Part shown: positions 1 to 64,000 of the stretch, piece by piece
How positions within the stretch are numbered: position 1 is the first letter of the stretch
Layout of the letters: every line of letters starts with the position of its first letter
Origin: Verrucomicrobiia bacterium
GTDB lineage: Bacteria > Verrucomicrobiota > Verrucomicrobiia > Verrucomicrobiales > Akkermansiaceae
DNA: 64,000 nucleotides
Assembly (NCBI GenBank): GCA_030432565.1
Contig: JAUIGV010000014.1
Span: 62,001-126,000 of the forward strand
Direction: 5' to 3'
Notes under the pieces: model-generated
Databases searched by the model: none
The model's input: only the letters and a program-made list of their open reading frames with translations
Told to the model about the DNA's origin: nothing
Program-made: the position numbers and the translations under genes

Positions 1-265
1 CCTCCGGCGCCCCCAAGGTCCTCGCCGTACCTGATTCGGGATCACTCGAAACCCCGGAGCCCAACCCGGTCACATCAATCCAATCCGCGCGACCAGCTCG
101 ATTTGATTCGCCAGCGACTCCCGCTAATCTCGCGTAGATTCTCTCCTGGGAAAAGGTGACACTACAAAGCGACATTGAAATGATCGCAAGTGGAATGAGG
201 ACGTCCGTTGGGAAAGACCTTCCCAATGGCTCACTCTTATTTCCGACCGAAATCACTGCATTCAT
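1..265 (-). CDS. Hcp-like exported protein, N-terminal part (runs off left edge)
   Basis: An open frame starts at the ATG at 265-263 and stays open to base 1, giving 88 residues with the C-terminus missing. Residues about 20-38 are hydrophobic (IPLAIISMSLCSVTFS) and look like a signal peptide. The following stretch, IYARLAGVAGES then DWIDVTGLGSGV, follows the opening of Hcp-family tube proteins (a first beta strand, G-I/V-x-GES, then a W-I-x-V strand). It starts 8 bases after the stop of the neighbouring Hcp-like gene, so the two form a tandem pair on one transcript. Identity between the two copies is low, so they are diverged paralogues. The Hcp assignment rests on motif similarity only; a generic beta-barrel exported protein remains possible. 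Confidence 0.6.
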   Translation of the reverse strand, partial: MNAVISVGNKSEPLGRSFPTDVLIPLAIISMSLCSVTFSQERIYARLAGVAGESNRAGRADWIDVTGLGSGVSSDPESGTARTLGAPE

Positions 266-273
266 CTTAAATT

Positions 274-831
274 CTAAACTCCGGCCGTGAGATCGAACTC
301 GATCTCGTGCTCATCTCCCGCCGAGTGATCGTCTGCCTGCTCCACGTACTTATAGTTGATGGTTTCGAAGGTAAAACCAACTTCCTCAACGGGGGTGTCC
401 AAAGCATCCTTTGACTGCACTTCGTAGGATGTGACCCTCACGTTGCTCATGGTGATGACAAGATAGTCAAGGTGTGCTTCCCCGGAGTCTTTTCGAACAG
501 CGAGAGTCGCCTCGGGGAGAACCCGGCTATTCATTGCTGCCAAGGCCAAATAGGGCGAGGACTTATCAATAAACTTTCTGACCTTAAGTGGTCCGACCTT
601 CGCACGTGCACGCGTCCTTCCTCCATCCACTGATGAACTGTCGCTCTCGATCTTCCATTCAATACCGTGGACATCGATCTCCTCCTCGTGATCTGCTCTT
701 TGTGACTCTCCGGGGATATCTCCGATCTTCAGATAGCCAGTCAGCGCCGCGTTCCCTCCCAACGGACAAAGGAGGGCTAGAAGGGCCAAATGGAAGAACC
801 GACCTGGCTTGCGTAATAATCTTCTATTCAT
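274..831 (-). CDS. Exported Hcp-family (type VI tube protein-like) protein
   Basis: The protein has 185 residues. The chosen start is the ATG at 831-829. A longer reading from TTG at 870 would place the start inside the probable -35 box and in front of an otherwise good signal peptide (basic MNRRLLRK, then FFHLALLALLCPLGGNA). The mature part shows the Hcp order: GYLKIGDIPGES near its start, an IEWKIES strand, GGRTRARAKVGPLKV, FIDKSSPYLALAAM, then TLAVRKDSGEAHLDYLVITMSNV and a final YKYVEQ strand. Canonical Hcp is a cytoplasmic hexamer-forming tube and effector-carrier protein of type VI secretion, and it has no signal peptide. The signal peptide, the tandem copy downstream and the absence of TssB/TssC/VgrG nearby argue for a different role, perhaps a periplasmic or surface assembly. 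Confidence 0.72.
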   Translation of the reverse strand: MNRRLLRKPGRFFHLALLALLCPLGGNAALTGYLKIGDIPGESQRADHEEEIDVHGIEWKIESDSSSVDGGRTRARAKVGPLKVRKFIDKSSPYLALAAMNSRVLPEATLAVRKDSGEAHLDYLVITMSNVRVTSYEVQSKDALDTPVEEVGFTFETINYKYVEQADDHSAGDEHEIEFDLTAGV

Positions 832-841
832 AGTAAATGAT

Positions 842-870
842 ATACTATGAGATGCTGAAGATTGAGTCAA
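842..870 (-). promoter_or_regulatory. Candidate sigma-70-type promoter for the Hcp-like pair
   Basis: Read on the minus strand, TTGACT (870-865) and TAGTAT (847-842) are separated by exactly 17 bases. The predicted transcription start is about 835, only a few bases before the ATG at 831. The mRNA would therefore be leaderless or nearly so. No Shine-Dalgarno sequence precedes the ATG, which agrees with this. Confidence 0.45.
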
Positions 871-883
871 GCTCGCAGAGTCT

Positions 884-3547
884 TCATTGCCGCATCAACC
901 TCAGCCGGACGAAACCACCCGACCCCTCTGCCAAAAGATTGATCGAAATTTGATCAAAACCTAGCCCGCCGGGGATCCGCGTGACGGCCAACCCGTCACC
1001 CGTCCAATCGACCAAATTTTGGCTGACCTCTGGAATCAGAACAAAGCCATTCAGATTGCTACGAACACGATAACTGAACACCCCTTCCTGGGGGGCCGGG
1101 AGTGAACCAAAGTCCTGATCGGACGAACCCAGAGCCCACTCCAACACTGCATTCATTCCATCTCCATCCAGATCCTCGCGACTGTCTCCATTAAACCCTG
1201 GAACCGCCCCACTGTAAGTGTGACTGTCACGCAAAACACCTTTGGAATCATAAAGCTCAAGTGTTTCCCCCTCAGCCGCCAGATTCCCGGAATAAGGCCC
1301 GATCACAAAACGCTGCTCGCCTCCTGTGGGGCTCAAATCCCGTGTCGCGAACGCCACCACATCCGGACTCAAAAACAGGCTATCGCCCGATGGGATCACC
1401 GTTCCCGGTGGCAGAATCAACCTCACTGCGCCATCCATGCGCCACCCCGAAACATCAACGGCAGTCGGCGACTGGTTAATTAACTCCACATACTCCTGGT
1501 CTTGATTGTCGGAAATCGGGTCAAAATCAAGCGACCCTATTTTAACCGCCGGAGTCTCAAGAGGGGCCGGCAAATCAGGGGTGTTACTGTAGATTTCAAT
1601 TCGCCTCATCGGCAGCCACTCCAGATTAATCCGATTAGTGGCGCGCGCCATCGTCTCGGCATCAGGGTGGGATATATTCCAGGGCTTGGGAACCGGATCG
1701 GCATCATACCAGGTCCCCCATGTCTCAAAATCCAGAAAAGCGTCACCCGGAAAAATCGAAGCAGGTGACAAGCGATCGAGTTGAGCCCGCGTGCGCTCCG
1801 GAATATACTCCGAGGCTATAAACCGGTCGCTCAAAGTACGAAGGCGTCTGAAAAACATTTCCCGGGTCCTCGGATTCCCCCTCAGCAACGCCTCCACAAG
1901 AACGCTGGTGTTCGCAGATTCACCAAACTCGGTGAATCCCCCTGTGAAAAGGTTTCGATCAAAGTAACCCGCACGGCTCGTGAAATTCCGGCCAAAGGTC
2001 AAATCAAGATCCCAAGGTAAAATCGACCATCGACCGTCACCCTCGGTATCGTGATAAAGGTAGTAATTTTTTGCCCCCATATCGGTCTGCATAATCACAA
2101 CAAGACCGGCCAGGGAATTAATGGTCATGGGCAGATCGACGTGATCAAAGATGTAACTCCAGCGGTCGGGATCTTCCTGATTGATCCCGGCAATCATCGC
2201 ATTCAGGTCCTCCAATCCCTCCTCCTCACGGGTCATCTTCCTGACAATATTTGTGTTTCCAATCTCCTCAGCTCTCAGTGAGGTATTGACTGCCTTGTAT
2301 AACGTTCCATCCGGGTCCAGACCCGCTCGATCCAGATAGGTTTCATCAGCATCCTCCACGAGATCCGCAATGCTGAAGAATTGGCCGTTGCGCTGAACCC
2401 TGACACTAAAAGCAAAATGAGTGGGGACTCCGGCTTCACGCAGAATCTCGTATGCCATCTCGTTGCGCACTTTCGCCTTGTCACCCCAATTGGTCATCAG
2501 ATTGATGTCCCGGACCCTCGGTTCACCCTCCTTCCATCGAAATCGCTGGGTTTTGTTGAAGTCGATGTTGAAACCCTTCTTGTCGAAAAACAGAGTCGAC
2601 TGACCGCGCGGACCAAACTCCACATTGTCGTAATACTCTCCCAAATAATACAGCCCGGCCCGCACCTTTTGAAAAGACGTCAGCCGATTATAGTCGTTTG
2701 CGCTGATGAACCATTCGAAGATCTCGGCCAAACTCTCAACATCAGGATTGGCCACAGGAACTCCGTAATATTCGTGGGAATCGAGCGGATTGGCAAATGG
2801 CGGCTCCTTCGTGATCCGTCCGTCGGCATCCTGGGCCACAAAGCGCCACCTGATCACATCTCGCACCGCACCTCCGGGAATGGTAACCGAATAGTTCATT
2901 CCATCATCCGAAGCCATCGCTACCGCTTCCTCCGGCCCGAATCCACGGCGATAGAAAAGCGTCACATCCTCCGCACCCGAAACAGTCGCCGTAATATCGA
3001 GGGCCTCAGCCACCGCGGGCCGAACTCCGCCGGTTCGATACTCCAGAAAGAGCGGCCCCGGCAATCGGCCTGTTCCATTCGCCGCCCCCGGCGAAGCGTC
3101 ATCAAGATAACCAACCCCAAACTCGCCAGCGCCATAACTTCCGTCTTCAAATTGAGGCGGATAGCGATCTCCAAAATCCGTCACAACCGTCGCCCCATCC
3201 GGCGATACCAGCGCGAGATATTCACCTCCCGCCGACAACTTGAAATCCGTATGCAACTCCCCCACATCCCGATCCTTACCCGAGGCAAAAACCACCAACC
3301 ATTCGCCTGGCCCCAGCATCGTCGACGGGAACACCCATCGATTCAAAACCTGGGAATCATCCGTCAGATAATATCCCGCCAGATCAACCGGCTCATCCTC
3401 CGGATTGAAAATTTCAATCCAATCCGGAAAATCACCATCCTCATCGGACAGCGTCGTCTCATTCGACGCCATGAATTCCGAAATCACCGGAGCCGCCGTT
3501 GCCGGAAAAGCCCACAGCAAAACCAAAATGACAAAAGTCCCCCGCAT
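884..3547 (-). CDS. Exported lamin-tail domain / CotH kinase-like protein
   Basis: The protein has 887 residues. The ATG at 3547 is preferred over a GTG three codons upstream because MRGTFVILVLLWAFPATA is a compact signal peptide. The first domain (about 20-140) is a lamin-tail domain, with PVISEFMASNE, DWIEIFNPEDEPVDL and GWYLTDD-like strands. A CotH-kinase domain follows at about 270-600, including NLMTNWGDKAKVRNEMAYE and the metal-site-like WSILPWDLDLTFGRNF. A second lamin-tail domain lies near 700-800 (DQEYVELINQSPTAVDVSGW), and a calcium-type DLDGDGMNAVLEW segment precedes the C-terminal strands. Such proteins are exported and abundant in Verrucomicrobia; their substrates are generally unknown. 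Spore-coat CotH is an atypical protein kinase, but kinase activity here is only inferred from the fold. Confidence 0.85.
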   Translation of the reverse strand: MRGTFVILVLLWAFPATAAPVISEFMASNETTLSDEDGDFPDWIEIFNPEDEPVDLAGYYLTDDSQVLNRWVFPSTMLGPGEWLVVFASGKDRDVGELHTDFKLSAGGEYLALVSPDGATVVTDFGDRYPPQFEDGSYGAGEFGVGYLDDASPGAANGTGRLPGPLFLEYRTGGVRPAVAEALDITATVSGAEDVTLFYRRGFGPEEAVAMASDDGMNYSVTIPGGAVRDVIRWRFVAQDADGRITKEPPFANPLDSHEYYGVPVANPDVESLAEIFEWFISANDYNRLTSFQKVRAGLYYLGEYYDNVEFGPRGQSTLFFDKKGFNIDFNKTQRFRWKEGEPRVRDINLMTNWGDKAKVRNEMAYEILREAGVPTHFAFSVRVQRNGQFFSIADLVEDADETYLDRAGLDPDGTLYKAVNTSLRAEEIGNTNIVRKMTREEEGLEDLNAMIAGINQEDPDRWSYIFDHVDLPMTINSLAGLVVIMQTDMGAKNYYLYHDTEGDGRWSILPWDLDLTFGRNFTSRAGYFDRNLFTGGFTEFGESANTSVLVEALLRGNPRTREMFFRRLRTLSDRFIASEYIPERTRAQLDRLSPASIFPGDAFLDFETWGTWYDADPVPKPWNISHPDAETMARATNRINLEWLPMRRIEIYSNTPDLPAPLETPAVKIGSLDFDPISDNQDQEYVELINQSPTAVDVSGWRMDGAVRLILPPGTVIPSGDSLFLSPDVVAFATRDLSPTGGEQRFVIGPYSGNLAAEGETLELYDSKGVLRDSHTYSGAVPGFNGDSREDLDGDGMNAVLEWALGSSDQDFGSLPAPQEGVFSYRVRSNLNGFVLIPEVSQNLVDWTGDGLAVTRIPGGLGFDQISINLLAEGSGGFVRLRLMRQ

Positions 3548-3600
3548 TGAGGCCACAATATAACCCCTTCCCGCGCCGCGTCGAGCGATGTTGTCAAAGA

Positions 3601-6279
3601 CTACAATTCCCTGATCTCAATATTCCGCCAACTGATCTCCGCTCCGTGGGTTTGCAATTGAATCGGCCCCTTCTCGGGCAGTGGACCACCTTTGTTAAAG
3701 TAGTTCTGCAAGGGTGCCTCCTTCACCACAATCTTATCATTGAGAATCACCGTCACCTTGTTACCGATCATTCGAATCAGGATCTTGTTCCACTGCCCCA
3801 CCGGTTTGTCGGCAATAATCATGGGATCGCGCCCTTTGCTCCCCACCCGATTATTCCAAAGTCCACCCGACCCTTTGTGCGCATCGGCGTGCTTGCGCTT
3901 GATGTCCCAGATCTGAACCTGCGGGATGCCTCGCAGATAAATCCCGCTGTCGGCATTCTTCCCGTGCTTGTATTCGAGCCTCAGCTCAAAGTCCGCATAG
4001 TTTCGTTCGGTCGTCAGGTAGAGCCCCTTGCCATCATTCACGATCACTCCGTCCTCCACCTTCCAATGCTTCGCAATATCCTCGAGACTCTTCCTCTTTT
4101 TTGCCGCCAAATCCACTTCAGGCAAGGCCATCCACTTCGCGGGATCTTCTGTTCCACAACCCCACCAACCTTCGAGATCTTCGCCATTGAAGAGCGCATA
4201 AAACTCCCCTTTCTGCGGCTCTTCCTTCACCGGGATAAACTGAACCGCATCCACGACAACGTAGCCCTTTGCCCCCTCATTCGAAATCTCCACTACGGTG
4301 CTCTTTCCTTTCTTGAGTTCAAATTCACCGACCAAAACTCCCAGTCCCCCGGTCAAGCCCGATTGGGTCTGATCAAGGGTCGTCACTTCAAGCACCTTCC
4401 CTTCAAGCTTGATTGTCACCGGCACTTCTTTCGCCCGATTTGTATAGGCCGGATAAATCACACGCACCTCGTACTTGGCATCCTTCGGGAGATCGGGAAC
4501 AAAGCGCGCCACTTGCTTCTTTCCATCCTTGTTCCCGTCGTGGCGATAACCTTCATCCACAAACGGACGGGTGCTCCGGCTCTGTTCATCAAAGCCGGAA
4601 AAGCCGGCATCAAGATCATCCACCACAATCCCGGCCAGCTCCTCTGAATCCACCAGCGTAATGTTTGGCGTCCTCGTCGGCCCGGTGTATTCGAGAACCT
4701 GTTTCAATGATTCAAGGCGCGGCTTCAACTTCCCATAAGGGACATCTTGTACTGCGATTCCATCATCGATTGCAATCGATGCGGCCACCGCAGCACTTTG
4801 ACCCAAAACCATAAAGACCGGCTCCATCCGAATCGAACCATAGGCAATATGCGATGACGAAAGACAAACCGGCACGAGCAAATTTTGACATTCCTCACGC
4901 TTCGGTCGGATCGCGCGGTATGAAATCTGATAGGGTCCGCCTGGCGAGACCTGAACATCGCCCTCATTCTTCACATTGCCTTTCTCATCCACATACCGCT
5001 GCACATTGTGGGAATCCATATTGTAGGAACCCATCCCAATTGACTCCGGAGTCTCCCGCTTTCGAAAACAATCGAGCTCCGAGTTGACGTAATCGCTTAC
5101 CATGCGACGCGCCTCGCGAATGTAAAGCTGGTGAGGCCAGTTGCCGTTATCGGTAAATTCGTCCTTCGCCAGCCCCCAATTGCTGATGTTTTCCCGCAAA
5201 TCTTCCGGGACCCGGGAATCATTACAGAGAAACCAAAAGAGTCCCTTTTGATAAACCTCATGCTCTTTGATGATCTCCGCACGGCGCTCGTAGGTCGCTT
5301 CGGGATAGTCCCAGTTCATGCCAATGTTGTCAGTCGAGAACCCGCCATGATTGTTGGTATCTGTTTTACGGTTTGGCATCGGCTGGTGATTCCCCCACAC
5401 CGCCCGCCATCCGGCCTCGATGTATCGCAGGTAGAGTTCGTATCGCATCGGGTCGTAGCCTTCGGGTTTGGGAAAAGCCACGCGGTTTTGCGGATCATCA
5501 GTCAAACACATCCGGAAACAATAAGCCTGAACCTTCCTATCTCCCTCTCCTTCCTTGCCCGGACCACCGGCCATGATTCCCGGGAGCAAGCCACTCGATG
5601 GATCGCCCTTCTTCACATACCCATCCACGCCATCCATGAACTGGTGACTCCGGGCCCGCCGCGTCTGCACCCCATTCAGAGTCTCATCGTACTTTGAATT
5701 CGACTCACGGCCGACATGATAGGTCACCCCGGCTGCCGCCATGAGATCGCCTTCATAAGTGGCATCCATGAAAACCTTCCCTTTGAAAATCCGGCCCGAT
5801 TCCATCGCAATGGACACAATTTTCCCCTCGCTTTTCTCCACTCCGGCTTCCCGGTTCAGTCGCTCATCATAAACAACTTCGACTCCTGCCTCCGAAAGCA
5901 TCTCACGAAAAACGATCTCGGCAACCTTGGGCTCGAAGCCCCAAATGGCATCCGCCTTCGCGCTATAACCCGGGTAATCCTCTTTCCTTTGATTCTTCCA
6001 GGAAGCGTCGTTGGAATAATGCTTGTGAAGTCGCTGGTAAAATTCCCGCGACATTCCGCCGATTACCCGCTTGTTTCCAGAATCCGTTCGACCCAAGCCG
6101 CCCGACGTCAGACCACCGACATACCTCGACGGCTCGATCAGCACCGCCGACTTGCCTTCCCGTGCCATCTGAACCGCCGCCGTCACCCCGGCCGAAGTCC
6201 CGCCATAAACAACCAGATCATGATCCGCAAAGAGATTGGAGACCATTAACAAACCCGCAGCAAACCAAGGCAATTTCAT
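3601..6279 (-). CDS. Exported FAD-dependent oxidoreductase fused to golvesin-like and DUF1080 domains
   Basis: The protein has 892 residues. The ATG at 6279 gives a signal peptide (MKLPWFAAGLLMVSNLFA) and is preceded by a purine-rich GAAGGTGA ribosome site; 273 further upstream bases are open but look non-coding. Residues about 22-50 form the dinucleotide-binding strand with GGTSAG, and the FAD-oxidoreductase part (family PF12831 type, as in xanthan-lyase-associated proteins) extends to about 540. A golvesin/xanthan-lyase-like beta domain follows (about 550-688, ARFVPDLPKDAKYEVRVIY to VVVDAVQFIPV). A C-terminal DUF1080 domain comes last (about 690-892, FYALFNGEDLEGWWG, then QVQIWD and WNKILIRMIGNKVTV). 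Oxidation of a sugar to a 3-keto form followed by cleavage by the DUF1080 part is a plausible joint function; this is inference. Confidence 0.85.
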   Translation of the reverse strand: MKLPWFAAGLLMVSNLFADHDLVVYGGTSAGVTAAVQMAREGKSAVLIEPSRYVGGLTSGGLGRTDSGNKRVIGGMSREFYQRLHKHYSNDASWKNQRKEDYPGYSAKADAIWGFEPKVAEIVFREMLSEAGVEVVYDERLNREAGVEKSEGKIVSIAMESGRIFKGKVFMDATYEGDLMAAAGVTYHVGRESNSKYDETLNGVQTRRARSHQFMDGVDGYVKKGDPSSGLLPGIMAGGPGKEGEGDRKVQAYCFRMCLTDDPQNRVAFPKPEGYDPMRYELYLRYIEAGWRAVWGNHQPMPNRKTDTNNHGGFSTDNIGMNWDYPEATYERRAEIIKEHEVYQKGLFWFLCNDSRVPEDLRENISNWGLAKDEFTDNGNWPHQLYIREARRMVSDYVNSELDCFRKRETPESIGMGSYNMDSHNVQRYVDEKGNVKNEGDVQVSPGGPYQISYRAIRPKREECQNLLVPVCLSSSHIAYGSIRMEPVFMVLGQSAAVAASIAIDDGIAVQDVPYGKLKPRLESLKQVLEYTGPTRTPNITLVDSEELAGIVVDDLDAGFSGFDEQSRSTRPFVDEGYRHDGNKDGKKQVARFVPDLPKDAKYEVRVIYPAYTNRAKEVPVTIKLEGKVLEVTTLDQTQSGLTGGLGVLVGEFELKKGKSTVVEISNEGAKGYVVVDAVQFIPVKEEPQKGEFYALFNGEDLEGWWGCGTEDPAKWMALPEVDLAAKKRKSLEDIAKHWKVEDGVIVNDGKGLYLTTERNYADFELRLEYKHGKNADSGIYLRGIPQVQIWDIKRKHADAHKGSGGLWNNRVGSKGRDPMIIADKPVGQWNKILIRMIGNKVTVILNDKIVVKEAPLQNYFNKGGPLPEKGPIQLQTHGAEISWRNIEIREL

Positions 6280-6366
6280 GTCATCACCTTCACCACGCGA
6301 TCGGTCCAGGTCAATCCAGGAACACCGTCTTGACGGTATCAAATCCATCGCCAAGCTCATTCGATC

Positions 6367-6714
6367 ATGACAAAAATCATCCTTGCCAGCCTCACCCTGA
6401 CCATTGCTCTGGCTTCGGCTCACTCCGACATCGTCCAGCGTCGGTGGACCCTCCCTGCACTCACTCCGGTCGTCGAAACCTATGACGATACTCCGGATCC
6501 GTTCGGTGCGAACGATGAATTTAAATCGATCGAGAGCTTCAACGAAGACCAACTTGTCCTCTGGCTAAAAGCAAGCGGAGTTAGCTTTCCTCCCGACAGT
6601 TCTGCCAGATATCTCAATGAAAGTGGCACTCTCATTATCAGGAACACGCCCCACAATCTGGAGTTGGTTGATCACCTTCTCCCCAACAAATTTCCCGTCC
6701 AAATCTCGCTTTAA
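6367..6714 (+). CDS. Small exported protein resembling a secretin-associated segment
   Basis: The protein has 115 residues with a clean signal peptide (MTKIILASLTLTIALASAHS). After a variable linker containing DPFG it has LKASGVSFPPDSSARYLNESG and then TLIIRNTPHNLELVDHLL. This fits the short beta-alpha-beta unit that precedes secretin-type domains in many verrucomicrobial exported proteins (pattern GT-hydrophobic-RNT-x-NL-x-x-V). The C-terminal continuation normally seen in that context is missing. It is divergently oriented to the FAD enzyme, with 87 bases between. The TAA stop is followed two codons later by the in-frame ATG of the next small ORF, so the two may once have been one gene. Confidence 0.6.
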   Translation: MTKIILASLTLTIALASAHSDIVQRRWTLPALTPVVETYDDTPDPFGANDEFKSIESFNEDQLVLWLKASGVSFPPDSSARYLNESGTLIIRNTPHNLELVDHLLPNKFPVQISL

Positions 6715-6717
6715 CTC

Positions 6718-6984
6718 ATGAAACGCTTCCTCGCGGAGACGGAGAACAAGCCAATCGACGAACTCCCGGCCATCATCAGCAGATACCCTCGCCAAACTCG
6801 CGGGCCGCTCCAGGGCATTGTGGCCCAAATTGCCGACCTGGATCTGCAACTCGCCTCCAAGCCTGATGAGAACCTCAAAAGAATCATCAACAAGCGCCGG
6901 GACCGCATCCTCAAAATGCTTCCCGGAGGTCTCGAAGCAACCCGGACCTACTTTGACAGCATGATCAAGATTATGGCTCAATAA
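6718..6984 (+). CDS. Small helical hypothetical protein, in frame with the preceding ORF
   Basis: The protein has 88 residues, is rich in charged residues and is predicted to be mostly helical (for example DLDLQLASKPDENLKRIINK). No signal peptide, membrane segment or family was recognised. It begins only three bases after the upstream TAA and in the same frame. It may be translated by coupling, or it may be the C-terminal half of a gene split by a nonsense mutation. Its last 14 bases overlap the 3' end of the convergent FG-GAP gene. Confidence 0.45.
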   Translation: MKRFLAETENKPIDELPAIISRYPRQTRGPLQGIVAQIADLDLQLASKPDENLKRIINKRRDRILKMLPGGLEATRTYFDSMIKIMAQ

Positions 6985-9025
6985 CCACTCGCATGCGCAG
7001 GTAGTTTGCTTCCGGAACAAGTCGACTGGTGATAATCTCCACCCCCCAATCGGAGGTTTTCTCCACACTTATTGCTTCAAGATCGACCGCGTCACACGGT
7101 TGCCAATCTTCCAGATTGGTGGATTTTTCGATCAAAGCCCGGACACCGCGAGGGAGCCTTCGATGACGATACCTGACAAGCCTCTCGCCAGAGTCCGCCC
7201 CCCTGAATATCCCGATCGGACCAATGCCGTCGGCGTTTCGCGGATCAAGTCCCGCCCCAAACTCCAGGGCGTTATTCAACCCATCCCCATCGGGATCCGC
7301 CAGTTGATCCGTGACAACACCGGCAGCACGTTCGCCATCTGAAAAGTGCTCTGCCAGCCAAGCTTCATAGGGACTCCCAGGCTCGATCACCTCGAGCTCC
7401 TGATTGGGGGCAACATTCAAAATCTCCTGCTCGATCCCGCTCGGCCAGCGCACCCTCACTCGCGCAACGGGCTCGGCCGAGTCCCCCAAACCAAAATGTG
7501 CAATCTTCTCGCTCTGGGTCAGGAAATGGCTTCCGCCACTGATTTCGCGATGCTGTGCGGGAGCATTGTCACCCTGAAAAATCGTCACCACCGCCCCGAT
7601 GCCATCGCGATTGGAATAACGCCCGCGCGGCTTGACCCGCAGCCAGTGATTATCGTTGACCGTATCATTTCGATAGAGAATCGGGCTGCCCTCATTATTA
7701 ACGATGAAGAGATCAAGATCACCATCCCGATCGTAATCGAAAACCAGCAGCCCCTTCCCCTTTTCGGTATCCGTGATGCCGACCGAAGTGGAGACATCGG
7801 TAAAAGTCCCTCCATCATTTCGCCACAGCTTGGTGGGATCAGTATGGAATGGTGTCTCGGTTTCCATGCGATCTGTTTCAAAACCATTCGTCATTGCCAG
7901 ATCAAGATCGCCATCGTTGTCGTAGTCGAAGAATACCGCCCCCCACCCCCAACCGCCATCGCGCACCCCGGCGTCATCTGTAGCATCTTCGAAGACCCGG
8001 TTCCCAAGATTACGATAAAGCCGATTCCCGGTCACACCCCATCCGGAATTTGGGATTGCGGGCTGACGCCCGTCATAAATCGAAGTGAAGAACAAGTCCG
8101 GCAAGCCATCACCATCGTAGTCGCCGACGGCCAATCCCATCCCGTTTTCATCCCCACCGATTTGGGCCAATTCGGTGCCATCCACAAACGTGCCGTCGCC
8201 ATTGTTCCAAAAAAGGCGGCTGGTCCCAAAATCGCCGGCCACCACCAGATCGGGCCAGCCGTCGAGGTCGAGGTCGGTTAATCTTGAAGTAAAAGCCTGG
8301 GTTGTGAATTCCGGCCCCTCTGCCGCCTCGGGGTCGTCCCACATCTCCACGCCGGCACCCGCCGTGACGTCAAAAAATCCACCTGAAAGCCCGGTGTTTT
8401 TAAGTAGGACGGAACGATTTCCCGGCCCGGTCACTGCCCATTGGCAGGTATGAATGTCGAGCCTCCCGTCAAGATTGTAGTCGCCGAAAGCCACACTGAA
8501 ACCGGAGTGCCAGTTCGGAACTTCAAGATCAGCCCCCCAAAGCCGACCTTCCTCGGAAAAGGTGCCGTCTCCGTGGTTCACATAAAGCAAATTTCGCAAA
8601 GGATCCCCGGACTCACCTGCGACACTTATATACAAATCAGCATCGCCATCGTTGTCGATATCACCCCACGCCGCCCCGTTGCTCGGAGCAACCACCTCGA
8701 TCCCGGCAAGCTCACTCACACTCTCAAACGTTCCATCGCCCAGATTGCGAAAGAGGGTGTCGGTGCTTTGATAGCGGGTCACAAGCAAATCAACCCAACC
8801 ATCATTATCAAAATCAGCGACCGCAGCGCCCCCGGTCATCACCTCGGGCACATGCTTCACCCATCCCGCCGGTGCAGTCCACTGAAGGTAACCAATTTCA
8901 GCTTCATCGGTGACATTCACGAAAGATCCTTCCGCCGGGGCGCACGGGCATAGCACAAGAGCGATCAAAAAAAACGCGCTCAACCGAAGCGACTGCAATC
9001 CCAGCCATTGCCGATTTATGAACAT
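6971..9025 (-). CDS. Exported FG-GAP/VCBS-repeat protein with UnbV (ASPIC) domain
   Basis: The protein has 684 residues with an N-terminal hydrophobic export signal (about 14-32). From about residue 35 to 450 there are repeated calcium-binding FG-GAP/VCBS blades of the form AAVADFDNDGWVDLLVTR, AWGDIDNDGDADLYIS, VAFGDYNLDGRLDIH and VAVGDYDGDGLPDLF-like strings, as in integrin-alpha-like beta propellers. A UnbV/ASPIC domain follows (SNRDGIGAVVTIFQG, ISGGSHFLTQSE, HFGLGDSAEPVARVRVRWP). The C-terminus has a thrombospondin-like DPDGDGLNNALEFG segment and short strands. Members are common exported proteins in Planctomycetes and Verrucomicrobia, presumably for binding or scaffolding. No enzymatic site was seen. 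Confidence 0.88.
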   Translation of the reverse strand: MFINRQWLGLQSLRLSAFFLIALVLCPCAPAEGSFVNVTDEAEIGYLQWTAPAGWVKHVPEVMTGGAAVADFDNDGWVDLLVTRYQSTDTLFRNLGDGTFESVSELAGIEVVAPSNGAAWGDIDNDGDADLYISVAGESGDPLRNLLYVNHGDGTFSEEGRLWGADLEVPNWHSGFSVAFGDYNLDGRLDIHTCQWAVTGPGNRSVLLKNTGLSGGFFDVTAGAGVEMWDDPEAAEGPEFTTQAFTSRLTDLDLDGWPDLVVAGDFGTSRLFWNNGDGTFVDGTELAQIGGDENGMGLAVGDYDGDGLPDLFFTSIYDGRQPAIPNSGWGVTGNRLYRNLGNRVFEDATDDAGVRDGGWGWGAVFFDYDNDGDLDLAMTNGFETDRMETETPFHTDPTKLWRNDGGTFTDVSTSVGITDTEKGKGLLVFDYDRDGDLDLFIVNNEGSPILYRNDTVNDNHWLRVKPRGRYSNRDGIGAVVTIFQGDNAPAQHREISGGSHFLTQSEKIAHFGLGDSAEPVARVRVRWPSGIEQEILNVAPNQELEVIEPGSPYEAWLAEHFSDGERAAGVVTDQLADPDGDGLNNALEFGAGLDPRNADGIGPIGIFRGADSGERLVRYRHRRLPRGVRALIEKSTNLEDWQPCDAVDLEAISVEKTSDWGVEIITSRLVPEANYLRMRVVIEP

Positions 9026-9169
9026 CCCGGCTCAAGCTGCCGCCGGCCCGACAGGTTGTCCATGCAAATTCTGCCTGCCGATTGAATTGAACCGCTTCCG
9101 CACTCCTTCATTGCCTCGCCAGCCCGAACCCGCTAGTAATATTGCCTTCAGCTCCTTCCGACGCACACA

Positions 9170-12100
9170 ATGATCGCAAAACCTCCACTTTCCTCCCTCT
9201 GCTATACCGTCACCGCGCTAGTCCTATTCATCTTCGGAGAACAAATCGCCAGCGCTGACACTCTCACTGATGCCGTCATCAGTGAATTCCTCGCAGATAA
9301 CGACGACGGCATTGTTGACGAAGACAACGACCGCGAAGATTGGATCGAAATCTGGAACACCTCGGGGGTCGCCGGAGACCTCGGCGGCTGGTATTTGACC
9401 GACGATCCAACCAATCTCACCAAATGGCAACTGCCAGCCATTGAAATGACGAGCGGCGGGTATTTGGTGGTTTTTGCTTCGGGCAAAGACCGGGCGAACA
9501 CGGCAAGCGAGCTACACACGAACTTCCGCCTGCAGAGCGAGGCCGGCGGGTATCTTGCCTTGGTGAAGCCAGATGGCACCACGATCGCGAGCGAATTCGA
9601 TGACTACCCCGAACAAGCCAAAGACATCGCCTACGGAGTCGGCATCGACGGCGAAACTCCCGTTACTTTTTTCTCCGCCGGAGCCCCGGCAAAATGGCTC
9701 GTCCCCACCGGACCGGTAACCGACTGGACGACCACTGGCTTCGACGACACGGCCTGGAACAGCGGAGCAACCGGAATCGGCTTTGATTCACCCGGAGGGC
9801 GTTATGAACCCCTGATTGGCGACGGTGGCGATTCCGGCGCGGAGATGCGCTCCCAAAATGCCACAGTCTACATCCGTATTCCCTTCGAGGTCGAAGACCC
9901 GACCGGGATCAGTAACATCAATCTACGCCTGAAATGGGAGGACGGATTCGTGGCCCACTTGAATGGCACGGAGTTTCACAAGGAGTCCGCCCCCACAACT
10001 CCGGTATGGAACTCCGGGTCCACCGATGGCGGTCGCAATGAGGACAACGCCACTACCTTCTTCAATTATCCTGTCGAGCAAGGCGGCCTGGTGACGGGAA
10101 CCAACATTCTGGCGATCCAGGGGCTCAACAGCAGCGCCGGGAGTTCGGACCTCATCATGGTGCCCGAGCTGACCGGCATCTTCAAAGATACCAACAATCT
10201 GACGTCAGGATTTTTCGCCACTCCAACTCCGGGAGCCGTCAACGGCATCCGCTATGAAGGGCTCGTCGCAGACACCCGCTTCAGCGTTGACCGCGGCGTC
10301 TATGACACCGAATTTGATCTCGAAATCTCAACGGAGACAGCAGGTGCCAGCATTCGCTTCACCACCGACGGCACTCCACCAAGCGAAACCTCCGGCCAAC
10401 TTTACACGGGTCCGATTTCAATCACCGGTACGACTGTTGTCCGCGCTCTTGCCTACAAGCCCGGCTTCCAGTCGACAAACATTGACACCCATAGCTACAT
10501 CTTCCCGGGTGACGTCTACGGCGACCAATTCTCGGAGGCCTTGACCGCCGTGCCCACCATCTCGCTGGTCACCCAGGCCAATTACGACCTGCGCCTCATG
10601 TCAGTGGCCTCGACGAACGAACTTCCCTCTCAGAGTGTTGAGCGGCCGGAACGTTCCCAGGTGATCGTGGCCCTGGTCAGTGGCGAACTCCATGTGCGAA
10701 TTATCGATGTCCACATCCGCAGAAGCCAGGAATCGAATCGATTTGAATACCGGACCGTAATCGATAAATCCGAGGACCAGCTGGTGGACGGACAGGAAAA
10801 GACCGACCTGCAAAACCTGCTAAACCAAGCGCCGTTCCCGGACACCGCTGCGATGTCTCCGGAAACCCAACGGGAAATCATTGATAAAGCGAGCTCCATC
10901 TCTGAATACACCCCCCGCACCCCCTTTCTCCAGGACAGCAATAACGACTATATCGAGCACAAGAGTTCGATCGAGATGATCTACCCGGACGGAACCCCCG
11001 GGTTCCAGGAAGACGCCGGACTGACCAACTTCGGCGGAGGCTTCACCAACTTCACCAAGAAGAGTTTTCGACTCTACTTCCGAAAAGAATACGGCGCGGC
11101 CAAGCTCAAACACCCGATCTTTGACGGATTCGAATATAAAAATTTCCCGCCGGTTGACGAGTTTGACGCCATCAACCTACGCAGCGGCTCACATGACATG
11201 ACGAATCGCGGCGCCTACATGGGTCCACGCTTTGCCGACGACTCGATGCTCGATATGGGCCAAATTGCGCCACACGGACGTTTCGTCCATGTCTATCTGA
11301 ACGGGCGATACTGGGGACAATACCATCTGCGTGAACGCTGGAATGCCGACATGGCATCCAGTTACTTCGGTGGCAAAAAAGAGGACTACGATGCCATCAG
11401 CGCCAACAACTCCGGCATGGAATTCCAGAACGGAACTCCATACGATGGCAACGCGGAGTTCTGGAACGAGACGCGAAACCTGTTGAATGGACCGGACCCG
11501 TTTGTCAATGCGGCCGCACACATCGATATCGCAAACGTCATCGATTTCATGTTGCTCTGGACCAGTGGAGAGTGTGAGAGCGAGTTCCGTGCCTTTGGCT
11601 CACGATCCCAAGGCGTGCCATTCAAATTCATGATGAGGGATCCCGATGGCTTCATGCCCAACGGAGGCTGGAGTCACGTCCACGCCGTCACCCACAATGG
11701 ACCGCTCAGGGCGATGACTGAACTGCGCACCGGCGGCAACCCCGACTATAACATGCTGCTGGCAGATCGAATTCACAAACACTTCTTCAACGACGGTGCC
11801 CTTACCGCCGAAGCGAGCGTTGAGCGATTGCGCAAACGCTACGAGGAGATGCGCTCCGGTTTCGCAGCCGAAGCCCGAAGGTGGAATTATCAAACCGTTG
11901 CTTCATGGGAATCCTATGTCAATCGTTGGCTTAACACCGGCCTGCCACAGCGGACAACCAGCATGATCCAAAGGCTCCGGCAAGCCGGCATGTATCCGGA
12001 CATTCTCGCTCCCGCGCTCTCCCAGTTCGGGGGCTCAATCCCCGCTGAAGGTGGCATCACCATGGCCACCAACACCACGGCCATTTACTACACCATCGAT

Positions 12101-13738
12101 GGTTCCGATCCCCGTCTCCCCGGGGGGGGCATCAGCCCCACGGCCATCAATGCGAGATTCTCCAACGATGTTCGCGAGCCTGAAGACTTTGTCGCCTCCG
12201 GTGACGTCTGGAAATATCTCGACGATGGAAGCGACCAGGGAACAGCCTGGAGAGACTCCGCCTACGATGACAGCACCTGGGCAAGCGGTCCTTCACAATT
12301 TGCCTATGGAGAAACGATTGATATTCAAACGACCGTCGGCTTCATCGACACCGACCCTGACACCGGTGGCACTCAAAAGAATGCCACCACGTATTTTCGC
12401 AAGAAGGTCATGATTGAAGACCCTGCGGATTTTTCAAACTTCGTTATCGGCCTCCGCTACGACGATGGGGCGGTCGTTTATGTCAATGGCGTGGAAGTCG
12501 CCCGCACCAACCTTCCCGCAAATCCCAGCTTTGACACCTTCGCGACAAGCAGCACTCCCGACGAAAACACTTTCTTCGACTACCAGGTTTCTTCATCTCG
12601 ATTTTTCGACGGTGAGAACACCATCGCCGTGGAAATCCACAATGCGTCGGCTGGAAGTTCCGACATGCGATTCGACCTCACATTACGAGGTGAAATTGAT
12701 CTCACTAATGGCAATAATATCACCGAGCCCATTATGTTCAACGGGCCGACCGAATTCAAAGCAAGGAGCTTCGATAGCAACTCAAACGAATGGAGCCCAC
12801 TGACCTCGACTTTCTTTAGTCTCGATACCGTGCCCGCTGCTGCGACCAATCTTGTTATTTCGGAAATTCACTACCGGCCCGCCAATCCCACCTCGGCGGA
12901 AGAGCTCGCAATCTCTTCCGACCGGGATGACTTTGAGTTCATCGAGCTTCTCAACATCTCCACTCAACCCATCGACCTCAGCGGAGTCTACTTTGACGAA
13001 GGCATTAGCTTCTTCTTTGCAGACAACACTATTCTGGAAGCAGGCGCACGGGTTGTTCTTGTCAAAGATCTCGAAGCCTTCACCGCCCGTTACGGCGATC
13101 TTTCCGAAGGTTTTATCGCCGGTGAATTTGGCGGCAGACTCAGCAATGATGGCGAACAGCTGATCGTTCGCAAGACAGGCTCAATCGAACTCATCAACCT
13201 CACTTACAACGACCAACCCCCCTGGCCGATCCAGGCGGACGGAGATGGCTATTCCATGATCTTCACCGGCAATGTCCAGGCCCAGGGCTCTTCATGGTCC
13301 GCGCACGCCTCCATCGGCGGAGCACCAGGCATGGCCGACACCGCTCTCACCACCGGTTATGACGACTGGAAAATTGCCAACGGGATCACTGATGACATGA
13401 GCGACTCCGACAACGATGGCCTCACTGCCTTCGCCGAGTATGCCACCGGCAACAGCCCTAATATTGCCAATGCCGCCTCCGTCATCACCCAAGGTCTCGT
13501 CACGATCGAACCGGATGGTTTCCTTTCGATCACGTATCAACAGGGGCTCAATGTCACCGACGTTCTCTTTGAAATTCAGGAATCTTCCGATCTCGAAAAT
13601 TGGGCAACCATTCCCGCACCGATTCTGGTGGGAGAAGAGATTGATCCGGTCACCCGGACGAAGAAGGTCACGCGACGCCTTTCCAATCCGGTCACGCAAG
13701 ACACCAAGAAATTCCTGCGCGTCCGCATGGTGCGCTAG
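9170..13738 (+). CDS. Very large exported lamin-tail / CotH protein with duplicated jelly-roll domains
   Basis: The protein has 1,522 residues with a signal peptide in the first 29. Domain order: lamin-tail (about 35-150, VISEFLADND, DWIEIWNTSG); jelly-roll domain with the TTGFDDTAWNSGATGIGFD pattern (about 165-350); chitobiase-type Fn3-like segment (about 365-445, IRFTTDGTPPSETSGQLYTG); a foreign-looking segment (about 477-597, described separately); CotH domain (about 598-930); a second chitobiase-like segment (IYYTIDGSDPRLPGGG); a second jelly-roll (about 1,005-1,190); a second lamin-tail (about 1,220-1,370); and a C-terminal DSDNDGLTAFAEYATG segment. The CotH site region reads FKFMMRDPDGFM rather than the PWDLDLTFG seen in the other CotH protein of this window, so catalytic competence is doubtful. 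Confidence 0.86.
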   Translation: MIAKPPLSSLCYTVTALVLFIFGEQIASADTLTDAVISEFLADNDDGIVDEDNDREDWIEIWNTSGVAGDLGGWYLTDDPTNLTKWQLPAIEMTSGGYLVVFASGKDRANTASELHTNFRLQSEAGGYLALVKPDGTTIASEFDDYPEQAKDIAYGVGIDGETPVTFFSAGAPAKWLVPTGPVTDWTTTGFDDTAWNSGATGIGFDSPGGRYEPLIGDGGDSGAEMRSQNATVYIRIPFEVEDPTGISNINLRLKWEDGFVAHLNGTEFHKESAPTTPVWNSGSTDGGRNEDNATTFFNYPVEQGGLVTGTNILAIQGLNSSAGSSDLIMVPELTGIFKDTNNLTSGFFATPTPGAVNGIRYEGLVADTRFSVDRGVYDTEFDLEISTETAGASIRFTTDGTPPSETSGQLYTGPISITGTTVVRALAYKPGFQSTNIDTHSYIFPGDVYGDQFSEALTAVPTISLVTQANYDLRLMSVASTNELPSQSVERPERSQVIVALVSGELHVRIIDVHIRRSQESNRFEYRTVIDKSEDQLVDGQEKTDLQNLLNQAPFPDTAAMSPETQREIIDKASSISEYTPRTPFLQDSNNDYIEHKSSIEMIYPDGTPGFQEDAGLTNFGGGFTNFTKKSFRLYFRKEYGAAKLKHPIFDGFEYKNFPPVDEFDAINLRSGSHDMTNRGAYMGPRFADDSMLDMGQIAPHGRFVHVYLNGRYWGQYHLRERWNADMASSYFGGKKEDYDAISANNSGMEFQNGTPYDGNAEFWNETRNLLNGPDPFVNAAAHIDIANVIDFMLLWTSGECESEFRAFGSRSQGVPFKFMMRDPDGFMPNGGWSHVHAVTHNGPLRAMTELRTGGNPDYNMLLADRIHKHFFNDGALTAEASVERLRKRYEEMRSGFAAEARRWNYQTVASWESYVNRWLNTGLPQRTTSMIQRLRQAGMYPDILAPALSQFGGSIPAEGGITMATNTTAIYYTIDGSDPRLPGGGISPTAINARFSNDVREPEDFVASGDVWKYLDDGSDQGTAWRDSAYDDSTWASGPSQFAYGETIDIQTTVGFIDTDPDTGGTQKNATTYFRKKVMIEDPADFSNFVIGLRYDDGAVVYVNGVEVARTNLPANPSFDTFATSSTPDENTFFDYQVSSSRFFDGENTIAVEIHNASAGSSDMRFDLTLRGEIDLTNGNNITEPIMFNGPTEFKARSFDSNSNEWSPLTSTFFSLDTVPAAATNLVISEIHYRPANPTSAEELAISSDRDDFEFIELLNISTQPIDLSGVYFDEGISFFFADNTILEAGARVVLVKDLEAFTARYGDLSEGFIAGEFGGRLSNDGEQLIVRKTGSIELINLTYNDQPPWPIQADGDGYSMIFTGNVQAQGSSWSAHASIGGAPGMADTALTTGYDDWKIANGITDDMSDSDNDGLTAFAEYATGNSPNIANAASVITQGLVTIEPDGFLSITYQQGLNVTDVLFEIQESSDLENWATIPAPILVGEEIDPVTRTKKVTRRLSNPVTQDTKKFLRVRMVR
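10598..10960 (+). other. In-frame foreign-looking segment inside the CotH gene
   Basis: About 121 codons (residues 477-597) separate TISLVTQANYD from SSIEMIYPDGTPGFQ, two parts that normally lie within roughly 30 residues of each other in lamin-tail/CotH proteins. The segment opens with ATG (MSVASTNELPSQ). It contains ELHVRIIDVHI, TVIDKSEDQLVDGQEKTDL, NQAPFPDTAAMSPETQ, REIIDKASSIS and YTPRTP. As I recall, short translated units with the same cadence (LHVRIFD, VVDKSE, LNPFPD, ATSIAGHT) occur in unrelated proteins and as orphan ORFs in planctomycete, verrucomicrobial and cyanobacterial genomes. That is memory, not a search result. The host frame is kept on both sides. Exact ends and any target duplication could not be fixed by eye. 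Confidence 0.5.
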
Positions 13739-13790
13739 AAAACAAGCCGAACCGCTTGCCAGCCGCTCCACATCTTGGCCAAATGATCGG

Positions 13791-14456
13791 GTGACAAAAA
13801 ACTTCATCACGGTCACTGAAACCGAAGGAGCTTGTTGGGAGGAAGTCGGACCGGACTGCCATCCATCATCACTCGGTCGTTGGGCGGGAAACGGCCTCGA
13901 CCTTTCTGATGACGGCACCCACTTCCTTTTCGTAACCGAAGGACAGGCCACCCTTCGCTTCCTTGATCTGGAGTTCCCGCTGACAGCCGGAATGTATGCC
14001 GCGGTTCCCGGATCTTGCGAGATCTCGGGTGGGGCCGGAATCGCCGTCACCCGGAAAGGTTTTTGCGGATTTTTCAACCTCGGTGGACCGATCGAAGAAG
14101 AAGGTCGCCTCCGCTACATTGATGGCTGCACCGACTCTCTCCTCATCCCGCCGGTTCGCTGGGGAGATCCATGTCTCAACCTTCTTCACATTCCGGCCAA
14201 TACCCACCAATCCCAGCACACCCACCCCTCCCACCGGGTCGGCGTCATTGTCAGCGGCCGAGGTCATTGCATCACTCCGGATGGCAAAATCCCTCTCGTC
14301 CCCGGCTTGGTCTTTGTTATTCCTGAGGAATCGCAGCACAGCTTTCACACTGGAAACGAGGCCTTGCGCGTCATCGCCTACCATCCAGAAAGCGACTTCG
14401 GCCCCACTGACGAAACCCACCCCATGGTCAATAAAACCATTCTGAGCGACCCATGA
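13791..14456 (+). CDS. Bicupin-type protein
   Basis: The protein has 221 residues starting at GTG 13791; no in-frame ATG gives a sensible N-terminus after the preceding gene ends at 13738. The C-terminal cupin is clear: HTHPSHRVGVIVSGRGHC with three potential metal-ligand histidines, and a later SQHSFHTG supplying the fourth ligand. The N-terminal half (FLFVTEGQATLRFLDLEFPL) also has the cupin beta pattern but lacks the histidines. Cupins may be metal-dependent isomerases, dioxygenases or ligand sensors; the reaction here cannot be read. The stop overlaps the next ATG (ATGA), which implies translational coupling to the zinc-ribbon membrane protein. Confidence 0.8.
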   Translation: MTKNFITVTETEGACWEEVGPDCHPSSLGRWAGNGLDLSDDGTHFLFVTEGQATLRFLDLEFPLTAGMYAAVPGSCEISGGAGIAVTRKGFCGFFNLGGPIEEEGRLRYIDGCTDSLLIPPVRWGDPCLNLLHIPANTHQSQHTHPSHRVGVIVSGRGHCITPDGKIPLVPGLVFVIPEESQHSFHTGNEALRVIAYHPESDFGPTDETHPMVNKTILSDP

Positions 14457-15418
14457 AATGCCCCAAGTGCCAACATAAGCAAAAAAGAGGCCGGGACGGC
14501 ATGGTCTGCAAATCGTGCTCCTACAAATTCTTTTTTGATCCTCAAAAAGACAAACTCACCCCTTCGGTCTCTCTTCATGACAACCGCTTTAAGGCGATCA
14601 TCAATCATGCCAGCGCGAACGACACCTACTACTTCACTCCGAATCAACTCTTCAGTAGCGCGCGCCACATTTCCCGGGAAAGCAAAATCGGTTGCATCAT
14701 CATTTCGGTCGTTATTCTTGCGGCCGGAGCGGTCGGAATCGCTGCCGGGATCACTGTCTTGTTGCTCTTCGCGATCTTAATCGGCTTCGTAGTTTTCGTG
14801 GCCGGGATCATCTCTTTTTTCCGCGGATCCCGGCCCAAAAGAAAAACCTGGGACAGATTCGTAAAGTATTGGGAGGACGAGGTTCAACCGATTCCCCGGC
14901 TCATTCAATCTCCGGCACTGAGCGATCCGCCGCCCGATTGGAAGGAAGACGATATTTATGACTATGGAGTCTCCGGCATTATCCTTTGCGACCGCAAAGA
15001 AACGGTCGATTGGCTCGTCCTAAACCAACTTCACACCCAGACCAACACCCTGATATTGACGACCAAAGGCTATCCCGATTATCTCCAAAAAATCGCCAAG
15101 GACCTTCTCGAAAACCAACCGGATCTCAACGTTTATCTTCTGCACGATCCGGAGACCGCGGCGGAATCACTCATCAATCATTGCTTCCTTCCCATCTCAA
15201 ACGTCACCGATTTGGGTGTTGATCAGGCAACCCTTTCGGGCCTCACCGTCTTGCGTAAACGATTTGAAAAAAAAGAACTCAAGTCACTCCCTCTCGACAC
15301 CATTCCCTACCGCACCCTTTCTGCGGCCCTAACCTACTGCCTCGCCAACGGGGTCCTTCTGGGAAGTGTTCTTGGAGCAAATGCCATGGACTCCGATACT
15401 GACACTTCCTTCGGCTGA
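14453..15418 (+). CDS. Zinc-ribbon membrane protein of unknown function
   Basis: The protein has 321 residues. It starts with a four-cysteine ribbon (CPKCQHKQ and CKSCSYKF). Around residues 78-128 are two closely spaced transmembrane helices (CIIISVVILAAGAVGIAAG and LLLFAILIGFVVFVAGII). The remaining 190 residues are probably cytosolic and contain alternating strands and helices (ILILTTKGYPDYL, LNVYLLHDPETA) with a faint Rossmann-like rhythm. The C-terminal tail is again hydrophobic (TYCLANGVLLGSVLGANA). No family was recognised. It lies between the bicupin (4-base overlap) and the asparagine-synthetase-like gene (9-base gap), so the three are very likely one transcription unit. Confidence 0.75.
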   Translation: MKCPKCQHKQKRGRDGMVCKSCSYKFFFDPQKDKLTPSVSLHDNRFKAIINHASANDTYYFTPNQLFSSARHISRESKIGCIIISVVILAAGAVGIAAGITVLLLFAILIGFVVFVAGIISFFRGSRPKRKTWDRFVKYWEDEVQPIPRLIQSPALSDPPPDWKEDDIYDYGVSGIILCDRKETVDWLVLNQLHTQTNTLILTTKGYPDYLQKIAKDLLENQPDLNVYLLHDPETAAESLINHCFLPISNVTDLGVDQATLSGLTVLRKRFEKKELKSLPLDTIPYRTLSAALTYCLANGVLLGSVLGANAMDSDTDTSFG

Positions 15419-15427
15419 TCACCAACC

Positions 15428-17122
15428 ATGAGTGCCGTCGTCGCAACCACCGGACCCGGACTTTCGGAAATGGCAGCAACGCTGCGACACCGGGGAATTG
15501 CCCTTGATCGCTGGGAGTCGAGAACGCTCCACGCCCAAACGATCGGGCGCCCGAGCGAATCACAAACTTTTTCCGATTCCGACTCCCAACTCCTCCTTAG
15601 CGGACCGGTCCGGGCACCGACTGATATTCTGGAGCGTCTCAAAAACGACCTCAAAAAAGGACTGAACTGTCTTCACGGACCCGGCATCGCGCTCTTCAAA
15701 AAAGACCACAAACTGATTGTATCCCGCGACGGAGCCGGGGGGCGCGCTTTGAATTACACTTTCCAAAACGGTGATTTCTCGTGCGCGTCCGAAACCAAAG
15801 CGCTCCTTGCCCGGCCCGGACAGTCACGCAATCTCCGGCCCGGATCCCTCGCCCAATACCTCGCTTATAGTTTCATCCCCGGACCGGGGACCATGATCGA
15901 AGGAATCTCCTCGCTCCCCGCCGGCACCTACCTCGAGATCGACCTTAAGAATCCAGTTACGATAACTCCCGTACGATGGTTTTCCCCCGAGGAATCGGAA
16001 GGCTCGATTTCAAGCGAGCACAGCACGCTTGAATTTGAAACCACCTTCCGCAGGGCCATCGAAAAACTTCTCGTTCAAGCAGGCCCCGCTCCCGCGCTCT
16101 TTCTCTCCGGCGGCCTCGACTCCTCGTCTGTGGCCGCCGAGCTTGCGCGGGATCATGCCAACTCCCTTCAAACTTATTCCCTTCACTTCGGAAAAGGCTA
16201 CCCGCACGAACTGGAACACGCGCGCAATGTTGTTAATTTTTGCGGGATTAAAAACCACCACGAGGTCCTCATTCGCCCCAAGGACTTCGTCCCACGACTC
16301 GGGGAAATGATCCGCGCGCTCGACGAGCCGATTGGCGATCCTGTCGCGCTTCCCAACTTCGAACTCGCAGCCCTGGTGGGCAAAAAGCACCCGGCTGTTT
16401 TCAACGGAGAAGGAGGCGACCCTCTCTTTGGCGGCCCGAAGAACTTCAATCTCCTCCTTCACCATTGGTATGGCCTGCCGCGGCATCTGGAGGAGCCACG
16501 ACACCGGGAGAAGCAATATCTCTCCTCCTATCGACGCGCTTATGAGGAAATCTCACGACTTTTGACTCCGGAATTCCGGGACCTGTTCAATGCCGAAGAG
16601 GAACTCGAAAACCCGCTTACGCCCTACTTCAAACTCAGGACGCCCGGCAGCTTCCTGAACAAGCTCATGCTCATCAATCAGCGACTGAAGGGAGCACACC
16701 TTATTCAGCCAAAAGTCGAGCGTATGCTCGCGGCCCACAACCTTCGCCCTCTCTCTCCGCTTTTTGATGAGGAAATTATCCGCCTGAGCTTTGCCATTCC
16801 ACCTTCCTGCAAACTCGCAAACGGCCAGGAAAAAGTGGTCATGAAACAAGCCTTTGCCGGACGCCTGCCCGACTCGGTTCTTCACCGGCCCAAAAGCGGG
16901 ATGCGGGTCCCGGTTCACTATTGGATGCAAAAAGAAATGCGGGGACAGATTCGCGACATCCTCTCGCCCCGGCAATTGAAACGGGAGGGCATCTTTGATC
17001 ACAAGCGCGTGAAACAACTTCTCGCTTACAGAACCGACGAAGGCCCCGGCCGCTACGGCCTTCGTCTCTGGATGCTGATGACCTTCCAGCTTTGGAAAAA
17101 GCAGTTTAACATCGGGGTCTGA
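15428..17122 (+). CDS. Asparagine-synthetase-like amidotransferase lacking the Cys-2 nucleophile
   Basis: The protein has 564 residues. The C-terminal synthetase domain has the pyrophosphate loop SGGLDSS (227-233) and a second typical block (FNGEGGDPLFGG), so ATP-dependent adenylation of a carboxyl group is likely. The N-terminal half keeps the shape of a class II glutaminase domain (SRDGAGGRALNY, FSCASETKALLA). However, it begins MSAVVATTG instead of MCGI, so Ser replaces the catalytic Cys-2 and glutamine hydrolysis is not expected. That resembles beta-lactam synthetase-type relatives, which also lack glutaminase activity. Third gene of the bicupin / zinc-ribbon unit. The amine acceptor may be free ammonia, another amine or an internal group; which one is unknown. 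Confidence 0.82.
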   Translation: MSAVVATTGPGLSEMAATLRHRGIALDRWESRTLHAQTIGRPSESQTFSDSDSQLLLSGPVRAPTDILERLKNDLKKGLNCLHGPGIALFKKDHKLIVSRDGAGGRALNYTFQNGDFSCASETKALLARPGQSRNLRPGSLAQYLAYSFIPGPGTMIEGISSLPAGTYLEIDLKNPVTITPVRWFSPEESEGSISSEHSTLEFETTFRRAIEKLLVQAGPAPALFLSGGLDSSSVAAELARDHANSLQTYSLHFGKGYPHELEHARNVVNFCGIKNHHEVLIRPKDFVPRLGEMIRALDEPIGDPVALPNFELAALVGKKHPAVFNGEGGDPLFGGPKNFNLLLHHWYGLPRHLEEPRHREKQYLSSYRRAYEEISRLLTPEFRDLFNAEEELENPLTPYFKLRTPGSFLNKLMLINQRLKGAHLIQPKVERMLAAHNLRPLSPLFDEEIIRLSFAIPPSCKLANGQEKVVMKQAFAGRLPDSVLHRPKSGMRVPVHYWMQKEMRGQIRDILSPRQLKREGIFDHKRVKQLLAYRTDEGPGRYGLRLWMLMTFQLWKKQFNIGV

Positions 17123-17349
17123 TCAACTCCCGGCGTGCCTGCCACATGCGGGAAGGGTCCATAAACCTTGCCCGTTCGCTATGGGATCTTCTCCGCGACC
17201 AGCCAATGCGAGTTCATTGACCAGATCGATCACCCCCTCGAAAGCATACGCGGAATCCCGGAGCTGCAGCCGAAGAGAGCGACCGATGAACGACTGGTTT
17301 TTCAGGCAAACCGTCAAAGTAGAGTCGGGACCATCATGGGCGACATGAT

Positions 17350-18372
17350 CTACTGGTTTCTCTCGATGCGAAAATAGATCTTTCCTTCGGGGCCCACGAG
17401 CCCTCCGATATCAAAGGTTCTGGTTGTCGATTCACCCGGGTCCGCCGCCACGGAGTCATCAAGATCCCCCTCCCAGCTGACGAGATCGTCGGAGTAAACC
17501 ACGGAATAAATTTGCCCCTCCCTTGAGTCCCACGTCAGGGTCACCGAATGATCTTCGATCGAGTAGTCGATTTCCGTGATGGCAAAGGAAGGCACGAAAC
17601 CAGGAAAAGCGCCGGTCTGGAGAGTCACATCATCAAAGGCGACCCAACCGGCAAGCGAATCATCCTCAGGATTATCAGGCGTCTCCAGGGCGCAGAGTCG
17701 AATCTGAATCAGCTCACCATCATGCACACTGTCCGCCGGATCTGCATTGTAGACCACGGTTGAGGTGACAAATTCGTTCACCGGGACCTCAAGAGCATTA
17801 TCATCCTCAGCGAGAACAGTGCCTCCTGAAACCTGACCGGCAAAAGTGGCACCATCGATATTCATCCCACCCACAACAAACTGAACCCGGTATCCATACC
17901 AATCCGGATTGTAGTTGGAACTTCCACCTGAATCGGCCCCGGGAAGGCGCCCAACCTTGGCGGTAAGAGTATACGATTTTGAAGAATCAAAAGTCTCGGT
18001 CAAAATCTGGGCGACCGCTTCAAACTCCCTGAGCGGATCGTTCTCCCGACTCCTGACCAGCATGACATACTTCCCTTCCGGAGCCGTCCCGCCGAAGGCG
18101 ACATCAAGCACGCCTTGCGCGGTTTCATCCCGCCCCGGAGCTCCGGGGTTCCAAATCCTAAGGGGGCCGCCGTTTGCAGAAATATCAAAGTGCCTCCAAA
18201 ATTCCCTACCCCACTGGGGATACTTGTCGGTCGACTCGGCGAATGGGTCAAAAGTTTCCCTTTCCTCGAAACCCGCGTTGGGAATCAAAATCGAATCTGC
18301 CCTTAGACAAGGCCATGAGATTACCAAAGCTAGAAGTCCGCTGGCGACCTGTTTCTGAAAATTCGTTTTCAT
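17350..18372 (-). CDS. Exported beta-sandwich protein of unknown function
   Basis: The protein has 340 residues. It has an N-terminal signal peptide (LLALVISWPCLRADS) and then IPNAGFEERETFD, the usual opening of carbohydrate-binding-like jelly rolls in Verrucomicrobia. A long beta domain follows, with YTLTAKVGRLPGADSGG, VQFVVGGMNIDGATFAGQ and WVAFDDVTLQTG. The last 80 residues form a short verrucomicrobial C-terminal module (VTLTWDSREGQIYSVVYSDD, then IYFRIERNQ). A binding or surface role is inferred. It is convergent with the asparagine-synthetase-like gene; the 227 bases between them hold no convincing gene or strong terminator hairpin. Confidence 0.7.
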   Translation of the reverse strand: MKTNFQKQVASGLLALVISWPCLRADSILIPNAGFEERETFDPFAESTDKYPQWGREFWRHFDISANGGPLRIWNPGAPGRDETAQGVLDVAFGGTAPEGKYVMLVRSRENDPLREFEAVAQILTETFDSSKSYTLTAKVGRLPGADSGGSSNYNPDWYGYRVQFVVGGMNIDGATFAGQVSGGTVLAEDDNALEVPVNEFVTSTVVYNADPADSVHDGELIQIRLCALETPDNPEDDSLAGWVAFDDVTLQTGAFPGFVPSFAITEIDYSIEDHSVTLTWDSREGQIYSVVYSDDLVSWEGDLDDSVAADPGESTTRTFDIGGLVGPEGKIYFRIERNQ

Positions 18373-18449
18373 CTCTTGTTAGAAATTACCTGACCCGGTA
18401 GAAATCGTATCCCTCCGAATACATCCGGAGCCTACCCGTGATGGGGGAT

Positions 18450-18869
18450 CTAATCCCCCTGGACCATGATCACGATGCGACGCGAGTGTGGTTGGTTCCG
18501 GTGCTCAAAAAGAAAGAGTCCCTGCCAGGTGCCGAGTGTCATTTGCCCGTTCACCACCGGAATCACTTCGCTGGTCCGGGTGAGAGCCATGCGAATATGA
18601 GAGGGCATGTCATCCGGCCCCTCGTAAGTGTGCACAAAGTACGGAGTGTCCTCGGGAACCAGATGATCAAAAAAGGAATGCAGGTCGGTCCGCGCGCTCG
18701 GATCGGCATTCTCCATGATGACCAAACTTGCGCTGGTGTGCCGGACAAAGACGGTTGCTGTTCCCGTCGTAATTCCCGATTCAGCAACGATGTCCTCAAC
18801 CTGACGGGTGATCTCGTAAGTTCCTTTTCCGGAAGAGCGGACGGAAAGGCTGGCAGCATGACTCGGCAT
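18450..18869 (-). CDS. yjbQ: YjbQ-family protein (UPF0047)
   Basis: The protein has 139 residues, the usual length of the family. Diagnostic strings are VFVRHTSASLVIMENAD, a DLHSFFDHLVPED segment, DMPSHIRMALTRTS and a C-terminal QGLFLFEHRN. The conserved histidines in these strings form the proposed metal site. Family members have been linked to a side thiamine-phosphate-synthase activity, but their physiological role is unsettled. The gene stands alone on the minus strand, 55 bases from the sigma-factor partner gene. A short CTCCG/CGGAG hairpin in the 77 bases downstream could weaken read-through towards the exported protein gene. Confidence 0.9.
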   Translation of the reverse strand: MPSHAASLSVRSSGKGTYEITRQVEDIVAESGITTGTATVFVRHTSASLVIMENADPSARTDLHSFFDHLVPEDTPYFVHTYEGPDDMPSHIRMALTRTSEVIPVVNGQMTLGTWQGLFLFEHRNQPHSRRIVIMVQGD

Positions 18870-18924
18870 GCACGGGATCCTGACACGCTGGTGGTAGGGA
18901 GATCAAGTCACCCAATCGCCGAAA

Positions 18925-19305
18925 TCAGGGACCGGGTTTTGGAACCGGGTTTGGAACCGTATTTTTTGGAGGGTTGACCGGCTTCTTAATCGGCTGCTTT
19001 GGCTCAAAAATAATCGGTTGTCTTGAGGCATCAGGCCGGGCCTCGGGCCCCTTTGGCCAACTCAACACTATCACCAACAAAGCCGCATAAGCCACACCAG
19101 CTCCAACCACCCACTTGCCGGAGGTCATCCCACGGAACAAGTCGGACACGCGGGAAGCGGAAGAAAAAGTCGAAGGCCTGGACGCGACTTCTCCATCGCG
19201 ACGACTTTGAAACTCCTTGAGAAAATCTTCGAAGTATCCGTCCCTGGGTTGCTCGAACCGCTTTAGGCGGATGAGTTTTTGGACCTGTGTTTCTTGCTCG
19301 CTCAT
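18925..19305 (-). CDS. Small single-pass membrane protein paired with the ECF sigma factor
   Basis: The protein has 126 residues. The cytosolic N-terminus (about 62 residues, basic and helical, with YFEDFLKEFQSRR) leads to one transmembrane helix (WVVGAGVAYAALLVIVLSW) and a proline-rich periplasmic tail (QPIKKPVNPPKNTVPNP). It begins 9 bases after the sigma-factor gene, which is the position expected for an anti-sigma factor. The HxxxCxxC zinc motif of ZAS-type anti-sigma domains is absent, so the anti-sigma role is inferred from position and topology only. Confidence 0.65.
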   Translation of the reverse strand: MSEQETQVQKLIRLKRFEQPRDGYFEDFLKEFQSRRDGEVASRPSTFSSASRVSDLFRGMTSGKWVVGAGVAYAALLVIVLSWPKGPEARPDASRQPIIFEPKQPIKKPVNPPKNTVPNPVPKPGP

Positions 19306-19314
19306 GAATGATTT

Positions 19315-19914
19315 CTATTTGATGAACTCCTCCAAATGCCCCTGCAATTGCTGGTGCGCGTAGAAGAGCCTCGAACGGACGGTTCCTTCCGACACCTTGA
19401 GAATTTTACTGATCTCAGCGTGGGGAATTCCCTGAATATCGAACATCGTGACGACCGCTCTATGGTCATCAGACAGCGACTGCATCGCTTCGTTCAATTT
19501 TTTTTGAAGTTCGTTCACATCGCTTTGGTGACGGGGATTTGCGGAATGGGCGATATCCACCATGGCGTCGTCGTTCTGAATTCCCGAATCCAGATCATCG
19601 AGGCTCCACGCGGCCCTCCGTTTGCGCTTTTTCAGGAAGTTCAGCGTCATATTTGTCCCGATCGCATAAATCCATGTGTAGAATGACGATTTCCCCCGAA
19701 AGCGGCTCAGTGACCGGTAGGCCTTCGCAAAAACATCCTGCATGAGATCGTTCGCGTCCTCCTTGTTGGAGGTCATATGGTAGATCATGCCGTAAAGGCG
19801 CGGGCTGTATTTCACGACCAGTTGATCAAAGGCCGCAGTATCCCCCTTCTGCGCCCTGGCCACGAGGCCACGATCCGCATCGGCGGAGGATTCATTCGCA
19901 GACTCGGAAGACAT
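19315..19914 (-). CDS. ECF-type RNA polymerase sigma factor
   Basis: The protein has 199 residues; the ATG at 19914 was chosen over a GTG 13 codons upstream because it gives an ordinary MSSESAN start. Region 2 is complete: DQLVVKYSPRLYGMIYHM, DLMQDVFAKAYRSLSRF and SSFYTWIYAIGTNMTLNFLK. Region 4 carries LSDDHRAVVTMFDIQ and an HTH with AEISKILKVSEGTVRSRLF. This is the standard two-domain ECF architecture of the RpoE/SigW type. It directs transcription of an unknown regulon, possibly including envelope genes. The small membrane gene immediately downstream probably modulates its activity. Confidence 0.93.
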   Translation of the reverse strand: MSSESANESSADADRGLVARAQKGDTAAFDQLVVKYSPRLYGMIYHMTSNKEDANDLMQDVFAKAYRSLSRFRGKSSFYTWIYAIGTNMTLNFLKKRKRRAAWSLDDLDSGIQNDDAMVDIAHSANPRHQSDVNELQKKLNEAMQSLSDDHRAVVTMFDIQGIPHAEISKILKVSEGTVRSRLFYAHQQLQGHLEEFIK

Positions 19915-19984
19915 AAAGTTTTTTAGAATCGCCGGTGAGGAACCTTCTGACACAACCTTAGGGACAGGTCAAAGCACCGCACGT

Positions 19985-20341
19985 TCAATTTATCTTTGAA
20001 GAAGATCGCTCGATGATCACGCCAACCCAATCGGTCTCCGGCAAAATGAACTTTTCAATTTCGACGCGGATCTTGCAAACTTCGAACTCAACCAGAACCA
20101 TCGCGGCAATATCCTGCGCAAGGGTTTCGATGAGCTGGCGCTCTTTCGCGGCCGCCAATCCACGAACACGATCCGCGACCGCCTTGTAGTCCACCGTACC
20201 ATCAATCCTGTCGTGCTCCGGAAAGCGAGCGACATCGAGCGTGAGATGAACCCGCAGCCTTTGCTTTTCCGCCCGCTCCTCCGCTGGAACCCCGATGTGC
20301 GCAATCAGCTCCAAGCCGCGAATGACGATCTGATCCATCAT
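19985..20341 (-). CDS. folB: Dihydroneopterin aldolase (FolB)
   Basis: The protein has 118 residues, as expected for the family. It starts at one of two adjacent ATG codons; the first overlaps the HAD stop as ATGA. The N-terminus DQIVIRGLELIAHIGVPAEER carries the conserved active-site Glu after the IGV turn. VDYKAVADRV and RQLIETLAQDIA are typical, and the C-terminal IEKFILPETDWVGVIIER has the catalytic Lys. FolB converts 7,8-dihydroneopterin to 6-hydroxymethyl-dihydropterin and glycolaldehyde in folate synthesis. Last gene of a four-gene minus-strand unit with HAD, DciA-like protein and ferredoxin. Confidence 0.92.
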   Translation of the reverse strand: MMDQIVIRGLELIAHIGVPAEERAEKQRLRVHLTLDVARFPEHDRIDGTVDYKAVADRVRGLAAAKERQLIETLAQDIAAMVLVEFEVCKIRVEIEKFILPETDWVGVIIERSSSKIN

Positions 20342-20988
20342 AAAGGTGTGCCGGTCTGGATTGCAGAATTCTCCAGCCACTGACGAAAATCGCCGAGGTG
20401 ATCAAAGAAGTGATGCGGTTCACTTTCCGCGAGCCTCTCGACCGGATCGTATCCCGTAGCCACTGCGACCGAAGCGATTCCACCGTGCTTGGCAGTGTGC
20501 ACGTCGTGCACCATATCTCCCACGAACGCGGTATTTGCGACGGATAAATCGTGCGTCTTCAAGATGTCGCCGATGCGGTGGCGCTTGTCGATGACGCCGG
20601 CGTAAATTGCCTCAAAGTGACCGTGCAGACCGAAATCATGCGCCTGCTCGGTAAAAAGTCCCACATCCATGCTTGATAGAACGAAGCAGCGGATTTCCTG
20701 GTCGCGGCACCAATCGAGCATCTCACGCGCGTGAGGCAGAACCGTCACGCCCTCCGGGGACTCATTGAAAGAGCTTCGAAAAGTATCCTCCAGAGTCTCG
20801 ATGGAAACGCCCGGCAGCACCTCCTCATAAAACTCCGGGTACGGCAGTCGAAAACGTTGGCGGAATTCCTCGCGACTGAGGGCGGGCACATCATGCTCAC
20901 CCAGCACGGTGTTGGTTGCGTGAAGCGTGGGAGGCAGGTCATCGACCAGGGTGCCCGACCAGTCGAAGAGAAGTGAGCGGTATTTCAT
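20338..20988 (-). CDS. HAD-superfamily hydrolase with a DWSGT signature
   Basis: The protein has 216 residues. Motif I is FDWSGTLVDD (Asp-9 nucleophile), motif II is CFVLSSMD, a Lys follows in VIDKRHRIGDIL, and motif IV is FVGDMVHDVHTAKHGG. A helical cap lies between motifs I and II. Classical HAD phosphatases have a second Asp at the +2 position of motif I; here it is Ser-11. Phosphonoacetaldehyde hydrolases have Ala at that place (DWAGT), so chemistry other than simple phosphate-ester hydrolysis is possible. The phosphonatase cap lysine was not evident. Twelve bases after the DciA-like gene, and overlapping folB. Confidence 0.85.
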   Translation of the reverse strand: MKYRSLLFDWSGTLVDDLPPTLHATNTVLGEHDVPALSREEFRQRFRLPYPEFYEEVLPGVSIETLEDTFRSSFNESPEGVTVLPHAREMLDWCRDQEIRCFVLSSMDVGLFTEQAHDFGLHGHFEAIYAGVIDKRHRIGDILKTHDLSVANTAFVGDMVHDVHTAKHGGIASVAVATGYDPVERLAESEPHHFFDHLGDFRQWLENSAIQTGTPL

Positions 20989-21000
20989 AAACTTTACACC

Positions 21001-21396
21001 TTAACCGATGGTGAGCCGGAGAGCAGTGACGTTTTCAGACCCCAGCTCATTTTGAAGCCTACGCAACAGCCCCGGCTTAAGTTGCTCGAGGTGGTAACGC
21101 ATCGCGGGCTGCAAAACCTTCAGAGTGAGGCACCCTTTCCGGAGTGAAACCGGCTCGGTTTGCTTGGCGATCAAATCACCCGCCAAAGAAGACCAGGCCT
21201 CCTTGACACGCTCCTCATCGAGCCCGCCCTGAACTCCAATCGATTCGAGGATCGCCTCAATGTGCGCCCCCGCTTCGCTAATGTTCTTTTCCAGGTTCAG
21301 TGGCCGGGAAGCACCGACCCACTGACTGACGATGTCAGCCCGCATGTTTTTCCGGGAAATCGATTTTTCTTTCCCGGCGCCAGGCTTTCGTCCCAT
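21001..21396 (-). CDS. DUF721 / DciA-like protein
   Basis: The protein has 131 residues. The C-terminal 90 residues match the DUF721 fold pattern: VKEAWSSLAGDLIAKQTEPV, then LRKGCLTLKVLQPAMRYHLE and LLRRLQNELG, ending TALRLTIG. The N-terminal extension is basic and probably disordered. DciA, the best-studied DUF721 protein, helps load the replicative DnaB helicase in bacteria without DnaC. That role is plausible here but not tested. It follows the ferredoxin gene by 8 bases. Confidence 0.82.
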   Translation of the reverse strand: MGRKPGAGKEKSISRKNMRADIVSQWVGASRPLNLEKNISEAGAHIEAILESIGVQGGLDEERVKEAWSSLAGDLIAKQTEPVSLRKGCLTLKVLQPAMRYHLEQLKPGLLRRLQNELGSENVTALRLTIG

Positions 21397-21404
21397 GGCG
21401 CAAT

Positions 21405-21644
21405 TTAGGAATCCTCGCCGTCGTCACCGATCGCTTCGACCGGGCAACCTTCGAGAGCTTCCATGCAGAGAGCAACTTCCTCCTCGTTCTCAGGCTGCTT
21501 GTAAACGTAGGAGTATCCCTCCTCGTCAGAGCGCTGGAAATTATCGGGAGCGGTTTCGCGGCAGAGATCGCAATCGATGCACTGGGAATCGACGTAGAAC
21601 TTTCCTGCAACGCTTTCGGGATTTTTGTCTTCGAGATCAGCCAT
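21405..21644 (-). CDS. Small 4Fe-4S ferredoxin
   Basis: The protein has 79 residues. CIDCDLCRETAPDNF supplies three cluster cysteines in a CxxCxxC order. The later CMEALEGCPVEAI contributes the fourth (the Cys before Pro) plus an extra cysteine that could form a disulphide. The rest is acidic, as usual for electron-transfer ferredoxins. One [4Fe-4S] cluster is expected. It heads the operon ferredoxin, DciA-like, HAD, FolB, and is transcribed divergently from the proline-rich membrane protein. Confidence 0.9.
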   Translation of the reverse strand: MADLEDKNPESVAGKFYVDSQCIDCDLCRETAPDNFQRSDEEGYSYVYKQPENEEEVALCMEALEGCPVEAIGDDGEDS

Positions 21645-21757
21645 GACTTGGTGGCGGAACTGTTCTCTCCCTGATCATAAAGTGCAATCACTTTTTGCGA
21701 CCATCATTCACGGGTTGCAATGATCCGCCGCGCTGACTATCTCTCTGGGCACCAATC

Positions 21758-22591
21758 ATGACAGACAAGCCCTCCGATCCCAAAAACAAGCCTCAAAATG
21801 ACTTTTGGGACCTTGGTGACGACCTCGATCCCGGAGAAGCCATAGAATCCAGCCCGCCAAAGCAGCAATCCCCCGGCCCCGCACCCGCCCGGACGACTCC
21901 TGCAGCCCCCGCAACCCCGCCGGAAGACATTCCGGGCGACCTGGGCGATGACCTTCCACCGCCCCCTGCCCCATCTCAAAAACCCGCGGCAGCCGCTCCT
22001 TCCCAGTCCCGGCGGGTCCGGGTCAAGGAGACCATAAGGGAAGACAAACCAACGACCATGGTCGAAAAAACCTTCATTGGAGTGCTCCTCGCCTCCTTGC
22101 TCGGCGTGGCGATCTGGGGCGTAGCAGCCTATCTCGACACCGCTCCAAATGGCGAGCTGACGGAGTATAAGGAAGACTTTCCCATCCAGGGTGAATCCGT
22201 CACCGTTGAGAATATTGAAACCTGGTGGCGTGAGCCCGTCCGCGATGGCGAGGATGCCGATATCGGGGTGGTGGTGGAAGCCCGCCTCATTCCCTGTGCT
22301 TCCATCAAGATCAGCGACAGTAGCACCACCAATTTACAGGTGAGCTTTCGCGATGGAGAAAACAAGCTCATCGGCGACATCATCAACCTTTCCGTGAGAG
22401 ACGGCCAATTTGAAAAGAACAACTCGAACGAGATTTCTGTAAACGCCACGGCCGGATTCAACAATCCCACCACGATCAATCCTTACATCAACCGGGACAT
22501 CGAACCCTGGACACTTGCCATCGTCGAAGGTGGCACGTCAGACGAACCAATCGTCAAAACCCGCATCGAAGCCAATCGCAAAGAAAAATAA
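21758..22591 (+). CDS. Proline-rich single-pass membrane protein, unknown function
   Basis: The protein has 277 residues. The first 95 are disordered, rich in Pro/Ala/Asp and contain repeated DLGDDL motifs. A single transmembrane helix follows (TFIGVLLASLLGVAIWGVAAYL, about 108-129). The C-terminal 145 residues are beta-rich and probably periplasmic (TVENIETWWREPVRDGEDAD, IISVNATAGFNN-like strands). No family was recognised. It lies 6 bases upstream of hemQ in the same direction, so co-expression with haem synthesis is likely. Confidence 0.72.
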   Translation: MTDKPSDPKNKPQNDFWDLGDDLDPGEAIESSPPKQQSPGPAPARTTPAAPATPPEDIPGDLGDDLPPPPAPSQKPAAAAPSQSRRVRVKETIREDKPTTMVEKTFIGVLLASLLGVAIWGVAAYLDTAPNGELTEYKEDFPIQGESVTVENIETWWREPVRDGEDADIGVVVEARLIPCASIKISDSSTTNLQVSFRDGENKLIGDIINLSVRDGQFEKNNSNEISVNATAGFNNPTTINPYINRDIEPWTLAIVEGGTSDEPIVKTRIEANRKEK

Positions 22592-22597
22592 AAACTC

Positions 22598-23428
22598 ATG
22601 TCCGATAATCCCACCCCTCTTGTGCCCGTCGAAGGCTGGCACGTCATGCACCTCTACTACTCCGTCGATCACAGCCAGTGGTCACTTCTCTCCGAAGCAG
22701 AACAACGTCAGGCCAAGACCGAGCTCAGTGAATTGGTTCAGGAAATCCGTTCCCATAAAGACACCCAGCTCCTCATCTTCGCCGTTGCCACCCCAAAGGC
22801 CGACATCGGTTTCATGCTTCTCACTCCCGACCTGCATGACGCCACCCATTTTGAGAAACGCCTCACCCTCGCCCTCGGACCGGACGTTCTCACCCCGACC
22901 TATTCCTACCTGTCCCAAACCGAACGCTCGGAATACACCACCACCTCCGAGCAATACGGAAAAGACACCCTCGTCGGAGAAAAAGGCATGACCGAAGGCA
23001 GCGAGGAATACGTAACCGCCCTCAAGGAGTTCGACGAACGCATGACGCACTACCTTCAGCACCGCCTTTATCCCGTTCTCCCCGACTGGCCCGCCATCTG
23101 TTTCTACCCGATGTCAAAGCGCCGCTCGCCAAATGATCACTACAACTGGTATTCCCTCGACCACGCCGCCCGCGCCCAGCTGATGAAGGGCCACGCCACC
23201 ACCGGCCGCAAATACTCAGGGAAAATTCTTCAGCTGATCACCGGGTCCACCGGACTCGACGAGCACGAATGGGGCGTCACCCTCTTGGCCAAAGACACCA
23301 TCGAGATCAAAAACATCGTTTACGAAATGCGCTTCGATGAGGTCTCCGCACGCTTTGCCGAATTCGGCGATTTCTACATCGGGATGCAACTTCCGCTCAA
23401 CGAACTCTTCAAACGCATCTGCCTCTAG
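22598..23428 (+). CDS. hemQ: HemQ / chlorite-dismutase-family haem synthase
   Basis: The protein has 276 residues, matching HemQ. N-terminal VEGWHVMHLYYSVDHSQW, central CFYPMSKRRSPNDHYNWYSL, the haem-ligand region HATTGRKYSG and the closing YEMRFDEVSARFAEFGDF are all family landmarks. HemQ catalyses the H2O2-dependent decarboxylation of coproporphyrin-type intermediates to haem b in the coproporphyrin-dependent route. The chlorite-dismutase catalytic arginine region is not evident, so haem synthase rather than chlorite detoxification is the better call. Followed 4 bases later by a small lipoprotein gene. Confidence 0.92.
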   Translation: MSDNPTPLVPVEGWHVMHLYYSVDHSQWSLLSEAEQRQAKTELSELVQEIRSHKDTQLLIFAVATPKADIGFMLLTPDLHDATHFEKRLTLALGPDVLTPTYSYLSQTERSEYTTTSEQYGKDTLVGEKGMTEGSEEYVTALKEFDERMTHYLQHRLYPVLPDWPAICFYPMSKRRSPNDHYNWYSLDHAARAQLMKGHATTGRKYSGKILQLITGSTGLDEHEWGVTLLAKDTIEIKNIVYEMRFDEVSARFAEFGDFYIGMQLPLNELFKRICL

Positions 23429-23432
23429 CATC

Positions 23433-23870
23433 ATGAAATCCCTCTGGTTTGGCATTCTCGCCTCCCTTCTATTGGCGTCCTGCTCCAACTATCAACGGGA
23501 CTTCCGGAGGGCCTCCATCACCAAGCCATCCCCTACTCCAACCGGCCCGTGGAAGGGCACATGGAAGAGCGAAGTCAACGGCCATCAAGGCCCGCTTTGG
23601 TGCATCATCACCAAGGACAAGGCTTTACCGGACACCTACAACTTCCGCTACCGCGCCGGCTGGGGCGTACTGCAATTCGGCGACTACACCCACCGGATCG
23701 CGACCACGAAGAAGGACCAGACTCTTCCCTTAAACCACTCCATGACCCTCCCCGGAAACTTCGGCACCTACCGCATTAAAGGCGAAGTCAATCCCGGTGA
23801 ATTCAATGCCAGATTTCAAGGCAACGGCGACAAGGGAACAATGATCCTCACCCGCCCTCATGACCAGTAG
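23433..23870 (+). CDS. Small lipoprotein of unknown function
   Basis: The protein has 145 residues starting at ATG 23433. The signal peptide ends with a lipobox (LLLASC, Cys-17). The mature protein has one beta-barrel-like domain with GPWKGTWKSEVNGHQGPLWC, TYNFRYRAGWGVLQFGDY and FNARFQGNGDKGTMILTR, the shape of a small lipocalin-like or DUF-type sheet. The start lies 4 bases after the hemQ stop, so the two are probably co-transcribed. Haem binding is a guess from position only. Confidence 0.75.
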   Translation: MKSLWFGILASLLLASCSNYQRDFRRASITKPSPTPTGPWKGTWKSEVNGHQGPLWCIITKDKALPDTYNFRYRAGWGVLQFGDYTHRIATTKKDQTLPLNHSMTLPGNFGTYRIKGEVNPGEFNARFQGNGDKGTMILTRPHDQ

Positions 23871-23904
23871 AACAGGCAGGAAACCTGTTTCACCTGACCA
23901 GGTG
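23871..23904. terminator. Paired hairpins between convergent genes
   Basis: AACAGG (23871-23876) pairs with CCTGTT (23884-23889) and is followed by TT; directly after it CACCTG and CAGGTG (23891-23904) form a second hairpin with a two-base loop. The site separates the lipoprotein gene from the convergent nucleotidyltransferase fusion, so a bidirectional terminator is likely. Confidence 0.5.
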
Positions 23905-23912
23905 TCCGCGCG

Positions 23913-24980
23913 TCACTCACACCACGGCTCCACCGGCAACAAGCCCGCCGCAGCATCCCTTGCTCCCTGCGAAGGGAAAAGATAGAGCGCGTAACCACCG
24001 TGACCGCCTCCGCAATATTTCCGCGCCACACTGCCTGAAATTTCAGGCAACTCCTCCATCCCCTCGCCCAACTGGGCCGAATAGGACATCAAAACCGCCT
24101 CGGCAAGCTTGGCAATTGACTCCGCCATCACCGCTTCCCGCGCCATCGCGCCCGCGCGTTCAATCAAATCATAATCACGCTCAAAACCCACCGCGCCCGG
24201 CGTGTCATGTTGCTTTCCGGTCCAGAGCAATCCCATGCACCCGTTCAAAAACGACCCATCCCGCTTCAAATCCAGACGCGGCCTTTGCCCGCTCTTCCAA
24301 ACACAAATCCCGGTCTCCCGGATCACCGCCGGATCCTGCCAACCCACTCCCAAATCCAGCTCGGACTGCACTGAATCTTTTCCGTTCAACAAGGCCCAAG
24401 CCCCACTCCCTCCCAACCCAGCCTTCTGCTCGTAAGGCCAATCCTGCAAACTCACTTTTGGCGAAATCGCGCAGTTCACAATAAAACCGCCCTCGCGCGC
24501 ATGCTTCGGAACGTCCAGCCACCCCCCACCAAAATCAACCCGCAAGGGGGCCTCCTTCACTCCGCTGATCCGGTTCACAATCGCCGTCGTCGAAATGGGC
24601 TCAAACATCGGCGGAGTCTTCGGCAAGCGAACATACCGGCACCCCACCTCCGCACAGAGCTCCTCCTTGATATCACCATACTGGTCATCCTCGGTTACCG
24701 CCAAAATATCCGGCTTCAACTCCCGGAAAATCGGCTCAAAGTCCAGTCCCTGCCTCTCTCCGCTCCCTGCGACCACCTCATCCACCATCACCAATGCCCG
24801 CAAAAGCGCCGCCTTGTGATCGTCCGGCAGCGAAGGTCTCCTCCCCTTGTGCTTCCACAGGATCTCCTCATTCGCAAATGAAACAGTCAAATAGTCACCC
24901 AAACCCCGCGCCTCCTCAAAAAATTGCAAATGCCCTGCATGTAAAATGTCATAACAACCTGAAACAAATACCTTCGTCAT
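23913..24980 (-). CDS. Nucleotidyltransferase fused to a GHMP-kinase-like domain
   Basis: The protein has 355 residues. The N-terminal 130 are a cytidylyl/adenylyltransferase of the RfaE/TagD type: VFVSGCYDILHAGH (HAGH, 14-17), SFANEEILWKHKGRRPSL and the ISTTAIVNRI motif. After about residue 145 comes a GHMP-kinase-like part: APLRVDFGGGWLDVP, GLGGSGAWALLNG in place of motif 2, and KYCGGGHGGYALYLF as motif 3. A single chain could phosphorylate a sugar and activate it as a nucleotide sugar, as in the heptose pathway, where HldE instead joins a PfkB kinase to the transferase. The GHMP part is short and its substrate is unknown. No heptose genes adjoin it. Confidence 0.82.
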   Translation of the reverse strand: MTKVFVSGCYDILHAGHLQFFEEARGLGDYLTVSFANEEILWKHKGRRPSLPDDHKAALLRALVMVDEVVAGSGERQGLDFEPIFRELKPDILAVTEDDQYGDIKEELCAEVGCRYVRLPKTPPMFEPISTTAIVNRISGVKEAPLRVDFGGGWLDVPKHAREGGFIVNCAISPKVSLQDWPYEQKAGLGGSGAWALLNGKDSVQSELDLGVGWQDPAVIRETGICVWKSGQRPRLDLKRDGSFLNGCMGLLWTGKQHDTPGAVGFERDYDLIERAGAMAREAVMAESIAKLAEAVLMSYSAQLGEGMEELPEISGSVARKYCGGGHGGYALYLFPSQGARDAAAGLLPVEPWCE

Positions 24981-25046
24981 CGCTTGGCCGAGTCAATCAC
25001 GCCTCCCTCGCTGGACAAGTCTTTCTCACTTCCCTAGAGTCAACAA

Positions 25047-26666
25047 ATGAAGTTTCTCATCCTTCTCCTGTTACCCTTCACCGTCCTCGCTGAAAAAAAG
25101 CGACCCAATATCGTTTTCTTTTTCACCGATGACCACGCCCCCCACGCCATCGGAGCGTATAATGGCTGGCTCAAATCGGTGAATCCGACTCCGGAAATCG
25201 ACAAACTCGCCGCCGACGGCATGCTGTTCGAGAACTCCTTCTGCACCAACTCCATTTGCGGCCCCTCCCGTGCCGTCATCATGAGCGGCAAGCACAGCCA
25301 TAAAAATGGCTTCATGAACAACGGAAACTCCTTCGACTGGAATCAGCAAATCTTCCCGAAAATCCTCCGCGCAGCCGGCTACCACACCGCCCTTTACGGA
25401 AAATCCCACCTCAAAGGAAAACCCCAGGGCTTCGACTCGTGGGCCGTTCTCCCCGGCCAGGGCGATTACTACAACCCCGCCATGATCACCCCCGAGGGCC
25501 GCAAGGTTGTTCCGGGATACTGCACCGACATCGTCACCGACATGGCCATCGACTTTATCAAGGAGTCAAAAAAACTCGGCAAACCCTTTATGCTGATGTG
25601 CCAGCACAAGGCGCCCCACCGCACCTGGATGCCGGCTCTTCGCCACCTCCACCTCTACGATGACATCGAGATCCCAGAGCCAAAAACTCTCTTCGATCAA
25701 TACGAAGGCCGAATTCCCGCCCAGCACCAGGAGATGGAAATCGACCGCCACATGTACCTCGATCACGACCTCTTCACCGACCTCACTCCCGATCTCGACT
25801 TCCCAAAACAACGCGAACCCAGCCAAGACCGCTCCGCTTACATGAACATGAAACGCATGACTCCGGAGCAACTCCAAGCCTGGCGTGCCGCCTATGGCCC
25901 CAAGGACAAAGCCTTCCGCGAAGCCAAGCTTACCGGTCGTGACCTCGTCCGCTGGAAATTTCAGCGTTACGCCAAGAACTACCTCCGCGCCATCAAGGGT
26001 GTCGATGAAAACCTCGCCCGCCTTCGCAAAGCCCTCGAAGAGCAAGGCCTCGCCGACAACACCGTCTTCGTCTATTCCTCCGACCAGGGTTTCTATATTG
26101 GTGACCATGGCTGGTATGACAAGCGATGGATGTACGAAGAATCCTTAAAGATGCCCCTCATCGTTTCATGGCCCGGCGTCATCAAGCCCGGCTCGCGAAA
26201 TTCCGATCTTGTCCAAAACCTCGACTACGCGCAAACCTTCCTCGACATGGCTGGCGCTAAAATTCCCGACGACATGCAAGGTGCCTCACTCGTCCCGCTT
26301 CTCAAAGGCAACAAGCCCGACGACTGGCGCAAGTCCATCTACTACCACTACTACGAGTATCCCTCCTACCACCAGGTCCCCCGCCACAACGGCATTCGGA
26401 CTGACCGCTACAAACTCATCAACTTCTACGAGTTTGGAGAGTGGGAATTCTATGATCTCAAAACCGACCCCGACGAAATCAAAAACCTTTACGGAAACAC
26501 GGAGAAAAAAGAGCTCATCGAACAGATCCGCAAACAGCTCCTCGAATTGCAAAAAGACTACGGCGACGAAACCGTCCTCAAGGAAAAGCCGCAGGAGTGG
26601 AAAACCAAAATGCGCACCACCACCAGTGTCAAAACCAAAGCCGATTTCCGTCCGCGCGTGAAGTAG
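25047..26666 (+). CDS. Exported S1-family sulfatase
   Basis: The protein has 539 residues with a signal peptide (MKFLILLLLPFTVLA). The metal-binding start is RPNIVFFFTDDH. The formylglycine signature is ICGPSRAVIMSGK, with Cys-71 as the residue to be converted by a formylglycine-generating enzyme. Later blocks include VYSSDQGFYIGDHGWYDKRW, which supplies metal and sulfate-site residues, and a C-terminal NGIRTDRYKLINFYEFGEWEFYDL subdomain. It hydrolyses sulfate esters, probably from a sulfated polysaccharide in the periplasm or at the surface. No maturation enzyme gene is present in the window. Confidence 0.94.
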   Translation: MKFLILLLLPFTVLAEKKRPNIVFFFTDDHAPHAIGAYNGWLKSVNPTPEIDKLAADGMLFENSFCTNSICGPSRAVIMSGKHSHKNGFMNNGNSFDWNQQIFPKILRAAGYHTALYGKSHLKGKPQGFDSWAVLPGQGDYYNPAMITPEGRKVVPGYCTDIVTDMAIDFIKESKKLGKPFMLMCQHKAPHRTWMPALRHLHLYDDIEIPEPKTLFDQYEGRIPAQHQEMEIDRHMYLDHDLFTDLTPDLDFPKQREPSQDRSAYMNMKRMTPEQLQAWRAAYGPKDKAFREAKLTGRDLVRWKFQRYAKNYLRAIKGVDENLARLRKALEEQGLADNTVFVYSSDQGFYIGDHGWYDKRWMYEESLKMPLIVSWPGVIKPGSRNSDLVQNLDYAQTFLDMAGAKIPDDMQGASLVPLLKGNKPDDWRKSIYYHYYEYPSYHQVPRHNGIRTDRYKLINFYEFGEWEFYDLKTDPDEIKNLYGNTEKKELIEQIRKQLLELQKDYGDETVLKEKPQEWKTKMRTTTSVKTKADFRPRVK

Positions 26667-26686
26667 ACGAAAGCTTCCGCCTTCGT
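26667..26686 (+). terminator. Hairpin directly after the sulfatase stop
   Basis: ACGAAAGC and GCCTTCGT form an 8-pair stem with one mismatch and a TTCC loop, beginning at the base after the stop codon and followed by TTCCC. A second short hairpin (TCCCGA / TCGGGA) lies at 26746-26759. Both are weak candidate terminators upstream of hrpB. Confidence 0.35.
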
Positions 26687-26896
26687 TTCCCATCCGGGTC
26701 GGCAAAACCAGGAACCGGCCACCAAAAATCCGGCTGACTTGAAACTCCCGACTTCGGGACAACCGGTCTCAATCGCTTTATTGCAACCCGGCGGGAAGAA
26801 TACGGCCGGCAGTGTCATCGATAGCGTGAAGGCCAGATCACTTTGAGCCCTCATTTACAACACACTCAATGATTCCCGTGCTCCGCAAACGACTTC

Positions 26897-29422
26897 ATGC
26901 CCGCTCCTGACGCTCTCCCCATCTGGAAGATCCACGATGACATCCTGCGCACTCTGCAGGAGGGCAACCGTCTCGTTCTTGTCGCACCAACGGGATCAGG
27001 AAAAACAACGCAGGTTCCTCAAATGTTGCTTGAGGCAGGAGCAGGTGGAGACAAGATCATCGTCGTTCTGCAACCGCGCCGGGTGGCCGCGCGAACCGTG
27101 GCGACACGGGTGGCCTCGGAGCGCGATGTCAAATTAGGTGGAGAAGTGGGTTATCAAATTCGCTTCGATGACCGCACGAGCCCGGCCACCCGCATCTGCT
27201 TTGTCACCGAGGGCATCCTGCTACGCTGGCTGCAGGATGACCGGACGCTCTCCAAAGTCGGCGTGATCGTTTTCGATGAATTCCACGAACGAAATCTCCT
27301 AAGCGATGTCGCCCTCGCCCTGGTGAAAAACTTGCAGAAGAACCAGCGACCGGATTTGGCCATGCTTGTGATGTCTGCAACCCTCGATGCCGGGCCGGTG
27401 GCCACGTATCTGGAGCAATGTCCCATTCTTGTTTCCGAAGGACAAAGTTTCCCGGTCGAGACCAATTACCTCCCGCTCCCTGATCACAGCCCGATCACGG
27501 AGCAGGCCGTGGAAGCTGTCGAAAACATCATCAATAATGGCGACGATGGCGACATCCTCGTCTTCATGCCCGGACGTGGAGAGATCAATGGAACTCTCGA
27601 CTGCTTGCGCAACCTAAGAACGGTGGAAAAGGTCGCGTGTATCCCATTGCACGGCGCCCTCGAACCCCGGGAGCAAGACCGGGCATTTGCCCAGAACGCA
27701 CTGCGAAAAATTATCGTCGCCACCAACGTGGCCGAGACCAGCATCACGATCGACGGCATCCGCCATGTCGTGGACAGCGGAGTCGCCCGCATTGCCCGCT
27801 ACGATGCCGAACGCGGAATCGGCACCCTCCAAATCGAACCCATCAGCCAAGCCAGCGCAGACCAGCGAAAAGGACGGGCCGGACGCACCGCACGGGGAAC
27901 CTGTCATCGCCTCTGGACCGAAATCGGGCACGAAAGCCGCGAAGAACGAAACACCCCGGAAATTCAGCGCAGCGATCTTGCCGAAGTTGTTTTACTCCTC
28001 CACTCACTCGGCATCCGGGAAGCAGTGGGCTTTGATTGGCTGGACAGACCCGATCCGCAAGCCGTCGAAAGAGCCGAAAGACTTCTCACCATGCTCGGAG
28101 CCCTGCTCGATGCCAAACTCACCGACATCGGCCGCCAAATGCTTCGCCTCCCGATGCATCCGCGCTATTCCCGCATGCTTATCGAAGCTGGCAAACGCCA
28201 TTGCGTGGAAGAGGCCGCCCTCTGCGCAGCTCTGGTGAGCGGCCGCGACCTCTTGGCTCGAAATCAGGACCAACAAAACCGCGAGTTGTTCGAAGAGAGC
28301 GATGACTCCGATTTCGTCACCCTGATGCGGGCTTATGACTTCGCCAAAAAGAACCGCTTCAGCTTCAACCGCTGCCGTAGCCACGGCATCAATGCCCGGG
28401 TCGCCCGGCAGGTTGACGAAACCTATCAACAGATTCTCCACTCCACCCGCCAACAGGGACTCTATGAAAAACCGCCCAAGCAATCTGGCGACGAAGTCTC
28501 ACTCCGGCGCTGCCTCATGGCCGGATTCATTGATCAGCTTGCGAAACGACGCGATCCGGCCAAACCAGACTGTGATCTTACCGAACAGCGGGAAGGTCGA
28601 CTCGTTCGCGAAAGTGTCGTACAAAATTCCTCGTACTTCGTGGCAGCCAATCTTCATCAAACTCCCTCGCGAGGCCCCGGCCCCTTGACCTTTCTTAGTC
28701 TGGCAACCACAGTGGAACCATCCTGGATTTCCGAAATGTTTCCACAACATTTGCGCACCACCCTGGAACACCTATTCGATTCCAAAAACAAACGCGTCGC
28801 CGCCAAAAAGCAAATCCGCTTCCTCGATCTTGTCATCGAAGAAAAGGCCCAACAGAAAGATCTTGATCCAGGATCCAGTGCCCGCTGCCTCGCCGAAGCT
28901 CAACGCGCCGGAGCCTTTGACCTCCCGCTCATGGACCATCGGCTCAAACAATTCATGGCACGCGTTGATCTCGTCCACTCCCACCTTCCCGAGCTGGAGT
29001 TCGCGCCCTTTGATGAAGCCGCCATTACCGATTGCCTGACCCGTGCGTTTAAAGGCTTAACCCTGGTCAAGGAGGCTCAGACAACTCCACTCCTGGATGC
29101 CTTCCATCGGCACCTTGAGCAGGGCCAAATCAGTTGGCTGGATGAACTATTGCCACTCTCACTTCCGTGGTTGGGCAATCGACCCATCAAGATTTCCTAC
29201 GTGAACGGAACACCCGAAGCTCAGGTGAAAATTCAGGACTGTTGGTCCATTGAGCAACACCCCGCAATTTGTGAAGGCCACCTCCCGGTGACCCTGATTC
29301 TCTGTGACCCCAATGGAAAAAAGGTCGCCACCACGAATGACTGGCCCCGCTTCCTCGCCCGGGAGTGGAGAAAGCATCGCCCCGCGCTGCAGAAAAAATT
29401 CCCGGGGCATGTCTGGCGATAG
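26897..29422 (+). CDS. hrpB: ATP-dependent helicase HrpB
   Basis: The protein has 841 residues, full length for HrpB. The helicase core has Walker A VAPTGSGKTTQVP (about 29-41), the family-typical DEFHER box in VIVFDEFHERNLLSD, MSATLD as motif III, ATNVAETSITIDG as motif V and RKGRAGRTARGTC as motif VI. The HA2/ratchet region and the HrpB C-terminal domain follow, ending in a block with WPRFLAREWRKHRPALQKK. DEAH-type RNA helicase activity is expected; in several bacteria the protein is linked to mRNA processing or envelope traits, but its role is generally unclear. Confidence 0.95.
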   Translation: MPAPDALPIWKIHDDILRTLQEGNRLVLVAPTGSGKTTQVPQMLLEAGAGGDKIIVVLQPRRVAARTVATRVASERDVKLGGEVGYQIRFDDRTSPATRICFVTEGILLRWLQDDRTLSKVGVIVFDEFHERNLLSDVALALVKNLQKNQRPDLAMLVMSATLDAGPVATYLEQCPILVSEGQSFPVETNYLPLPDHSPITEQAVEAVENIINNGDDGDILVFMPGRGEINGTLDCLRNLRTVEKVACIPLHGALEPREQDRAFAQNALRKIIVATNVAETSITIDGIRHVVDSGVARIARYDAERGIGTLQIEPISQASADQRKGRAGRTARGTCHRLWTEIGHESREERNTPEIQRSDLAEVVLLLHSLGIREAVGFDWLDRPDPQAVERAERLLTMLGALLDAKLTDIGRQMLRLPMHPRYSRMLIEAGKRHCVEEAALCAALVSGRDLLARNQDQQNRELFEESDDSDFVTLMRAYDFAKKNRFSFNRCRSHGINARVARQVDETYQQILHSTRQQGLYEKPPKQSGDEVSLRRCLMAGFIDQLAKRRDPAKPDCDLTEQREGRLVRESVVQNSSYFVAANLHQTPSRGPGPLTFLSLATTVEPSWISEMFPQHLRTTLEHLFDSKNKRVAAKKQIRFLDLVIEEKAQQKDLDPGSSARCLAEAQRAGAFDLPLMDHRLKQFMARVDLVHSHLPELEFAPFDEAAITDCLTRAFKGLTLVKEAQTTPLLDAFHRHLEQGQISWLDELLPLSLPWLGNRPIKISYVNGTPEAQVKIQDCWSIEQHPAICEGHLPVTLILCDPNGKKVATTNDWPRFLAREWRKHRPALQKKFPGHVWR

Positions 29423-29456
29423 GAGCATACCCGAAAATTAAGACCGCAATCAATTC

Positions 29457-30914
29457 CTAGGATGCGTCCTCGGAAGCGGCCGTGTCGTAATCATCAAGAT
29501 GATCGGCAATCGCTTCTGCCGCAGCATCCTCCAATGCCGGATCATTTGATTCTGAATCTTCCAACCCGAAACCATCGCTTTCACAATCTTCGAGAGGGAC
29601 CTCATCGGTAAATTCACCTTCCCCGGAATCTTCAGAAACATTCTGAGAATGCTCATCCAGTAATTCTTTCGGAGGCCCGTCCTGATCGTGAAGGTCGCGG
29701 TATTCCGCGAGTTCCGGAATCACTTCCCGGGTAAATCCCTCATAAGGCATACGATGCGACACCCCGTGATTAAAGACATCAAAGGCAAGGAACGTCCGCC
29801 CGTAGTGGTGGCAATGCCACAAATGATTCCCGAAGGTGTTGTAATCATCATAGTAGTGAAGACATTCCCGGCTCTGCCGGGACCATCGGGTGCGCTTGTG
29901 CGTGCCTTCACGTTTCATATTTGGCACATCCTCCAGCCACTTCGATTTGGCAGGAACGGAACCCTTTGGATATCGACGCCATTTGGCCTGAGTGCCTGAA
30001 ATACTCAGAACCCGCTTCCTCCGATCTTCAATCTCCCCTTCAAGGTAGTTCATTAAATCAACGGCATAGTCAATTTTTTTGCGAAGCGCCACACACTTGG
30101 CCAGAGGAGTCTTCAAGCTCGCTCCAACGTGAGGAATAATCGCCTCCAGATCCATTTCTTCGATGCCTGATTTCAACGCCCTCTTTACCGCCAAGGTACG
30201 ATACTCCTCGTAGTTTTCGATCATGCCCGATTTTGCTAAAAACTCTTCCACCAGAGCAAGCAAGCTGGCCTGGGCTGCAAGCGCCGCGTTCCGCTCGGAC
30301 CCGACCCCGTCCCGCTTCCGCTCAAGCCCCTCATATCGATCGACCAAAGCGGTCATGGCTTCATTGGGAAACATTTCGTGAACTTTCTCAAGCGCCTGCG
30401 TCTTGCGTCGTGTCTTCCCGGTAATCCCTTCCCAAATCCCACGGACTCCGCTTGCCTTGGGCTCCAGGTGCAACTTCTCCTCAACAAGAAACTGGAACTC
30501 TTCGGTTTGAAAGGGCTCCAACTCGGCACCAACCTGATCCAAACGACTCTCAATATCCTTCAACTTCTCGGGAAATTCGGAACCAAGCAGTCTTTGATGA
30601 TCCCGATATGAAGGATCATTGGCGATTTCAGAAACACGTTCCCGATTGGCCTCCAGTTCCGCATCGCACTTTGCCACCACTTCTTCAAGATTGGCATGGG
30701 GCACAACCGCGGACACCGCCTTGATTCGTTGTTCACTTCCGGGTCCAATCCACGCTCCGGCCAGATCTTCATGAGCATCATCCAGCACCTGCTTCCAGAG
30801 GTCGGCATTGCGTGCCGTATCATCTCGCTCTCCGGTAAAGGCTTGAATCTGCTCGTTGTAATTGTCGATTGCTTCTTGAGCCTTCGAGACCGCTTGACTT
30901 TTGGACCAATTCAT
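29457..30914 (-). CDS. Coiled-coil protein with an aromatic/His-rich domain and acidic tail, unknown family
   Basis: The protein has 485 residues. The ATG at 30914 overlaps the stop of the glycosyltransferase-like gene (ATGA), which favours this start over one 14 codons upstream. Residues 1-300 are mostly helical with heptad-like charge patterns (EAIDNYNEQIQAFTGERDD, KLKDIESRLDQVGAELEPF). Then comes a compact block unusually rich in aromatic residues and histidine: CLHYYDDYNTFGNHLWHCHH, YGRTFLAFDVFNHGVSHR. The last 75 residues are strongly acidic (EDSGEGEFTDEVPLED). There is no signal peptide or membrane helix. The His-rich block might bind metal or form a catalytic site; no family was recognised. 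Coupled translation implies it works with the glycosyltransferase-like protein. Confidence 0.75.
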   Translation of the reverse strand: MNWSKSQAVSKAQEAIDNYNEQIQAFTGERDDTARNADLWKQVLDDAHEDLAGAWIGPGSEQRIKAVSAVVPHANLEEVVAKCDAELEANRERVSEIANDPSYRDHQRLLGSEFPEKLKDIESRLDQVGAELEPFQTEEFQFLVEEKLHLEPKASGVRGIWEGITGKTRRKTQALEKVHEMFPNEAMTALVDRYEGLERKRDGVGSERNAALAAQASLLALVEEFLAKSGMIENYEEYRTLAVKRALKSGIEEMDLEAIIPHVGASLKTPLAKCVALRKKIDYAVDLMNYLEGEIEDRRKRVLSISGTQAKWRRYPKGSVPAKSKWLEDVPNMKREGTHKRTRWSRQSRECLHYYDDYNTFGNHLWHCHHYGRTFLAFDVFNHGVSHRMPYEGFTREVIPELAEYRDLHDQDGPPKELLDEHSQNVSEDSGEGEFTDEVPLEDCESDGFGLEDSESNDPALEDAAAEAIADHLDDYDTAASEDAS

Positions 30915-32422
30915 AACTCGTCTTTTTCCTGATTTAATTTGCGATTTCCCAGCCAATCATGGAAATCAAGCCCGGGGTCATCCAGGGCCTCCATGATCTC
31001 AATTATTGAAGCTCCTCCCATTACAATCTCCGCTGATGAATGGAATAAGTCGGCTGAATCCCTCGCATAACGCTTGCAAAGCCGGGCAGCCAGAGCTTCC
31101 ACCTGAACGGGGGATTCGGCCAACCTTCGGAGACCGGAGATCGACTCACCCCATGCCCGGGCTTCGGAAAACCAAGCAGGGCAAACGTCCGGTGACGGCC
31201 ACAACTCAAGAAGCCTCTCCGTCAAAACATCAGGAACATTGACCCGCTTCTGCCACCGGAGCCACTCTCCAAATCCTGCACCCGCATTCCGACGAATGGC
31301 AAAACAAGCCGCATTCACGACAAGGCGGGTTGTCGATTCATCCCCTGACGAAGCCAGATTTACAAGTTCTGCCGCAGCATTCAACGCCCCTGTCGCTGGA
31401 AGCCGATCATCCAGGTTTGCATCAATACTTTCGGCTCCCTCAAGAATACCGCCAACCTGCTCCGCAACGTGATGCCAATCCAATCGTCCATGATACCCCA
31501 AGCCTTCCCCCAGGGAGATTCGCTCGTCCTGGTCATCGAGGCCGCGGGCCTGCGGGAAAAACAACGCCGGGACTCCGGCCTCAAGAAGTTCTTCATACGA
31601 GTTGTAGCCAGCTGCACTGATGGCCAAATCCACTCCTGGAAAGTAACGCCAGACCTCAGCCTCCCGAATCGTGATCACCCGATCCATTCCGTAGATACCG
31701 GGCTCGCCGGCCAACGGGCCAAACGCCGCGAGAACCACCACGCTGGGAAATTTGCGAGTCAATGTCCCGGCCAAACTCCGGACTTCATCGACCGCGGCAG
31801 GATCACCGCCTCCGCCTGCCGCGACATAGATCAAGCGCTGCCCCTCACCAACACCGAAGTGTTCACGGACGCGAATCGCACTCCAGGCCCTGTTGGAATC
31901 AAACCCACAAACCCGCCCGACAAATCTGGGACTGATTTCGGGAGGAACCGGATACCGCTCGCGATGCGTATCATCATCCGGCACCAACACGCGGTCATAG
32001 AGTCTGAGATGGGCCTGATGAACCGACGTCATCGATTCAGCAGCCATTTTATGACGTTCAATTAACACCGTCTTCTTCGCATAATCCCGAAGGAAGTGAA
32101 ACTCCCCGAACGCGCCCTGGCTCTGGGTGTCAACCACCAGGACATCCGGCCGAAGCCATGCCAATTGGTTGGAGAGCATAAGTTTTGCCCCGGAGGCATA
32201 ACGCTTTCCCGCACCGCCCATTCCTTTGAAGACTGATTTACTGGGGAACTTGAAAACCGGAAAATCCTGAACCACCCAGTCCGCATCACTCGTTGTGAGA
32301 AACTGGATGTCGACAGACTCCCCGATCACCTCACCAAGCAGACGCACTTGCCGGGCAATGGCGGCGCATCGGCTCAAGTGCCCCAGGCCAATTCCATTAA
32401 TGGCATAAAAAACGATCTTCAT
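30911..32422 (-). CDS. GT-B / MurG-like glycosyltransferase with a C-terminal extension
   Basis: The protein has 503 residues. The N-terminus MKIVFYAINGIGLGHLSRCA is the GxGxGH loop of MurG-like, GT28-type glycosyltransferases. The second Rossmann half has IYVAAGGGGDPAAVDEV, then ISAAGYNSYEELLEAGVPALFF, which is the sugar-nucleotide-binding EAGVP block, and ARGLDDQDERI. From about residue 340 there is an extra helical region with no recognised fold. It probably transfers a sugar from a nucleotide donor in the cytoplasm. It is upstream of, and overlaps by 4 bases, the coiled-coil protein gene; the pair is isolated between hrpB and a sulfatase. Confidence 0.8.
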   Translation of the reverse strand: MKIVFYAINGIGLGHLSRCAAIARQVRLLGEVIGESVDIQFLTTSDADWVVQDFPVFKFPSKSVFKGMGGAGKRYASGAKLMLSNQLAWLRPDVLVVDTQSQGAFGEFHFLRDYAKKTVLIERHKMAAESMTSVHQAHLRLYDRVLVPDDDTHRERYPVPPEISPRFVGRVCGFDSNRAWSAIRVREHFGVGEGQRLIYVAAGGGGDPAAVDEVRSLAGTLTRKFPSVVVLAAFGPLAGEPGIYGMDRVITIREAEVWRYFPGVDLAISAAGYNSYEELLEAGVPALFFPQARGLDDQDERISLGEGLGYHGRLDWHHVAEQVGGILEGAESIDANLDDRLPATGALNAAAELVNLASSGDESTTRLVVNAACFAIRRNAGAGFGEWLRWQKRVNVPDVLTERLLELWPSPDVCPAWFSEARAWGESISGLRRLAESPVQVEALAARLCKRYARDSADLFHSSAEIVMGGASIIEIMEALDDPGLDFHDWLGNRKLNQEKDEL

Positions 32423-32576
32423 CCGGCGGACGCCATTCGAGCCGAATCAACGGATGAAGTCCAGAAGGGATGAGCACCGCTGGCGGAGGGCGCGGAACCA
32501 CTTCAAAACCCACCGGAATAGGACCAAGACAAAAATAGAATGGCCCGGGATTCTTCAATCCGCTAACGATGGGCAA

Positions 32577-34007
32577 ATGAAGACGCTCCTTTTCTTCCTC
32601 GCCCTCGCTTCTCTGGCTTTCGGTAGGAAGCCAAACTTCCTCTTCATCATTGTCGATGACCAGTCTCCCTTCGACCTCAAGGTCTATGATCCCAAGTCCC
32701 AGCTCGATACCCCGAACATCGATGCCCTGGCCAAAGATGGGCTCGTCTTTGATGGGGCTTATCACATGGGTTCGTGGAGCGGAGCCGTCTGCACCTGCTC
32801 CCGGACCATGATCATGACAGGCCGGAGCGTTTGGAACATCCCAAGAAAAGCGAAACGAAACCCGAAGAACAAAGAAGCCAAGCCGACCCACGCCGGCCCC
32901 CAAACCCTCCCGACCACCTTCAATCTCGGTGGCTACGAAACGATGCGAACATGCAAACGGGGCAACAGCTACAGCGTCGCCAACAGCCAATTCAAAATCG
33001 TCAAGGATGCCACCAAACGAGGTGGAACCGACGAAACCGGCTCCCACTGGCACGGCCAGCAAGTGATGGACTATCTTGAAGCTCGCGCAGCCCGGAAAGC
33101 CGAGGAACCTTTCCTGATCTACTTCGGGTTTTCCCATCCACACGACGAACGAAACGGAAAGCCCGAACTCCTTGAAAAATACGGAGCCACCAACCACCGC
33201 GACAAAAACTCAATTCCAGCCCTGAATTCAAAGCAGCCAAAATTACCTGTCAACTACCTTGAAAAACACCCCTTCCCCCACGGTCACCCCGGGCTCCGGG
33301 ACGAGGTCAAGGTTCCCGGAGTTTGGGAAAATCGCGATGAAGCAACGATCCGCAACGAACTCGGACGCGAATTCGCCTGCTCTGAAAATATCGACATTCA
33401 GATCGGGCGCGTGCTCAAAAAGCTCGAAGCAATGGGTGAACTCGACAACACCTACATCATTTACACCTCGGATCACGGCATGGCCATCGGCCGCCATGGA
33501 CTGCAGGGGAAACAAAACCTCTACGAGCACACCTGGCGTGTTCCTTATATCGTCAAAGGCCCCGGAGTTAAAAAAGGCCGGGTGCAAGGAAACATCTACC
33601 TTCTGGACACCCTCGCCACCCTTTGTGATCTTGCGGGACTCGAGGCTCCGGCAAGTAATGAAGGGAGAAGCTTCAAGCCCGTCCTCACCGGGGAGAAGAA
33701 AACCGTTCGCGACACCCTCTTTGGAGTCTATGCCGGAGGAACCAAGCCGGGCATTCGATCGGTCCGCAAAGGTGACTGGAAGCTCGTGAAATTTGATGTC
33801 CTTGACGGCGCGGTTCGGGAAACCCAATTATTCAACTTGAAGGACAACCCCGACGAATTTCTCACTCAACACGGCAAGAAAAATCCGATGCTCAGGAACC
33901 TGGCCAGCGACCCGGCCCAGGCTCAAAAGCTTGCCGAAATGGAAGAACTCCTCAAAAGCGAAATGGAGCGCCTCAACGATCCCCATCCACTCTGGAATCA
34001 AAAGTAA
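32577..34007 (+). CDS. Exported S1-family sulfatase with a variant CTCSR site
   Basis: The protein has 476 residues from ATG 32577; it has a signal peptide (MKTLLFFLALASLAFG). The N-terminus has PNFLFIIVDDQSP, and the signature region is VCTCSRTMIMTGRS. Cys-72 is the expected formylglycine position, but the next-but-one residue is Cys where the usual signature has Pro or Ala. Downstream, IIYTSDHGMAIGRHGLQGKQ and GIRSVRKGDWKLVKF are normal. Activity as a sulfate esterase is likely if the maturation enzyme accepts the variant. Its C-terminus (MERLNDPHPLWNQK) resembles that of polysaccharide sulfatases. Confidence 0.92.
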   Translation: MKTLLFFLALASLAFGRKPNFLFIIVDDQSPFDLKVYDPKSQLDTPNIDALAKDGLVFDGAYHMGSWSGAVCTCSRTMIMTGRSVWNIPRKAKRNPKNKEAKPTHAGPQTLPTTFNLGGYETMRTCKRGNSYSVANSQFKIVKDATKRGGTDETGSHWHGQQVMDYLEARAARKAEEPFLIYFGFSHPHDERNGKPELLEKYGATNHRDKNSIPALNSKQPKLPVNYLEKHPFPHGHPGLRDEVKVPGVWENRDEATIRNELGREFACSENIDIQIGRVLKKLEAMGELDNTYIIYTSDHGMAIGRHGLQGKQNLYEHTWRVPYIVKGPGVKKGRVQGNIYLLDTLATLCDLAGLEAPASNEGRSFKPVLTGEKKTVRDTLFGVYAGGTKPGIRSVRKGDWKLVKFDVLDGAVRETQLFNLKDNPDEFLTQHGKKNPMLRNLASDPAQAQKLAEMEELLKSEMERLNDPHPLWNQK

Positions 34008-34013
34008 AAAGGC

Positions 34014-34892
34014 CTATCCGGCAGGAACGGCTTTCACACGAAAGAAGCGACGGGCGGCCGGATCAGGAGCGACCTTGAAGACGAGCCGCCCGGGCTCGTC
34101 GACAGTGATCTCAAAACCATCGGTCATGTCAGTAAACCCTGTCAGGTCGCCACTGGTCTGAAGAACCCACTCGACCTGCCGACCGGGCGCTCTCGTCACT
34201 TCGATCCCCAGATCGGCACTAATTGGTGTCACAAAGGGGCCGTCGTGCACCTTGGGGTCGCTCCCGAGGGCATACTCGAGAAAATTGGTTCTCCCATCCG
34301 AATCAAAATCTCCAGACGCGCTGCCGTCCTCTTCTCCTTCAAAATTTGCAGCCACCCACGCATCATAGCTTAGGACCAATTCCACGGACGCGGTTTGCAT
34401 GTGGAATCCCCCTTCTTCCACCGATCCCAAGATCACGTCGTCATCATCCACGGCTTTGGCAACCAGCCAACGAATCGGAAAAGGCGGAGGACCACCCGGA
34501 TTGGCGACAGGCCAGGTCCAATCCGGTTTCCCGATAAGGATCCACTCGGAGCCTGATTCCGTCCCGTTTCTTCCCCAGATGTAAGCGCGGGCACTGGTGG
34601 TAAACGGGGGATCGTTGCTTGTCAGTGATTTCGCATTGGAAAATCGCTGGGTATCTACCGAGTAAGCCGCCGACCCTAGTGACCGAAAAGCGCCTTCCCA
34701 CTCCTCAAGATTATCAGCGCCAGGGATGATTCCCTCGAAAGTCCCCAAAAGGAATTCAAACTGATCATCGAGTGGTGTGACTCCATCACTCTGACGATTC
34801 ACCGCATTGAGATCACTAGCCCACTCGATTGTAATTGCTCCTTCAAGTCGAACGCAAAGCAAGGACAAGAACATCAAACGGATAAGCCTCAT
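34014..34892 (-). CDS. Exported protein of unknown function
   Basis: The protein has 292 residues with an N-terminal signal peptide (LMFLSLLCVRLEGA). The mature part opens ITIEWASDLNAVNRQSDG, then has a beta region with WGRNGTESGSEWILIGKP. A calcium-type segment (SGDFDSDGRTNFLEYALGSD) precedes a C-terminal strand module (VEWVLQTSGDLTGF, RRFFRVKAVPAG) that recurs at the ends of verrucomicrobial exported proteins. The first 150 residues resemble the PEP-CTERM protein 160 bases upstream on the same strand (a paired pattern of domain size and WGxxxxxSGSEWxLIGKP-like strings). Function unknown; its end almost touches the convergent sulfatase gene (6-base gap). Confidence 0.68.
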   Translation of the reverse strand: MRLIRLMFLSLLCVRLEGAITIEWASDLNAVNRQSDGVTPLDDQFEFLLGTFEGIIPGADNLEEWEGAFRSLGSAAYSVDTQRFSNAKSLTSNDPPFTTSARAYIWGRNGTESGSEWILIGKPDWTWPVANPGGPPPFPIRWLVAKAVDDDDVILGSVEEGGFHMQTASVELVLSYDAWVAANFEGEEDGSASGDFDSDGRTNFLEYALGSDPKVHDGPFVTPISADLGIEVTRAPGRQVEWVLQTSGDLTGFTDMTDGFEITVDEPGRLVFKVAPDPAARRFFRVKAVPAG

Positions 34893-34998
34893 AACAATGG
34901 AAAACTACCACCCGCCCCAAAACGCCCAAGTGCAAATTCTCCAGCTTGCACTCCACCGAAGCCTAAAGATGAAATTTCGCTTTCAGGAGGACACGAAA

Positions 34999-35028
34999 AG
35001 GCACCGGGCCAACAGTCAACCGGTGCCT
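34999..35028 (-). terminator. Rho-independent terminator after the PEP-CTERM gene
   Basis: On the minus strand a perfect nine-pair stem (AGGCACCGG with CCGGTGCCT, 12-base loop) is followed by TTTTC. It lies 26 bases downstream of the PEP-CTERM stop and should end that operon. Confidence 0.7.
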
Positions 35029-35053
35029 GAACTCTCGGGGGCATAGGTGCGAG

Positions 35054-35899
35054 CTAGCGCTTGCGGCGGATGAGGGTGAGGGTGAGGGCGCTAAACAGGA
35101 AAAGGATTACGCTGCTTGGCTCGGGCACGGTCGCGAATTGGTGGTCCGAGTGATCAAAATTGCCACCCGGGACCGGGTCCACCATCCCGCCTGCTCCGAT
35201 ATTGTTGTCAATCCGGCCGACGATTGCTTCGCTTGCAGAAGCGATGTCCCACTGGATGTCAAAGCTGACGTTATTCGTGGTGGAGCTGTCGGGCACGAGC
35301 CAGTTGGTGGTGCTTGGATTGCTCCCGTCTCCCGCATCTTTACCGGTCACGAGGAACCATTCGGGCTGTTCGGGGCCGTCAAGGTCTTTGGTGTCAAAAC
35401 CCCAGATGTAGGCCTGGAAGCCGTGAACCACGGTACCTCCGCTCGGAGAGCTGCTGACGGTACTGATTTGCTCATCCTGATCACCCATGGAGGCAATATT
35501 GCCAAAGTAGCCCACGGTGGAATCGTATTCGGAGGTCGCGCTGTCTACGGTGTTATCATTGGCCTTGAGCACCACCCAGCGGTCACTCCACTCATCCACG
35601 TTGGCGTAAGTGGGAATGAATTGGGTGCCGTCGGCATTCTGGAAGACTCCGAGTTCATACATGACCTCTCCACTGGGGACGGCTGCGGTGGGGCCAATTT
35701 CGAGGGCGGTTCCGTCGGCGCTATAGTTGGACGTGAAGAAGGCTCCTCCCCAGTTGATGGTAGCGGCTTGGGAGCTACCCATGAGGACGCCCAGAATGAG
35801 GCTGGCGATCAGGTGGGGTGTCTTGAGGTGTTGCATCGCTTTTCGGGTGGTCTGAGTTGGCAGGTTGATGTCGTGAATTTGTCGAGTTTTTAAGTTCAT
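35054..35899 (-). CDS. PEP-CTERM exported protein
   Basis: The protein has 281 residues from the ATG at 35899, which overlaps the stop of the upstream giant gene (TAATG). A second ATG at 35836 would give a neater signal peptide (MQHLKTPHLIASLILGVLMG), so the true start is uncertain. The mature protein is beta-rich (INWGGAFFTSNYSADGTAL, GEVMYELGVFQNADG, PEWFLVTGKDAGDG). It ends in a classic sorting tail: VPEPSSV, a hydrophobic helix and RRKR. Such tails are processed by exosortase (XrtA type), whose gene is not in this window. The protein is probably anchored to the exopolysaccharide or outer surface. Confidence 0.85.
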   Translation of the reverse strand: MNLKTRQIHDINLPTQTTRKAMQHLKTPHLIASLILGVLMGSSQAATINWGGAFFTSNYSADGTALEIGPTAAVPSGEVMYELGVFQNADGTQFIPTYANVDEWSDRWVVLKANDNTVDSATSEYDSTVGYFGNIASMGDQDEQISTVSSSPSGGTVVHGFQAYIWGFDTKDLDGPEQPEWFLVTGKDAGDGSNPSTTNWLVPDSSTTNNVSFDIQWDIASASEAIVGRIDNNIGAGGMVDPVPGGNFDHSDHQFATVPEPSSVILFLFSALTLTLIRRKR

Positions 35900-38800
35900 T
35901 AGTTCACGGCGTTGCTAATGGGCGATGGGATGTAGTAGTCCGGCATGTCATCCTCCTGAATGTCATACATCGCACTGCGGGTTGGATCGAAGAGCCCTTT
36001 GACTTCCTCATTGGTTGCGGCCGGCGTTCCTCCGATTGACCATTGATCGACACTGCCCGAACTGTTTCGCAGGTAGAAGATCATCTGGTAACAGAGGTGG
36101 ATGTCGCTGGCGTCGGTAGTGATGTTGTCATCATCCCAGAACTGGACCTGATCGGCGAGCGAGCGGGCCCCACTTCCTTCGAAGACGAACTTACCGTCAG
36201 TGTTGTCGGCGTTCATGAGACGGCTGGTGCTATCTCCTCCATCGATACTTTGGGCCACGATTGGGTGGGTCGGTGCCACGAAGTTGAAGTCTTCGCAAAG
36301 TGGCACGGCAGCTTGATTGGTCCGGACTTCGCCGTATTGCAAGATGTCAAACTCCGCTGCTCCGAGGAGGTTGTGAACGAAGATCCCTTCGCCCGGTGGC
36401 ATAATGCTGCTGGAACCCGGCGCACTTGCTTCCCAGGATTCACCATCAGGGCCGGCAACGCTGTTGGCGATGTAGGTCTGAAGTCCTCCGGTGGTGCGGT
36501 CAAAGCGGAGCAGGACTCCGGCGTTGGTGGCATTGGTTCCGGCGGTAAAGCCCTCCACGATGCCGCCGGTGTCGACATCATCAATCGGGAAGAGTTTGTC
36601 CAAGGTCTTGTGCTCGCGGATCACGAAGCTGTCTCCGGCGAGGTCTGCCGGGACATCGAGCCGGGTGTTGAACGGAGCAGAAAGACCGCAAAGGTCACTG
36701 TCCGCTGCAAGGGTAATGCTATCATCCGTGAAGCTCTCGATATCAAAGCGGTGACCGGCTTGATCGCCACTCATGACTTCGAGGTAGTAGTCCTTCCCGG
36801 CTTCAAGGCGGACGGTGAGAGCCTGGGTGCCCGCGGCCTGGCTGAGGTCAAGGACTTGCCCGCTGACTCCGGTGATGGTGCCGGTGACGAGGCAGGGTTC
36901 GAGAAGCGGATCGGCATAGGTCTGACAGAAGTCCTTGATGGTGGCCATTTGCCAACCGACCGGACCAGTCACCGAAGTGGTGGTTGCTCCTCCGGTTCCG
37001 GCGCTCACCTCTAGGCGAAGCAAGCCGGGGGTGGAGGTATCGAGGCCTTCGTAGCAAACGGTTTCGCTACCACTGACGGGGCCTGGCACAATCGTCGGAG
37101 TGATACCAGTGAAGTCGTTCCAGGTCTGACCATCGGTGCTGATCTGCACAGTGTAGGTCAGCTCACCCTCGGCGAGAACGTTGGCGGGACGATTGAACTT
37201 TGCGTCCAGGGAGGAGCCGTTGAGTTCGAGGTGGAAGCCGGGGTTCGGGTCCCCGTTCGGGAAAACCTTGGTTCCCGAACCGGGGTCAAAGCAAAGGGCG
37301 AACTCGAGGAGGTTGTTGTAAACATCTCCATCGACATTGCCGGTGAGGCCGGGGTTTGGCGATCCGGCAGTGCCGAAGTCATCGTTGTCGGTATCCGTCG
37401 AACCAGTGGTTGCTCCGGTGAGCGGGTCGGTGGCGGGCACTCCTGGCTGGCTGTTATCATCGAGTCCGAAGAGGGCGGCATTGTCGACGAGGAAGTCGGC
37501 GAAAGCGGCGCTCTTTGGCTTCACAATAAGACCGAAGTCATAGCTGGCGGCAACACTCTCACCGCTTGCGGGATCCTGGGCGGTGACATCGTTGAGTCCC
37601 TGGATCGGAAGCGCGGTGGATCCACTGACATTACTGTCGAGGAATTCGTTCCCGCCTTGATTACTCAAGGTGGGAATAAGACCCAGGGGAGGAGTCACTG
37701 CAATGGTGTAGACCGGCTGTCCGGCAACACTTCCTTCGTTGAAATCTTCATCGGCAAGGAGGTTGTTGAAGCTGTAGTTGCCATTCGCATCAGTGACGGT
37801 CGTGACGGTAATGATGTCACCATTTGGATAGGTGATGGTGAGGGTCAATTCGACTCCGGCGACACCGGCTCCGCTTTCCTGGATCCCGTCTTCTCCGGCG
37901 TCAAGCCAGACGTAGTTACCGAGAGCGGCGAGCTCCTTGTAATAACCGAAGTCAATCGTGCTGGAGGGATTGCCGGAGTTCACCGTGACGGTGGTTGGAT
38001 CAGGTGCACTATCGCTGCCGAGCGAGTGCCAGTATCCGGCAAGGACGTTGGCATCATCAGTGACATCGACGGTGTAGGTGCCGTCCGGCACGTTGTCGAA
38101 GGTGTAGGAGCCATCAGGCAGCGTGGTAGTCTGGGCAACGACATTGCCGCTGGCGTCGAGCAGATCGACGGTGACGCCGCCGAAGCGACCGGTTTCAGTC
38201 CCTACCCGGGTGCCATCGGCATCCGGATCAAGCCAGACGAGGCCGGAAATGTCATTCAGGCCGGCGTAGCCGAAGTCCTGATCGAGGTCGATTCCGGTGC
38301 CGGTGGAAAGATCAACGAGCGACTCGCTGTCAGCCGGCCCCTGCGGATCTTCGATGTTGGTGAGCCCGGACAAGATGCCGGTGGTGTCCACTTTGACCAC
38401 GTAGGTGGCGTTCGGATCAAGTCCGGGGAAGCCATAGGTGCCGTTATCGTTGGTAACGGTGGAAGTGATCAAAGTGGTCCCGGTGGCGTCATAAAGTTCC
38501 ACGGTGACTCCTTCGACTCCTTCACCTGCAGTGAAATCACCGCTGTCGTCAGTGTCGATATAGATGGTGTCACCGATGTAACCGGTGCCCGGCGTCGTTC
38601 CGAGAGGAGCGTAGCCAAAGTCCTGATCGAGATCACCGGCAGGGCTCAGGCTTGCAACGGTGCTTCCTCCGTCGAGAGCGGCATCCGGATCTCCGGTCTG
38701 CACCAGTCCGCCAAGGACATTGTTGGTGTCGTTCACAAAGATGGTGTATCCAACACCGGAGGGCAGCCCCGGGAAGAGGTAGTTGCCATTGGCGTCGGTA

Positions 38801-41800
38801 GTGGTGGTGGCGATGGCATTGGCCCCTGTGTCGAAGAGGACGACGGTGACACCGGCGATCCCGGTGTCGGTTCCTGAATCGAAGGTCCCGTTGCCATTGA
38901 CGTCCAGGTAGATGGTGTCGCCAATATCAGCCGCACCGCTATCAAGCACATAGCCGAAGTCGGCGTTCAGGAAGACATCTCCTGGCGCGAGGACAATCGG
39001 AGAAGTGGTCGCATTGTCGATGATGCTGTCGGGGTCGCCCGCAGTCTGGGTATAGCCACTTGGTGGGGTGACTTCGACGCGATAGCTGCCAGGAGCAAGG
39101 TCGTCGAAGACATAGTTTCCGGAGGCATCCGTGGTCCGGGTATCAGAAAGCGTATCGTATACGCCATCAGCATCAGGATCGGTGAAGAGCTTCACTTCGA
39201 CCCCGCCGATTCCGGCTTCACCGGCATCCTGGATGCCGTCGCTGTCGGCATCATTCCAGACACGATCACCGATGGCTCCGAGCGCTCCGCTTGGCGGGGT
39301 ATCGGTATCAGTTGAAGGCGCGTAGTTGTATCCGAAGTCAGCGGTGAGATCTTCCCCGCCAGGAGCGAGGGTGACGGTGTATTCGCCATCAAGTGAAGCA
39401 TCGGGATCTCCGGTCTGGTTGGTCAAACCGCTTGGCAGGGAAGTCGGATCCACGACAACGGTAACAGCCACATTTGGCGGGACGTTGCTGAAAAGGTATC
39501 CCCCGTTGGAGTCCGTGAAGGTTGATCCCAGAGGAGTTCCATTTTCGTCCTGGAGTTTCACAATGACTCCCGGGATGCCGTCTTCGCCGGCGTCCTGGAT
39601 GCCATCTCCATTCTCATCAAGCCAAACGTAGTTGCCAAGGGTGGCAAGTTCGACCACTGTTTTTACCTCATTACTGTCAGTTGGAGGAATTGTTCCCGAA
39701 CTATCCGAAATGCTCGCGATGTTGGGGATCACCCCTTCAAACGAGCTTCCGATCTCAACCTGGTAGGTAAGCGGCGGACTGACAAGGACACTATTGGAGG
39801 TCGCGTCTGGCCAGGTGACACTTCCACCATCCCCCGAACCCTGCGATCCAAAGGAAAACGAACCCGGCGCTGTTGCCGAATCCGTATCGACCAAGTAGGT
39901 GTATGTGAAGACTTGAGTAGTAGCTGCGGCGATATCAGCAGTAGCCGGAGCAGGCCCGCTCTGCAGAGTCAGAGTGGCCCCGTTGGAACCAGCAAGATTT
40001 GGCAAAAAATTGCTTGGATTGACCCCGTCCACACCAACCAGGTTTGCACCAAGTTCGACCTCGACCGTCAATGTATCACCATCCGCGAGGAGCAATGGAT
40101 AGGCAGAAATGGAACTCGTTAGTTCAGGCTCCGCCGCAATCGTGCCGTCCACCGTCACCAGAGAAAGCTTAATCTTGCTCTCCCCACCCCCGTCGGAAAT
40201 CGCATGGAAACGAATCTCGGCGGTCTCGGTCAATTCCCCTCCGAGGGTAGCGGTATTGAGAACCGGGCTCCCAAAGTCAGTTTCATCGTCATTGTCGGAA
40301 AATGTAAAAAGGGTAACCCAAGGAGCGGCTGCCGAATACCTGGCCTGGAATAGAACCGAACCTCCAGCCAGTTTTACACCCTCCGTAGTTGTAATTTGCA
40401 CGACAGCAGACTCGTGGCCGGCCAGTGGCACGACCCGGGATGCGATGGCAAAGTCGCCGTTTTGCCCGTCCTTCGATTTGACCTCAAGATTATCAGCGAA
40501 CTTGACCTTGGAGTCACCACCGTTCTCTAACACTTGGGCGAACCAATTGGTGCTCCACGCTGTCGAACCCGAACTATTGTTCTCCCCGGTACTCACAGGC
40601 CCCCCGGTACTATTAAGTTCGTAGCTCGTTGGATCTAGATCATCCTCGTAATTGTTTCCCGGGCCACCGGGAACGCCAGGCTCGAGCCCATCGCTCGCCG
40701 ATGTCACGCTTCCGAGATTCCAGGTGACAGTGCCGGGCGATCCACCATCATGACTCCCTCCCTGCCCCGGCGAACCAACAATCGTCGTATTGGCGGGAAC
40801 CCCATCCGTCACGACAACGTTCGTAAGGATTCCTGCACCCGGATAGCGGGGGGAAATGGTATAGTTCAGCTCATCCCCTGGGGCCGCATTCGTCAAATCA
40901 ACAGCCTTGGTCAGGTCCGCTTGAGTTGGGAAAAGATAAGTATCAGTGCAAGCCGCCCCTGCGCCACCGGCAAGGGAACTTGCGGTAATGGTTTGTCCAA
41001 ACTGCACGTTGAGAGCCCCGTCGTCATTCCCGGTATTCCCCGAGTCAGTCGTTGGGAAGCCTGTCGTATTGGTGAAGATTCCGGTGTCGACTCCAGTTTC
41101 AGTGAGAGTGACGGCCTCTGTTTCACCGGTCTCGTCGTTGGTGACCGTGACCGTGATTTGCTCAGCCACTCCTGCGTCGTCGTTTGCCGCTGAGTCTTCG
41201 ACCTCAATAAACAGACTATCCCCGACCAGATAAAGCGGAGAACCACCCGCCCCATCAGTGAATTCAAGAGTACACACATCCGGCTGAATATTTGTTCCAA
41301 ATTGGGGATTTTCTTCTCCAACTTGGTCGTTCTTCGAATCGATCGTCCAGTTGAAGACAATTTCATCTGTCATCCCAAGACCTTCCATCTGGTTATCGGT
41401 AAGATCCTGAAATGATCGTCCATCGGCACTGAGCGATTCTCCCGCAGGGAGTCGCACAAAAACCACATAGTCAGTCAGCGGTGTTGCCGGCTGCTTAATG
41501 TCCATTGTGACATCATCAGCAGAAGGGCCACTGCCATCTGCGCCCCCGGTAACCGTGTAAGACTGCCAGGTGAAGGCATCAGCTCCAGGGAATTCCGCAA
41601 CGGTGGGCCCAAAAGTATTCCCCAAATATGTCATTCCCTCCACATTCTCGATGTTCCAATCAGCGAGGTTTTCAGGGTAGGGATTTCCGCCATCAGAAAT
41701 TCCAAAAGAGATAATCGATCCATTGGGAAGCTGACCGTCCGTATGACGAAACTCGGAGGTGTAGTCCTCATACTGGAACTTAAAGCTCCAGGCAGCCCAC

Positions 41801-42174
41801 ATAAATCCCCCCGCCTCAACACCTTCACGGTGGTGGTATGCAAATTGATCGTTTGCGTCATCCAATGCATTCTAGGGATCCGTTGATGAACTATTGACCC
41901 ACCACTCACCCATACCCGAACTGGCCAGATACATGTCAACGGAAGGAACTGAATTCCCATCCGGATCGGTGTAAGTTCCGTTGCTGGCGGAAACATTAAA
42001 GTCCCCCACGCTAACAGGCGGAACATTTACAACTCCATTATTGTTTGCGGGACTAGGATCGACACTTGAAATAACATCCTTGGCATAGGCGGGCACCATG
42101 GACAACGCAGCCAGACAGGCGGGGAGCAGAGCGAATCTCAAAGAAGGCAGCAGCTTGGGGTTTAGAGGTTTCAT
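35899..42174 (-). CDS. Giant SdrD-B-repeat surface protein interrupted by an in-frame TAG
   Basis: The reading frame runs from ATG 42174 with a signal peptide (LRFALLPACLAALSMVPAYA) to TAA at 35899, 2,091 codons. A single amber codon interrupts it at 41874-41872 (after SSSTDP). The sequence after the TAG continues without a new signal peptide, in the same frame, as NALDDANDQFAYHH, so CAG to TAG in one ancestral gene is the simplest reading. Downstream order: beta region with cysteines; a DUF11-type segment (ILTNVVVTDGVPANTTI); six SdrD-B-like repeats (about 740-1,400, for example LGNYVWLDENGDGIQDAGED and IGDRVWNDADSDGIQDAGEA); then a C-terminal part with LEAGKDYYLEVMSGDQAGHRFD, recalling the Verrucomicrobium-specific TIGR02597 family. 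Probable calcium-bound surface protein. Confidence 0.8.
41872..41874 (-). other. In-frame amber codon in the giant surface-protein gene
   Basis: The minus-strand codon at 41874-41872 is TAG. The frame on both sides is the same (309 bases between the first codon and the codon at 41865). The only start candidate after the stop is TTG at 41865 without an export signal, so independent translation of the large part as a surface protein would make little sense. Confidence 0.85.
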
Positions 42175-42388
42175 AGGGAGAAGGCTGGTTATTGTCTAAA
42201 AAAGTGAGGAAGGGATGGGGATGAAAAGTGCGCAGAAAAGGGCTGTTGGCAGGTTTCAGCAGAGGGAAAATTTAGAAGGAAAACACAAAATAGAGAGAGA
42301 AAGACCAACTCCCCTTCGATATTATGTTTTTACTAGGCTTTCATTCGATTTAGAAAAATTGGCCAACCTAGTCAAGGATGGTTCGCTG

Positions 42389-42402
42389 ATTTTTATAAAA
42401 AT
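42389..42402. other. AT-only perfect palindrome between the TMTC-like and giant-protein genes
   Basis: ATTTTTATAAAAAT is a 14-base perfect palindrome lying 7 bases beyond the stop of the TMTC-like gene. On the minus strand a TTGACT (42375-42370) occurs just downstream, with a weak TAAATC at 17-base spacing, so the promoter of the giant gene may lie here. The remaining 234-base gap is A+T-rich and holds no gene. Confidence 0.35.
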
Positions 42403-42408
42403 TGGTGG

Positions 42409-44271
42409 TTAGTTGCCGGTTGGGATTTGACGCTTTCCAGGGACCGGAGTCTCCAGCCACTTTTTGAGACGACCGGTGACGCTTGTGGCTTCTTTCGGGA
42501 GTGTTTTGAGCGCCTCTGCCGTCGCGATTTTTGCTTCCTCACGAAAGCCCTGACGGTAGAGGTGATAGATATAATTGAGGGCGAACCGGGGCTCTGAGGG
42601 ATCGATCTCACAAGCTCGTTTCAGATGAAACAGCGCTTTCTCGGGCTCGTAAGTCTCTTGGTGGGACGGCTCTGCGAGCATAATGCCCAAAAAGTGATGC
42701 CCCCTTTCATAGTTGGGATAGCCCTCAAGACAGGCCCGGAAGGCCGCAATGCTCCCCACCCGATCACCCTGGTTATTCCGAAGGTGGCCGACGTTGTAAT
42801 GCACGATATGATCGTTCGGATTGATTGCCAAAGCAGCCTCGTAATACTTGAGGGCCTGAACATCATCTTTCTGAACCCGATAGTAGGAACCCAAGTTCCC
42901 CAGAGCCGTGAGATGGCCCGGATCCACCGTGACGGCATGGTGGAAAAGCGAAAAATCATCACGCCAGACTTTGATCTGCCTGAAATTGAGTAGGCCCAAA
43001 GCAAGCAAAACCAGAAGGGAGGCGGGAATGGCAGCATTCCGCCAGCGAGTCTCACGCTCGAGAAAGAAGGCAAGCGCGAGCGCCGGGCCAGCGAGCGCCA
43101 GATAGAAATAGCGGTCGGCCGTGTAGCTGGAGCCAATGTAGAAGAGACCCAAGACCGGCGACAGGCAGATCAGGATCCAAAGCCAGGCCAGCATGATTTC
43201 GGGAAAGCGCTGCCGGTTCCTCCACGCCAGCCAGGTCAATCCCAGCGCGAGGATGGTCCCCGCGATCACATAGAAGGTCGCCCCCATGCCGCCGGGACGG
43301 GAATATTCGAAGATCAAGCCCGAGGGCCAAACGAAGCGCTGAAAGTAAAACGCGAGGTGACCGGGCGCGTCTATCAAGCGTGAAATCAGGGAGGACTCGC
43401 TTGCGAAGTCTTGATGGGTTCCCTCCCCTTGCACTGAGATCGCCACCAAAGCAGCGGCCAAAGCCATTGCGAAGTAAATCCCTTTTGATCGGAGCTGCCT
43501 CACGAAGATGGCTCTCCAGGAAGGAGCGCCGGACTCTGTGTCTTCAAATCCGGCCCGACGAAGCGGAAACCAATCGAGTAAAATCAAGAGAGCCGGCAGC
43601 ACCACCGCGGAGGGCTTGGAGAGGAGCGCCGCTGCAAAAGCGAGTAGACTAACCACCTTCCAAATCAAGGAGGACTTCCCTAAAGCCTTAATGCTCAGCA
43701 CATAACTCAGAATACACCCCAGCACAAAGACACCGCTTAGGAGATCCTTGCGAGCGGAAATCCAGGCAACCGGCTCGGAATGGAGCGGATGAAGCGCAAA
43801 GAAGAGCACCGCGATGGAGCTCCAAAGCATGGGAACACCAAGCTTGCGGACCAATAGGTAGAAAAACAGGATGGTGATGGCATAAAGGAAGAGATTCCCG
43901 CCGTGATGAACTCCGGGAGCATCGGCGCCCCCACCAAACCATTGCACCTCGGCCATGTATGAAATCCAGGTCAACGGATGCCACAGATTGGCGGGAGTGG
44001 CTTCAGCTGCCCAACCCACGCTGCCGGAAGTGATCCCTTCCAACACCCCGGGTTGCTTCGAAACATGAAGAGGATCATCATAATTGACGAAACCGAAATC
44101 AAGGGTCTGGAAGTAAGGGATAAGAGCCAGCAAAACCAAAAAAACCACCAAGACAGCTTCGCCCAGCATCTTGTCTTTATCAGACAAATTCGAGCCCCCG
44201 GCGCGGGTTCTCCCGTCTCCCGACTTCCTCCCGGATTTTCGGGTGCCGCCTTTTTGCCCTTTCTTCTTCAT
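42409..44271 (-). CDS. TMTC-like TPR membrane glycosyltransferase
   Basis: The protein has 620 residues. After a basic, Gly-rich cytosolic start there are about ten transmembrane helices. The first loop carries FVNYDDPLHVSKQPG, and WHPLTWISYMAEVQWFGG with the later LHPLHSEPVAWISARKDLL follow. These blocks are typical of the TMTC / polyprenol-phosphate-mannose-dependent O-mannosyltransferase-like family, where the Asp-Asp of the first loop is functionally important. The C-terminal 180 residues are TPR units (LTALGNLGSYYRVQKDDVQA, LKYYEAALAINPNDHIVHY). It probably glycosylates secreted proteins. It is the gene immediately upstream of, and parallel to, the Thr/Ser/Asp-rich giant surface protein. 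Confidence 0.85.
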   Translation of the reverse strand: MKKKGQKGGTRKSGRKSGDGRTRAGGSNLSDKDKMLGEAVLVVFLVLLALIPYFQTLDFGFVNYDDPLHVSKQPGVLEGITSGSVGWAAEATPANLWHPLTWISYMAEVQWFGGGADAPGVHHGGNLFLYAITILFFYLLVRKLGVPMLWSSIAVLFFALHPLHSEPVAWISARKDLLSGVFVLGCILSYVLSIKALGKSSLIWKVVSLLAFAAALLSKPSAVVLPALLILLDWFPLRRAGFEDTESGAPSWRAIFVRQLRSKGIYFAMALAAALVAISVQGEGTHQDFASESSLISRLIDAPGHLAFYFQRFVWPSGLIFEYSRPGGMGATFYVIAGTILALGLTWLAWRNRQRFPEIMLAWLWILICLSPVLGLFYIGSSYTADRYFYLALAGPALALAFFLERETRWRNAAIPASLLVLLALGLLNFRQIKVWRDDFSLFHHAVTVDPGHLTALGNLGSYYRVQKDDVQALKYYEAALAINPNDHIVHYNVGHLRNNQGDRVGSIAAFRACLEGYPNYERGHHFLGIMLAEPSHQETYEPEKALFHLKRACEIDPSEPRFALNYIYHLYRQGFREEAKIATAEALKTLPKEATSVTGRLKKWLETPVPGKRQIPTGN

Positions 44272-44711
44272 TTAATCGCGTTTTCTCACGTGGATACGAT
44301 CCAATTAGTCAGACGGATGCAGAAAAAATGCAGTTCGTGGTCCAATCCCCGAAAATCGGAGAAACTCGACGCAAAAATGTGAGGCACCCGGAAAACTTGG
44401 GGGAAGCGCAGGGGGACAGCCGGGGCATTGACTTGAAAGTGGGGGAAAGAAGGTAAAAAAAATCGTCAATTGCATTATATTGCACAAAAAAGACGACTCA
44501 TGAGGGGGGATTTAAAAGTAGAAAAACAGCCCCGTGAATTGATTTTTTTGAAAATCAAGAATCTCGAACATGTGATATATGAATGAAACTACTTCAAGAA
44601 CATGTGATCGATGTACAGAAAACAAATAGAGCCGCACCACCCCCTCCCAAAGAGACTCAACGCCGTCCATTTTTTCATCCACAACTTTTTCCCGACCGCT
44701 AAAGTCGCCCC
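44272..44711. promoter_or_regulatory. A+T-rich regulatory region upstream of asnB
   Basis: No coding gene was seen in these 440 bases between divergent genes. The element GAACATGTGAT occurs twice (44566-44576 and 44598-44608), 32 bases apart, which is three helical turns. The first copy overlaps a possible -10 (TGTGAT, 44571-44576) placed 17 bases after TTGAAA (44548-44553). A TTGATTTT/AAAATCAA inverted repeat (44539-44558) lies just before it. This arrangement suits a repressor or activator acting on asnB, but no regulator gene was identified. Confidence 0.45.
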
Positions 44712-46565
44712 ATGTGCGGAATTGCCGGTGGTCTCAAAATATCCCCGGACCACCTTTTACGAATGCTCGCCACCCTGCACCATCGGGGCCCCGATGGCTC
44801 GGGATGCCACGAGGGCAGACATTTCAGCCTGGGAATGACCCGCCTCGCCATCCTCGATCCCGAGAACGGCCAACAACCTTTTACCTCCGGCCCCATCCAC
44901 GCCATTTGCAACGGCGAGATTTACAACTGGCAGGAACTTCGGGCCGAACTGGAAAAGAAAGGGCACCATTTCAAAACCCGTTGCGACGCCGAAATCCTTC
45001 CCTCCGCCTGGCTTGAATGGGGCACCGAACTCCCCGCCAAACTCAATGGCATGTTCGCCCTCGCCATTCACGATGCCGAAAAAAACACCCTCTTCCTGGC
45101 CCGGGACCGCTGCGGCCAAAAACCCCTTTACCTCACCAAACCCGAATCCGGCCGCCTCCGCTTCGCCTCCGAGATCAAAGCTCTCGCCGCCATCGGGATT
45201 CCACTCACTCCCGATCTCACCCATCTCTCCACCTGGCTCCAACTCCGCTACCTCCCTGAACCAGGCACCCTCTTCCACAACATCGAGACGCTCCCCGCCG
45301 CCCACTGGACCCTGATCCAAAAAAACGGCTCCCGACAAACCACCCGATACTGGCAAGCCGCTCCTCCTAAACCAAGACCGGGAATCAAACGAAGGCTGAG
45401 AAACCCAATCGACTTCCTCGATGAGCTCACTCGATCGACAGTCGAGCTCGCCCTTCAATCAGATGTCCCGGTTGCCGCCTACCTCTCCGGCGGAGTCGAT
45501 TCCGCGCTCTTGGGCCACTACCTTCGCGATCTCGATCAATCCCCTAAGACCGTCTCCCTTGGCTTTGGCGCCGCCTCGGATGAAACCCCGGCCGCCCAAG
45601 CCACCGCCCGTCATCTCGGCCTCGAGCATCACCCCGCCCGACTCTCCCCCGATTCACTCGCCGACCTCCCCCAAGTCGTTTCCCAAATGGACCTCCCGAT
45701 CGGCGACGCCCTCATCCTGGCCTTCGACAAACTCGCCTCCCACACCACCGCGCTCGGAGCCAAAGTGGCCCTCGGCGGCGAAGGGCCCGATGAACACTTC
45801 GCCGGGTATTCTTTCCAAAAATCCTACCTCACCGCGCGCAAACTCGGAAACCCCGGCCGCCACCTCGCCGCCACCGCCCTCGACCTCGCCCCACAGGCTG
45901 TCGTTGAGAAAATCACCTCCTTCCCCGCCAAACTCGGTCCCGAAGGCCGCGCCAAAGTCATCGCCTACCTTCGCGAATTTTCCTCCCTCACCTCGCACCA
46001 GCAACTCACCGGACTCCATTCCCTCTTCTCGCCTTCCGAAGCCCAATCCTTCCTTCACCCCGATCTTCTACCGTCCCAAAAATCTCCAGATCAGCTCGAG
46101 ATTGAAACCCTCTCCGACCTCCTCGCCACCCAATACACCTCCTGGCTCCCCGATTGGTCGCTCATCCGCCAGGATCGCAACGCGATGGCCCACAGCCTGG
46201 AATACCGCGCCCCCTTTCTCGACCACCGCCTCATCGACTTCGCCTTCACCCTTCCCGACTCCCAAAAGCTTTCCCGCCGTCAGGACAAGGTGATCTGGCG
46301 CGCCCTTGCTTCCCGACACCTCCCCAAAGCCATCACCCATCGCCCCAAGCAACCATTCTACCTCCCCCTCGAATCGCCCGCTTGGCGCAAAGCTTTCCTC
46401 ACTCTCGCGCACGACCTCCTCGCCACGCAAAACTTCACCTGCCACGGCCTCCTCAATCCACAAAAAGTCCGTCCCCTCCTCGACGCCACCACCTTCCTCC
46501 CGCTAAAACAACTCGCAGCAATCGTTATTCTTCAACTTTGGCTCGATCGTCACCCCCCCTCATGA
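44712..46565 (+). CDS. asnB: Glutamine-hydrolysing asparagine synthetase
   Basis: The protein has 617 residues. It begins MCGIAGG, so Cys-2 is available as the glutaminase nucleophile. The N-terminal class II amidotransferase domain has RGPDGSG, CNGEIYNWQELR and FLARDRCGQKPLYL. The synthetase domain has the SGGVDSA pyrophosphate loop (259-265) and ALGGEGPDEHFAGY. It probably makes asparagine from aspartate, or amidates a carboxyl group of a sugar or peptide; many AsnB paralogues do the latter in envelope clusters. Coupled to the downstream SAF-domain dehydrogenase by an ATGA overlap, which slightly favours a specialised role over general asparagine synthesis. Confidence 0.9.
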   Translation: MCGIAGGLKISPDHLLRMLATLHHRGPDGSGCHEGRHFSLGMTRLAILDPENGQQPFTSGPIHAICNGEIYNWQELRAELEKKGHHFKTRCDAEILPSAWLEWGTELPAKLNGMFALAIHDAEKNTLFLARDRCGQKPLYLTKPESGRLRFASEIKALAAIGIPLTPDLTHLSTWLQLRYLPEPGTLFHNIETLPAAHWTLIQKNGSRQTTRYWQAAPPKPRPGIKRRLRNPIDFLDELTRSTVELALQSDVPVAAYLSGGVDSALLGHYLRDLDQSPKTVSLGFGAASDETPAAQATARHLGLEHHPARLSPDSLADLPQVVSQMDLPIGDALILAFDKLASHTTALGAKVALGGEGPDEHFAGYSFQKSYLTARKLGNPGRHLAATALDLAPQAVVEKITSFPAKLGPEGRAKVIAYLREFSSLTSHQQLTGLHSLFSPSEAQSFLHPDLLPSQKSPDQLEIETLSDLLATQYTSWLPDWSLIRQDRNAMAHSLEYRAPFLDHRLIDFAFTLPDSQKLSRRQDKVIWRALASRHLPKAITHRPKQPFYLPLESPAWRKAFLTLAHDLLATQNFTCHGLLNPQKVRPLLDATTFLPLKQLAAIVILQLWLDRHPPS

Positions 46566-47701
46566 TTTCTCCTCCCAAAGATATTCGCGTCGGCCTCGTC
46601 GGAGCCGGTTGCATGGGTCGCGGCATCGCTTTCCAAATCGATGCCACTCCCGGCCTCGCTCTCGCCTGGGTCGCCGACCTTCACTCCGGGGCTGCCGCCG
46701 AAGTCGCGGAACTCGCTCCCGGCGCGCTCCACGGAAGCGATTTCCAAATCCTCTTTCAAGACCAACCCGTGGACGTCCTCGTGGAAGCCACCAACTCCAT
46801 CGAAGCCGCCGCGAACCACTGCCGCTTTGCCCTCACCCACCAGGCTCACGTCGTCCTCATGAACGCCGAGGTCGACCTCGCCCACGGTCCCGAATTGGCC
46901 CGTCTTGCCGAGGCCAATCAACTCGTCATCACTTCCGATGCCGGAGATCAACACGGCGTCCTCGCCACCATGATCGCAGAAGCCGGCCTTATGGGATTCG
47001 AAATCGTCCAGGCCGGCAACATCAAAGGCTTTCTCGACCGACGCGCCACACCCGACTCCATTCGCCTCGAGGCTGAAAAGCGCAATCTCTCCGCCACCCA
47101 ATGCTGCGCCTACACCGATGGCACCAAACTCCACATCGAAATGGCCGTCCTCGCCAATGCGCTCGGCTACCTCCCGCCACGAGGAGGGATGACGGGACCA
47201 CGTGCCGACCGCGTCGAGGAATCTCTCACCCTTTTCGACTTCGACACTTACGAAGGAACGCCACGTATCGAGTATCTCCTCGGAGCCGAACCCGGCGGTG
47301 GGGTTTACCTTATCGTCACTCCCAAGAAAGAGATCCCTGCCGAGCAATCCTTTTACCTAAACTACTACAAACTTCGTACATCTCCCTGCGGAAAATACCG
47401 GCTCCTCTACCGCCCCTACCACCTCTGCCATCTCGAAACCCCGAAAGCGGTCTTTAGTGCAGCCGCGGGCAAGGCCATCCTTGCTCCTCCCAAAAAGAAA
47501 ATCTGCGAAGTTTACGCCTACGCCAAAAGCAACCTTCCCGCCGGCACCAGAATCTCCCACGCCATCGGCTCCGCCGAACTCTACGGCCTCGTCGAACCGC
47601 TCACCCCGGGAAAAGTACCCATTACCAGCCTCGAATCCGAAATCACCCTGGGCACCGATCTTTCCCAAGACCAGGCTCTCGCCCCGCACCACATCGCCTG
47701 A
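46562..47701 (+). CDS. NAD(P)-dependent dehydrogenase with SAF domain (homoserine-dehydrogenase-like)
   Basis: The protein has 379 residues from ATG 46562, which overlaps the asnB stop. The N-terminal Rossmann fold has VGLVGAGCMGRGIAFQID. The middle part has VLVEATNSIEAAA and VITSDAGDQHGVLATMIAEA, with GNIKGFLDRR, the fingerprint of the homoserine-dehydrogenase-like/SAF family often found in LPS or nonulosonate clusters. The C-terminal SAF-like domain includes ICEVYAYAKSNLPAGTRI and AIGSAELYGLVE. The substrate is unknown; an oxo-acid or amino-sugar acid is likely. With AsnB it may form a two-step unit that oxidises and amidates a surface sugar (inference). Confidence 0.8.
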   Translation: MISPPKDIRVGLVGAGCMGRGIAFQIDATPGLALAWVADLHSGAAAEVAELAPGALHGSDFQILFQDQPVDVLVEATNSIEAAANHCRFALTHQAHVVLMNAEVDLAHGPELARLAEANQLVITSDAGDQHGVLATMIAEAGLMGFEIVQAGNIKGFLDRRATPDSIRLEAEKRNLSATQCCAYTDGTKLHIEMAVLANALGYLPPRGGMTGPRADRVEESLTLFDFDTYEGTPRIEYLLGAEPGGGVYLIVTPKKEIPAEQSFYLNYYKLRTSPCGKYRLLYRPYHLCHLETPKAVFSAAAGKAILAPPKKKICEVYAYAKSNLPAGTRISHAIGSAELYGLVEPLTPGKVPITSLESEITLGTDLSQDQALAPHHIA

Positions 47702-47937
47702 CGTCCGCCAATCAGCGAAAAACCCACGAATCCCTGCGGTGTCGGAGCCTTCAAATGACCCTGGATCCCGGGTCCCGCATCACTCTCCTTGAAGCCTTCG
47801 CCGAATCGGGGCTTGTCGCAAATCATGGGTGACGTCGGATTTGCAGATCGGAAAGAATCCCTTGGTGCCTCTGTCGTGGCGATCGGGATCGCTGAACCAC
47901 GATTGAATGAAAGCTCGCCCGTTCACCTTCGGTAGCG

Positions 47938-49128
47938 ATGAGTCACATGAAATGCATTCCAAGACTATTGTTCATCGGGTTTTCACTGGTTGGTGGAAGC
48001 CTCTTACCGGCAACCTCCTCCGGGCCCACTTCTCTCTTTGACGGAAAAACACTCGAAGGTTGGACCGCTCTCCCCGGTGGAACGTGGACGGTTGAGGACG
48101 GAGTGATCGTTGGAAAGAGCCCCAAAAGCGAGAAGCGACACGGCATGTTGCTCTCCGACAAACAATATTCGGACTTTGTCGTGACCGCAAAATTTAGAGT
48201 GCTTGCGGGCGACAGCGGATTCTATTTCCGGTCGGAACGCGTTGAGAGCAATGTCAGCGTCAACGGCTTTCAGGTCGAAATTGATAGCTCGCAGGAAACC
48301 GGAGGGCTCTATGAAACCGGAGGACGTGCCTGGGTACAGCAACCCACACCGGAAATCATCGCCAAACGCAATTACAAGCCCGGTGAATGGGCAACGCTTG
48401 AACTCCGCGCAGTCGGACGCGATCTCGAAGTAAAGATCAATGGCGAAGTCTCGTCCAAACTCACTAATGACAAGGGGCGGCTCAAAGGATACTTCGGTCT
48501 TCAGCTTCACGGCGGACAGAAGATGCATGTCGAGTTCAAGGACATCGCCATTCAGGAAATTGCTGATGATTCCGGCTTCGTCGAGATGTTCAATGGCAAG
48601 GATCTGACAGGCTGGAAGACCAACGGCAACTGGGTCGTCGAAAAAGACAAGGTCATCGCTCTCAAACCCCGCCCCGGCGAAAGCGGCTGGCAGCGCTACG
48701 ATGACTACCTCGCCACCGACCGGAAATACGGCGACTTCATCCTGGATCTTGAATTCAAATTTGAGCCAACCGGAAACTCCGGTGTTTTCATGCGCGTCGG
48801 CGATCTCAAGGATCACGTCACCAGTGGTTTCGAGGTCCAGATTCTCGACACCCACGGTAAGAAGAATTTCGGCCACCATGATTGCGGGGGAGTCATCCGC
48901 ACCTCGGCCCCTAAAACGATGGCCGTGAAGCCGGCCGGCGAATGGAATCGCTACCTCATTACGCTCAAAGGATCCAAGCTCACAGTCTTTCTGAACGACG
49001 CACTCATCCAAGATCTGGATCTCTCCAAAACCGGCATGAAAGACCGGCCACTGAAAGGATACATCAGCTTTCAGGACGAAGCCAAACGGGTCTGGTATCG
49101 TAACGTCCGGATCAAAGAACTCGATTAA
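47938..49128 (+). CDS. Exported double-DUF1080 (3-keto-disaccharide hydrolase-type) protein
   Basis: The protein has 396 residues. ATG 47938 and ATG 47947 are both possible; the latter begins MKCIPRLLFIGFSLVGGSLL, a good signal peptide. Two DUF1080 domains sit in tandem: about 30-210 (TSLFDGKTLEGWTALPGGTW, SGFYFRSERVES) and about 215-396 (VEMFNGKDLTGWKTNGNWV, SGVFMRVGDLKD, VQILDTHGKKNFG). The domain has a concanavalin-like sheet; characterised members cleave 3-keto-disaccharides or related glycosides. Both copies keep the strand W-x-V-x-x-G/K-V-I motif. Tandem duplication within one chain is unusual but seen in the phylum. Confidence 0.88.
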   Translation: MSHMKCIPRLLFIGFSLVGGSLLPATSSGPTSLFDGKTLEGWTALPGGTWTVEDGVIVGKSPKSEKRHGMLLSDKQYSDFVVTAKFRVLAGDSGFYFRSERVESNVSVNGFQVEIDSSQETGGLYETGGRAWVQQPTPEIIAKRNYKPGEWATLELRAVGRDLEVKINGEVSSKLTNDKGRLKGYFGLQLHGGQKMHVEFKDIAIQEIADDSGFVEMFNGKDLTGWKTNGNWVVEKDKVIALKPRPGESGWQRYDDYLATDRKYGDFILDLEFKFEPTGNSGVFMRVGDLKDHVTSGFEVQILDTHGKKNFGHHDCGGVIRTSAPKTMAVKPAGEWNRYLITLKGSKLTVFLNDALIQDLDLSKTGMKDRPLKGYISFQDEAKRVWYRNVRIKELD

Positions 49129-49146
49129 GCTGCCCGCTCGTCTTCC

Positions 49147-49820
49147 TTATCGGCGGCGTCTCAGGAAAGCGAACGCCGGGAGGCATACCAGCAACGCCGA
49201 TGACGGCTCGGGAATCGGCTGCACTTCAATAATGGCCGAAAAAGGCATTTCTCCAAAAAACGTCGACTCATCATAATGATCGTTCCAGGTCCCTTGCGGG
49301 ATAAAAGGGTCAAACATGGAGGTGTTCGTGAGATAGACAAAGTCTTCGCTGCCATCCGGGTCATTGGGAAGATTCATCGCCCAATTCGTGTGCTCCACTT
49401 TTTCCCCATTTCCCAGCAAAAAATACCCTCGTGGTTACGATCGTTCAAGCCAATCCAAATCACCTGGTGCCTGTAACCTTGACCGGAAAGAATCGCCGGA
49501 AAATGAGTCGTCAACCAGCTCTGCTCGGCCGGATTATTGATCGAAACCAAGCCGGACAAGACCGTATCCGAGGAAAGTGATTTCGCGTAAGCGTCCGCAG
49601 CACTCCAGGTGACTCCACCCAGCGGGTTCTCAGGAGTCGCTTCACCCGAGATCAAATGGTAGGTATGGCCGTTTTCCGGGTTTGCCACGGTCTTCACCCG
49701 CAGAATCGGCGAATCGTCGAGCACCACAACCGAAGCGCCACTTTCCGGAGAGACCAAAACCCCTGCCGCCATGATGGTGACGTGTGCCAGATTGAAAAAT
49801 TTCAAACTTACGCGCTTCAT
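49147..49820 (-). pseudogene. C-type-lectin PEP-CTERM gene with a frameshift
   Basis: From ATG 49820 the frame encodes a signal peptide and a C-type-lectin-like domain (TWSAADAYAKSL, LVSINNPAEQSWLTTHF, IWIGLNDRNHEGIF). It then runs into CWEMGKKW and stops. In the -1 frame the protein continues as LLGNGEKVEHTNWAMNLPND, the exact continuation of a lectin domain, and ends in IPEPSSA, a hydrophobic helix and RRRR, a PEP-CTERM tail. The break falls in a run of six A (49418-49423 on the plus strand). One additional base there would restore a single ORF of about 220 residues. Either a recent mutation or an assembly error. Confidence 0.75.
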
Positions 49821-50097
49821 TCTGTAATTTTCTATACGAGTGAGATCAAACAATCCTTTAAAGGAATTTTCTTCCAAGAAATGAATTTCTGAACGCGAAA
49901 TGATGATTTTTTCTGCAAAAATCAAGATTAACTGGAAAATATTACTAGTGATGTGGACTAAGTTATTTAATTTCAAAAGGTTAAAATAACAAAATGTCCA
50001 TTTGCCTCTTCCGGAATCCGAAGTGGGATTCGCTCCCGAATTTGAAAGCCACGATCCAAATCCGCCGTTTGGTCCACCCACAAACCTGCCAAAAACA

Positions 50098-51942
50098 ATG
50101 ATCCGTCTCATCCTTTTCACGCTTCTCCCCTTCGTTTCGATTGCTGCCGAACGCCCGAACATTCTCTGGATCACGACCGAAGACAACGCCTCCCATTGGC
50201 TCGGCTGCTACGGAAATCCGGAGGCCCGGACCCCGAACCTGGACGGCCTCGCCAAGAAAGGGACCCGCTTCACCGCCGCGTATTCAAACGCGCCCGTCTG
50301 TGCGGTCGCCCGCGCAACCATTCTCATGGGCAGGTATTCACCCTCGATGGGAACCCAGCACATGAGAAGTCGTCACACCATTCCAGCAAATCTCAAAACC
50401 TACGTGCACCACCTGCGGAAAGCGGGCTACTACTGCACCAATGCCTCGAAGACTGACTACAACTTCGCCGGAAACGACAAGAGCCACTGGAACGATTGCT
50501 CGGGTCGAGCCCACTACAAAAACCGCCCGGAAGGATCGCCCTTCTTTGCCATTTTCAATCTGACCACGTGTCACGAAAGCTCCCTCTTCCCAACCAAGTT
50601 TGAAAAGAGCCGCAAGTCCGGCTTCGTCCCGAAGAAAACCCGCCTCAACCCTGCCGACCTCACCCTCCCCGGCCACCTTCCCGATCTCCCCGAAGTCCGC
50701 CGCGATGTCGCCCGCTACCATGACATCATGACCTCGACCGATGTGCAGATCGGCAAAATTCTCGCCCGGCTTGAGGACGACGGCCTGGCCGATGACACCA
50801 TCATCTTTTATTATGGAGACCACGGCGGTCCCACGCCTCGCGGCAAACGCTACCTCCATGACACCGGCGTGCGCATTCCCATGATCGTACATGTTCCGGA
50901 GAAGTGGCGGAGTCTCTCACCATTCACCCCCGGAAAACCCAGCGATGAAGTCGTTGCCTTCGTCGACCTTGCTCCCACTGTCCTGTCCCTTGCCGGACTA
51001 AAGGATAGCAACATGCAGGGACGCCCCTTCCTTGGAAAAAATCGGGTGGAGCCTGCTGAAGCTCATCACGCCTTTCTTTTCGCCGACCGCTTCGACGAGA
51101 TCTATGGTCTCCGCCGCGGGCTGACCGATGGAAAGTTCAAATACGTCCGTCACTTCACCCCGCACGTTTGGGCCGCGCCGTATTCCTTCTATCAATTCCA
51201 GATGCCTTCTTGGGTGGCCTGGCAAAAAGCCTGGAAGGAAGGAAAACTGAAAGGTGTCCAGGCATCGATCTGGGAAAATGATCAGCCGACCGAAGAACTT
51301 TACGACATCCGTAACGATCCGTGGGAACTTAAAAACCTCGCCAAAGACCCTGCCTTCAAAGAGCGCCTCATCACAATGCGCACGGCACTCAAAAACAAGA
51401 TGACCGAAATCCGAGATACCGCACTTGTTCCCGAGCCCCTCTTCGAGGCCGTGGCAGGCGGGCAGCCAATTGCCACAGCCGTTGGCCAGAGAGATTTCCC
51501 TTTGGCAAAACTCCTCGATCTCGCCTTCGTAGCCTCGGATAATGAAATCAAACATATCGGGACGCTTCGAACTGCCGCCAATTCCGACAACCCCGTCGAA
51601 CGATACTGGGGGCTCAGTGGCCTTGTCACCCTTGGCAAAAAAGCCGCTCCCGCAAAAGACCTTCTCGTCAAAAGCCTGGCCGACCCCAAAACCATCAACC
51701 GTGCGCAAGCAGCCCAAGCCATCTATCGCATCGGTGACAAAAAGGCGGCTCTGCAGGCGCTCGCCTCCGAACTCACCAACGATGAACTTTCCCGGACCAA
51801 CCAGGCCTTGATCGTGAATACTTACATGCAGCTGCGTGAGACCAAGGCCGTTCCAGAATCATGGTTGACGAAAGCCAGGCAGAGCAAAGGTGGAAATCCC
51901 CGGCTCGACGTTTTGGCTGAGAGCTTGAAGTTCCTGGAATAG
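50098..51942 (+). CDS. Exported S1-family sulfatase with variant CAVAR site and HEAT-like C-terminus
   Basis: The protein has 614 residues from ATG 50098, with a signal peptide (MIRLILFTLLPFVSIAA). RPNILWITTEDNA is the metal-binding start. The signature region is PVCAVARATILMGRYSPSMG; Cys-68 would become formylglycine, and Val stands where Pro or Ala is usual. FYYGDHGGPTPRGKRYLHDTG supplies active-site residues. After about 480, alpha-helical repeats (PVERYWGLSGLVTLGKKA, RAQAAQAIYRIGDKKAAL) follow the catalytic domain. A sulfate esterase acting on polysaccharide is likely; the repeats may bind partners. Confidence 0.92.
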   Translation: MIRLILFTLLPFVSIAAERPNILWITTEDNASHWLGCYGNPEARTPNLDGLAKKGTRFTAAYSNAPVCAVARATILMGRYSPSMGTQHMRSRHTIPANLKTYVHHLRKAGYYCTNASKTDYNFAGNDKSHWNDCSGRAHYKNRPEGSPFFAIFNLTTCHESSLFPTKFEKSRKSGFVPKKTRLNPADLTLPGHLPDLPEVRRDVARYHDIMTSTDVQIGKILARLEDDGLADDTIIFYYGDHGGPTPRGKRYLHDTGVRIPMIVHVPEKWRSLSPFTPGKPSDEVVAFVDLAPTVLSLAGLKDSNMQGRPFLGKNRVEPAEAHHAFLFADRFDEIYGLRRGLTDGKFKYVRHFTPHVWAAPYSFYQFQMPSWVAWQKAWKEGKLKGVQASIWENDQPTEELYDIRNDPWELKNLAKDPAFKERLITMRTALKNKMTEIRDTALVPEPLFEAVAGGQPIATAVGQRDFPLAKLLDLAFVASDNEIKHIGTLRTAANSDNPVERYWGLSGLVTLGKKAAPAKDLLVKSLADPKTINRAQAAQAIYRIGDKKAALQALASELTNDELSRTNQALIVNTYMQLRETKAVPESWLTKARQSKGGNPRLDVLAESLKFLE

Positions 51943-51957
51943 TCCGATCTCGCCGGA

Positions 51958-51979
51958 CGGCTTCCCTACCTGGAAGCCG
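51958..51979. terminator. Hairpin between convergent sulfatase and triple-repeat genes
   Basis: CGGCTTCC (51958-51965) pairs perfectly with GGAAGCCG (51972-51979) around a six-base loop. It overlaps the last codon of the minus-strand gene and lies 16 bases after the sulfatase stop, so it may terminate both. Confidence 0.45.
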
Positions 51980-53909
51980 GAGAAACCTGCAGACGAACAA
52001 AGACCCGCGAAGGCACTTGGGCACCGGTGCTGATAGCCCGGATCGCGCGGGTCAATCCGGTGGTTGGAATACCGGGGTTCGTGTCAAAGGTGATCGAGGT
52101 TCCATCCGGAGCTGCTTCCCCACTGCCGTAGAAATTGACCATGTCGGTCGACCAAAAATAGCTCGCATTGGCAGCTTCCGGAACGGGCTCAAGATTGATT
52201 GAATGAGAAAAAATGATCTCTCCGGTCGCCGCATTCACTCTCCCCATGCTCAGGCCGGTTGAAGCCTTCGAAGGATCAGTTCCGAGATGATTTTCGACCC
52301 CGTTGGGCTGACCATCTTGATCCGGATCGTCGTTGAATCCGGTCATTTCACCGACATCGGGGAAGCCCGCGATCCAGCCTGCATAGCCATCCTGCAAAGC
52401 GCCGGGAACAACGATGTTGTCGATTCCGACCCGTGATCCGGGTCCCCAAAGAGGCACCACCTTAAGCCCCACGACATCCGCGGGGACGAAGACATCAAAG
52501 GTATAGGTTTCCCAGGTCGAGCCATCACCGATCAAGGCCGGAAACATGTCTCCGGTATTTCCGAAGTCCGCCCCTCCCTCTCCGTAAAACTCAATCTTGA
52601 GGCCTCCGATACTTGACCCTTCAAAGATCTTAAGATCAGCCTTAAATTCGTAGTTCCCTTCCCCGGTAATTCCAAATCTGCTCTTGGGACTAATGCTGTC
52701 CCCATTCGCGACAATCACCCCGTAGGAACCTTCCGATCCATCGTTGGTCATCTCCACGAAACGCCCCGGATTTCCCCCGGTCTGGGGATAATCGTAAGTC
52801 GTTCCAACCTGATACTCGGTCCAGTTGGCATTACCATCCTCGAATCCCGCATTCAAAATCGGCGGGCTCGGGAATGCCTGCGAGCCGACCACGAAATTAT
52901 CGTAACCCACCCGCGAACCGATTCCCGCCAGAGGCACAAGCTTGATGCCATCCACCTCAAGGGGAATGTCCACCTGGAAGGTATAGGTGGCCCACTCGGA
53001 CCCATCACCAATCGGAGCAGGTTGCGTGAACGACACCTCACTTTTAAGCACCGCACCCCGATAAAATTCCACTTTCAATCCTCCAAGATCAGATCCAGAG
53101 AACAGCCTCATATCCTGCGAAAAACGATAGGCGGAACCTGCCTCCAATTCGAGACCACCGATCGGAATAATGGCACCTCCATTCGCCACCAAAACTCCGA
53201 ACCCCGCCCCATCATTCTCCATGACCGCGTATCCGTTGGGATTGCCATCGGCTGCCTCAAAAGCAAACGTGGTATTTTCACCACCGCCCTGAGCCCATGA
53301 CGCGCCGCCACCCTCGAAATCGCCATTCGGAATTTCAGTGATCGCTTCCACGTCAATCGGATTGGGATCGTAAGTGAGATTGTCATAAGCCACCGAGGAA
53401 CCGGCACCCCAAAGCGGAACCAGCTTCAAACCCTCGGTACCCACCGGAATGGTCACTTGAAATGAATACGTCTCCCAAGTCGCACCGGTTCCTATCACCT
53501 GCGGGAAAATATCCCCGGTCGATCCCGATAAGGCGCCGTTCTCGAAAAAATCTACCTTCAACCCTCCCAAATTGGCACCACTGACGATGCGCATATCCAA
53601 CTTGAAATCGTAAGCCTCTCCTGCGGTGAGACCGAGATTGGCGAGCGGGAGCTCCAGACCGTTGTCGGTGACAAGAATCCCAAAGCCGCCACCGCCCGTG
53701 TTATCAATGATCCCACACCCCCCCGGATTTCCCCCGGTTGCCGGGAATTCGTAAACAAAGGTCCCGCCACCGCTGGTTTGCTCCCATGCCGCGCCATCCG
53801 CCGCCTCAAAATCGCCATCAGGAATCATCCCCTCGGCAACCCACACAGGCGTGAGGCTGGCAGCAAAAAAAGCGGAAATTTTAGCTCGTCGGCAAACTCG
53901 TTTGATCAT
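51966..53909 (-). CDS. Exported protein with three carbohydrate-binding-like repeats
   Basis: The protein has 647 residues from ATG 53909; an ATG nine codons upstream is also open. The signal region is basic, then hydrophobic (KISAFFAASLTPVWVAEG). Three similar units of about 155 residues follow (about 30-185, 190-340, 345-505). Each opens PDGDFEAADG/IPNGDFEGGG/ILNAGFEDGN and includes a GLKVDF/GLKVEF/GLKIEF strand and a repeating GLKLVPLWG-like strand before YDNL or IDNIVV. This is the jelly-roll carbohydrate-binding layout. The C-terminus has DDPDQDGQPNGVENHLGTDP and a short strand module ending RVFVRLQVSPASR. Probable surface glycan-binding protein. Confidence 0.78.
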   Translation of the reverse strand: MIKRVCRRAKISAFFAASLTPVWVAEGMIPDGDFEAADGAAWEQTSGGGTFVYEFPATGGNPGGCGIIDNTGGGGFGILVTDNGLELPLANLGLTAGEAYDFKLDMRIVSGANLGGLKVDFFENGALSGSTGDIFPQVIGTGATWETYSFQVTIPVGTEGLKLVPLWGAGSSVAYDNLTYDPNPIDVEAITEIPNGDFEGGGASWAQGGGENTTFAFEAADGNPNGYAVMENDGAGFGVLVANGGAIIPIGGLELEAGSAYRFSQDMRLFSGSDLGGLKVEFYRGAVLKSEVSFTQPAPIGDGSEWATYTFQVDIPLEVDGIKLVPLAGIGSRVGYDNFVVGSQAFPSPPILNAGFEDGNANWTEYQVGTTYDYPQTGGNPGRFVEMTNDGSEGSYGVIVANGDSISPKSRFGITGEGNYEFKADLKIFEGSSIGGLKIEFYGEGGADFGNTGDMFPALIGDGSTWETYTFDVFVPADVVGLKVVPLWGPGSRVGIDNIVVPGALQDGYAGWIAGFPDVGEMTGFNDDPDQDGQPNGVENHLGTDPSKASTGLSMGRVNAATGEIIFSHSINLEPVPEAANASYFWSTDMVNFYGSGEAAPDGTSITFDTNPGIPTTGLTRAIRAISTGAQVPSRVFVRLQVSPASR

Positions 53910-53938
53910 CGGATTATTGAAGTAGAATGAATTCATGA

Positions 53939-53962
53939 TTGCATAGAATTACATTCATGCAA
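53939..53962. promoter_or_regulatory. Inverted repeat in a divergent promoter region
   Basis: TTGCAT (53939-53944) and ATGCAA (53957-53962) face each other across 12 bases, between the triple-repeat gene and the Ldh-family gene. It could be an operator serving one or both directions; no regulator was identified. The rest of the 195-base gap has no further clear signal. Confidence 0.35.
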
Positions 53963-54104
53963 GGAGGAAAATACCACTGGACTTTTCCCGAGGGATTCCA
54001 GCCATTTTTTCCAGGTCGAAAGCATTCCTCAGGACGACCTTTCTTGGCACTTGCCATCTCATCGGAAAAAGCCAGTCTTCCGCGCAACAAAACCCGTCAT
54101 ACAA

Positions 54105-55184
54105 ATGAGCGAATTCCACGTAGTCCCAGCAGCCAAACACGATGAATTAGTCACCGCCGCCTATCAGGCTCGAGGCTACAACGCCGATGAATCAGCCGTC
54201 GCCGCCTCCGTCTGCCAGGACGCCACCCGCCACGGAATTCGCACTCACAATGCCCTCAAGGCCCTCCACCTCGATCACCTCTTCGGCTCCGCCACCGGTG
54301 GCTGCGTTCCCGGCGCGGAGATCGAAGTCGTCAACAACCGCTTCAAAGCCTCCGAAGTCTGGAACGCCAACAAGAAGCTTGGCCAGGCCGTCGCCGTCGC
54401 CGCCATCGATCGCTGCATCGAAATGGCCGACGAATACGGCGTTGGGCAAGTCGCCATCGACAACGCCTTTCACTACCTCTGGGGCGGTGGCTACGTCATG
54501 AAGGCCGCCGAAAAAGGCTACATCGCATACACCAACTGCACCTCGACCTTGGCCGAAGTGGTTCCCTTCTTTGGCAAATTCCCCACCCTCGGCACCAATC
54601 CCCATTCGTGGGGATTCCCCACCCAGGAGGCAAACGGCTTCCCCATCGTCATCGATTGGGCCACTTCCACCGTTGCCATGGGCCGCGTTCAGCAACTCAA
54701 GCGCGAAGGCAAGCCTCTCCCTCCCGGAGCCGCCGTTGACAAGGACGGAAACGAAACCACCGATCCCAACGAAGTCGCGTCTCTCCTGCCCTTCGGAGCT
54801 CACAAAGGCTACGGCATGGCCCTCATCAACGAGCTCGTCGGCGGCTTCATCGGCGGAAACATCCCCACCGAGCGCGGCCGCGAAGGAGCCAAGACCACTT
54901 CCTGCTTCTACTTCCAAGTCATCCACCCCGATGCCTGGTCCGGCGGAGCATTCGTCCACGGCAACCAATCTGCCAACATGAAAGCCGTCATCGACGACAT
55001 CCTCGGTCACGGCAACGAAAAATGCCTCCTCCCCGGCCAGATCGAAGCCGGCTTCCGCAAGCGCACCGACGCCGCCGGCGGCCTTCTTTTCTCCGCCGCC
55101 GAGCTTGCCGAATTCAAGGAATTGGCCGATGAAGTGGGCCACACCGGTTGGGAACTCGAAAACTTCCCCGACGAATCCGCGTAA
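54105..55184 (+). CDS. Ldh-family (malate/L-lactate-type) dehydrogenase
   Basis: The protein has 359 residues from ATG 54105. The family marks include AAYQARGYNADESAVAASVC, HGIRTHNALKALHLDH with the catalytic-region His, then ATSTVAMGRVQQLKREGKPLP, LPFGAHKGYGMALINELVGG and GGAFVHGNQSANMKAVID. These proteins use a distinct NAD(P)H fold and reduce or oxidise 2-hydroxy acids such as malate, lactate, ureidoglycolate or sulfolactate. The exact substrate cannot be chosen from sequence; given the sulfatase-rich setting, sulfolactate-like compounds are conceivable but unsupported. FmdB follows 18 bases downstream. Confidence 0.9.
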   Translation: MSEFHVVPAAKHDELVTAAYQARGYNADESAVAASVCQDATRHGIRTHNALKALHLDHLFGSATGGCVPGAEIEVVNNRFKASEVWNANKKLGQAVAVAAIDRCIEMADEYGVGQVAIDNAFHYLWGGGYVMKAAEKGYIAYTNCTSTLAEVVPFFGKFPTLGTNPHSWGFPTQEANGFPIVIDWATSTVAMGRVQQLKREGKPLPPGAAVDKDGNETTDPNEVASLLPFGAHKGYGMALINELVGGFIGGNIPTERGREGAKTTSCFYFQVIHPDAWSGGAFVHGNQSANMKAVIDDILGHGNEKCLLPGQIEAGFRKRTDAAGGLLFSAAELAEFKELADEVGHTGWELENFPDESA

Positions 55185-55202
55185 CAATTGACTACCACCC
55201 CC

Positions 55203-55481
55203 ATGCCAAACTACGACTACAAGTGCGAAAAGTGCGACCACGTCTTTGAGGTCTTTCAGAGTATGAATGACCCCAAGCTCACCGACTGCCCGCAGGAAGG
55301 CTGCGATGGTCAGGTCAAGCGCCTGCTTGGCACCGGCTCCGGCATCATCTTCAAAGGCTCCGGCTTTTACGAAACCGACTACCGCTCGGATTCCTACAAA
55401 GCCGGAGAGAAGAAAGCCTCCGAATCAAGCTCGCCGAAACCGGAGAAGAAGGAGTCCAAGCCCGCCAAGTCCTCGGACTAA
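55203..55481 (+). CDS. FmdB-family zinc-ribbon protein
   Basis: The protein has 92 residues from ATG 55203. PNYDYKCEKCDHVFEVFQSM and DCPQEGCDGQVKRLLG give the CxxC/CPxxxC zinc ribbon of the FmdB family. GSGIIFKGSGFYETDYR is the typical distal part, and the Ser/Lys-rich tail is disordered. The family is a putative small regulatory protein; its role is unclear. It is likely co-transcribed with the Ldh-family gene. Confidence 0.88.
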   Translation: MPNYDYKCEKCDHVFEVFQSMNDPKLTDCPQEGCDGQVKRLLGTGSGIIFKGSGFYETDYRSDSYKAGEKKASESSSPKPEKKESKPAKSSD

Positions 55482-55549
55482 ACATGCTTTCCTGACCCGA
55501 CCAGCCCTCGAAGCTTGTCTCATCGCAAATTCTCCCCGAAGGTAAAGCC

Positions 55550-56197
55550 ATGAAGCGCTTCTTCATCCTTTTTACCCTCGCTCTCGTCGGAGCGCTTGGC
55601 TACGGAATCTACCTCAGCTTCCAGTCGCAGGATCTTTCCGACATCAAGGGCCGCATGGAGAATGATCGCGAAGAGAATCCCTCCAGCGTTCCCGGCCTCA
55701 TTCAGTTGGCCGCCAAGGACCGCAGCAACAGCGTCACCATCACCGAACGCCAGCTCAACACCTGGCTCGCGACCAAGCTCAAGGCCCGCCAGGAAGGGCT
55801 CCTCGCCGACCACGTCAAAATGAAGGGTGTCTGGGTCCGTTTCGATGAAGAGGAAGGCGGTCGCGCCGAAATCATCATCGAGCGGGAAATTAAAGGTCAC
55901 CCCCAGACCGTCTCCAAGTTTGTCCGCATCGAACGCAAGAAGAAGGAAGACGGGTCCTTCACCACTTATGTTTACGAAGACGGAGGCCGCATTTGGAATC
56001 TCCTCGCCGCCGGAGGCCGCTTCGGTCCCGCCCGTGTTCCACAGGGTTTTCTCTTCTTCACCCACGATGCCTTCCAGGGGCTGCGGGATTTATTTTCCGA
56101 GGAGCTGACCTCCATGGAAGAAGAAATCACCAAGCGCGGGGGCGGACGCATCATCTTCGAAGAAGACCAAATGCGCATCGACTTTCCGAAGAACTAA
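55550..56197 (+). CDS. Exported or membrane-anchored hypothetical protein
   Basis: The protein has 215 residues. An AAGGT ribosome site precedes the ATG. One N-terminal hydrophobic segment (FILFTLALVGALGYGIYLSF) could be a signal anchor. The rest is charged and alternates strands and helices: VTITERQLNTWLATKLKAR, AEIIIEREIKGHPQTVSKF, GGRIIFEEDQMRIDFPKN. The strand spacing recalls small periplasmic proteins built on an antiparallel sheet. No family was identified; it stands alone, facing the Smr gene. Confidence 0.65.
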   Translation: MKRFFILFTLALVGALGYGIYLSFQSQDLSDIKGRMENDREENPSSVPGLIQLAAKDRSNSVTITERQLNTWLATKLKARQEGLLADHVKMKGVWVRFDEEEGGRAEIIIEREIKGHPQTVSKFVRIERKKKEDGSFTTYVYEDGGRIWNLLAAGGRFGPARVPQGFLFFTHDAFQGLRDLFSEELTSMEEEITKRGGGRIIFEEDQMRIDFPKN

Positions 56198-56204
56198 TCG
56201 GAAC

Positions 56205-56561
56205 TCAGCGATTGAGCCAGATGATCGAGGCCCCCCGGTTGTTCCGGTCGCCCGCATATCTCCCGCCCACCTCCTCCGCCAGATGCCGCAGGAACGCTGT
56301 CGCCCGCGGCCCGATGATCGACTGTCCCGACCTCGATCCATATCCGTGTATAATCTTCAATCCCGCATGCCGGTAGTAAATCGCCTCGTCAAGAGCTGCC
56401 ACAATCTTCTCCCGCGCATGTTCCCAGGTCTCCCCTGCGTGCGCCACATCCACTTCCAGCATCCCCTGCCGCACCTCGCGCGGCGCCAGGCCATCGCACT
56501 TCGGGCAATGATCCACCCCGAAGCGATCGATAGGAAATCCACATTCCGGGCACTCCCGCAT
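56205..56561 (-). CDS. Smr-domain protein with N-terminal zinc ribbon
   Basis: The protein has 118 residues from ATG 56561. The first 25 hold MRECPECGFPIDRFGVDHCPK-type paired CxxC motifs (two zinc knuckles). The remainder is a Smr domain: EVDVAHAGETWEHAREKIVA, KIIHGYGSRSG with the HGxG loop, and IIGPRATAFLRHLAEEVG. Smr domains are nucleases acting on DNA or RNA, such as ribosome-collision or recombination-related endonucleases. The ribbon may guide substrate binding. It begins 5 bases after the acyltransferase gene, probably in one operon. Confidence 0.88.
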   Translation of the reverse strand: MRECPECGFPIDRFGVDHCPKCDGLAPREVRQGMLEVDVAHAGETWEHAREKIVAALDEAIYYRHAGLKIIHGYGSRSGQSIIGPRATAFLRHLAEEVGGRYAGDRNNRGASIIWLNR

Positions 56562-56566
56562 CGCCC

Positions 56567-57727
56567 TTAAATCCGAAAAAAGACACCCCGCTTGTAAAGC
56601 GCCCGGCACAGCCAGAGCACCAGACCCATTCCACCCAGCGCAACCAAAAGTGCACCCAACCCGGGCACCATCCCATCCGCCCAATCCGCCACCGGACCGC
56701 CCAGGATTCGCCCCGCGATCTTATTGAAATCAACCACGCTCGACAGCAGATAAATCGCAATCGGATTCATCCCGATCCACACCAATGGCATCGCCCACAT
56801 CTTCACCTTCACGACATCCATCACCAAATAAAAGAAGGACAATAAAACCAAACTCCATCCGCCCGCCAGCACCACGAAACTGGAAGTCCAAAGATTCTTG
56901 ATCACCGGATGATACCCGCCCCAGAAATTCCCCGCGAAGATCAAAGCCGCCCCAACCGCCCCCAGAATCAAAGCCTTGTTGACCCGCGCCATCCTTTCGT
57001 TCTTCAAAAGCAAGCCCGCAAAAACCCCTAAGAGGCATGTCGCAACCGCCGGGAAGGTCGAGAGAATCCCCTCCGGATCGTGCGTCACCTTCCACTTGAA
57101 AAACGGCAGGTATTTCGAATCAAACCAGTTCGTGATGTTTCGTCCCTCCTCAAAGCTCACCGTCCCCTGACCCGGCACCGCGACAAAGGATAAAAGCGCC
57201 CAGTATCCCCCAAGCAAAATCACAAAGGCCGCCACCAATCCACGCACCGGCACGTAAATAAACAGCAGCCCGGTCACCAAATAACAAATCCCGATCCGCT
57301 GCAACACCCCCAGCAAGCGCACCCCTTGATTCGTCCCCGCATCATACCAACCCTTCGCAATTCCTCCGTAGTAAATCATCCCGATCAACCAGAGCAACAG
57401 CCCCCTCCAAATCACCCGCCGCACCGCATCGCGTCGATCACCCGGAGCCAGCAACTTGCGTAGCGAAAACACCAACGAAGTCCCCACAATAAAGACAAAA
57501 GAAGGAAAAATCAGATCGTAAAAACGAAACCCTTCCCACTCAACATGCTTCAGCTGCGTCGCCACCGTATCCAGTGCCTCTGATTGCAGCCCGTTCAAAT
57601 TGGCGAGCGCATGTGCCAGCGCTTCACCGCCCACAATCCAAAACATTACAAAGCCCCGAAAAGCATCCAGCGACATCAATCGTCCCTCGGGCAACGGAGT
57701 GGAATAAGGCGAAACTTCCTCTGACAT
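56567..57727 (-). CDS. HGSNAT-like acyltransferase (DUF5009-type)
   Basis: The protein has 386 residues with about ten transmembrane helices. The N-terminal LPEGRLMSLDAFRGFVMFWI and the FPSFVFIVGTSLVFSLRK block are typical of heparan-alpha-glucosaminide N-acetyltransferase-like proteins in this phylum. A conserved catalytic-type His is expected in loop two, and one lies in QLKHVEWEGFRFYDLIFP. The C-terminal KMWAMPLVWIGMNPIAIYLL is also characteristic. It probably transfers an acyl group across the inner membrane to a glycan. Co-oriented with the Smr gene, 5 bases upstream of it. Confidence 0.85.
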   Translation of the reverse strand: MSEEVSPYSTPLPEGRLMSLDAFRGFVMFWIVGGEALAHALANLNGLQSEALDTVATQLKHVEWEGFRFYDLIFPSFVFIVGTSLVFSLRKLLAPGDRRDAVRRVIWRGLLLWLIGMIYYGGIAKGWYDAGTNQGVRLLGVLQRIGICYLVTGLLFIYVPVRGLVAAFVILLGGYWALLSFVAVPGQGTVSFEEGRNITNWFDSKYLPFFKWKVTHDPEGILSTFPAVATCLLGVFAGLLLKNERMARVNKALILGAVGAALIFAGNFWGGYHPVIKNLWTSSFVVLAGGWSLVLLSFFYLVMDVVKVKMWAMPLVWIGMNPIAIYLLSSVVDFNKIAGRILGGPVADWADGMVPGLGALLVALGGMGLVLWLCRALYKRGVFFRI

Positions 57728-57861
57728 TCCAAAACCCTATCCACTCCGGTTCCTGCTGACAACCCCCTGAAAAAGACCCTCCGGGCTATCGCACCCATTC
57801 CTCACCCCAATAAACTTCAAACTTCCAACTCACTTCAAAATGTGATCCTAAAGCCCCCGTC

Positions 57862-60624
<2,763 letters not shown>

Positions 60625-60994
60625 TCCGGGCAGCAGAGCCAAAGCCCACCAAGGCCCCGGTTGCGCCCACTCGAACGCAAAAGCCAATTCCTCGCGTCCG
60701 GAGGATTGCACTCCCTTAGACCATCTGCCAAAAGTCCTTACGTGAAAACGGGGGTTGTTGTGTCGAGAGGATCAGCCGCTGCGCGGGAGGGCTGACAGAC
60801 TTCCGGCCCGTGGGAGCCGATTGCGGCGTTGCTCGTCAGTTGCGTATGTTCATACGCACCTTCCTCGCGCCTTGAACTCAATTCCCACAGTCTCGGCCTT
60901 TTCCCGCAATCACTTCTGGCAAATGGTGTAAATACCGGAAAGTTTCCCAGGCCAAAGAGCGAATCGTGCGCGCCCTCGACGGCCTGTCCAACTT
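60625..60994. repeat. Intergenic region with a perfect hairpin, candidate interspersed element
   Basis: These 370 bases between alaS and the ROK gene contain no convincing gene. TGCGTAT (60841-60847) and ATACGCA (60852-60858) form a perfect seven-pair stem around GTTC. The flanks (about 60780-60945) look like short non-coding repeats that I recall near other verrucomicrobial genes, but only one copy is present here, so its repeat nature is untested. Confidence 0.3.
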
Positions 60995-61900
60995 TTAAGA
61001 CCGGACCATTCGCCGATGGGTCGGATCCTGCCCCAAGGCAACGCACCCCAGGAGCCCGGCGTGATCACCCAGTTCGGGCACTACAATCAGCTCCCCGGAG
61101 TTTGGCAACTGCAAGTAGCCATTGACCAACCCGACTAGCTCTTCCCGCACGATCGGGAACAACTGCCTTTGATTCATCACGCCTCCGCCAAGAATAATCT
61201 TCTCCACCGGAGCAATCGTCAGGACATTCACGCACGCTTGCGCAAGGTAGTGGGCCTCCAGTATCCACGCCGGATGGTTGGACGGTAATTCTTCGGCTTT
61301 CCTGCCCCAACGTTTCTCAATCGCAGGACCACTGGCCAAGCCCTCCAAACAATCTTGATGAAATGAGCACACTCCCTCAAAATCATCCTCGGGATGCCTC
61401 GTCACCCGCATGTGCCCCATCTCGGGATGCCCCGATCCATGCACCAACGAACCATTGATCATCAAACCTCCCCCAATTCCGGTTCCCACCGTAAAATAAG
61501 CGGCATGCTTGAGACCCTTTGCGGCCCCCCATCTCGCTTCGCCAAACAAGGCCGCATTGACATCGGTCTCAAACACCACCGGGACATCACCAATCGCCCC
61601 TCGAAGGGGCCCCAGCAAATTCGTCTGCGCCCAGTCAGGCTTGGGCGTCGAGGTGATGAAACCATAGGTCGCCGACTTCTCATCAAGATCAGCCGGCCCG
61701 AAGGTCCCGATGGCCAGAGCCTCCGCATTCCCGTGGGAAGATTGTGCCCGCTCGAAGAATTCCACCAAATTTCGGATCGTTTCCTCTGGATTCGTAGTCG
61801 GAATTTTAGCGTGCGCCAAAACCTCACCAGGTCCGCGCGAGAGCGCCGCCACCATTTTTGTTCCGCCTGATTCCAGGGCCGCCACCAATCTTCCGTTCAT
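60995..61900 (-). CDS. ROK-family sugar kinase
   Basis: The protein has 301 residues. The N-terminal ALESGGTKMVAAL is the ATP phosphate loop region (DxGGT-like), FETDVNAALFGEARWGAAKG and YFTVGTGIGGGLMINGSLVHG are typical ROK blocks. The zinc-type motif GHMRV...CSFHQDCLEG has His and Cys residues, and catalytic Asp is in ETDVNAA. Members phosphorylate fructose, glucose or N-acetylated sugars; the absence of an HTH domain argues for a kinase rather than a regulator. Transcribed convergently to alaS. Confidence 0.9.
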   Translation of the reverse strand: MNGRLVAALESGGTKMVAALSRGPGEVLAHAKIPTTNPEETIRNLVEFFERAQSSHGNAEALAIGTFGPADLDEKSATYGFITSTPKPDWAQTNLLGPLRGAIGDVPVVFETDVNAALFGEARWGAAKGLKHAAYFTVGTGIGGGLMINGSLVHGSGHPEMGHMRVTRHPEDDFEGVCSFHQDCLEGLASGPAIEKRWGRKAEELPSNHPAWILEAHYLAQACVNVLTIAPVEKIILGGGVMNQRQLFPIVREELVGLVNGYLQLPNSGELIVVPELGDHAGLLGCVALGQDPTHRRMVRS

Positions 61901-61988
61901 CTCACATCAGTGCCTACCAGACCAAGCAACCCGGGTAAACGCCAGATGGCACTTGTCAAAAACATCTTTTGCCGATAGTGCCCTCCCC

Positions 61989-62375
61989 GTGGCTGACTTT
62001 CGATTTGAAAACCTTGAGGTATGGAAAATGGCAACCGAGATCGGGCATCGCATTGCCGACCTCGCCGATGGCATTGATTCCCTTGGAAAAACCGCCTTTG
62101 CCAACCGCCTGCGCGAATGCAGTTACCTCATCTCCGGCATTCTCGCCGAAGGAAGCAGCTGCCCGACCAAGCCTGAATTCGCCGTCTTTGTGGGACAAGC
62201 CCGCGGAGCGACTTTGGAAATCGCCAACCTCATCATTTTCTTTTCCGAACGCGAGCTCATCTCCGAGGAAGACGAGACCAATCTCATCAACATGCTGAAG
62301 CGCGAGTCCAAGATGCTCGACAACTTCCGCCAAAGTCTCGAGCGCGCCGGCCAGCCCGATCCGGTCGGAGCTTAG
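61989..62375 (+). CDS. Four-helix-bundle protein (23S rRNA intervening-sequence-type family)
   Basis: The protein has 128 residues starting at GTG 61989 (ADFRFENLEVWKMATEIGHR). The pattern FENLxVWxxA at the start and the four long helices (EFAVFVGQARGATLEIANL, ISEEDETNLINMLKRESKM) match the four-helix-bundle family named after proteins encoded by 23S rRNA intervening sequences. These proteins are small, abundant and of unknown role; this copy is not in an rRNA gene. Divergent from the ROK gene with 88 bases between; TTGTCA and a TAGTGC-like box lie there as a weak promoter. Confidence 0.85.
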   Translation: MADFRFENLEVWKMATEIGHRIADLADGIDSLGKTAFANRLRECSYLISGILAEGSSCPTKPEFAVFVGQARGATLEIANLIIFFSERELISEEDETNLINMLKRESKMLDNFRQSLERAGQPDPVGA

Positions 62376-62701
62376 AGACCCTCTGAAAAAGGCGGTTCCG
62401 CTGATCCCGGGCAATTGCAAATCAACTCAGGCGCGCCAAGTAGCTCGTCGTTCCGTCAGGGCCGGCATTGCGGGAGTCGGCGAGCTCATTCCAATCGGAA
62501 AAGTCACCAGAAGTTTCTGCTAAAAACCGCTCCCTTGGACTGGATGGCCAGGCAAACGAAACGCAGATCTGTTGATTTCACCCCGCCGAAACGGGTCACC
62601 GGCCATCCGGAACGATGAATGAAAGTGACAAGGTGCATCGGAAAGGAAGTCGAGAGTTTGGATCGCACAAAACGGTCACTCACCCCACCGGGGCGCTCGT
62701 G
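62376..62701. other. Intergenic stretch without a supported gene
   Basis: About 326 bases separate the convergent four-helix-bundle and methyltransferase genes. Short open frames exist but show no family, no signal peptide and no ribosome site. No strong terminator hairpin or repeat was recognised. Confidence 0.5.
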
Positions 62702-63439
62702 CTACCCGACGGGCCTGAGATGCAGCGAGGCAACATAGACCAAATCCTCCTCGTCACCCTCTCCGAGATTGTTGATTTCCTTTTCAATCTCCCACCCCGT
62801 TTTCTTGAGGAGATTCTTCAACGCCACATCGGTAAAAAATCGTAACCGCTGCTCCGTTTCCTCTCTTTTCAAAACATCCCCCGAAGCATCTTTCAAAGTG
62901 TAACGATGCTTCCGCACCAGGCTTCCAGTCTGCTCCTTGATTTTATGCCGCGTTTCCAACTTTCCGCTTCTTCCATCCGGCAAATCAACCTCTCGATCAA
63001 AATACCATTCGTTCTGCGGCAGATCCCCCGAGATTTCAGCCCATGGAAAAAACAAGGTCAGGTAAAGATGGTTTGTCTGTTCCCGCAACCGCTGGAGTTG
63101 TTTTTGGGGATCGGGAAATAACTGGAAGGTGAACGCCGGAATGACAATGGCGGAATACTCACCTTCATGTTTTTGCCACTCCTGTTCCAACACCCTGGCA
63201 TCAGGAAAATTCTTTCGCGAGAGCTTCGCCATCTCAGGCGAGCATTCGAGCCCCAGCACCTCGTGTCCCGCTGCCACCAGGGGACCGAGCAAGCGCCCGG
63301 ACCCGGAACCGACATACAAACACTGCCCCTCCTTCCCCCGAAGAAACTCCTCCAATAAAGGCAACTCGCCGGGAGCCTCTTCCGCCTCCCAAAACAAGTC
63401 ATGCCATGAAGCCTCAAATCCCTCGTAGCCTGAACTCAT
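62702..63439 (-). CDS. Class I SAM-dependent methyltransferase
   Basis: The protein has 245 residues. Motif I is LYVGSGSGRLLGPLVAAGHE (41-60), followed by an acidic strand end (LGLECSPEMA). AIVIPAFTFQLFPDPQKQL and LRFFTDVALKNLLKKTGWE are typical later blocks of the class I fold. The substrate is unknown. It overlaps the upstream antiporter stop by ATGA, which implies coupled translation, but the functional link is unclear. Confidence 0.87.
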   Translation of the reverse strand: MSSGYEGFEASWHDLFWEAEEAPGELPLLEEFLRGKEGQCLYVGSGSGRLLGPLVAAGHEVLGLECSPEMAKLSRKNFPDARVLEQEWQKHEGEYSAIVIPAFTFQLFPDPQKQLQRLREQTNHLYLTLFFPWAEISGDLPQNEWYFDREVDLPDGRSGKLETRHKIKEQTGSLVRKHRYTLKDASGDVLKREETEQRLRFFTDVALKNLLKKTGWEIEKEINNLGEGDEEDLVYVASLHLRPVG

Positions 63440-64000
63440 GGTTCCAACTTCCCCCCTGCCGCTTCTTTCTTTTTCAACGCCCTGGTCTCAGGATCATCCT
63501 GTTCAATCACGAGCGAATGAATGGTTATCGGACCTTCAATTTTCTCAGTTCCCGACAAGACCGGGCTCAACTTCTTATCCTCGGTTTCAGTGAAAAGAAT
63601 CATCGCATTGTCGCCATGTGTCCTCTTGAAATCTTCCAGCGTAAAAACATCCGTCAACAGAGTCGACTTCATCTCGGCGCCCCGTCTCACGAACGAACTT
63701 AGCTCGGTAAATCTCGGACCACCCAGAAAACAGAAGCGACCCCGCATATGATTGGCAACCGCTTTCTGATGGTGAACATGCACGTCAGCCGGAGTAATCT
63801 GCCACACATTGGCCTTCCCAAATCGATGCTGGAATTCGCGCGCAGCCAGCGAGTTCACCTCGTTGTTTGGAGTGGCCGCGACGAGGTGACCAAGGCCTGA
63901 AAAATCAATTTCCTCTTCGGCATACTCGGAAAGAATATTGGCCCGAACCGCCTGCAATCCCTCAAGCCTCGCGGCCGATACTTTTTCGAAGCGCGTATCC
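63436..64000 (-). CDS. Cation:proton antiporter, C-terminal TrkA-N part (runs off right edge)
   Basis: The frame is open to the window edge, so only the C-terminal 187 residues are visible. They form a RCK_N/TrkA-N type nucleotide-binding domain: LEGLQAVRANILSEYAEEE, GLGHLVAATPNNEVNSLAAR, then a RFCFLGGPRFTELSSFVRRG block. This matches cytosolic ends of CPA-type sodium or potassium:proton antiporters. The transmembrane part should lie beyond the edge. The stop overlaps the methyltransferase start. Confidence 0.72.
   Translation of the reverse strand, partial: DTRFEKVSAARLEGLQAVRANILSEYAEEEIDFSGLGHLVAATPNNEVNSLAAREFQHRFGKANVWQITPADVHVHHQKAVANHMRGRFCFLGGPRFTELSSFVRRGAEMKSTLLTDVFTLEDFKRTHGDNAMILFTETEDKKLSPVLSGTEKIEGPITIHSLVIEQDDPETRALKKKEAAGGKLEP

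Follow-up and report, generated by a model that had tools for sequence, protein, structure and literature searches.

The question raised by this locus is whether a CotH/lamin-tail gene carries, within its own reading frame, a segment of foreign descent and, if so, how that segment came to lie there. The gene occupies positions 9170 to 13738 (+ strand, as for the other features of the window given below) of the window, the stretch of 64,000 nucleotides from a Verrucomicrobiia genome (G000) that was analysed as a whole, and forms an ORF of 1522 aa with the Pfam domains LTD, CHB_HEX_C_1, Fn3_assoc and CotH. An earlier note had placed an in-frame foreign segment at 10598 to 10960; a segment is indeed found there, with the corrections that this start falls 15 nt inside the insert and that the last 36 nt are host CotH sequence. 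Alignment of the flanks with segment-free CotH homologues, the check which that note had suggested, gave a clean absence in two orthologues of the same genus, L102 of G377 and L103 of G373, whose CotH domains are 86% and 85% identical to that of the window gene. Both read 'ISLVTENT[A/N]FLNENA' where the window gene reads 'ISLVTQAN-YDLRLMS...SEYTPRTP-FLQDSNN', and 114 codons (10583 to 10924, YDLRLMS...SEYTPRTP) are therefore extra in the window gene, a net gain of 113 aa. The element thus sits between '...ISLVTQAN' and 'FLQDSNNDYIEHKSSIEMIYPDG...', its left host junction being TQAN (10571 to 10582; TENT[A/N] in the empty orthologues) and its right junction the host sequence FLQDSNNDYIEH (10925 to 10960; FLNENAANDYGEY in the empty orthologue L103). 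The order of strings read earlier within the segment (ELHVRIIDV, then PFPD, IIDKASSIS and YTPRTP) is as described.

The segment was absent from 33 of the 36 CotH loci compared, the three occupied ones being the window gene and its same-genus orthologue in G335, which had been fetched twice. Across the 27 genomes of the window's genus, eight CotH genes carry it (G000, G335, G378, G363, G367, G369, G362 and G368), the copy in G362 (L047) being real but partial, with its left part read as N; altogether it is present in eight CotH orthologues besides the window gene. In a tree of the CotH domain (n = 38), from which G368 was left out as too short and in which G568, a match among the relatives of G556, is one of the occupied genes, the eight occupied genes and the empty genes of G377 and G373 fall into one clade (100/99). 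The branching order within this clade is unresolved, and a single gain or loss suffices to account for the pattern; the CotH copy has been passed down vertically. In the window's genome itself, CotH-like matches with an E-value of 1e-20 or lower number at least 11, whereas the segment matches one place only and no further copy was found.

Beyond CotH, the earlier suggestion of a translated unit recurring in unrelated proteins was borne out. The analysed set comprises 37 complete copies, distributed over 22 sites and 19 genomes, all of them Verrucomicrobiota wherever a name or kinship is known, with two partial copies (L152 at a contig edge and L047 of G362) set aside. The window segment alone, used as the query, found nothing outside its own genome in 194 phylum genomes (its own included), viral contigs and phages, gave just two matches at E 4 against plasmids, and a consensus partly derived from the window added nothing new. 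The search of the genus revealed a relative in G377, whose host frame is open for at least 3049 codons and is read as a putative NHL-repeat protein, and that copy as the query led to a second relative in G266, inside an AAA ATPase (a match in G697 is the same contig and place as that in G266, and was counted once). A scan of the collection gave six loci, among them three more unrelated hosts, all in records labelled Verrucomicrobia or similar. Profile searches yielded 22 matches in 11 chosen genomes, with two of the matches dropped as weak. Among 387 phylum genomes three matched, counting that of the window, and among 189 relatives of G556, a set that contains G556, ten did; G559 alone holds 11 copies, one of which is truncated where its contig stops. 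With the window's own copy excluded, the E-values of the accepted copies in single-genome profile searches were 1e-37 to 1.5e-5, 8e-32 to 3e-7, and 4e-8, which excludes chance. Real copies as queries against viral, plasmid and phage sequences found nothing. The planctomycetes and cyanobacteria that had also been named as carriers furnished no copy, the searches outside Verrucomicrobiota being limited to narrow pattern scans and the plasmid, phage and viral sequences. Several candidates were rejected as chance matches, namely L003 (E 0.014 and 0.029), one on contig C20 of G376 (E 0.0027), L092 (E 0.91), L095 (E 0.007) and ten more rows of the genus search (E 0.1 to 0.83).

The hosts are diverse. 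An all-against-all BLASTP comparison of host flanks, which left out six CotH copies and so covered 31 of the 37, returned only same-site orthologues and one paralogous host pair (L087/L138 with L144); with one such pair linked among the 22 sites, the hosts form 21 groups. Those named by Pfam are CotH/LTD, ZnuA, PSD1 (DUF1553), GtrA, AAA, GDSL lipase, SSF symporter, BspA-type LRR, NosD beta-helix and Big_7, and the others may, on a reading of their sequences, be NHL, ELWxxDGT repeat, CehA/McbA-like, PPDK-like, WD40-like and TIGR03790-like proteins. In GtrA homologues the insertion lies in a variable stretch ahead of the 'NN.IAF' segment, and two of the 16 loci that a motif search picked out of the 26 given are occupied, the remaining 14 being empty. 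The possibility that the segment is a normal CotH part or a lineage-specific loop expansion, in keeping with its single place within CotH and its inheritance there, is refuted by the homologous copies at 21 further sites and can be dismissed almost entirely; the refuting condition that the earlier note had set beforehand, an occurrence only in CotH at one place, fails on the same ground.

Two observations on particular hosts may be recorded. The copy L128/L155 (G099, C1:3927442-3927678) lies in a 14,967-codon open frame of a single-contig genome of 6.0 Mb; the product carries Big_7 Ig-like domains and is a putative adhesin of giant size. The hosts of L073, L087/L138 and L144 seemingly have a zinc-ribbon and transmembrane layout in common, with the insert comparably placed; they may be distant homologues, so that either a single insertion of great age or a favoured site would lie behind the pattern, and among them BLASTP links only L087/L138 with L144.

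The unit generally spans about 92 codons, as against 114 in the window CotH gene, where the part alignable with copies in unrelated proteins (LRLMSVAS...SEY) runs from 10589 to 10909. The stretch HIRRSQESNRFEYR at 10712 to 10753 contains an extension, about 11 residues net, that is common to the CotH copies and does not occur in the copies of other genes; measured between end anchors, with G577 left out, the unit is 312 to 324 nt long in CotH and 261 to 288 nt elsewhere. All 37 copies are in sense orientation, in frame and free of stops; the copy search reads through stops, yet the accepted copies sit in stop-free open frames. The left end follows [YFH]-x-[LVI]-x-[LVIFM], with M first in both PPDK-like copies, and the right end often lies near [GDE]-[YHF], several copies differing there; on the whole the ends are nearly constant. 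An ATG start, previously listed among the features of the segment, is not conserved, since of 36 copies only 13 have M at that position, where the others have V, I, L, T, E, Q or R. The best-conserved core reads roughly 'ALVG..LHVRIFD..G..VIDK.E.EL....L..LK..L...PFPD...LS.E....II..A..I.GY'.

AlphaFold, run with 36 copies, predicts a compact beta-beta-beta-beta-alpha-alpha domain (pLDDT 93.6, pTM 0.84). A model of the CotH region gave the same six secondary-structure elements, with a pLDDT mostly of 73 to 94 within the block and of about 60 near the CotH-specific extension, but its host portion was of low quality (mean pLDDT 61). Foldseek with the element model returned no convincing relative (best E 0.2), and VIA-align gave weak matches with Z at most 4.1, among them MavC/MvcA, including its insertion domain, and SH2 domains such as that of SPT6; no family assignment is claimed from fold comparison on the strength of these weak matches. 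Searches of Pfam, NCBIfam, PHROGs, PADLOC and PDB sequences produced no consistent match, only scattered hits to one or two members, the best PHROG match to the copies being at E 5e-4. In the versions of Pfam, NCBIfam and PHROGs searched there is no model for the segment, and annotators would take it for part of its carrier protein. Searches of open-licence PMC literature gave no paper that, judged from its title and the opening of its abstract, describes this family.

The precise in-frame placement in structured enzymes, together with the existence of empty orthologues, would also be expected of an intein- or intron-like element that removes itself and is gone from the mature host. Such an element is very unlikely here. 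The unit is only some 92 aa long, neither the window protein nor the 36 copies matched any intein or Hint model in Pfam or NCBIfam, and the boundary residues do not follow the usual rule for intein ends; an intron is opposed by the constraint at the amino-acid level, no Rfam search having been made.

At the level of DNA, neither conserved ends nor direct repeats, which the earlier note had proposed to look for, were detected; conservation is seen in the protein. The mean longest string common to the two flanks was 4.19, against 4.14 for permuted pairs (44% of 2000 permutations as high), so target-site duplication above chance was not detected in the 21 of 22 sites covered, the copies being too old for a firm result. 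A CATTCG/CACTCG repeat flanking the copy in G377 is suggestive and does not generalise. The ends of six copies had no terminal repeats in common, which old copies could have lost, and the same number of copies gave no convincing palindrome, their inverted repeats being short, imperfect and not common between copies. The folding of DNA was ordinary in seven of eight half-elements from four copies (z -0.42 to 0.46); the eighth, the right half of L085 (1640-1779), folds better than its shuffles (z -3.12). The GC content of the element equals that of its host (mean difference -0.01), and no transposase or endonuclease was identified.

An in-frame insertion without splicing motifs is the same outward picture as that of a homing element whose endonuclease is hidden in another frame, as with the ShiLan domain (PMC11855218). 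Here, the five other frames are mostly closed, being open in 0, 2, 8, 8 and 0 of 33 copies, where synonymous shuffles would give 0.4, 0.7, 8.0, 10.2 and 0.1. These 33 of the 37 copies revealed no frame that might hide an endonuclease, none of the alternative frames being open in more than eight, and this explanation is scarcely tenable. Frames +2 and -2 contain fewer stops than the shuffles (122 vs 152 and 132 vs 158, z about -3.9), but they stay closed in all but 2 and 0 of the 33 copies, respectively; the deficit is probably a matter of dinucleotide bias.

The closest pair of copies from different sites is 53% identical in amino acids and 67% in nucleotides (a pair at 71% consists of same-site orthologues, and is not counted as different-site), and because different-site copies are never alike enough to be recent, the spread is taken to be old. 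Copies within one genome are no more alike (median 27%, 66 pairs) than those between genomes (30%, 565 pairs), and in an element tree with one copy per site the copies do not clearly group by lineage (a value as low came from 68 of 500 shuffles; that of 2 of 500 obtained with same-site pairs kept is explained by near-copies). Without greater likeness within genomes or clear clustering by lineage, there is no sign of a recent burst. The protein searches yielded no acceptable intergenic or broken copy, which is weak evidence of their absence as decayed copies would escape such searches. The spread is thus real but old, with its machinery unidentified, and present-day mobility is not shown.

Orthologous copies were also compared for selection. 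Element dN/dS lay between 0.06 and 0.50 in 14 of 15 same-site pairs, those that could be computed, most of them having reached saturation in dS. The two pairs short of saturation gave 0.13 and 0.09, similar to the 0.10-0.15 and 0.05-0.12 of their flanks. By pN/pS, the element was looser than both flanks in eight of the 15 pairs, between them or level in six, and tighter in one. The loosest element was that of L135 and L136 (G565 and G665, the same site), with a dN/dS of 0.50 against 0.28 and 0.25 in the flanks. From these ratios it follows that the segment, once inserted, has been under constraint at the protein level: the element in orthologous copies is clearly under purifying selection, often somewhat weaker than that on the host.

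Such selection would also fit a domain useful to the host, and here the main rival to the mobile-element account has to be given fair weight, namely promiscuous domain shuffling, whereby a useful small domain for binding or regulation, with a common function as yet unknown, was placed repeatedly by illegitimate recombination and kept for what it does. Purifying selection, the well-defined predicted fold, and the age of all copies, those at the same site having been inherited together, are in its favour. The hosts, however, have no obvious commonality, ranging from an AAA ATPase, a membrane GtrA protein and a symporter to ZnuA, CotH, LRR, beta-helix and Ig-like proteins, and each of the 37 copies lies inside a longer protein, between boundaries that hardly vary, none being a stand-alone protein, for which reasons domain shuffling is considered rather unlikely.

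The preferred reading is that of a mobile, in-frame, independently folding protein-coding insertion element, and it is held to be probable rather than established. Its occurrence in frame inside some 20 unrelated Verrucomicrobia genes means that the segment behaves like a mobile element within proteins that does not break them. By the mechanism proposed, machinery supplied in trans would have copied the coding DNA, as one discrete unit, into new genes, both the copying and the trans activity being inferred. Insertions that entered a loop in the correct frame and orientation would have survived, a general placement likewise inferred. Survival in loops would be possible because a unit that folds into a domain of its own allows the host chain to go on beyond it, a tolerance that is inferred and not observed. 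The segment would be translated and presumably kept in the mature protein without being spliced out; afterwards, vertical inheritance would follow, with purifying selection keeping the element folded. Whether it represents a gene-embedded 'domain transposon', a new class of mobile element with the protein fold as its survival device, which hops in frame into unrelated genes, stays in the mature proteins as a harmless folded insert and does without splicing, a palindrome or an enzyme of its own, is a tentative proposition, possible but with the balance leaning somewhat against it.

Should the preferred reading hold, in-frame spread among unrelated genes of bacteria, followed by retention under selection, is open to a whole folded domain and not just to short palindromic peptides, which would offer a direct and testable natural route for the origin of internal domain insertions. 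If the 'domain transposon' proposition were true, bacterial proteins would be supplied with ready-made insertion domains. The machinery, if found, might serve as a tool for in-frame domain insertion.

Among known systems, the palindromic elements of Rickettsia, to which the earlier note had likened the segment, are about 150 bp long with 44 insertions in R. conorii (PMC10969869). These elements and their Wolbachia equivalents (PMC10969869, PMC2996958) resemble the present one in being in-frame coding insertions across unrelated genes and tolerated by the host. The analogy holds for this behaviour, in-frame insertion into unrelated genes being met by the 37 stop-free copies at 22 sites in 21 groups, and fails for palindrome and length: in contrast to the palindromes of about 150 bp described there, this element measures about 260-340 bp, has an ordinary DNA fold in seven of eight half-elements, and codes for what is predicted to be a globular domain, on which purifying selection acts. 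The ShiLan domain, an insertion in a phage methylase, is alike in lying in frame without signs of an intein or intron and in that it may loop out of its host, but it hides an HNH endonuclease in another frame (PMC11855218), whereas the other frames here are mostly closed and the hosts are many unrelated cellular genes. The palindromic amphipathic repeat coding sequences (PARCELs) are likewise a mobile coding module found in many ORFs with a patchy distribution; they are amphipathic, with dyad symmetry and often in tandem tracts in membrane proteins (PMC2996958), unlike the one larger domain per host site of all 37 copies here. The enterobacterial RU elements with ORFs are similarly small mobile sequences in genes with the frame kept, and are described as MITE-like and present in multiple intergenic regions (PMC2759123); no intergenic copy of the present element was found. 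With the palindrome and length features of the rickettsial elements and the hidden frame of ShiLan both failing, the element is filed as a separate variant of in-frame coding mobile elements and is not assigned to any of these systems.
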